Of a stretch of 27,268 nucleotides of DNA, positions 1 through 27,268 are shown piece after piece. The DNA comes from a virus, in the IMG/VR virus record IMGVR_UViG_3300026142_000018, positions 1 to 27,268 of that record. One strand, given 5' to 3'. The notes below the pieces were generated by a model. It was not told the origin of the DNA. It was given only the letters and a program-made list of their open reading frames with translations, and made no database searches. Both the position numbers and the translations under genes were made by a program. Every line of letters starts with the position of its first letter. The stretch's first letter is position 1.

Positions 1-93
1 GTGGTATTTCGCAGTATTTATCCAGATTGGCCGCGCCCATACCTACGGTTGATGATCCGGCAGCAGAACCGGATAAATACTGCGAAATACCAC
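1..93. repeat. Perfect 23-bp inverted repeat at window end
   Basis: Bases 1-23 are the exact reverse complement of bases 71-93, separated by 47 bases. Pairing stops abruptly at bases 24 and 70. The outer arm begins at base 1. It lies inside the tape measure frame, which stays open through it. A fold-back at a contig end is the simplest explanation, but a real hairpin cannot be excluded from this window. Confidence 0.9.
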
Positions 94-2803
94 CGTATGC
101 ATTTGCAGCAGTATTTACATTGCTTGCATTGCCAAATAGATTATTTGCACCAGTTGCAGAACCGGCTAATTGACCCAATCCGGGAATCCCAAAGAAATCG
201 CCGATGCTTCCAAGAATTGACGAACTGATGTTGATAACCCATTTCTTAATGGTCAACTGATAAAGCATGTCCAATAGCGAAGCCTTAAGAATCTGTCCAA
301 GTTTCTTAAAGATATTCGAACCGCCATCGAAAATATTTGTCCAAACAGTGTGGGCAGTTTGTTCAATTGAATTAAGAATCGAATTCGTTTGCTCCATGTT
401 GGCGCGCAGGATTAAGCCTTGCTTTTCAAGCGTAGCGTTATATTCCAACGATGCAATTGCAGCATCGCGCCAACCTTGATCGCGGCCAAGCGTTCTGTTT
501 ACTTCATCGATATCGCGACGAAGCTTTAATTCAATTTGCATTGTTCCAATGAGAATCTTTCTATCTCTATCGGATGCAGCATACAAACCAGATTCAGCAA
601 CTAGTAATTTGTTTTGATCTTCTATACCTTCTTTGGTTTTCGTCAATGCAGCTAATGAATCGTTTTGTGCCTTCTCTTGATCTGCAATCGCTTTATTTAA
701 CTCTTGCATTGCCGCTTCTTGCTCATCTACGGCTTTTAATAATTGATCGTAAAGCTTTCTCTTTTTATTAAGAGCATCGATTTCTTTTAAGTCTGCCTCA
801 ATTTTCTTTATTTGAGTTTTCGTCAACTTACCGATATGCTGTTCTAATTCTTGATTTATTTTATCGAACGCCTTTTCGCCATCAGTTAACTTTTGAGCAT
901 GTTCAAATTGATCTTGCATCTTTGCAATTTGATCATCTGCCAAATTAGACAAAGTCTTATAGATAGATGCATTTTCTGCAAGAGCTTTGTTATGTTCTTT
1001 GGTTGCACCGGTGCTTTTCAGCATTTCCGTCTGCATGATTTTTAGCATTTCGTTATATTGCGCATCGGTCAATTTTCCAGCTTGCTTAAGCTGAATCATT
1101 TCAATGATACGTTTGTTATAATCGTCAGCTAAACCCATTCCCTTACGAACTGCATCGTCGTAAACTTTTTGCCCTTGTGCTAATCCGTTCGTAGCGACAG
1201 CATCCGCATTTGCAGCCTCTTTATGTTCCATTAACCGCAAATTAGAGTTTGCGTAATGGCCAGAATTCTTTTGAATTTCAACATTGTTTTTGCTTAAAGC
1301 AATATTGATTTCATTCAACGTAGCCATATTGGCCTTACGTTGATCATCATCCATTACGCGAGTTCGTAAATTCTCTTCAATTACTTTCTTTTGAGTCATC
1401 AATTTTTCATTGACGACATCCAATCGACTCGTATACGCGGAAACCGCCGCAGCGGCAGCACCAGCCGCAACGGTAAGACCTAGCAGAATGCCCACAGGAC
1501 CGCTCAGAAGCAGCCCCAGCGGCGCGAGCGCGACCGTGATAGCCTTGATACCTGCTGCGACCGCAATTAGGCTCAGCCCCATCGCAGCGGCACCGGCAGC
1601 ACCACCGATGATCTGCGTTAGAACCGGGTAGGAGGCAGCGGCAGTCCCGAGCATATCGATTGCTTTGGAAATGCCAATAATGGCTTCAGCAATTGTTTTG
1701 CTAGCGCCAGTAGCTTTATCCATTTCGCCAACGGTGTTTGTTAACGAATTGTTTAACACCGTAAACGCAGATGAAATAGTAGGCACCATCTGCCCAAATT
1801 CTTTTTCAATCTGCGGCGCAACTTTTGTCAATGCATTTAAAACTGCTTCGCTTGTGAGTTGGCCCTCTTTACCCAATTCGCGAAGCTTGCCAATCGATAC
1901 GCCCATACCCTGCGCGATAGCTTGCGCTAGTCTTGGCGTCTGTTCCATCACAGAATTCAATTCTTCGCCGCGCAACGTTCCAGACGCTAAACCCTGCGTC
2001 AATTGAATTAAAGCGGCATTCATTGAAGACGCGGAACCACCGCTAATCGTCATTGCTTGCGAAATCGTTTTAGTAACTTGCAGCAATTGGTTTTGACTGA
2101 TACCTGCATCTTTTGCAGCCGTCGCCATCTTGCCGTAAAGGTTCCCCATTTCGGTAAAACTTACGCGAGCATCCTGAGCAGTTTTGAATAATGCTTTCGT
2201 CGTGAAATCTAATTCAGATTGACTACTCGTGACGAGTCTTAATCTAGATTGAAGTGTCGAATACGCATCCGCCATCTGCACAAGTTCGCGCACAACCGCA
2301 CCGAATGCGATAGCGGTAACGATCTTGCCAAGCGTTGACATCCCTGTAGCGTGGGCATCAGCAGCGGCCCCGGCTTTCCTCTGAGCTTCCGCCAAACGCA
2401 ATTGCGCAAGTTCCGCTTTAGTAGCGGCTTCTGTCATTTTCGATTGCGAAGCGATAGCGCGATTGGTTGCCGCTTCAGCATCCATCATCGCCTTACCGGC
2501 TTTGTTTTGTGCTTCTACTAAACGATTCTGCGCCGTTGCGAGTTTCGTTGTAGAAATTTCTGCATTGCTCTGCGCTTGAGACAATTTAGAAATCTGCGAT
2601 GACTGTTGACTCATCTGAGAAGTCAACGCATTCATTTGCTGTTGTAACTTAGAAATGCCTGAGCCGCCCAAAGCGTTTAACGCTTTTTGCAGCTTATCTA
2701 CATTCTTGTAAGAGGATTCAGCACTGTCACCAATGGCGTCAATGTTTTTGACAACCGTTTTAGCTACTTTGTCTGTTACGACAATGTCAATATTTTCATT
2801 CAT
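1..2803 (-). CDS. Tail tape measure protein, partial (runs off left end)
   Basis: This protein sets tail length and is threaded inside the tail tube. The frame is open from an ATG at 2803 to the window edge, giving 934 codons with no stop. Residues 20-150 are rich in Ala, Gln and Lys and look coiled-coil. Residues about 275-325 hold the tape-measure N-terminal signature (LRGEELNSVMEQ, then GVSIGKLRELGKEGQLTSEAV). Residues about 388-460 form a long hydrophobic Ala/Gly/Leu stretch, followed by about 350 residues of charged helix. A gpH-like end (FKKLGQILKASLLDMLYQL) appears near residue 850. The start codon overlaps the upstream stop as ATGA. The last few codons lie in a perfect inverted repeat and may not be genuine. 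The true stop is outside the window. Confidence 0.93.
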   Translation of the reverse strand, partial: MNENIDIVVTDKVAKTVVKNIDAIGDSAESSYKNVDKLQKALNALGGSGISKLQQQMNALTSQMSQQSSQISKLSQAQSNAEISTTKLATAQNRLVEAQNKAGKAMMDAEAATNRAIASQSKMTEAATKAELAQLRLAEAQRKAGAAADAHATGMSTLGKIVTAIAFGAVVRELVQMADAYSTLQSRLRLVTSSQSELDFTTKALFKTAQDARVSFTEMGNLYGKMATAAKDAGISQNQLLQVTKTISQAMTISGGSASSMNAALIQLTQGLASGTLRGEELNSVMEQTPRLAQAIAQGMGVSIGKLRELGKEGQLTSEAVLNALTKVAPQIEKEFGQMVPTISSAFTVLNNSLTNTVGEMDKATGASKTIAEAIIGISKAIDMLGTAAASYPVLTQIIGGAAGAAAMGLSLIAVAAGIKAITVALAPLGLLLSGPVGILLGLTVAAGAAAAAVSAYTSRLDVVNEKLMTQKKVIEENLRTRVMDDDQRKANMATLNEINIALSKNNVEIQKNSGHYANSNLRLMEHKEAANADAVATNGLAQGQKVYDDAVRKGMGLADDYNKRIIEMIQLKQAGKLTDAQYNEMLKIMQTEMLKSTGATKEHNKALAENASIYKTLSNLADDQIAKMQDQFEHAQKLTDGEKAFDKINQELEQHIGKLTKTQIKKIEADLKEIDALNKKRKLYDQLLKAVDEQEAAMQELNKAIADQEKAQNDSLAALTKTKEGIEDQNKLLVAESGLYAASDRDRKILIGTMQIELKLRRDIDEVNRTLGRDQGWRDAAIASLEYNATLEKQGLILRANMEQTNSILNSIEQTAHTVWTNIFDGGSNIFKKLGQILKASLLDMLYQLTIKKWVINISSSILGSIGDFFGIPGLGQLAGSATGANNLFGNASNVNTAANAYGGISQYLSGSAAGSSTVGMGAANLDKYCEIP

Positions 2804-3246
2804 ACGTAATCTAACTTCATTTTGAAGTTGCGTAATTTGGTTTGCCCAATAGCCAACGCTTGCGCGACGAAATCTCGATTTTGCTTTGAATGACCTTCGT
2901 TCAAAGCAACAATGTATTCAGCGTTATTCGTCAAATGAACGCTAATACCAGTCTTTAAATATGTGGCACGTAATGACTGCATTCCAATGTCATAAGCTAC
3001 GCGCGCCGATGCTTGCGCCGTCCAACCGCTTATGCCAGGAATTAATGCTTCTAGAATGCCCACAGCAGGGCCATTGAAACCGATTTGCCAATTAGATAAA
3101 GCTTTGGATGTATCTACTGGCGTACCGTTGAAAGTCAGATACTGAAGCATAGCGCCAGCAACTTCTACCTTTGCGCGGTTCGTTTCGCGCGGTATAGAAG
3201 CTGCTAGCTTTTTCATCCGTTTCGATAAATCGAGCAGATTAGCCAT
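2800..3246 (-). CDS. HK97 gp10-like neck/tail completion protein
   Basis: A protein of 148 residues resembling the HK97 gp10-like family, small virion proteins that act at the head-tail joint or in tail completion. Visible family features are the VDTSKALSNWQ segment at residues 43-53, where substrate-like 'VDTG/S...NW' motifs are typical, and the LTNNAEYIVALNEGHS segment at about 104-119, matching the 'NN.PYI..LE.G.S' signature. The start overlaps the upstream stop as TAATG, and the stop overlaps the tape measure start as ATGA, so all three are translationally coupled. Its place beside the tape measure rather than beside the tail terminator is less usual. The family call is fairly sure; the precise role is inferred. 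Confidence 0.72.
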   Translation of the reverse strand: MANLLDLSKRMKKLAASIPRETNRAKVEVAGAMLQYLTFNGTPVDTSKALSNWQIGFNGPAVGILEALIPGISGWTAQASARVAYDIGMQSLRATYLKTGISVHLTNNAEYIVALNEGHSKQNRDFVAQALAIGQTKLRNFKMKLDYV

Positions 3247-4039
3247 TACTTTTTCTTGTTGGCTTGCGCCATCCTACGCTCATTAGCTTTCGTTATGAAA
3301 TGCGAATCTAGATACCGAACTATGTAACTCAACGTGTCAAGTTGATCCATATCTAAACCGTAAAAAACCGCATACTCTCTAACTTTGCTACCCGGTATTC
3401 TTCCAAACGACATATCCGATTTGAGACGTTCTGTATCTAAATCGTTGTACGCATTCAAATACAGTTCATTTCCAGGAAACAATTCAGGCGCATTTAAAAT
3501 TGCATCCGGTATCGGTAAGTTGTTTTCTTTGCAACGTTTAACTGTTGTTTCAGCATTCTTGCCAGGGCCTTCAAGATACGCTAAAACTTCTATCAGTTTT
3601 TTGCTTTTTCTTCCGTTTCGGCATCTTTGAAGGCTGAAGCGTCGCCTGCAAATTCAAACAAACGGTCGTACAGTTCAGGCAATCGAGTGAACAACTTAGT
3701 TGCGTTTTCGGGAGTGAATGGTGCAATTTCATCAATTTGCGACTTGTCGCCAGTGACATCGGAAAGTGGAACATTTTTCCAATCCTTTAATACCGACTGA
3801 ATGAAAACTTGCATCATCAGTTCATCGCCCTTTTTCTTAGGCAATTGACCCATACGCATCAATACCGCAAACGGCTTAGTGATTCGTTCGAAACACTTCG
3901 TATATTCGGTATTCGATTTGCTCATTCGAGCAACGCAGAATTCGATGAATTCCTTGTTCTTATCGTTAACTCCCATTTGCGCCCATGCGCCCTGAAGTTC
4001 TTTATCGGTATTGGTCTGGTATTGCTTAGAAAGAGACAT
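3246..4039 (-). CDS. Tail assembly chaperone GT fusion (-1 frameshift product)
   Basis: A second chaperone is expected from a -1 ribosomal frameshift near the end of the G gene. The heptamer A AAA AAC occupies 3602-3596 in exactly the register needed: the zero frame reads GCA AAA AAC TGA. Slipping back one base bypasses the TGA and enters a frame that stays open to a TAA at 3248-3246. The fusion would have 264 residues: almost all of G plus about 117 T residues. The T part has no good start of its own; the best candidate is a TTG at 3482 with no clear ribosome site. In lambda-like phages the G and GT proteins coat the tape measure and recruit tail tube subunits. The tape measure lies one gene downstream, as expected. 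Confidence 0.85.
3593..4039 (-). CDS. Tail assembly chaperone G-like protein
   Basis: A 148-residue, highly charged helical protein in the position of lambda G, between the tail tube protein and the tape measure. The ATG at 4039 has a strong ribosome site (AAAGGA, 7 bases upstream) just after the terminator that closes the tail tube transcript. The C-terminus is Lys/Glu-rich (TEEKAKN) and encoded by the A-rich slippery stretch, so the short product is the unshifted form. I see no sequence motif that would identify it without context. The call rests on position, length and the frameshift site. Confidence 0.82.
   Translation of the reverse strand: MSLSKQYQTNTDKELQGAWAQMGVNDKNKEFIEFCVARMSKSNTEYTKCFERITKPFAVLMRMGQLPKKKGDELMMQVFIQSVLKDWKNVPLSDVTGDKSQIDEIAPFTPENATKLFTRLPELYDRLFEFAGDASAFKDAETEEKAKN
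3596..3602 (-). promoter_or_regulatory. Programmed -1 frameshift site (A AAA AAC)
   Basis: The minus strand reads A AAA AAC in the zero frame, immediately before the TGA stop of the chaperone gene. This is a canonical X XXY YYZ slippery heptamer. The -1 frame is open from here to 3246. No strong stimulatory stem is obvious downstream; only a weak CTTG/CAAG pairing is visible around 3560. Confidence 0.85.
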
Positions 4040-4057
4040 AAACTAATCCTTTAAATG

Positions 4058-4084
4058 AAAAAAAGCCGGGATAATTCCCGGCTT
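4058..4084 (-). terminator. Rho-independent terminator after tail tube gene
   Basis: On the minus strand, AAGCCGGG pairs perfectly with CCCGGCTT across a 6-base loop (stem 4063-4070 with 4077-4084), followed by a run of seven T. It lies 33 bases after the tail tube stop and just before the chaperone gene, so it probably lowers chaperone and tape measure transcription relative to the abundant tube protein. Confidence 0.92.
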
Positions 4085-4116
4085 GATTCTAGCTGTAAGC
4101 CGAAGCTTACGGGCGA

Positions 4117-5721
4117 TTAAGCAGGCATCGCAGCATTGGGCAAGTATTCAAACCACACTTGCATCATCGTATAGCCGTTGACGTTTTCTGCGCCAGCAGG
4201 TTCCAAGCCTAAAGTGATTGGCGTATCCTTTTCCACATTGGCACGGCCACCACCTAAACCCAATAAAGGAACGTCATACACTTGACCTGCGTTCTTTGCT
4301 GCAATGATCACATTGAATGCGCAATCAGCGTTGTTACGAACTGCCTTAATTGCCGCAGTCGTTGCAAAGTAAACAGTCAATGAACCACCAACAGTGAAGT
4401 TACCAGCCGTAGTATCGAAGTTGCCCATAACGCCAAGCGCTTTCAAACCGCTTACGTTGTTGCTAATCGAAACGTTAGCTTCTTGGACAAAGCCGAACAT
4501 CGGCGTAGGCTTGGACGTTGTCGGATCAAGAATATTCAACTTGACTCGGTACATATTGACCGAAGTATTCAACGCATCTTGACCCAATGCACTAATGTGC
4601 GTGCCAACCTTACGCAAGTCGCCAACATCACCGGAGCGTTGGACATTATCGCAAGCAACAAACGTCAAATCTGCATTCAGCTTGTCAGCCTGCGGCATAT
4701 TCAAAGTGAATTCGTTGGCAACAGCACCAATCAAATATTCAGCTTGAATGTCGTTTGCACCCATACCTAACGTGCGTTCGAAATTGTACGAACGGCGTTT
4801 GATAAGAGAAGGCGTCTTTTCGTTACGGATAACCGTACCGAAGAAAATACGCAACGTGATACCGGTTGCCGCTTCAGCTACAGGCGTCCAAGTCGTATCA
4901 TCAAACGTTAGAAGCTTTGCTGCAATCGTCTTGATTCGTGCATAACCTGCGTTGTTCACGAACTTAGATCCAACCGCATCGCCGCCAACATAGACCCATT
5001 CACCCACAGTCAAGCCGTAGATTGTGAAATCGCCAGCAGTACAAGACAGCGACGGAATGCCCGAGTTGACAACGACAGCAACGTCAGCAGCCGCGAATTC
5101 TGCACCGACAGCCTCCAGCATTGATGCAGCAGGGGGAGAAGCTTCAGCAGTCAGACCCGGAGCCGTAACGGTCGTGCCTGATACAGCCGTTGGCTTTTTC
5201 AGACCATTGTTGCCACCGATACCGAAACCGCTTGCCAGAATCAAATGTGAAACCAGAAACGTAGGGCCTGCAGCAAAAGTATAAAGCGTACCGGATACGC
5301 TAGCCAATGCCGATTGCGTTCCGTTCAGCGGTTTAGTTTGCGGCTTTTCGCGTGCATCAGCAAAATAGAAACCTTGCAACAGGCGTTGCATGTTCGTTTG
5401 CGTAACGTCGATATTGAAACCACCGGTAGCATCTAAACCGGTTGTCGTACCCTTTTTGTTTTGACGGCCAGGGTCAATAGGATTACGCGCTACCGTTGTG
5501 ATGTCACCGCCGAAATCGGAATAGCTATTAGGTTCCAAGTCATACCAGATAGCGTTAGCTTCAGATACACCAGGGAGAACTTTTAAGCAGTCTTCTTCCG
5601 CAAAGGATAAACCCGTTACGTTAGAATCGATTTTGTTAATTGCGCACGTGGTCATAGTAGTTCCCGTTCCTTCTTCGGTTGTTCCAAATGAATCAAATCC
5701 ATATAGCAAACTTGAATACAT
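4117..5721 (-). CDS. Tail tube (major tail) protein
   Basis: A 534-residue protein between the tail terminator and the chaperone genes, the usual place of the major tail tube subunit. It is rich in beta-strand-type sequence (Gly, Thr, Val, Asn), with a GLSFAEE segment near residues 37-43 and a C-terminal region ending in VWFEYLPNA. It is longer than a minimal tube protein, so it probably carries an inserted domain around residues 200-290 (LTVGEWVYVGG). The ATG at 5721 follows the previous stop by five bases and has AGGATAGG nine bases upstream. A second ATG at 5655 begins MTTCAINKID, which looks like the natural start of relatives, so the N-terminus is uncertain. A strong terminator follows the gene. 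Confidence 0.82.
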   Translation of the reverse strand: MYSSLLYGFDSFGTTEEGTGTTMTTCAINKIDSNVTGLSFAEEDCLKVLPGVSEANAIWYDLEPNSYSDFGGDITTVARNPIDPGRQNKKGTTTGLDATGGFNIDVTQTNMQRLLQGFYFADAREKPQTKPLNGTQSALASVSGTLYTFAAGPTFLVSHLILASGFGIGGNNGLKKPTAVSGTTVTAPGLTAEASPPAASMLEAVGAEFAAADVAVVVNSGIPSLSCTAGDFTIYGLTVGEWVYVGGDAVGSKFVNNAGYARIKTIAAKLLTFDDTTWTPVAEAATGITLRIFFGTVIRNEKTPSLIKRRSYNFERTLGMGANDIQAEYLIGAVANEFTLNMPQADKLNADLTFVACDNVQRSGDVGDLRKVGTHISALGQDALNTSVNMYRVKLNILDPTTSKPTPMFGFVQEANVSISNNVSGLKALGVMGNFDTTAGNFTVGGSLTVYFATTAAIKAVRNNADCAFNVIIAAKNAGQVYDVPLLGLGGGRANVEKDTPITLGLEPAGAENVNGYTMMQVWFEYLPNAAMPA

Positions 5722-5726
5722 AACAT

Positions 5727-6185
5727 TTAACCTATCCTGTCATACTCAAATTCACCAGTAACATTCAAACGCCTAAATTTGGTGTCAGAATTTAACGAAA
5801 CGATTTTCGTATTCCTAAACCAAACATTGTGCTCTGTGCATTTGCCCGCATAGGCGTTCTGTGCTAGCACTGCCAAGAGTCTAGCTTTTTCCATTGCTCC
5901 ATTGGAATTTTTAGGGGCAAACAGTTGCACGAAAAACAACCCGTAAGCGCTATATCCACGTAAGCCCGGTGCGAATACTGACGTAGATAAAGATCGTTGT
6001 TCTTCTCTAGTAATTGCGAATGAAACATGTACGTAATGTTTATCACCATCAGGCGGATTCGGATAATCTTCGTCCCCGTATCTAATTTCGGGAACATAAC
6101 CGACAATGGATGCGCTATTCGCGTTCCATGCAACGGTTAATTGGTTATAGATTTCTTTCAGCGCTTGCGGGTAATTCGTAATCAT
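5727..6185 (-). CDS. Tail terminator protein (DUF4128-like)
   Basis: A protein of 152 residues that resembles tail terminators of the gpU/DUF4128 type, which cap the tube once the tape measure length is reached. Features are an N-terminal helix (ALKEIYNQLTVAW), a central LRGYSAYGLFFVQLFAP segment at about residues 74-90 matching the 'R..G.....QIF.P.G.G' core, and a C-terminal FEYDRIG strand. It sits directly upstream of the tail tube gene, the expected order. One base separates its start from the stop of the upstream head-closure gene. Confidence 0.75.
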   Translation of the reverse strand: MITNYPQALKEIYNQLTVAWNANSASIVGYVPEIRYGDEDYPNPPDGDKHYVHVSFAITREEQRSLSTSVFAPGLRGYSAYGLFFVQLFAPKNSNGAMEKARLLAVLAQNAYAGKCTEHNVWFRNTKIVSLNSDTKFRRLNVTGEFEYDRIG

Positions 6186-6186
6186 T

Positions 6187-6567
6187 TTAAAGAACTAGAA
6201 TCATAGTATGTAAAATTGTCTCGCCATTAACGTTAATCGTATCGATTGATTCGATCCGATATAGTCGATTGTCGGAACCCCTTAATACAGTGTCCTTTTT
6301 ATGCACTTCAAACGGCACTGCACCCATCAAACATTTGAAATAACCTTTGACGGTTTCGCCATCATCAGTTACTGATTGTGATTCTTTTCCAATATTGCCA
6401 ACCGGTAACCAGCAAATAGGCGTTCCGGGATACTCTGCATTTACGTCCGGTACGTTCCACGGTTCAGTAGGATCTACGGCAACGCCTCTATCTGCCTTTT
6501 TCCAAACGCACAATTCGCCCTTTTCTTTAATCAGGCGTTTAGCTGTTGCGATTTGGCGTTCGTACAT
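6187..6567 (-). CDS. Head closure / head-tail joining protein
   Basis: A protein of 126 residues of the small beta-barrel head-tail joining type. The C-terminal half (VHKKDTVLRGSDNRLYRIESIDTINVNGE) resembles the strand pattern of the lambda gpFII/SPP1 gp16-type closure proteins, which typically contain a 'D.l...g..y.I..v......g' core. The start overlaps the upstream stop as TAATG, and it is followed at once by the tail terminator. The role is inferred from that position and the fold-like pattern; no catalytic residues are expected. Confidence 0.62.
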   Translation of the reverse strand: MYERQIATAKRLIKEKGELCVWKKADRGVAVDPTEPWNVPDVNAEYPGTPICWLPVGNIGKESQSVTDDGETVKGYFKCLMGAVPFEVHKKDTVLRGSDNRLYRIESIDTINVNGETILHTMILVL

Positions 6568-7073
6568 TAGAAACCACCAGTCAACCGATAACCGGTATTG
6601 AGTACAAATAACGGTTGCAACAGGGACATAACAGCTTGATATTCCGGCTTTCCGTTATAAGTTGCTAAATGCTCCGTATCGTATTCAGTTTCAATAACAT
6701 CGATCTTTTCTTTCTTGATTCTCAAACCTTCAATCGTCGGAAAGAAATCGACTCCGCTAGCAGCCATTGCAGCCGCTTGCACTTGTGCTTGTTTCAAGAT
6801 CGCCGGAATTGCATCCGATTCAACCCTGTAGTTATAGAGAAACAGATATTTACGCGGAAACTGGCAACCCTGTTCACTGTCGGTTTTATGGCCTTGATAC
6901 ATCGAATGGAACGATTCGATTAAAGCCATACCAGCTAAAATTTTGGCTTCGCATTCGGCATCATTAGCCGGCAACGTTAAGCCAACCAAACTCGCATATG
7001 TGCGCGCGTATGCTAAATCGACGTAGCTATTAGCTGTGGGCACGCTTGCGCCAGTTTCAACGATTAACGTCAT
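6567..7073 (-). CDS. Head-tail adaptor, DnaT-like family
   Basis: A protein of 168 residues that begins MTLIVETGASVPTANSYV, the hallmark opening of a widespread phage family ('v.dG.....ANSYv') named in databases as 'putative DnaT-like ssDNA-binding', although its location points to a head-tail connector. After a helical core with ALIESFHSMYQG, the motif QFPRKY at about residues 71-76 fits the family's 'W.R' region. It sits between the fibre block and the head-closure gene and is coupled to its neighbours by start/stop contact. The family is fairly clear; the DNA-binding name should not be trusted. Confidence 0.68.
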   Translation of the reverse strand: MTLIVETGASVPTANSYVDLAYARTYASLVGLTLPANDAECEAKILAGMALIESFHSMYQGHKTDSEQGCQFPRKYLFLYNYRVESDAIPAILKQAQVQAAAMAASGVDFFPTIEGLRIKKEKIDVIETEYDTEHLATYNGKPEYQAVMSLLQPLFVLNTGYRLTGGF

Positions 7074-7418
7074 TTAATGCGCCTTGCTTTTGAAATAAAC
7101 AGTTCGGTCGCGCTGTTCGCCATTGGTAAATGTAATGCGCAAAGTAGCCGAATATTTAACGCCTTCAGCTAATGTTTGACCTGATGCCTGTTGAAAACGA
7201 CAAACAATTTTTCGATCTAACGCCACATAGCTAGACGATGCGCATTGAAGTTCTGGACCACAGATAACCGTATGCGATTGATACGGATAGCCAATTGATT
7301 CAATCATCGGAATGATTGAAAACGGAACATCTGTAATATCGTTCGGGTCAACCTCTGCAACTGGCTTTGCTGGATTATCAATATTCCAAGCATCGCCAAT
7401 TTCGGTTATTTCAGCCAT
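7074..7418 (-). CDS. Putative fibre-tail adaptor-like structural protein
   Basis: A protein of 114 residues with one recognisable feature: a C-terminal immunoglobulin-like strand pattern (YSATLRITFTNGEQRDRTVYFK, split by turns) that recalls the small phage 'fibre-tail adaptor' proteins, which end in a similar 'G..DDRT..v.V' motif. It lies two bases after the LamG protein gene and its stop abuts the DnaT-like gene. No clear ribosome site is visible, so translation is probably coupled to the upstream gene. A plausible job is anchoring the LamG protein to the virion; this is inference. Confidence 0.45.
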   Translation of the reverse strand: MAEITEIGDAWNIDNPAKPVAEVDPNDITDVPFSIIPMIESIGYPYQSHTVICGPELQCASSSYVALDRKIVCRFQQASGQTLAEGVKYSATLRITFTNGEQRDRTVYFKSKAH

Positions 7419-7420
7419 GA

Positions 7421-9052
7421 TTAATCCGCTAGAACAATGTCAAAATTTGTTGCAGGCATTATATAGCCCACACTAGGCGAGTTGAGAATTAAATCAAACT
7501 TGACGCCATCGAATATATAGCCGTACCTCGCGTTTTCTCCGTACAGGTCAACAGCAAATGCAACCGTACCGCTATTATGTCCGGTGCCAGAAGCAGTGAA
7601 TTTAATTCCGGTTGTCAAACCGCAAACGCCGCGATTAGACGAAACGCCAACACCGTCTAATTGATCACCAGCAATATCCAGACCGCTAACACCGCTGTTA
7701 ATGCCGGCCATAAAGGCAGCAAATCGAATTGCAGTGATTAAATCCGATTGACCGGAATTTCTACTGGTTCCGCTTGCGTCTAGATTAGCAGCCCCGGCAG
7801 CTAGCGAGCTAAAACCACTGTTGTGTCCAGTGCCAGCAGCCGCTAGAGGTATGGCAGTGCTCAGGCCAGCCGATCCGCTGTTGCGGCCCGTAGCAGCCCC
7901 GTCAAGCGCCGCAGCGCCGCCCGCGAAGTCTGCGCTACCCGAGTTCCGCCCGGTGCCTGCGGCAGCTAGCGGGATGGCCGTAGACAGACCCGCGATGCCG
8001 GCATTTCGCCCGGTGCCTGTTCCGTCCAAGGCTGACGCAATGCCTGCCAGTGACGACGTACCAGAATTCTTACTTAATCCAAATCCGACAAGCTGGATAG
8101 CTGTCGTTATCGCAGACAAACCAAAATTTGAACCGGAACCAGACGCAGCTAATGCAGCGGCAGAGCCGATTAAATTTGACGTTCCTGAATTGATGCCTTT
8201 ACCAGAAGCCGCTAAAGGAATCGCTGTAGATAATCCAGCCGTACCAGAATTACGGCTTACTCCTACGCCATCTAAAGCAGCACTTGTACCACCAGAAGAT
8301 GGAACAGGTGTTAAAAGTTTTCGAGGTTCAAGTAATGACCAGAATCCAAAATCGTTAGAATATCTACGAAATTCTTCATCAGATAAAATACGATTGAATG
8401 TAGCAACAGGCCCAATCTTTGAACCATCAGAAAAACCTTCACTGGTGCTAGGGCCTCCGCGATTACCAATTGAATAGTTAATCGACGTACTAAATGTATT
8501 TGACCCAGAACCAGTACCATCAGCTTTACCGCCAAGATAAAATCTAGATGTACTACCGTCGTAGCTTACCCCAACCCAATACCATGCACCACTAGTCAGC
8601 GACGTTGTGCTAGAACCTAAATCAGCAGTCCCGGAACAAAGTAAATTTAATTGGTTCGAAGTATTTACACGAAATTGAAAACCGCCAAAACCAGAACCAT
8701 ATATCGTTTGTTGCGCACCAATTGAAGCTAACCAAATCTTAGCAATAACTGAATGATTTTTTGTAGACGTTGCACCAGCAGCGCCCAAATTAACCATTAT
8801 CGAATCTAATGAACCTGTCCCGGTTGTATCTAACTTTAAATGATAACCATTGTTATCATAGTCCCAATAAACACCCGTAGGAGTTGGCGAACCAGCACCG
8901 AAAGATCCATGCGCTTTACCGCATAGATCCAAAATCTTTAGATTGTCACCGGTTCTAATCCCGTATAAATGGACTAGACCAACATCGCCACGCGCACGAA
9001 CGAATTGTTGAGGTTGCCGCGACCACGGCAAAGGTAGCCGTCTGCGTGTCAC
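7421..9052 (-). CDS. LamG-domain receptor-binding protein with 20/21-residue tandem repeats
   Basis: A 543-residue candidate tail fibre or adhesin. The start is a GTG at 9052 with CGGAG eight bases upstream, inside the end of the previous gene. Residues about 65-235 form a concanavalin/LamG-type sandwich: SLDSIMVNLG, WYWVGVSYDGS, FYLGGK, then the typical exit IGPVATFNRILSDEE and FWSLLEP. Residues 258-500 are twelve repeats, each centred on N-S-G, spaced alternately 20 and 21 residues, making six 41-residue units of two flavours (ALDG.G..RNSG.A.LST and IPLAA.GTG.NSG). The last 40 residues are a short strand-rich cap. LamG domains in phage fibres usually bind surface glycans; the repeats are probably a stalk or beta-solenoid. 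Sequence alone does not show which end binds the host. Confidence 0.75.
   Translation of the reverse strand: MTRRRLPLPWSRQPQQFVRARGDVGLVHLYGIRTGDNLKILDLCGKAHGSFGAGSPTPTGVYWDYDNNGYHLKLDTTGTGSLDSIMVNLGAAGATSTKNHSVIAKIWLASIGAQQTIYGSGFGGFQFRVNTSNQLNLLCSGTADLGSSTTSLTSGAWYWVGVSYDGSTSRFYLGGKADGTGSGSNTFSTSINYSIGNRGGPSTSEGFSDGSKIGPVATFNRILSDEEFRRYSNDFGFWSLLEPRKLLTPVPSSGGTSAALDGVGVSRNSGTAGLSTAIPLAASGKGINSGTSNLIGSAAALAASGSGSNFGLSAITTAIQLVGFGLSKNSGTSSLAGIASALDGTGTGRNAGIAGLSTAIPLAAAGTGRNSGSADFAGGAAALDGAATGRNSGSAGLSTAIPLAAAGTGHNSGFSSLAAGAANLDASGTSRNSGQSDLITAIRFAAFMAGINSGVSGLDIAGDQLDGVGVSSNRGVCGLTTGIKFTASGTGHNSGTVAFAVDLYGENARYGYIFDGVKFDLILNSPSVGYIMPATNFDIVLAD
7553..8281 (-). repeat. Six 41-residue coding super-repeats in the LamG protein
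   Basis: The N-S-G cores fall at residues 267, 287, 308, 328, 349, 369, 390, 410, 431, 451, 472 and 492, with spacing 20 and 21 in strict alternation. The repeats are conserved as protein but not as DNA. The peptide LSTAIPLAA occurs three times with largely different codons. The central copies (about 7,820-8,050) are much richer in GC than the outer copies. Confidence 0.9.
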
Positions 9053-9055
9053 GGC

Positions 9056-9466
9056 TTATGCTCCGCGCCATTCGTTATAGATAGCAACGACGTTAACGGT
9101 ACGCGAAGCACCTTGATTAGCCTTAAATGTAAGCTTGAACTGTTGTCCACCTTCAACATTTAAATCAAAAGCTTGTACCGCTGGATCTTCTAAGAACGTG
9201 TCAATACGTCCCAGCAATTGAGCATGCAAGTTAGACGGAAACAACGAAGCATTTGGACTATACTTAATCCAAACATCTATATAGTCACCACTTGCTGGAG
9301 TTCCTTGGTTATCACAACTTACGATAACCTTTCCTTGTCCAGCATCTGCATGAATAGCTTGCACATCGGAATCAACAACGCTATTAGAATTCAACGCTTT
9401 AGGCGTGACTGAGCTATCTACAGTAGCAAACTTAATTCCGCTTACGTTTGTGTTACTGTTAGCCAT
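9056..9466 (-). CDS. Putative virion structural protein
   Basis: I do not recognise this 136-residue protein. It starts with a Ser/Asn/Thr-rich segment (MANSNTNVSGIKF), has no signal or membrane segment, and its second half alternates hydrophobic and polar residues (QQFKLTFKA, TVNVVAIYNEW), as in a beta-sandwich. It sits among fibre-type genes, four bases before the LamG protein gene and four bases after the 97-residue gene. The ATG lacks a clear ribosome site and follows the upstream TAA closely, suggesting coupled translation. A role as a virion decoration or fibre component is likely from context only. Confidence 0.55.
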   Translation of the reverse strand: MANSNTNVSGIKFATVDSSVTPKALNSNSVVDSDVQAIHADAGQGKVIVSCDNQGTPASGDYIDVWIKYSPNASLFPSNLHAQLLGRIDTFLEDPAVQAFDLNVEGGQQFKLTFKANQGASRTVNVVAIYNEWRGA

Positions 9467-9469
9467 TGA

Positions 9470-9763
9470 TTAAATCGCAAATGCGTCCCATAACGAATTG
9501 ACGACAAATTCTAATGTATCGTCAATAATAGTCTTACCGTCAGCGTCATGTGCGCCTGCGGCAATAGTTGCGTTACTCATGACAGCAGTTGCCCACATGA
9601 CTACAGGCTCCGTGCCGTCTAGGATACGCTGACCTAATAGCTTATCTTCGGCGGCAGGATTAGCGGCATTCAGTTGCGAAACTGCCGCTTTCACCATCAG
9701 ATAACGAATGCGGGTTTGAAAATCGCCATTGTTGGCGATACCCGCGCATTGAAAAATATTCAT
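9470..9763 (-). CDS. Small conserved phage structural protein
   Basis: A 97-residue protein of a kind often seen beside phage fibre genes. The pattern is an N-terminal 'DFQ.R..Y.M.KAA' helix (residues 14-27 here), a middle 'LG..I..G..P....A.AV..N.TIAA' segment, and a C-terminal LEFVVNSLWDAFA helix. No catalytic residues or membrane segments are visible. It lies six bases after the Gp80-like fibre gene and four before the next gene, in one transcription block. The function is unknown; membership of the fibre block suggests a virion or fibre assembly role. Confidence 0.55.
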   Translation of the reverse strand: MNIFQCAGIANNGDFQTRIRYLMVKAAVSQLNAANPAAEDKLLGQRILDGTEPVVMWATAVMSNATIAAGAHDADGKTIIDDTLEFVVNSLWDAFAI

Positions 9764-9769
9764 GATGGT

Positions 9770-10411
9770 TTATGCGTCAATAGACGATTGATAAACACCA
9801 ATTGCAACCGCTGGCGCAGCATCGCCATTATTGATTGTCTTAGGCGTTGTCATCGGTAACCATTCCTCCATATTGCCAGCAGTGCTAGCATCATAGATAG
9901 CCAACGCCCATGCGTATTTCCAATCGGCAGTAGGAGCCGGGAAAGTAATCGCAACGTTGTTCGAAATGGTTGACGCAACAGCAGTACCGGAGCTAGCCGC
10001 AGTCGAGCCAGCCGATTGCGTACCTGACACGTTAGCCATAGATGCGGTAAGCGCAACACGAGCATAGGAGCCGCCAGACGGTTCCACAGCCGCCGTACCT
10101 GCGCGCAGTGCGGATTCTTGTTCGGTAAAGACTGCCGAACCATCCGTAATGATTTCGTTCTTTGCACCAGGGTAAAGAGTCGATTGTGCAGCGGCTGAAG
10201 TTCCGGCAGTTGTTGCCTTATACAAATGCAACGCACCATCGTTAGCCAATACGCTAATCGTATCGTTTAATGCGTAAACCGTGCTGTTTGCGCGCGGCCC
10301 TTTGGTTGTAGTAAGAATGCCGAAATAAACGGTAGCAGGACGTGCAAATGTCTGCCCGCGCAAACGCCAATCTTGAAACTTGTTCCGAAAATAGTTAGTC
10401 CAAATACCCAT
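9770..10411 (-). CDS. Gp80-like phage tail fibre protein
   Basis: A 213-residue protein of the Gp80-like fibre group. The N-terminus has W-x-N-Y-F-R-N-K followed by WRLRGQTFARPATVYFGIL (residues 15-33), the family's 'N.i.D.LfRGq.f..P.t.YvgL' opening. The middle has GGSYARV (about residues 112-118). Near the end are NVAITFPAPTADW and AIYDAS, typical of this family. About 80 residues in the centre (Thr/Ala/Ser-rich, with VALTASMANVSGTQSAG) look like an insertion. The ATG at 10411 has AGGAT eight bases upstream. It lies between the SGNH hydrolase and two small structural genes, so a role in the fibre or its attachment is likely. Confidence 0.7.
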   Translation of the reverse strand: MGIWTNYFRNKFQDWRLRGQTFARPATVYFGILTTTKGPRANSTVYALNDTISVLANDGALHLYKATTAGTSAAAQSTLYPGAKNEIITDGSAVFTEQESALRAGTAAVEPSGGSYARVALTASMANVSGTQSAGSTAASSGTAVASTISNNVAITFPAPTADWKYAWALAIYDASTAGNMEEWLPMTTPKTINNGDAAPAVAIGVYQSSIDA

Positions 10412-10430
10412 GATTTTATCCTACTTGTGA

Positions 10431-11885
10431 TTAAGGTTGTAATGCTGCGTAATAACGATTTACTGCGTCTTGCAATGCATTAATATTTCCGTGAATAGTT
10501 TCGCCACTAGGGAACCAGCCAGCAGCGTTAATTTTAGCGAATGAGCCTAACGCGCTGTAGGGATTGATAAATCGGCGATTACGCGCAAATGCACCGGCAG
10601 CCATCTGAGCAGTTACGCCAGTTTGGTTAGCTAATCCGTTAGCTGTTCCAATTGGATAGTTAGACGCATAAAGAATATCACATGGACCAGCAGCAACTAA
10701 CTTAGCATCAAGACCGGTTAAGTCTGTTGCATAGTTAGAATCGACAACCGCATCATTGGAGTTATTGACTGTTTGATCAATAACCCATGCATCGCATGGA
10801 ATTAAACCTAACGAATTGCCGATTGCGTAACCATTACCTGTTGCATTAAAGTTTGCAATGCGCGAGCTACCGACAGCAGTATTGTAGAAATGAATCTGCT
10901 TAATCGTGCTATTCCATGTGATGATACCAATTAACACAATCGATTTACCGTCGCCAGCAGTCGTTTTGAATACGTCAACACTATGACTAGCCGGTGCGCC
11001 GGGAATGACGATAGTGGCGCTTTTAACGCTGATTGGACCACCAGGGACGGACGTGTCTATCGTAGTGATAGCAGCACCGTTATCTACTCCGACTGACATA
11101 TTTCCATATGCAGCAGAGCTAATATATAGAACTTGGCAACGATCAAATAACGCAGGCGATCCGTCAACCTTACGCGGAGTGAATTTAAAACGATTAGCAT
11201 TAGAGTTATTGCTACACCAATTGCCGCCTAAACTCCAAGCCGTTGCGCCAGAACCTGAATAACTCCATCCCGAATTAAGAACGACTTCGGGGTTATATAA
11301 ATTGGTTGTTTGTGCGCCTGAAAAATTTTGATCACCGAAAACGTTTCCAACATTGACGTTATATCCAGCGTCCGAAAACATTTTCGCTAATAAATTAGCG
11401 TAAGCGTATTGACGATTGTTTGTGTTTGAAACTACACCACCGCCGAAAGCACCAGCTTTGATAGAGTCGCCAGCAAATCCGATGGCAATATCTCGCGTGC
11501 CTGCTAAGACATCCGACAATGCTTTTTGCCAATAGATTAAAGGGTTAATGCCAACAATAGCATTAATTAATCCGTTAAATTGCGAGCTACTGAACGCAAC
11601 TCTAACCTTAGCCGAAGCACTAAACGACACTCTAGAACCGGTGCTACTGTCTTCCAAAACACCACGGCTTAAAGTTCTGGTTGCATCAGTGTATAAACAA
11701 TTGTTTGAAACTTCCCAATTGTTCCCTTCGGTAATCGTTACGGTATAGCGTTGACCGTCATGTAATGCACCAAACGTTTTTAAATCCGCAGTAATTGCAG
11801 ATGCGGCGCAAACAATATCGCCCAATCCACCATTGCCCACAGAGCTAACGAGTGTACCTAATCGATTCGCCGCTTTGTCAGCCAT
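10431..11885 (-). CDS. Tail-associated SGNH/GDSL hydrolase
   Basis: A 484-residue protein with two parts. Residues about 15-100 form a virion-attachment domain common in phage tail proteins: GLGDIVCAAS, DGQRYTVTI, ATRTLSRGVLEDS, RVSFSASAKVRV. From residue 133 an SGNH hydrolase begins with IGFAGDSIKAG, where GDS (139-141) supplies the nucleophile Ser141. The C-terminal block is SGETIHGN, with His465 the probable base; the usual Asp three residues before it is Glu462 here, a small departure. Such domains remove acetyl groups from surface glycans or cut ester bonds during adsorption. A long insertion (about 165-380) separates the blocks. The start directly follows the DUF4054 gene's stop. Confidence 0.78.
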   Translation of the reverse strand: MADKAANRLGTLVSSVGNGGLGDIVCAASAITADLKTFGALHDGQRYTVTITEGNNWEVSNNCLYTDATRTLSRGVLEDSSTGSRVSFSASAKVRVAFSSSQFNGLINAIVGINPLIYWQKALSDVLAGTRDIAIGFAGDSIKAGAFGGGVVSNTNNRQYAYANLLAKMFSDAGYNVNVGNVFGDQNFSGAQTTNLYNPEVVLNSGWSYSGSGATAWSLGGNWCSNNSNANRFKFTPRKVDGSPALFDRCQVLYISSAAYGNMSVGVDNGAAITTIDTSVPGGPISVKSATIVIPGAPASHSVDVFKTTAGDGKSIVLIGIITWNSTIKQIHFYNTAVGSSRIANFNATGNGYAIGNSLGLIPCDAWVIDQTVNNSNDAVVDSNYATDLTGLDAKLVAAGPCDILYASNYPIGTANGLANQTGVTAQMAAGAFARNRRFINPYSALGSFAKINAAGWFPSGETIHGNINALQDAVNRYYAALQP

Positions 11886-12260
11886 TTAACACCCCAATCC
11901 ATAACGTGTAATAATTGCTGGCGTATGAACAACACCAACACCAAACAATTGACCGTAAAGCATTCCATAAGACGATTGACCTAGCCAAGTGTCCGATTTA
12001 TCAATCGGGCGATACTTGCGTGAATCATCGCCTTTTTTTTCTTCAATGACGTTTCCGCGTGAACCGCCACCGTTGCCAGGGTATTTGTTAAGCCAGCACA
12101 AATGCGCGCCCATCAGCGCTAAAGCTAAAGCAGCCTTTGCGGGCGTTTTGCCGTCAGTATTAACGAATAGTCCGGCTTGATCTATCCATTTCAATACATC
12201 GGAGTCAATAACATTATTGAACTCCGATGCATTTAGCCTGAAATACTCAAGCGCCGTCAT
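11886..12260 (-). CDS. Head completion / connector protein (DUF4054-like)
   Basis: A protein of 124 residues resembling DUF4054, a helical phage head-completion or adaptor family that binds beneath the portal. Typical features are the N-terminal helix with FRLNASEFNNV and VLKWIDQAGLFV, the LALALMGAHLCWL helix at about residues 45-57, a charged loop (EEKKGDDSRKYRP), and the C-terminal segment LGQSSYGMLYGQLFG with its 'T.YG..Y..L' pattern. It follows the capsid module and precedes the SGNH hydrolase, so the head-tail connector genes are split by the fibre block. Confidence 0.68.
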   Translation of the reverse strand: MTALEYFRLNASEFNNVIDSDVLKWIDQAGLFVNTDGKTPAKAALALALMGAHLCWLNKYPGNGGGSRGNVIEEKKGDDSRKYRPIDKSDTWLGQSSYGMLYGQLFGVGVVHTPAIITRYGLGC

Positions 12261-12266
12261 GTTTGG

Positions 12267-12674
12267 TTACTTCTTTGCGTTTGACTTCGCAGGGCTAGTC
12301 CAAGACGAACCGGCCTTCGTTGCGTCTGCCTGCGCCTGATCTGGCGTCTTAGACGTGCCTGCGGCAGCTTCAGCCGCGCCCGGTTCGCCTTGTGACCCCA
12401 TACCCGCCGTACCTACGTTGTTGTCGCCCTTGGAGTCGCCAGGGATAGCCGCATTGGTGCCAGATTTGCCGTCGCTTTCTTCGGCAACTTCGCGCTTGTT
12501 TTTTACGTCTTCAGCATCGATAACATTAACGATTTTTAAATCGTCGCTACCATCGATAGAAGCCTCTAAAATGCCTTGTGGATCTGGCACCTTTGTAAGT
12601 TGGCCGGGAATACACATCTTGCCAAACACATGGACAACGCGAGCGGATTGGTTATACAGTTCGTAGATTTTCAT
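12267..12674 (-). CDS. Unknown protein with disordered Ala/Gly/Lys-rich tail
   Basis: A 135-residue protein I do not recognise. Residues 1-55 look folded (KIYELYNQSARVVHVFG, KIVNVIDAED). Residues about 60-135 are low-complexity and probably disordered, rich in Gly, Ala, Ser and Lys, ending SPAKSNAKK. The tail is coded by GC-rich sequence (about 12,300-12,450). The ATG at 12674 has a good AGAGGAT site. It is the first gene after the terminator that closes the capsid gene and lies seven bases before the DUF4054 gene. A head decoration or connector-accessory role fits the position but is not shown by sequence. Confidence 0.6.
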   Translation of the reverse strand: MKIYELYNQSARVVHVFGKMCIPGQLTKVPDPQGILEASIDGSDDLKIVNVIDAEDVKNKREVAEESDGKSGTNAAIPGDSKGDNNVGTAGMGSQGEPGAAEAAAGTSKTPDQAQADATKAGSSWTSPAKSNAKK

Positions 12675-12704
12675 GATTGATTATCCTCTATTGAAATTCG
12701 ATTG

Positions 12705-12730
12705 AAGAAAAGGGCTTGCGCCCCTTTCTT
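12705..12730 (-). terminator. Terminator overlapping the capsid stop codon
   Basis: On the minus strand, AAGAAAGGGGC (12730-12720) pairs with GCCCTTTTCTT (12715-12705) across the tetraloop GCAA, an 11-base-pair stem with one G-T pair. The TAA of the capsid gene (12731-12729) overlaps the foot of the stem. The T-rich 3' arm replaces a separate T tract. It probably limits read-through from the capsid gene into the connector genes. Confidence 0.82.
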
Positions 12731-13697
12731 AGTAGCCTTCGCCCTTAGCGAATGCCAGCGGGAACGGAATGATTACACCACCGCAACGCGACTCACAAGG
12801 AATCGTATATTCCAGATTGGTTAATTGCGGCGGATGCTGCAAGAAAGCCATTGGAATTTCAAGACGCCAGTTTTCGCGGTTGTTTTCCAGCGCGACCATG
12901 ACATCAGCACCGGCAGTGCCTGCGCCATCCAGTTCGATAACCGGAATAACTTTGATGCCAGGATTCGAACGGGTGAACACTTCCAGAATCGTAGCGTCCG
13001 ACATCGAACCACGAATCGTGGAATTGATGTAGGTGTATTGCTCCAAAGGCATCCATAATTGATTAGGACGATGAATACCTTTCGATTGCGTGATAACCGA
13101 ATTCACTAACGAATTCAAATCACGCAAAATCTGATCTGGCGTCTTAGTCGCAAACGTCTTGCTAGATCCCGTACCGTCAGCCGGAACAGTAACAGCAGAG
13201 ATATTCGCATTAGACAAGAAACCCGGCAGATTAGCCGTCGCATCACCATTCCAGGCGATCTTATTGATTGTTTCATCGTGCCCGCGCTTTGCGGCAGCTT
13301 GTTCAGCAGTATCAAGGTTAACACCTGCGAATTGTGCTGCGCGAATGTCTTGGACAGTATATCCGTAAGAAATACCGATAGAACGGATGTAACCGGTAAA
13401 CTCTTTCGCGAACACGCCAGCGCGTGGCAAGTCATCAGCATAATTGCTAATGATCTTCGCCATACCGACAGTGTCCCACATACGATAAGTATGTGACTTA
13501 GCACCAGCCGGAATATCAGTGCTGATTGGAAACAGCGTCAGAGCCGACAACGCAACGCGCGTCATCTGGTACGCTTGCGGGCGGATGTATTCCAACTGGC
13601 GCGCAAAGAACATCGATTCGTTTGCGTCCATATGGCCGGTAACTTCGATGGCACGTAAGTCACGCGCATCGTAATGGGTTAACTGTGCGGCTTTCAT
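12729..13697 (-). CDS. Major capsid protein (DUF2184 family)
   Basis: A 322-residue HK97-fold capsid protein of the DUF2184 family. Family features are an N-terminal region with EYIRPQAYQMTRVALSAL, then FPISTDIPAGAKSHTYRMWD (residues about 56-75), the 'Y..Q.I..A...G..L' segment SYGYTVQDIRAAQFAGV, and a WMPLEQYTYI segment near residues 215-225. The C-terminus has CESRCGGVIIPFPLAF, as expected for this group. There is no protease-cleaved delta domain; scaffolding is supplied by the gene two upstream. The ATG at 13697 has an AAAGGAC site, and the gene ends inside a strong terminator, consistent with high expression. Confidence 0.9.
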   Translation of the reverse strand: MKAAQLTHYDARDLRAIEVTGHMDANESMFFARQLEYIRPQAYQMTRVALSALTLFPISTDIPAGAKSHTYRMWDTVGMAKIISNYADDLPRAGVFAKEFTGYIRSIGISYGYTVQDIRAAQFAGVNLDTAEQAAAKRGHDETINKIAWNGDATANLPGFLSNANISAVTVPADGTGSSKTFATKTPDQILRDLNSLVNSVITQSKGIHRPNQLWMPLEQYTYINSTIRGSMSDATILEVFTRSNPGIKVIPVIELDGAGTAGADVMVALENNRENWRLEIPMAFLQHPPQLTNLEYTIPCESRCGGVIIPFPLAFAKGEGY

Positions 13698-13730
13698 TTC
13701 GTTTTAGTCCTTTAGAGTGTGGGCAGTTGA

Positions 13731-14201
13731 TTACAGGCGAGTTACTTCAACAACCGCCAAGCCTGCGGCAGTAGTGCCCGTCATGAAACGGACACGGCAT
13801 TGCGTGATTGCTTCAATACCAGCGGCAACGGCTTCATCGGTAAAGTTACCAGTCGCAAGCGACAAGTTAGCAACAGTGCCAGCAACAACCGCGTCAACCG
13901 TTTCGACCCAAATCCGGCCTTCTTTCATAACAGGCACGGTTTCTTTATCGAGATAGCCAACGACACCGCCAGCGGCTTGCTCAATGTCGAATTGAGCAGT
14001 AGCGATACCGATAACTAAGATGCCTTGACCGACGGAGTTAACGACTTGCTTAACTTGGCGTTCCTTGTTCGTTCCAAGGATAACCGGCATGCCGATTCCA
14101 ACAGCGCCTTCCGCGCTATAGGACATGTGATCATTCATGCGAAGATCGTAGAGCATGCCCTTGTATGCGGCATTTTGATACTGAGTGTATGCGGTTTGCA
14201 T
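13731..14201 (-). CDS. Capsid cement (decoration) protein
   Basis: A 156-residue protein matching the structural cement group that regularly sits between a DUF2213 protease/scaffold and a DUF2184 capsid gene. The N-terminus YTQYQNAAYKGMLYDLR and the strand-turn pattern that follows (GIGMPVILGTNKERQVKQV, GILVIGIATAQ, ETVPVMKEGRIWVETVDAV) are characteristic of these beta-rich capsid-surface proteins. The C-terminus RFMTGTTAAGLAVVEVTRL completes the fold. The ATG at 14201 has GAAAGGAC upstream, similar to the capsid gene's site, consistent with near-stoichiometric expression. Confidence 0.8.
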   Translation of the reverse strand: MQTAYTQYQNAAYKGMLYDLRMNDHMSYSAEGAVGIGMPVILGTNKERQVKQVVNSVGQGILVIGIATAQFDIEQAAGGVVGYLDKETVPVMKEGRIWVETVDAVVAGTVANLSLATGNFTDEAVAAGIEAITQCRVRFMTGTTAAGLAVVEVTRL

Positions 14202-14231
14202 TTGAGTAGTCCTTTCGTTTGGTTATTTGGA

Positions 14232-15302
14232 TTACTTAGCAGCCGCTGGCTTGCTCAGGCTTTCCAAGTAGTTATCGTATGCTGTACGCGAATTGACATA
14301 ACCGTCAGTCTTCGTAGCGTCTTTCTTCATCACGTGGCCGGCTTCGCGTTGCTGGCGCATCGCTTCGTCACTGTTTTGCGTTTCTTCGCAAGCAAGTTCA
14401 AAAGCAGCGTTAATGTATTCGTCAGACTTAGCCGACAAATCGAGCGAATCATTCTTGCGTGCAAGCTTGATTACAGCCTCTTTAACTTGACGATCCGTCT
14501 TGCCCTTGGAATCGATCTTAAAGCCCGTAGCCAGGGTTTCCAGCGCGGTACGTGCCACTGCATCAGCGCGGCCAGCTTCGCGAGCAGCCTTCACAGCCGC
14601 ATCCAGGCCATCGGCCTTCGTCTTGGCTGCATCGCGTTCGGCTTCAGCCTTAGCGAGTGCTGTGCGCGCCGTAGATGCATCACCGCGAAGTCTTTCAACT
14701 TCTGCGGCAACTTCAGCAGGCGCTTCGTATTCGATCCCATTGTCTAAGCGAACTTTAGGCATGTCTAACCCTTTCGGTTTGGTTTCAGTTTCAAAATCTT
14801 CGTTACCGTCTACGTTAAGACGTGCCACACCAGCGCGGCCACGAAACACAACCGCCAAATGATTTACGCGGATGTTCGTTTGAATGGCATCATATTTTTC
14901 GCCATTCCATTCACCAGGGGTTTCGTCTAATTGAACGTCATACCCTAGCGATAGTTCTCTATTCGATCCCATTGCTTCAGGATCATGAATAACAATTTCT
15001 GTGACAACGTGATTACCAGAATCGTCCTTTTGTCCATTTGATAAAACGGTTCCAATAGACAATTGGCGAACGTCTTTAGACGTTACTTTACGTCCGGGAT
15101 GATCGGACGTAATCGGCTTACCTTTGAATGACGCCAAAGAATCCGCTTCAAACACATGTTCAGGTAACCGCAATTCGCGACGGATAGAACCGTCCTTATT
15201 TTGGTAAATCTGAATACCAATGCGTCCGACGATTGGTTTATCGACAATAAACCCTTCGTCGGTTTTCAGCGTGTTGATTTTGGCGAAGTCATAACGTTGC
15301 AT
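14232..15302 (-). CDS. DUF2213 head maturation protease fused to scaffold
   Basis: A 356-residue protein. Residues 1-165 are the DUF2213 domain, a serine-protease-like phage fold: ITSDHP with His68, ELSLGYD with Ser118, and NHLAVVFRGRAG with His148. These are the conserved positions of the family. Residues about 180-280 form an Ala/Glu/Lys/Arg-rich coiled coil (VERLRGDASTARTAL, KAEAERDAAK), the expected scaffolding segment. The C-terminus is acidic then Lys-rich. It lies between the Mu gpF-like minor head gene and the cement gene. The ATG at 15302 has no clear ribosome site, unlike its neighbours. Confidence 0.85.
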   Translation of the reverse strand: MQRYDFAKINTLKTDEGFIVDKPIVGRIGIQIYQNKDGSIRRELRLPEHVFEADSLASFKGKPITSDHPGRKVTSKDVRQLSIGTVLSNGQKDDSGNHVVTEIVIHDPEAMGSNRELSLGYDVQLDETPGEWNGEKYDAIQTNIRVNHLAVVFRGRAGVARLNVDGNEDFETETKPKGLDMPKVRLDNGIEYEAPAEVAAEVERLRGDASTARTALAKAEAERDAAKTKADGLDAAVKAAREAGRADAVARTALETLATGFKIDSKGKTDRQVKEAVIKLARKNDSLDLSAKSDEYINAAFELACEETQNSDEAMRQQREAGHVMKKDATKTDGYVNSRTAYDNYLESLSKPAAAK

Positions 15303-15329
15303 GCGCCGAAGTATAGCGAAACGAAAATG

Positions 15330-16193
15330 TCAAAGGATTTTTTTAAAGGGTGTAGCCCAACACCGACATAACCATGCTTCGCCAGGATGTCCACCATCAG
15401 GCGGGTCACTCCAACTGAAAACCTTTTTCTCACGTGCCCAATGAGACGGAATAGCTTTCGGATATCTACCGCCAGGATTACCACGTACCCGCTCATCCAT
15501 GCAAGTATTCCAAACGTATTGTTTGATACCGACAGACAACATTCTACGCTTAGTCATTTCAGAATTAAGCGTCCCCATTTCATCACGTGCGCGTAACTGT
15601 TCCCGGCGAGTAATCCTATCTCGTTGCGTTTCGATTTGCGTAACGATTTCGTTAATTGGCGTGCCTTTTGCAACTTCAGTTCTAACCGTTTGTTCAATAC
15701 GAACAACCAATTCACGTCCAGCAATATCTACAGCAGAAATGTTCTTATCTTCAAATGAAGTTCTAAGCGTTCTAACCCATTGCTCAATTCTAGATAAATC
15801 AGCATCTGGTCCTAGTTTGGCTAACCCTTCAGATATCTGAGTAACCAGCGTTCCAGGCTTCGGCATTACGCTAGACGAATTCGGCAAGATAACGCCAAAC
15901 ATCGATTTAATTACTTTGATGAATTGGTTATCGTTGAATTGATTGACACCCACAAACAAAGCCCCCATCTGGGCGCGAATGTCTTGTATGGATAACAGCC
16001 AGTACGCAATGACACCGGCAGTGATACCGGCCATTTCATCGCTAAACGTTTCTTCGTCAGAGTCAATACGCAATAGATTGTTTTCCCGCAATCTACGCAC
16101 GAATTCGCTAACCAAAGAAAACAATAAGCGGCGCATTAACCGCTGATATTGTCGTTCCTGAGAATCAGGAAATAACCAGCGTTGGCTAATCAT
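15330..16193 (-). CDS. Minor head protein (Mu gpF / SPP1 gp7 family)
   Basis: A 287-residue head morphogenesis protein. The C-terminal family signature is intact: YVWNTCMDERVR (residues 226-237), SHWAREKKVFSWSDPPDGG (250-268), then HPGEAWLCRCWATP (269-282), with its cysteines and histidines. The N-terminal part is helical and Arg-rich, with FSDEMAGITAGVIAYWLL resembling the portal-binding region. The start overlaps the portal stop as ATGA. In Mu and SPP1 a few copies of this protein are carried inside the head near the portal and help DNA delivery. Confidence 0.88.
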   Translation of the reverse strand: MISQRWLFPDSQERQYQRLMRRLLFSLVSEFVRRLRENNLLRIDSDEETFSDEMAGITAGVIAYWLLSIQDIRAQMGALFVGVNQFNDNQFIKVIKSMFGVILPNSSSVMPKPGTLVTQISEGLAKLGPDADLSRIEQWVRTLRTSFEDKNISAVDIAGRELVVRIEQTVRTEVAKGTPINEIVTQIETQRDRITRREQLRARDEMGTLNSEMTKRRMLSVGIKQYVWNTCMDERVRGNPGGRYPKAIPSHWAREKKVFSWSDPPDGGHPGEAWLCRCWATPFKKIL

Positions 16194-17545
16194 TTCTTAG
16201 ACTTCGACTTTGTCGGAAAGCCGCCCGCAGGTTCAGGGGGAGTAGGGATTTCCGGCACGATAGAATCATTAATCGGAATCTCTGTAGTTTCCTTTACGTA
16301 TTCGCGACCTTCTGACGCATCGATAATGGCAGAATTAACTAATGACACAAGCGCCGACGCCATGCTACCCAAAGCACTAGCCCGCTTTTGATCCGTATCG
16401 GCTTTCACATTATCGCTAGGTACATATAGCGGATTGAATTCAAGCTTGTATTTGATATCCGTCATTCCAAGCGAACGCATTACGCAAGTACAGATAATGT
16501 CAACTGGATTTCTCAATTGATCATTCTGCATAGAATTGACAACCGCATACCAGCCGTCCCGGTTTGCATCACCTGTCGAATTCAATCCACCAATACTGCG
16601 ACCCATCAAAAGGAATACCGGAATGCCTGTAACGGTCGATAACGCTTCTGCGAATCGATCTAATACCGCATCAATACCGGCCATTGTTTGCGACTTTACT
16701 TCGTATGTTTCTTCAGCGTCAATAACAACCGTATTTTGAACGTTACGAACTCTATCAACAATATCAACGCGATTAGTGACGTTCTTAACACCTTCTGGTG
16801 TCTGTAGAGTTGTCGATAGGTCAGGTATGCCATGAATGGCCTGCTGAATGCGTTGCAGGACCAGCATTGCCCATTCGTATGCATTCGTTAGCTGATCGAT
16901 TTGCGGCTTGGCTTTTTGATATCGACTCGCGCCCCATCCCTGATTAGCCTGTCGTTGTTGATTCGGCAATGAATCACCATCAAAAATCAATACTCGCGAT
17001 TCGTGAACGTAATAAGGTAACGCACCGTTTGAAGGACTGACTTGCCAAATCTGAGTCTTACCAAATTTAGATTTACTTGGATCTGAATATTTGAATCGTT
17101 CAGTTATTTCATATCGATCATAAACACGTAGTTCTTCTACGTTTTCAACCTTTTCAATGTTCAAAGGCATTTCCAATGTTTGACCGTCATTAACAATAAG
17201 AACGATTGCCGCACCACCAAATACACCGGACCACTTCAAAGCTTCATTGAGTTTCCGCAAAACCTGCAATTCTTCCAAACGAACAATAATCTGTTCTTCT
17301 TGTTCTTCATCCATGTTATCGAGCTTGAAACCGGCACGGGTCATTTCCTCCGCTACTTTGTCGATAATGATTCTCGCAAAGCCGTTGCTAGTGTAGTAAT
17401 TCAAACACTCCACTTGACCCATCAAACCCATTGAGAGAAAACTGCGATTCTTATTGCCAACAGTCTGAGGCAATAAAGCTTTCGCGTAGCTATCTGAACG
17501 ATGAATCGCGGCTAATTGATCTTCGGTAAGGTTTGCGACAGTCAT
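16190..17545 (-). CDS. Portal protein (HI1409/DUF1073 family)
   Basis: A 451-residue portal protein, the dodecameric ring through which DNA enters and leaves the head. Family marks are the N-terminal Y-T-S-N-G-F-A-R-I-I-I-D segment at about residues 51-62, ALKWSGVFGGAAIVLIV at about 103-119, VHESRVLIFDG, and LSTVTGIPVFLLMGRSIGGLNSTGD in the C-terminal half, where GIP and 'GLNSTGD' are diagnostic. It is flanked by TerL and the Mu gpF-like gene with ATGA overlaps. Database names for this family mention Acb1 because some homologues carry an added Acb1 domain; no such extension fits into this length. Confidence 0.9.
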   Translation of the reverse strand: MTVANLTEDQLAAIHRSDSYAKALLPQTVGNKNRSFLSMGLMGQVECLNYYTSNGFARIIIDKVAEEMTRAGFKLDNMDEEQEEQIIVRLEELQVLRKLNEALKWSGVFGGAAIVLIVNDGQTLEMPLNIEKVENVEELRVYDRYEITERFKYSDPSKSKFGKTQIWQVSPSNGALPYYVHESRVLIFDGDSLPNQQRQANQGWGASRYQKAKPQIDQLTNAYEWAMLVLQRIQQAIHGIPDLSTTLQTPEGVKNVTNRVDIVDRVRNVQNTVVIDAEETYEVKSQTMAGIDAVLDRFAEALSTVTGIPVFLLMGRSIGGLNSTGDANRDGWYAVVNSMQNDQLRNPVDIICTCVMRSLGMTDIKYKLEFNPLYVPSDNVKADTDQKRASALGSMASALVSLVNSAIIDASEGREYVKETTEIPINDSIVPEIPTPPEPAGGFPTKSKSKK

Positions 17546-18990
17546 ATTAAATTCTCAAGTTTGAATCCGTTTTCTGGTGCGTAGGCCATGATATAGGCAT
17601 CGGCTAGATTCGGGGAAACAACTCCGCGTTTCGCCATATCTTTTTTAGATTCGACAGAGAATTTACCGTCTTTAAATTCTCTTCTAGGCTGACTTAGCTC
17701 TGCCGTTAATTTATCTAGCTTGTCGCAGTTCGAATCTATTGCAATCAGCTTATCTTTATTGAATGGTTTTCCTTGCAATGCATCGTATGTATTTTTGAAT
17801 CTATCAGCAACTAGCCACCATGCTTGAGCCTTTAAATTCAAAAACATATCTTCGTTCTTTTTACCTTCTGAATACTCTTGCAATGGGCTGACAACAGAAG
17901 CATTAGCTACAAAGCCTCTGAACTGAGGACGTTTCTTTTTCGGTTGATTCTCAGCCAATTTGTTAACCTCTTCACGAATTGCCCCTTTAGCGCCAGCACC
18001 TACACCAATGTTATCGTAGCTGACATAATCGTAGCCATCGTTTAAACAATTGTTGAATACTCTGCGAGCGGCAGTGTTAGGGTCTTGATCTTTCCATTCG
18101 GTTGCGACTTCGGTTAGAAAGCCTTTACGTCCAACAAATGCGTTAGCGTCTGCGCCTTCGTCAGCTACGTCAAATCCACCGATTAATCCGCCAGTGTGCT
18201 TTACACCAAATCGCCGATAAAGTTCCTTGTGGGCATCAATAGCCGCCTTGATCCACATCGGTTTGATAATAGCCAACGCACTATTGCCAACGCATTCACC
18301 TAAGTAAACGTGTTGATACATTTCAAAATCGTTTTCTTTCATTAACTCCATGTCAATCCGCAACTCTTCAGGGAATCGCGGGTTATCGGTGTAGTTAATC
18401 TTTTTAACGATGCAATAACGTTTACCGTCTACATAATCAGGATAGCGCCGATTCGCTACAAACATTTGATAGGTAGCTGACAATGCATCGTCAGGGTTAA
18501 ACGAAACCCAAATCTCAGAGCCGCCTAGTCGCAACGTCGGAATTAAGTATTTCCAAGAGTCAGCCGAAACGTTTTCAGCTTCTTCTACCCATGCGCAATG
18601 AAAACCAGCATAACCTTTAAGCTTTTGCTGATTGCGCAATAGACCATCGAATTTAATAATTCCACCACTGATAGAGCAGACAATAGAATTCTTAATGATC
18701 TTGAAAAACCCTTGTAAATTCTTTCTATAAATTTCGTCGACAAACTCTTGATAAACAGAGTCTTCAATCGATTTCATGATTTCACGGAAACAGGCGACAC
18801 GCCAGCCGTGATACATCACGTTATTCAATAGAATAGATACAAAAGTTCGCGTCTTGGCAGAACCCCGGCCACCGTATGCGACCTTGAATCGAGCCGGCTG
18901 AAGAAACTCTTCGTAAGCCGGGAATATCTCTGTGAATTCGCTGGCTACTTCCGTTAGCTCTAAATTGAGATATTGCGGCGCAATGATCAT
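17542..18990 (-). CDS. terL: Terminase large subunit
   Basis: A 482-residue two-domain packaging motor. The ATPase domain has Walker A GGRGSAKT (residues 40-47), Walker B with acidic pair CAWVEEAE (132-139) and the coupling motif SFNP (163-166). The RNase H-like nuclease domain begins GGFDVADEG with metal-binding Asp274, continues with SYDNIGVGAG around Asp326, and has a last acidic site in LADAYIMAY near the C-terminus. It cuts concatemeric DNA and pumps it through the portal. The start overlaps TerS and the stop overlaps the portal gene (ATGA), so all three are coupled. Confidence 0.96.
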   Translation of the reverse strand: MIIAPQYLNLELTEVASEFTEIFPAYEEFLQPARFKVAYGGRGSAKTRTFVSILLNNVMYHGWRVACFREIMKSIEDSVYQEFVDEIYRKNLQGFFKIIKNSIVCSISGGIIKFDGLLRNQQKLKGYAGFHCAWVEEAENVSADSWKYLIPTLRLGGSEIWVSFNPDDALSATYQMFVANRRYPDYVDGKRYCIVKKINYTDNPRFPEELRIDMELMKENDFEMYQHVYLGECVGNSALAIIKPMWIKAAIDAHKELYRRFGVKHTGGLIGGFDVADEGADANAFVGRKGFLTEVATEWKDQDPNTAARRVFNNCLNDGYDYVSYDNIGVGAGAKGAIREEVNKLAENQPKKKRPQFRGFVANASVVSPLQEYSEGKKNEDMFLNLKAQAWWLVADRFKNTYDALQGKPFNKDKLIAIDSNCDKLDKLTAELSQPRREFKDGKFSVESKKDMAKRGVVSPNLADAYIMAYAPENGFKLENLI

Positions 18991-19379
18991 TGGCTAACGA
19001 CTTTATAAACCGGTTGCGGATATGGCAACCGATCTTTCCCGCCAGTATCTTCGCCAGTCAGATAACCCATAATCTGACTGTAGAGCTTCAATGCGTTGAT
19101 TCGTTCTTTAGTCGATACTGTTGTGTCTAAGTAAATGGCGTATGCCTCTTGCGCCACTACATGCCGTTTCGGCAATGCTCCGTCCGGGTTTGTGTCCCGA
19201 TACTCCGCGATTTTCGATTTAACGAAAGGGTCTATAGGCCAGTATTGCGACACATAAAGCGCAATGCCAATATCAGACGGAAACAGCTTGCAAGCGGCTT
19301 CAAAAGCCGCATTCGGCTTAATGCCCGCTTCAAAAAGTAAAGCCGCATAAGCGGCTTTTTGTTCGTCTGTGCCTTCCAT
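18987..19379 (-). CDS. terS: Terminase small subunit
   Basis: A 130-residue protein directly upstream of TerL and overlapping it by four bases. It is helical, with an N-terminal EAGIKPNAAFEAACKLF segment that fits a small-terminase DNA-binding helix-turn-helix, a central region (LPKRHVVAQEAYAIYLD) and an oligomerisation helix (STKERINALKLYSQIMGYL). Small subunits bind the packaging start site and load TerL. Its 5' end carries a cluster of inverted repeats (see the separate entry). The call relies mainly on position and helical pattern; length is normal for the family. Confidence 0.8.
   Translation of the reverse strand: MEGTDEQKAAYAALLFEAGIKPNAAFEAACKLFPSDIGIALYVSQYWPIDPFVKSKIAEYRDTNPDGALPKRHVVAQEAYAIYLDTTVSTKERINALKLYSQIMGYLTGEDTGGKDRLPYPQPVYKVVSQ
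19286..19358. repeat. Inverted-repeat cluster inside terS (candidate packaging site)
   Basis: Two hairpins share the same arm. GCGGCTT (19294-19300) pairs with AAGCCGC (19304-19310) across three bases. AAAGCCGC (19339-19346) pairs with GCGGCTTT (19351-19358) across four. GCCG (19306-19309) can also pair with CGGC (19314-19317). All lie in Ala-rich codons of the first 30 residues of TerS. Packaging sites of P22 and SPP1 lie in or next to their small terminase genes, hence the suggestion. Confidence 0.45.
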
Positions 19380-19393
19380 AAGGCGGGACTATA

Positions 19394-19606
19394 TCACTTG
19401 ACAGGGCATGCGGCTACTGTGCTTCGATTATGAGCCAGGATTTGCCGCGCTGTCCCTTCGGTTATATTGTCTGATCTGCTTACGTAAATTGGTTTCACCC
19501 AATCGCAAGCAGTATCAATAACCTTTGTTTCAATCACGGGTCCAGTTGTTGCGCAACTCGCTAGCCACATCATTGGAACTACTAGCAGATACTTTAGCTG
19601 TTTCAT
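19394..19606 (-). CDS. o-spanin, Rz1-like lipoprotein
   Basis: A 70-residue outer-membrane spanin subunit. It has a short signal peptide and lipobox LASC, with Cys18 the lipidated residue. The mature part carries Cys34 and Cys67, and the pattern CDWVKPIYVSRSDN..T..T..QILAHN is shared with many phage lysis lipoproteins. The gene starts inside the i-spanin gene in another frame, overlapping it by 77 bases, the classic embedded Rz/Rz1 layout. It acts last in lysis, fusing inner and outer membranes with Rz. Confidence 0.82.
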   Translation of the reverse strand: MKQLKYLLVVPMMWLASCATTGPVIETKVIDTACDWVKPIYVSRSDNITEGTARQILAHNRSTVAACPVK

Positions 19607-19799
19607 CGCTTGCTTTCTTTACGGCTTTGACTTGGGCTTCAGTAGCTGCATTATTGCTTTGAACAACCCTTGCAGCATCGATTCCGACTTGCTCGACTCT
19701 TGCGGCTGATTTGGCTTTGGCTTTTCCTCCAAAATAGGCACCGAAGATACCGACGATGGCGGCACCGATAATCCCGAGGATTGCGGAGAGGGAGAGCAT
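19530..19799 (-). CDS. i-spanin, Rz-like protein
   Basis: An 89-residue inner-membrane spanin subunit. Residues 5-24 are one transmembrane helix (ILGIIGAAIVGIFGAYF), followed by a Lys/Ala/Glu-rich periplasmic helix (KAKSAARVEQVG, QVKAVKKASDETAK). The start at 19799 has AAGGTGG just upstream. Its first 181 bases overlap the end of the endolysin gene in a different frame, and its last 77 overlap the o-spanin gene. It is short for Rz, but the order R-Rz-Rz1 supports the call. Confidence 0.78.
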   Translation of the reverse strand: MLSLSAILGIIGAAIVGIFGAYFGGKAKAKSAARVEQVGIDAARVVQSNNAATEAQVKAVKKASDETAKVSASSSNDVASELRNNWTRD

Positions 19800-20287
19800 A
19801 CGCCACCTTTTGCGACATAGATTGAAAGAACATCCGATAACTTACGCATGTTTTGATCTGCGTAATTAGCACCGGGTAATGATGCCCACAGATGGCGGCA
19901 TCGCACGATTGCCAATTCAATTAGCCCTTTTTCAATCGGGCTAATCGCATTGCATTCCTGCAATAAATTGATTGCGTAAAAGTCTTGACTGATAGGCGAG
20001 AAATCAGGCAAGCCAAGTTTCGCTTTGTAATGCGGCCAGTCTTTCCGCATAATCTGATATCTACCACTAGCCGAAGAAAGCAACCCCTTGCTATTGATTA
20101 TCTTAGGCGCACGTTTGGTAAATGGATGATCCGAATAATCAGTAAAGATTTCGGGACCATCTACTCCAGTAACGATTACATCGTAGCCATCGTTTTGCGT
20201 TCGCGGACTGGTGCTAGTACCTTCACACCATGCCAACGTGTCTAGAAATGCGTTAAGGTTTGGGCTGATCGTCTTGAGTCGTGCCAT
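19619..20287 (-). CDS. Endolysin, lambda R-like lytic transglycosylase
   Basis: A 222-residue murein transglycosylase closely resembling lambda R. The catalytic motif LAWCEGT holds Glu22, matching Glu19 in lambda. Further matches are GYDVIVTG, FTDYSDHP, SASGRYQ, LPDFSPISQD and HLWASLPGANY. The lambda-like domain ends at about residue 160; lambda R is 158 residues. The remaining 60 residues (Ser/Pro-rich, then KPKPNQP and a basic end) have no counterpart in lambda and are coded by the same DNA as the i-spanin. There is no signal peptide, so it needs the holin. The ATG has AAAGGT upstream and lies inside the holin gene's end. Confidence 0.93.
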   Translation of the reverse strand: MARLKTISPNLNAFLDTLAWCEGTSTSPRTQNDGYDVIVTGVDGPEIFTDYSDHPFTKRAPKIINSKGLLSSASGRYQIMRKDWPHYKAKLGLPDFSPISQDFYAINLLQECNAISPIEKGLIELAIVRCRHLWASLPGANYADQNMRKLSDVLSIYVAKGGVCSPSPQSSGLSVPPSSVSSVPILEEKPKPNQPQESSKSESMLQGLFKAIMQLLKPKSKP

Positions 20288-20567
20288 TGGTAACCTTTTC
20301 CTGTTTGACTAATCGAGCAAAAAGGCCAAGCACTGCGATAGCCAATCCGATAAACGGCATGTACTCAGATGGAATGAAGCCGCGCATTTCAGCGGGAAGG
20401 CTCGCCCAAACGCTCAGGGCCGCGTCAGGCGATGCGACAAGCCACCCGGCCAGGGTCACCCCTACCGCACCTAGCCGGATGCTCCACAACCGCCACCACT
20501 CGCGCGCGTAGGCCACCAGACGGATGCGGATACCGAACCATTTGCGAATCCAGGCGGGAATTGTCAT
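20253..20567 (-). CDS. Holin
   Basis: A 104-residue membrane protein immediately upstream of the endolysin. The N-terminus is Arg/Trp-rich (WIRKWFGIRIR, REWWRLWSIRLG). Hydrophobic segments are at about residues 33-57 (GAVGVTLAGWLVA) and 71-87 (PFIGLAIAVLGLFARL), and the C-terminus is polar. The MRGFIPSEYMPFIG segment resembles a common proteobacterial phage holin group. It overlaps the preceding gene by ATGA and the endolysin gene by 35 bases. The first two-thirds is much richer in GC than its neighbours, which suggests a separate origin. Confidence 0.75.
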   Translation of the reverse strand: MTIPAWIRKWFGIRIRLVAYAREWWRLWSIRLGAVGVTLAGWLVASPDAALSVWASLPAEMRGFIPSEYMPFIGLAIAVLGLFARLVKQEKVTNGTTQDDQPKP

Positions 20568-20932
20568 TTAGGCATCCATCGTTGATTGCGTCTTAATTCT
20601 TCAACTTGATTACGCAATATATCAACAGATTGCGTAACCGTTTGGTATTGATTCTGTTGATTTTGAATCACAACCTTTTGCACCTGAATATCCGATGCAA
20701 TTTGCTGAATGACTTTGTCTCGCTCATCAGCTTTCGAATCGCTTTTTTGAACCGCACTTGTTAACGTGTCTACTTTGTAGTAGACAGCAGCGGCAGGAAT
20801 GAGGATGGCGATAACAGCGCCGATCAACCATTCCAAAGAGATTTTCGGATTAATGATATGTTGAGGACGCGGGATAGCTTGAGCGATTTTTGCATCCATG
20901 ATCTTTCCCAATTCGCTATCAGTTGTTGGCAT
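20564..20932 (-). CDS. Membrane-anchored coiled-coil protein, possible second holin
   Basis: A 122-residue protein with one transmembrane helix at about residues 34-52 (EWLIGAVIAILIPAAAVYY) after a 33-residue polar N-terminus, followed by a Gln/Ser/Asp-rich coiled coil (residues 55-115) ending in RRNQRWMPK. It heads the lysis genes after a terminator and overlaps the holin gene as ATGA. Similar one-helix proteins in this position are often called holins or antiholins; the sequence does not decide. The ATG has AAAGGTAAGG upstream. Confidence 0.6.
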   Translation of the reverse strand: MPTTDSELGKIMDAKIAQAIPRPQHIINPKISLEWLIGAVIAILIPAAAVYYKVDTLTSAVQKSDSKADERDKVIQQIASDIQVQKVVIQNQQNQYQTVTQSVDILRNQVEELRRNQRWMPK

Positions 20933-20975
20933 CCGCGCACCTTACCTTTCTTCGATGGGCGCGATTATCAGCCAA

Positions 20976-21012
20976 AAAGCAAAACGCCTGTAGGCTTTTA
21001 ACCTACAGGCGT
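20976..21012 (-). terminator. Strong rho-independent terminator
   Basis: On the minus strand, ACGCCTGTAGG (21012-21002) pairs perfectly with CCTACAGGCGT (20994-20984) across a 7-base loop, followed by TTTGCTTTTT. It stands 40 bases after the stop of the 21,052-21,666 gene and before the lysis genes, so it ends that gene's transcript. Confidence 0.92.
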
Positions 21013-21051
21013 CTAAGACACGGCCTACACCGTGTTTGGAATCAATCCGAT

Positions 21052-21666
21052 TTACTTCGTGCGGAAAATACGCGTGCCCTTGACACCGTTCTTTTCTGCG
21101 GCGCGAGCTTCGAAAATCTTGTTGTAGATCTTCGGATAGCCCATCTGACCATTCCGGCGCTTGACTTGCGGCTTCGTGGTGTCTTCAACGAAACCAGCAC
21201 GTTCCTTAGCACTGGTAACCGTGCTGGCAAGCGTCTTGATATCCTTTGCAACGAAGAACGAATGACCGATTTCCATCTTTTCGAATGGGTACACTTCGGT
21301 ACGGCCACCACGCTTGGACTTCGTGATTTCAATGCCGGTTTCGAGTTCGTAGGACACCGAACCTTGTTCAACTTGGGTTTGTGCAGTAGATGCGGTATCG
21401 GGTTGTGGATCTGAGGGGGTGGCATTCATTTGGGTTCCTTGTGCCAGATTCGCGAGATATTCGCGACCAGCGGGAGTGATACGGGTTGCAATGCCTTCGG
21501 GCGACACTACAGCGGGGTTAACTTCAACGAAACCCTTTTGGAGCCATTCGTTAGAGGTTTCTTGCGGAACTTGCATACCAGTATCGCCAGCTTCGGCAAC
21601 CATTGCCAGAGTGATTGCAGCAACGGTAGCAGCGACGGATGCGGAACGCTTCGGAGACTTAGCCAT
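21052..21666 (-). CDS. Unknown protein in a self-contained transcription unit
   Basis: A 204-residue protein. I prefer the ATG at 21666 (AAAGGA seven bases upstream) to a TTG two codons earlier. Residues about 1-70 are Ala-rich, with ATRITPAGREYLAN resembling a winged-helix end. A Thr/Gln/Asp/Pro-rich linker follows (about 75-105). The C-terminal domain begins near residue 120: EVYPFEKMEIGHSFFV, a motif seen in many small phage proteins with no assigned function, then STVTSAKER and a basic end KGTRIFRTK. No signal peptide is convincing, despite hydrophobic residues near the N-terminus. It has its own promoter and terminator, so it is expressed independently of the blocks on either side. Function unknown; nucleic-acid binding is possible but unproven. 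Confidence 0.85.
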   Translation of the reverse strand: MAKSPKRSASVAATVAAITLAMVAEAGDTGMQVPQETSNEWLQKGFVEVNPAVVSPEGIATRITPAGREYLANLAQGTQMNATPSDPQPDTASTAQTQVEQGSVSYELETGIEITKSKRGGRTEVYPFEKMEIGHSFFVAKDIKTLASTVTSAKERAGFVEDTTKPQVKRRNGQMGYPKIYNKIFEARAAEKNGVKGTRIFRTK

Positions 21667-21694
21667 TTTCAATCCTTTAAAAGTTTGGTTTGGT

Positions 21695-21714
21695 ATCGGT
21701 ATTCGTTAACCGAT
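21695..21714. promoter_or_regulatory. Inverted repeat at the transcription start (possible operator)
   Basis: ATCGGT (21695-21700) and ACCGAT (21709-21714) are perfect inverted copies separated by eight bases, just downstream of the -10 box at 21721-21726, where transcription should begin. A repressor could bind here, or the transcript could start with a hairpin. Confidence 0.45.
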
Positions 21715-21720
21715 GTGCAG

Positions 21721-21748
21721 ACTATAACACTGTTTTTCTATCCGTCAA
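21721..21748 (-). promoter_or_regulatory. Sigma70-type promoter
   Basis: On the minus strand TTGACG (21748-21743) is followed after 16 bases by TATAGT (21726-21721). This is five of six matches at each box to the host consensus. The predicted start is near 21714, leaving a leader of about 48 bases before the ATG at 21666. It is the best promoter-like sequence in the window. Confidence 0.75.
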
Positions 21749-21754
21749 AGGATT

Positions 21755-21967
21755 TCAGACAAATTTCTTACCGTTGCACTTTGGGCATACGATTTCATCG
21801 TCAAACGCTCCATTGATGTTTGGAATCGTGCCATTGCCCCAGCATTGCCCACAGATGTCCGTGCGACCAGATTCCGCCAGGGCAAGCAAACCCTCTAGTG
21901 CAAGCCAAGCAATCAGGCAGAATGCAACGACAGACAGGAATGCATGCGTGCTGAACCATTCAATCAT
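21755..21967 (-). CDS. Small membrane protein with zinc-ribbon-like tail
   Basis: A 70-residue protein. I choose the ATG at 21967 because it overlaps the upstream stop as ATGA; a longer reading from 21994 would invade the upstream gene by 31 bases. One hydrophobic helix (residues 6-30, including FLSVVAFCLIAWLALEGLLAL) is followed by CGQCWGNG and CPKCNG, two Cys-x-x-Cys pairs about 22 residues apart that could bind one zinc, as in DnaJ-like or rubredoxin-like knuckles. Function unknown. It is the last gene before the promoter of the next unit. Confidence 0.7.
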   Translation of the reverse strand: MIEWFSTHAFLSVVAFCLIAWLALEGLLALAESGRTDICGQCWGNGTIPNINGAFDDEIVCPKCNGKKFV

Positions 21968-22143
21968 TTGATTACCGCCTTCGGATCGATACACGCGCGG
22001 CGAGATTCAATCTCCCCATATTTACCGCCTTTGCGTTCACACTCGACTTTGAAGTCATGGTCACGTTTCAATGTGACAACCAAAACGGTACACATTAATA
22101 GAAGAAATGCGATAACAATAAAATCTTCAATTGTTAATTTCAT
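21964..22143 (-). CDS. Small membrane protein (59 residues)
   Basis: A 59-residue gene fixed by overlap at both ends: its ATG at 22143 overlaps the stop of the VRR-NUC gene and its TGA overlaps the next ATG. Residues 1-26 are a membrane helix (DFIVIAFLLLMCTVLVV), followed by a basic segment (LKRDHD) and a polar C-terminus with two cysteines (VECERKGG and RRACID). One polypeptide pattern of this kind is a membrane-tethered cytoplasmic or periplasmic tail. Function unknown. Confidence 0.7.
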   Translation of the reverse strand: MKLTIEDFIVIAFLLLMCTVLVVTLKRDHDFKVECERKGGKYGEIESRRACIDPKAVIK

Positions 22144-22523
22144 AGCAACCCCATGTATTCAATAACCCTATCGCGAGCCAGCCACCAGCTATCACATACG
22201 CAGGTAGCGTAGTGTTGTTCATCAGCAAACGCTCGAAATTCGTCTTGTACTGCTGAAGTATCTTTTATCTTACCCGGTGCCTTCATTTCGATGTATAGAC
22301 CATGATAGATGCCGCGTGCTGCCGGTACAAACACATCGAATACGCCAGCCCTTACGCCTTCGGCTTTCGCTTTGCCTCCGCGTACCTTATCGCCATGGCC
22401 TTGATTATGGATAGCATGCATCCATTTCAATTCGGGATAAATTTGTTGATTTTGTTGCGCCCAAATGAATAGAGCGACTTGGTGCGAATGCTCCGAAGTC
22501 TTGGCGTATTGTTCGGGGTTCAT
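22140..22523 (-). CDS. VRR-NUC domain nuclease
   Basis: A 127-residue stand-alone VRR-NUC protein of the PD-(D/E)xK nuclease superfamily. The catalytic core is visible: GVRAGVFDVFVP with Asp63, then LYIEMKAPG with Glu79 and Lys81, and a following Q-x-E-F helix (VQDEFRAF) with Gln93. HAIHNQGHG (residues 37-45) matches the family's N-terminal 'iPNg' region. Such small proteins occur in many phages and may resolve DNA branches or cut host DNA. The start and stop both overlap neighbours as ATGA. Confidence 0.88.
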   Translation of the reverse strand: MNPEQYAKTSEHSHQVALFIWAQQNQQIYPELKWMHAIHNQGHGDKVRGGKAKAEGVRAGVFDVFVPAARGIYHGLYIEMKAPGKIKDTSAVQDEFRAFADEQHYATCVCDSWWLARDRVIEYMGLL

Positions 22524-22714
22524 TCTTTATACTCAATCTTCCAGTTCAAATCTTTCATATGAAATGAAAAATCCGTAACGTGTGCAAAAGCTTCTAACGC
22601 GCTTGAAAACTTAGTAGGACATTCGCAAATCACTCTCTTATTGCTATTGTATTTGATTCGCCATGTCCAGAAGTTAGAGGGCATGCGTTCGATTTCGATG
22701 ATGTATTTAGGCAT
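22520..22714 (-). CDS. Small unknown protein (64 residues)
   Basis: A 64-residue protein beginning MPKYIIEIERM. I place the start at 22714, where AGGAG lies 11 bases upstream and the ATG overlaps the end of the TraR-like gene; a longer reading from 22882 would run through that gene in another frame. The sequence looks like a small alpha/beta fold (FWTWRIKYNSNKRVICE, ALEAFAHVTDFSF). No known motif. Its stop overlaps the nuclease start as ATGA, so the two are coupled. Confidence 0.65.
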   Translation of the reverse strand: MPKYIIEIERMPSNFWTWRIKYNSNKRVICECPTKFSSALEAFAHVTDFSFHMKDLNWKIEYKE

Positions 22715-22904
22715 CGTTTGGCTTTCTCCTACCGTCCCGGCAGAAACCGCATTTACCGAATACAAGTCTTGCAAATTCTTCGCCGCACGACTTACATTCA
22801 CCCTCACTAACTCCTTGAATTGCGGCTTGATTTTCTCTAATCTTAGCGAGCGTTGCCGCAATAGTTTTCTCGATATAGTCATTGGCTTCGTCTACTTCGT
22901 CCAT
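22707..22904 (-). CDS. TraR/DksA-like C4 zinc-finger protein
   Basis: A 65-residue protein of the TraR type. An N-terminal helix (DEANDYIEKTIAATLAKIREN) is followed by a four-cysteine zinc site: C37-K-S-C40 and C52-G-F-C55. This is the layout of TraR, which enters the RNA polymerase secondary channel and mimics ppGpp with DksA. The acidic residues at the N-terminus (DEVDEAND) fit the tip of such a helix. Phage homologues are thought to shift host transcription. The gene overlaps the lipoprotein gene upstream and the 64-residue gene downstream. Confidence 0.85.
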   Translation of the reverse strand: MDEVDEANDYIEKTIAATLAKIRENQAAIQGVSEGECKSCGEEFARLVFGKCGFCRDGRRKPNDA

Positions 22905-23260
22905 GCGACAACGTTACCTTTCTGACAAAACATTTCAGGATGTCCACCAGCTTGATCTAAGTAATACGGAGTCATACCTTTTTCAAATTCAAAGTATGCA
23001 ACGGCAAAAAAGAATCGAGATTTGCCGTTAACCAGATAGTGTCCGCATACGGTTTTGACACCGGGCGGATAGTCCAGAACCTGCGAATATTCTTCTGATA
23101 GCTTAACTGGCGCCCCTACCCATTTAGCCCTAACCATTTCCATAGCTTTGAATTGTGCGTCTTGTGGGCTTATTTCATCTTTCTTACCGCATCCAGTCAG
23201 CACTACAGCAAGCAATGCGACGAATACAAAGAACGTTGCGAACCGTAGTGTGCGTGTCAT
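22892..23260 (-). CDS. Phage lipoprotein of unknown function
   Basis: A 122-residue lipoprotein. It has a basic N-terminus (MTRTLR), a hydrophobic core of about 14 residues and the lipobox LTGC, giving Cys24 after signal peptidase II cleavage. The mature part is small and alpha/beta, with VKTVCGHYLVNGKSRFFF and a second cysteine pair position (Cys72, Cys112), which could form a disulfide in the periplasm. A phage lipoprotein among early genes could act in superinfection exclusion or envelope change; that is inference. It overlaps the TraR-like gene by 13 bases. Confidence 0.8.
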   Translation of the reverse strand: MTRTLRFATFFVFVALLAVVLTGCGKKDEISPQDAQFKAMEMVRAKWVGAPVKLSEEYSQVLDYPPGVKTVCGHYLVNGKSRFFFAVAYFEFEKGMTPYYLDQAGGHPEMFCQKGNVVAWTK

Positions 23261-23266
23261 GATGGA

Positions 23267-23512
23267 TTAACCTTCCCGTTTAACGTTGATTGGAGCGATT
23301 GGATTTCTTTCGCTGATAGGTGATTGAACCACACCACAACGAACAAAGCAATCCTTTGCTTCCAACAATTTGCGCATTCCTGCACTCTTTTCGGGTCCGT
23401 CTGGCAGCATCGCATTCATTTGGCTAGCCAATACGGCAATTGGTTTGCTAATGGCTTGCAATGGTGCCGGCAGATGTTCGAATACGAAATATTGATCTAC
23501 ATTCGTTGTCAT
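23267..23512 (-). CDS. Acb2/Tad1-hairpin-like protein (candidate cyclic-nucleotide sponge)
   Basis: An 81-residue helical protein. The segment HLPAPLQAISKPIAVLA (residues 13-29), then LPDGPEKSAGMRKLLEAKD (36-54) and CFVRCG, matches the pattern of the Acb2/Tad1 hairpin family ('F.HLP..L..vs.pf..lA......LPdGpE.t..lRkLLEAKD..VR'). In the studied members, Acb2 binds cyclic oligonucleotides and so blocks CBASS signalling, and Tad1 sequesters Thoeris signals. The residues around 'LPdG.EKS' and the 'LLEAKD' helix are typical of the helical hairpin. Many family members have not been tested, so the sponge role is inferred. ATGA overlap with the gene upstream. Confidence 0.68.
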   Translation of the reverse strand: MTTNVDQYFVFEHLPAPLQAISKPIAVLASQMNAMLPDGPEKSAGMRKLLEAKDCFVRCGVVQSPISERNPIAPINVKREG

Positions 23513-23724
23513 TTGATTTCCTTGAGTTCAAACGTTCTGAGTGTTGCCGCACCGAAATCGCCAGGACGTTGCAGATATTCGGTAATGTCAATCATTGGAG
23601 GTTGACCGGCTTCCAACCTCAAAACAACTTTGCTAATATGGCGTTTATCGAAATCTGGAATGAACAACTTACAGATTTCAACATTGAAATTTTCTGTTTC
23701 TTTATAGAATAGAGGATTCATCAT
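23509..23724 (-). CDS. Small unknown protein (71 residues)
   Basis: A 71-residue protein, not recognised. It reads as a small beta-rich protein: NPLFYKETENFNVEICKL, ISKVVLRLEAGQPP, AATLRTFELKEIK. It has no cysteine pairs or membrane segment. The ATG at 23724 is set by AGGAG nine bases upstream and ATGA overlap with the previous stop. Its own stop overlaps the sponge-like gene start, so the two are probably translated together. Confidence 0.65.
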   Translation of the reverse strand: MMNPLFYKETENFNVEICKLFIPDFDKRHISKVVLRLEAGQPPMIDITEYLQRPGDFGAATLRTFELKEIK

Positions 23725-24017
23725 TGCGGATTACTCCTGTCACCGTCAATAAACCGGCCTGAATTCTTCGGTATGTTTGACACAATACACGAAATCTTGC
23801 CGGGCCGTTTTGCGTCTGGAAAGACGCTAATGTGTTGATTATCTAGTGGGCTAGGGAATTCGAATAGCAGATTACCGTTTTCACCTTCGGCTTCATTGAT
23901 ACGGCTAATCAATTCATTAACCAATTGATTAACTTCCGTGTCAGTCACTCGATATGCGACAGTCTGACTAATAAATCCGTAAATCGCATCCCGTTCTTTA
24001 TCCGTAAATGATTTCAT
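23721..24017 (-). CDS. Small unknown protein (98 residues)
   Basis: A 98-residue protein with a helical first half (MKSFTDKERDAIYGFISQTV, VNQLVNELISRINEAE) and a second half rich in strands and turns (LLFEFPSPLDNQHISVFPD, GKISCIVSN). It is not recognised. It starts with AAGGAT upstream and TAATG contact with the preceding gene. No catalytic motif is visible. Confidence 0.65.
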   Translation of the reverse strand: MKSFTDKERDAIYGFISQTVAYRVTDTEVNQLVNELISRINEAEGENGNLLFEFPSPLDNQHISVFPDAKRPGKISCIVSNIPKNSGRFIDGDRSNPQ

Positions 24018-24370
24018 TAATGAATCCTTCGTTGATTGTTTTCGATCACTTGTTCTAGCGCCTGAATCCGCGCGGCATGATCCATGATCAAATCGCCTGT
24101 TTGTTGATTCAAATCTTTTTGCATATGCGCTAATTTTGTAGATGCATCATGCGCGCCGCTGTGGTCCTGTTGCGCTTTTATCAGCGCCGACACTGCGCCG
24201 CGAAGATCGTTCAATGCGCCGCCAACGTTTTGCCCCCATTGTTGCATCGCCAGTATCATTTGATACTGCGTTTGATTAGCTCGCACCAGTGCCTCTATCT
24301 GACCCTTGATAGGGTCAAATGACTGTATCGAGTTCTTTAGTCTTGTCTTCGTGCGTTTGGGCATCGTCAT
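24017..24370 (-). CDS. Coiled-coil protein of unknown function
   Basis: A 117-residue, mainly helical protein. A basic N-terminus (MPKRTKTRLKNS) is followed by Gln-rich coiled coil (QTQYQMILAMQQW, HMQKDLNQQTGDLIMDHAARIQALEQVIE). The start could be 24370 or the ATG two codons on at 24364, which is better placed relative to GGAAG. It overlaps the previous gene by 56 bases, unusually long for this block. No family recognised. Confidence 0.6.
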   Translation of the reverse strand: MTMPKRTKTRLKNSIQSFDPIKGQIEALVRANQTQYQMILAMQQWGQNVGGALNDLRGAVSALIKAQQDHSGAHDASTKLAHMQKDLNQQTGDLIMDHAARIQALEQVIENNQRRIH

Positions 24371-24632
24371 CTACTTCCGGTAATGGTTGCAACATTTCGT
24401 CAGGGACATAGTCGAGAATACATCCGCATTTGCACGTATGCGGTTCAGGTAACGGCCACATCGGAGCGCTACGGTATCTCGAAATTGTGAACGGACCTAG
24501 CTGTTCATAGCCAAGATACACCACCGTTTGAACATTCATGCATTTGATTGGTTTTCCAAGCAATTCGTCATAGTGTGCATCATGCTTGAATGCATAGACA
24601 ACCAATGCGTTGTCGCCTTGTTTGCAATTCAC
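24315..24632 (-). CDS. Small unknown protein with CxCxC cysteine cluster
   Basis: A 105-residue protein started from a GTG at 24632, which overlaps the upstream TGA as GTGA with a GGGGG stretch nearby; a TTG at 24644 is a poorer alternative. The first half looks like a beta-rich fold (DNALVVYAFKHDAHYDEL, VQTVVYLGYEQ). HTCKCGC at about residues 68-74 could bind a metal. The C-terminus is acidic (EVDDDAQTHEDKTKELD). Function unknown. Confidence 0.58.
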   Translation of the reverse strand: MNCKQGDNALVVYAFKHDAHYDELLGKPIKCMNVQTVVYLGYEQLGPFTISRYRSAPMWPLPEPHTCKCGCILDYVPDEMLQPLPEVDDDAQTHEDKTKELDTVI

Positions 24633-24898
24633 ATGAACCCCCAAATTTTGCGAAGCTTTGGGAGTGTGTCCGGGTTGCGGAATTTACGCAAGAACTTTCG
24701 CCAGAATGTTTCGTATTGAACGTATTGAGGCAGCTTATCAGCCAGTAGCCCGCGCTGTAGACGTGCATGGAAGTCTGTCACTTCAGGATGAACTTCGTAA
24801 AACGATCCGGTTCGGCTATCGCGGATTTCGCCAGTTTTACCTTTGTATTTCTTTCCGATCACTACTCCGCGTTTCGTGACCTTTGCAAGTTCTATCAT
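24629..24898 (-). CDS. Small basic unknown protein (89 residues)
   Basis: An 89-residue Lys/Arg-rich protein. Residues 1-35 resemble a small KOW/SH3-like barrel (GVVIGKKYKGKTGEIRDSRTGSF), followed by helices with WRKFLRKFRN. The ATG has AAAGGTGA upstream. It is not recognised. The basic charge would suit nucleic-acid contact; that is speculative. Confidence 0.62.
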   Translation of the reverse strand: MIELAKVTKRGVVIGKKYKGKTGEIRDSRTGSFYEVHPEVTDFHARLQRGLLADKLPQYVQYETFWRKFLRKFRNPDTLPKLRKIWGFM

Positions 24899-24934
24899 TG
24901 TTCACCTTTCGTTAATGAAGATTGAATTCTATCA

Positions 24935-25204
24935 TCAATCCTTCCTATCTTCAATCGTAATACAAGCCTGAGCAAGATTGTTCAATTCTCGTGTTGCTTT
25001 ATGCATGCGTTCAGTTGCTCTACGTACCGTTTCTTTCGGCACTGATTCATTGAGATTCAATATGCCGTTGCGTGCGCGATGGTATTCGGCAACTGTTGCG
25101 ATCATTACAGCATAAATCGGCAAATCATCAATTCCAGCTTCTAGGATAAGCTGTCGGCGATGCTCATCGATATCATTGATTATTGCAGTGTGAACGGTTT
25201 TCAT
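24935..25204 (-). CDS. Small helical unknown protein (89 residues)
   Basis: A helical protein of 89 residues. I use the ATG at 25204 (AAGGGA upstream, two bases after the previous stop) instead of an in-frame TTG at 25210. Sequence features include IDEHRRQLILEAGID, YAVMIATVAEYHRARNG and an Arg/Glu-rich helix (ETVRRATERMHKATREL). No motif recognised. It lies in a run of small co-transcribed genes. Confidence 0.62.
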   Translation of the reverse strand: MKTVHTAIINDIDEHRRQLILEAGIDDLPIYAVMIATVAEYHRARNGILNLNESVPKETVRRATERMHKATRELNNLAQACITIEDRKD

Positions 25205-25206
25205 GA

Positions 25207-25395
25207 TCAATCCCTTTTAATCAACGAGTTAACATATTCGTCAAATTCTTTGCTAGCTTTGTTGTATGCATCCGTTGCAATGTCCTTATACAACGTGCCT
25301 ACTCCGTTCGCATGAATGAATCGATACTCACTATACGATGTCTTAAGAGTATGTGCCAATTGAAAAATTGTCGCGGCTTCCATGCGGTTTATCAT
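25207..25395 (-). CDS. Small unknown protein (62 residues)
   Basis: A 62-residue protein: EAATIFQLAHTLKTSYSEYR and a C-terminal helix with YNKASKEFDEYVNSLIKRD. ATGA overlap with the upstream gene sets the start at 25395; an internal Met four codons on is also possible. No recognisable motif. Confidence 0.58.
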   Translation of the reverse strand: MINRMEAATIFQLAHTLKTSYSEYRFIHANGVGTLYKDIATDAYNKASKEFDEYVNSLIKRD

Positions 25396-25559
25396 TTGAC
25401 CCCCATGCGTCGGCGTGCTTCTGCGGCATACTCTGCGGCATGCTGTTGATAATACTTCGCCAAATACGTCTGTTTGGCATCCATGTACTTACGTGCCCAT
25501 GCGTACATGCGCATAGCTTCAGCTTGATACCAAACAATAGCCATTTCTCTATCGATCAT
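25392..25559 (-). CDS. Small Ala/Tyr-rich unknown protein (55 residues)
   Basis: A 55-residue helical protein (MIDREMAIVWYQAEAMR, YMDAKQTYLAKYYQQHAAEYA). The start at 25559 is chosen because TAGGAG lies seven bases upstream; a longer reading from 25616 would begin before a hairpin. It follows a UUCG-type hairpin. Function unknown. Confidence 0.6.
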   Translation of the reverse strand: MIDREMAIVWYQAEAMRMYAWARKYMDAKQTYLAKYYQQHAAEYAAEARRRMGVK

Positions 25560-25577
25560 GATAACTCCTATAGAAAT

Positions 25578-25591
25578 GGGGCCGAAGCCCC
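25578..25591 (-). terminator. UUCG-tetraloop hairpin, possible weak terminator
   Basis: On the minus strand GGGGC TTCG GCCCC, then ATTTCT. A very stable hairpin placed between two genes, 7 bases after the stop of the 25,598 gene. The T tract is too short for a classic terminator, so it may instead protect a 3' end or mark a processing site. Confidence 0.5.
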
Positions 25592-25597
25592 GATTGA

Positions 25598-25849
25598 TTA
25601 AACCACTTCGCCCCAATGACCGCGATAATCAGAGTCAGAACATGGAATGTATTTGCCTTGCTTCGTCAGGCTAGACAGATAACCGGACCATTGAGCCGGA
25701 GTAACAGCCGACTTAACCAAACCGTAAGCATTGTCAATGTTTGCATACTGACGTTCTACGCTAGAGCACAAAGCCAAGTAGCAAGCAAGTTCCAACTTAT
25801 TAGCCTTGATTGCGATTGCGATGCATTGAGTTTGAACTTTGGTAGCCAT
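25598..25849 (-). CDS. Small unknown protein (83 residues)
   Basis: An 83-residue protein. The N-terminal half is helical and Ala/Cys-rich (IAIAIKANKLELACYLALC), followed by VTPAQWSGYLSSLTKQGKYI, reminiscent of a small helix-turn-helix or winged fold, and a tail SDSDYRGHWGEVV. GGAG lies nine bases before the ATG at 25849. It follows an 83-base gap without a recognisable promoter. The winged-helix idea is weak; function unknown. Confidence 0.6.
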   Translation of the reverse strand: MATKVQTQCIAIAIKANKLELACYLALCSSVERQYANIDNAYGLVKSAVTPAQWSGYLSSLTKQGKYIPCSDSDYRGHWGEVV

Positions 25850-25932
25850 TTTGTTTACTCCGGTTGTTGATACGATGGATCTATTCTAGTTCACTTTTTA
25901 CCATCGTGCCTACCGTTCGTCGGAAAGATTCG

Positions 25933-26442
25933 TCAATTGATCCGATATTTTTCGATCAATTCATCGGCATACTTATCAAGTTCGTTGCCGCTAATCGATG
26001 TAATAACCCTATCCGTTCCTGCAATCAAATGAATCCCTTGCATCCGCAAAGCAGCGTACCGCTTACGTGCTTGATCATCTGTCCCGCCTGCGTATGACTT
26101 GGCAGGGGGCGGCATAGTAGGCGGCATGCCAACGGCTACAGGCCCCTGCATGACAGGCTGACCCGGCATAGGCATGGCGGGCGCAGGCGGGCCAGGATAG
26201 GTCGCGGCCGGCGTTGGCATCCATGCAGGGACTACAGGGGTAGCACCACGCGCGGCTAGCGCATCCTGCACAGCATCTTGCTCGACCTTAAGCTTGTCGA
26301 ATGCATCCGATAGCGCAATGTATGCGCCAATCAATTGCTTAGAAGTATCGTTAAATCGTTGCGTACCGATAGCATTAACCATCTGAGCCGCTTGTTTGAT
26401 TACTTCGTTCTTTGCCTTATCGATTGCTGATAGTTCGTTCAT
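25933..26442 (-). CDS. Unknown protein with Pro/Met-rich linker
   Basis: A 169-residue protein in three parts: an N-terminal helix (residues 1-65, AKNEVIKQAAQMVNAIG, DAFDKLKVEQDAVQDAL), a Pro/Ala/Met/Gly-rich linker (about 70-115, PAPAMPMPGQP and GMPPTMPPPA) and a C-terminal part (DDQARKRYAALRMQGIHLIAG, DELIEKYRIN). The linker is coded by a sharp GC-rich island (about 26,100-26,290). Not recognised. ATGA overlap with the upstream gene. Confidence 0.65.
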   Translation of the reverse strand: MNELSAIDKAKNEVIKQAAQMVNAIGTQRFNDTSKQLIGAYIALSDAFDKLKVEQDAVQDALAARGATPVVPAWMPTPAATYPGPPAPAMPMPGQPVMQGPVAVGMPPTMPPPAKSYAGGTDDQARKRYAALRMQGIHLIAGTDRVITSISGNELDKYADELIEKYRIN

Positions 26443-26921
26443 TTTGCGATCCTTTCCAAGAATTGATTAATCGTCCAGTCTTCAAACTGCGGCAATTTGC
26501 GTTTGATGATTTCGAATGCCAATGGTTCGATACGTGGCACGCGGCAGTTATTGGGCCAGGACCAGCACCATGACATATCGTAAATGATTCCGTTTGGTGA
26601 CGTTGTTACTATAGTCCCTATACGTGTTTCGCCTTGTCTAGCCGCATATCCAGCCGGCATATGATCTACGCAACCAGCAGACCAAAAATCTCCATTCCAG
26701 AAACGCCAACAGTCTAAGCAGTTAAGCCGTCGCGTTTTCCACCAGCCCACAAACGGCGGTCGCGACCCTGAACGCCAAATCTCCGCAGGCATATGCATTG
26801 ATTGATTCATCGTATCAATCGTCAAGATATTCGTTAGCGTATCTCGATTATTGAATTCCAAGCCGAACGCTTTTGTTGTGGCGCATGTATGCCATAAGCG
26901 TTTGAGTATGTCAGGGTTCAT
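26439..26921 (-). CDS. Trp/Cys-rich unknown protein (160 residues)
   Basis: A 160-residue protein with an unusual number of tryptophans and cysteines in the middle: WRSGSRPPFVGWWKTRR, CLDCWRFWNGDFWSAGC and MSWCWSWPNNC. The C-terminus has PRIEPLAFEIIKRKLP and WTINQFLERIAK helices. The cysteines may form a zinc site (C-x-x-C followed by later Cys/His). It is not recognised. The ATGA overlaps at its downstream end show coupling. Confidence 0.62.
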   Translation of the reverse strand: MNPDILKRLWHTCATTKAFGLEFNNRDTLTNILTIDTMNQSMHMPAEIWRSGSRPPFVGWWKTRRLNCLDCWRFWNGDFWSAGCVDHMPAGYAARQGETRIGTIVTTSPNGIIYDMSWCWSWPNNCRVPRIEPLAFEIIKRKLPQFEDWTINQFLERIAK

Positions 26922-27223
26922 TATCTAATCCTCGCAATTTCAATAGTTTTAACAGGTAGCCGATGTTTCAATCTAAGAAATTTTCCGTAGTGCTTATCCT
27001 TTTCAAGTTTTGTGTTTAGCCTCCATACTGCATGGTCTATGTGCCAGCGTTCGTATTCCGTGTATTCGTCAAACGGTACAAAGAAAGCTTCGCCTATCAA
27101 CATGCGAGCAAACGGTAAAGCCGTCCCGTGATAGACGACAACACCGGGCTTACCTTTGATGATTCGAAAATTGGCCCATTTACTGCAAGGGACAATTTTA
27201 AAATTAAACGTGTGAATTGTCAT
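26921..27223 (-). CDS. Small basic unknown protein (100 residues)
   Basis: A 100-residue protein: TFNFKIVPCSKWANFRI, PGVVVYHGTALPFARM, YERWHIDHAVWRLNTKLE and a basic end LRLKHRLPVKTIEIARIR. It is not recognised. The start codon overlaps the stop of an incomplete upstream gene as ATGA, and its stop touches the next start. Confidence 0.6.
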   Translation of the reverse strand: MTIHTFNFKIVPCSKWANFRIIKGKPGVVVYHGTALPFARMLIGEAFFVPFDEYTEYERWHIDHAVWRLNTKLEKDKHYGKFLRLKHRLPVKTIEIARIR

Positions 27224-27268
27224 TTGATTCTCGCTAATTCAATTGCATGGCCATGCGAATTACAGCGT
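27220..27268 (-). CDS. C-terminus of an incomplete upstream gene
   Basis: The last 15 residues of a gene that begins outside the window (ending NSHGHAIELARIK, then TGA at 27222-27220). Evidence is the open frame to the edge and the ATGA overlap with the next gene, the linkage style of this block. The palindrome GCATGGCCATGC lies in it. Identity unknown. Confidence 0.5.
   Translation of the reverse strand, partial: RCNSHGHAIELARIK

Follow-up and report, generated by a model that had tools for sequence, protein, structure and literature searches.

A putative relative of the Acb2/Tad1 hairpin, and candidate nucleotide-signal sponge, from a widespread family of phage proteins

Does a short gene whose relatives are nearly all labelled hypothetical protein in sequenced phages encode a relative of the Acb2 and Tad1 proteins, and might its product act as a sponge for a nucleotide immune signal? 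The question is raised by an open reading frame in a virus record of 27,268 bases, which we refer to as the window; a preliminary description had read this frame as Acb2/Tad1-hairpin-like and as a sponge candidate. We therefore consider in turn the gene and its family, its relation to the Acb2/Tad1 hairpin, the genes and domains with which it is found, and the explanations that compete for its function.

The gene in the window and its family

The frame and its two immediate neighbors are as follows:
23509..23724, minus strand: upstream gene, 71 aa, function unknown; its stop overlaps the start of the hairpin gene
23267..23512, minus strand: hairpin-family ORF, candidate nucleotide-signal sponge; ATG start, 81 aa, match to PHROG 1761/5120
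22892..23260, minus strand: downstream gene, 122 aa, predicted lipoprotein (signal peptide with Cys); weak matches to lipoprotein models

The 81-aa product of the hairpin ORF is MTTNVDQYFVFEHLPAPLQAISKPIAVLASQMNAMLPDGPEKSAGMRKLLEAKDCFVRCGVVQSPISERNPIAPINVKREG, and an AAGGA motif just 5' of the ATG provides a good ribosome-binding site. The overlapping upstream gene, for whose product searches of Pfam, PHROG, and PADLOC returned no match, is likely on the same transcript, and the lipoprotein gene begins 6 bases past the hairpin stop. The hairpin ORF belongs to a series of short genes on the minus strand that lies upstream of the lysis and terminase genes. Compared with its nearest diverged relative (L003) it has a pN/pS of 0.23, with synonymous sites near saturation, and selection on it is purifying.

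Searches of PADLOC and NCBIfam with the hairpin ORF gave no match. Among the PHROG families its product is a clear member of two, both of function unknown: phrog_1761 (E 4e-27) and phrog_5120 (E 4e-22). By tblastn, relatives were found in 348 of 50,697 GenBank phage records, from phages of Vibrio, Mycobacterium, Erwinia, Acinetobacter, Brevibacterium, Gordonia, and other hosts; a single-sequence search found them on at least 83 IMG/VR contigs, and a further 56 loci come from bacterial genome assemblies. The numbers in the GenBank and IMG/VR records place the relatives far above chance, and the ORF is confirmed as a real gene.

The relatives align only up to about residue 62 of the window protein. 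The model of PHROG 1761 has 148 positions, of which the hairpin occupies 78-139, and its N-terminal part probably corresponds to a very small P-loop-like domain (GDVGSGKS) that stands before the hairpin in Dickeya phage AD1 (L344:3722-4171); this domain weakly resembles nSTAND NTPases or CoaE, and the window protein, unlike the AD1 member, is without it. Judged by sequence, these proteins constitute a large, widespread, and unstudied phage family, a diverged sister of the Acb2/Tad1 hairpin domain. It should be noted that an earlier description of the family may exist: in the open-licence literature nothing was found under Sequestin or Lockin, the names of recently described phage sponges.

Several other genes of the window were characterized along the way. 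Two genes downstream of the hairpin, a DksA-like zinc-finger protein is encoded (22707-22904, minus strand; phrog_54, E 8e-10), and positions 22140-22523 (minus strand) encode a protein with a weak, below cut-off likeness to VRR-NUC nucleases (E 0.0077); in Vibrio phage 38E33.6a a VRR-NUC gene likewise lies 1.5 kb from the hairpin gene. A CxxCxG zinc-ribbon (anti-TRAP-like) gene is found ~1.3 kb downstream of the hairpin (21755-21994, minus strand). The hairpin of Ochrobactrum phage OH (L354:765-1130) is joined to a ribbon of this sort, and Vibrio phage 38E33.6a has a four-cysteine ribbon gene ahead of its hairpin gene. At 7421-9052 (minus strand) lies the gene of a 543-aa protein, probably a virion surface protein, the C-terminal half of which consists of ~10 diverged repeats of roughly 22 residues (ALDGxGxGRNSGxAGLSTAIPLAA...).

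Relation to the Acb2/Tad1 hairpin

Taken as a single sequence, the window protein gave no match to the Pfam model of the hairpin (PF24729, Acb2_Tad1_hairpin) at E<=1. For its relatives, 16 of 59 matched this model at E<1, the best with an E-value of 0.0079, below the Pfam cut-off; the Acb2-type phrog_1454 was likewise matched by relatives, with E-values as low as 4e-4, and the Acb2-type protein L082 in turn matched phrog_1761 at E 8e-4. A profile-profile comparison was performed with 166 sequences of the family and 67 of Acb2/Tad1 type and yielded a probability of 92.4 (E 5e-7, score 35.7), with 44 and 74 from smaller alignments. Column-shuffling the Acb2/Tad1-type profile 200 times gave scores of 17.7 at best, and reversing it gave 10.6. 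The alignment runs in order from F.Y.H.P at the start through the LA-containing helix to the turn and helix bearing P..xEKS...KL.EA. When a diverse profile of the family was compared with the PDB, 9ptq ('Acb2 homolog 43') came second among 177,635 sequences, albeit at a weak E-value of 0.12. At the level of sequence, a remote homology between the PHROG 1761/5120 family and the Acb2/Tad1 hairpin is well supported.

The top PDB match of the phmmer and profile searches was to 'Gp22' (529 aa; E 0.0065 to 0.028), presumably the tail sheath of phage P1. We treated this match as chance, because the stretch lies inside a much larger protein present in many copies per entry and the likeness ends at the turn. 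Weak Pfam matches to Stomagen and Occludin_ELL were ascribed to composition.

The structure predicted by AlphaFold2 divides the protein into two parts:
23318..23512, minus strand: conserved hairpin domain, residues 1-65 (model and conserved core)
23267..23317, minus strand: low-confidence, unconserved C-terminal tail, residues 66-81 (pLDDT 60-67)

With a mean pLDDT of 85.5, and of about 95 over residues 10-60, the model shows a helix at 4-9, a second at 16-35, a turn, and a third at 40-63; the same layout is predicted for a classic Acb2/Tad1-type member (helices 3-8, 18-39, and 44-67). The Acb2 protomer consists of a short N-terminal helix and two long antiparallel helices (PMC12043709), and the modelled window protein agrees with this layout. 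Tad1 (Thoeris anti-defense 1, PDB 7UAV) has at its C-terminus a hairpin that is related to Acb2 and, more distantly, to the window family, and carries an N-terminal beta-sheet core ahead of it (PMC12043709); the window protein, in contrast, is predicted to be without such a core, its model showing no strands and only 15 residues ahead of the first long helix. With the window model, Foldseek and VIA-align gave generic helical hairpins alone (Z below 6) and neither Acb2 nor Tad1, whereas the Foldseek control with the classic member returned T4 Vs.4 first and Tad1 as well; we do not count the missing Acb2/Tad1 as evidence of a different fold.

The string HLP...LPDGPEKS...LLEAKD, which had been quoted as the Acb2/Tad1 pattern, is real and conserved, but it is the signature of the distinct sister family, PHROG 1761/5120; the Pfam hairpin has a signature of its own, F.YH.P ... 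P.SREKS.A.TKLEEAVMWANAAIAR. The family alignments single out one block:
23336..23393, minus strand: near-invariant turn and second-helix block PEKSAGMRKLLEAKDCFVR, residues 40-58, including R47

Conservation within this block is inflated, and partly an artefact, among the IMG/VR relatives, which were gathered with peptide patterns taken from it, and it was checked on 12 GenBank relatives retrieved without a peptide pattern. All 12 keep R47, K48, L49, L50, E51, K53, D54, V57, and R58, and the near-invariant second-helix set of the family reads RKLLEAKD..VR. The two nearby cysteines, previously taken as a feature of the variant, are present in the sequence, but we rejected the pair as a defining motif: residue 55 is Ala in 7 of the 12 pattern-free relatives, and C59 is private to the window protein, its position usually being Ala.

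In T4 Acb2 the ligand residues are Y8 and T68 (PMC12657230); from the same paper, Acb proteins are known to set off the Panoptes system. By our own reading, in which the T4 sequence was placed on the classic family through the common TKL.EA.MWA block, Y8 (Y11 in the classic alignment) corresponds to Tyr in 102, Phe in 41, and another residue in 23 of 166 relatives, with F11 in the window protein. The counterpart of T68 is R47, with Arg in 164 of the 166, so that the ligand threonine is not conserved in the PHROG 1761/5120 family; the classic helix end MWANAAIAR becomes KDCFVRA in the window protein. With T68 and the helix end replaced by another set of near-invariant residues, the pocket has probably been remade relative to Acb2 while the fold has been kept.

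In summary of this comparison, the window protein shares with the Acb2/Tad1 hairpin (Acb2 being T4 Vs.4, PDB 7UQ2 and 8H2X, PHROG 1454) the order of elements, from the F.Y.H.P start through the LA helix and P..xEKS turn to the KL.EA second helix, as well as the predicted one short and two long helices; it differs in the replaced ligand threonine and helix end, and in a fold search without Acb2. Since its Pfam score falls below the cut-off and neither T68 nor the classic helix end is found in it, the window protein is not filed as a member of Acb2 or Tad1. What holds of the earlier assignment is a remote homology, seen in the profile comparison, the cross-matches, and the helical layout; for the window protein itself, Pfam and Foldseek returned no Acb2/Tad1.

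Neighboring sponge genes and attached domains

Acb4 is a sponge family corresponding to PF13876 (PMC11722364). Among 50 IMG/VR records that carry the hairpin family, Acb4 was found in 11 and Tad2 (PF11195) in 6, with one or both in 15 records. In all 15 the sponge gene lies within 4 kb of the hairpin, with gaps of 42 to 3,852 bases, most of them under 1.1 kb; the combined probability of such closeness under uniform placement is 4e-9, and 1e-6 when close relatives are left out. None of 46 random viral records encodes Acb4 or Tad2 over the cut-off (Fisher p 2e-5; 7e-4 against 28 longer random records), a comparison in which the random contigs are on average shorter than the family-bearing ones. 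The colocation could in part reflect common hot spots of accessory genes. Within the window itself there is no Acb4, Tad2, or second hairpin.

The remaining surroundings of the hairpin are variable. Among its 119 adjacent genes are families for replication, nucleotide metabolism, tail, head, and lysis as well as integrases, nearly every one of them encountered no more than twice, and of the Pfam families just Acb4, Tad2, and a Mu Gp36 family recur; several relatives adjoin holin or lysin genes. No neighbor dominates, and the changing location of the hairpin gene is the pattern of a mobile accessory gene.

The hairpin and the known sponges also have fusion partners in common. The crAss001_48 domain is attached C-terminally to the hairpin in 16 distinct proteins, to Acb4 in 2, and to Tad2 in 1. 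A different domain, which begins approximately IMPTIGRRLWYIPS, stands at the N-terminal side of the hairpin in two proteins (L058 and L075) and of Acb4 in two (L027 and L007), which represents domain exchange between sponge-type proteins. In an independent sample of crAss001_48 proteins, Acb4 was the commonest recognised partner (11); many of these proteins stand alone, and the domain is also seen combined with others. The link of crAss001_48 to sponges is thus real but not exclusive. The absence of an extra domain, noted in the preliminary description, holds for the window protein but not for its relatives, which carry crAss001_48, P-loop, zinc-ribbon, and other domains.

Two further arrangements were observed. 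Directly downstream of a hairpin-crAss001_48 protein, a Tad2-Acb4 fusion of 330 aa is encoded (L010:4429-5418). In Rhodococcoides fascians A44A a 625-aa frame (L283:5983-7857) consists of the hairpin, a PF04586 prohead serine protease, and a PF25209 capsid domain, so that a putative sponge module heads a capsid polyprotein; L289 begins in the same way before its contig ends.

A candidate sponge and competing explanations

The computations show the family, its remote homology, the predicted helices, the replaced residues, and the link to Acb4 and Tad2, from which oligomer, pocket, ligand, sponge action, and anti-defence effect are inferred. The best reading is a sponge with an altered pocket: we put the probability that the window protein is a diverged nucleotide-signal sponge at roughly 0.6. 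The sponge role, proposed in the preliminary description, finds its support in the colocation and common fusion partners with Acb4 and Tad2, which presumably do the same kind of job but have no relation in sequence or fold to the window hairpin. We counted against it the lack of a single-sequence match to PF24729, the Foldseek result, and the loss of T68, and also the possible hot spots, the occurrence of crAss001_48 elsewhere, the window without Acb4, Tad2, or a second hairpin, and the protease-capsid fusion.

As a sponge, the window protein, a standalone helical hairpin, would assemble into an oligomer, and it is probably oligomeric. Pockets between the subunits would bind and hold a host nucleotide immune signal made during infection by a system such as CBASS, Thoeris, or type III CRISPR, and with the signal held the effector would stay inactive. 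Because the second-helix signature of Acb2 is replaced by R47, K48, E51, K53, D54, V57, and R58, the ligand or its orientation probably differs from that of Acb2. A different ligand had already been suggested, and the suggestion is supported, its basis being the replacement of T68 by Arg rather than the cysteines. We would propose only tentatively that this branch of hairpins captures an immune signal that no known Acb2/Tad1 takes; a Thoeris-variant signal, a longer cyclic oligoadenylate, or a signal as yet undescribed are possible, if doubtful, examples of what such a remade pocket might accept.

The same data can be read otherwise. A homologue of the Acb2/Tad1 hairpin might have ceased to be a sponge and now serve some other accessory function by mediating oligomerisation or protein binding, as the loss of the T, W, and N signature of the second helix, the gain of a different charged near-invariant set, and the combination with P-loop, zinc-ribbon, crAss001_48, and protease-capsid partners would suggest. 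We regard this as unlikely given the repeated colocation and common fusion partners with two independent sponge families; the strict conservation of the polar residues R47, K48, E51, K53, D54, and R58 also suits a ligand pocket, though it would suit a protein interface too.

A role in virion assembly or in the lysis module, for example in support of the head protease or the lysis cassette, is brought to mind by the frame that the L283 hairpin shares with a prohead protease and capsid domain, by the similar start of L289, and by the holin and lysin genes beside several relatives. An essential assembly gene would, however, be expected in a fixed place, and the adjacent genes include no consistent neighbor; we consider such a role very unlikely. 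Highly improbable, finally, is an unrelated small helical protein that resembles Acb2/Tad1 through convergence of short helical hairpins: the domain is short and the fold search with the window model gave generic hairpins only, but the profile alignment covers the elements in order and far exceeds the shuffled and reversed controls.

If the sponge reading is true, a family listed as hypothetical in hundreds of sequenced phages, with hosts among the Proteobacteria, Actinobacteria, and Cyanobacteria, would become a candidate class of counter-defence proteins, with a testable question attached: which signal the R47-K48-E51-D54-R58 pocket holds. The Acb2/Tad1 hairpin superfamily would then reach well past the Pfam model, and phages would be seen to collect differently folded sponges next to one another and to swap the domains attached to them.
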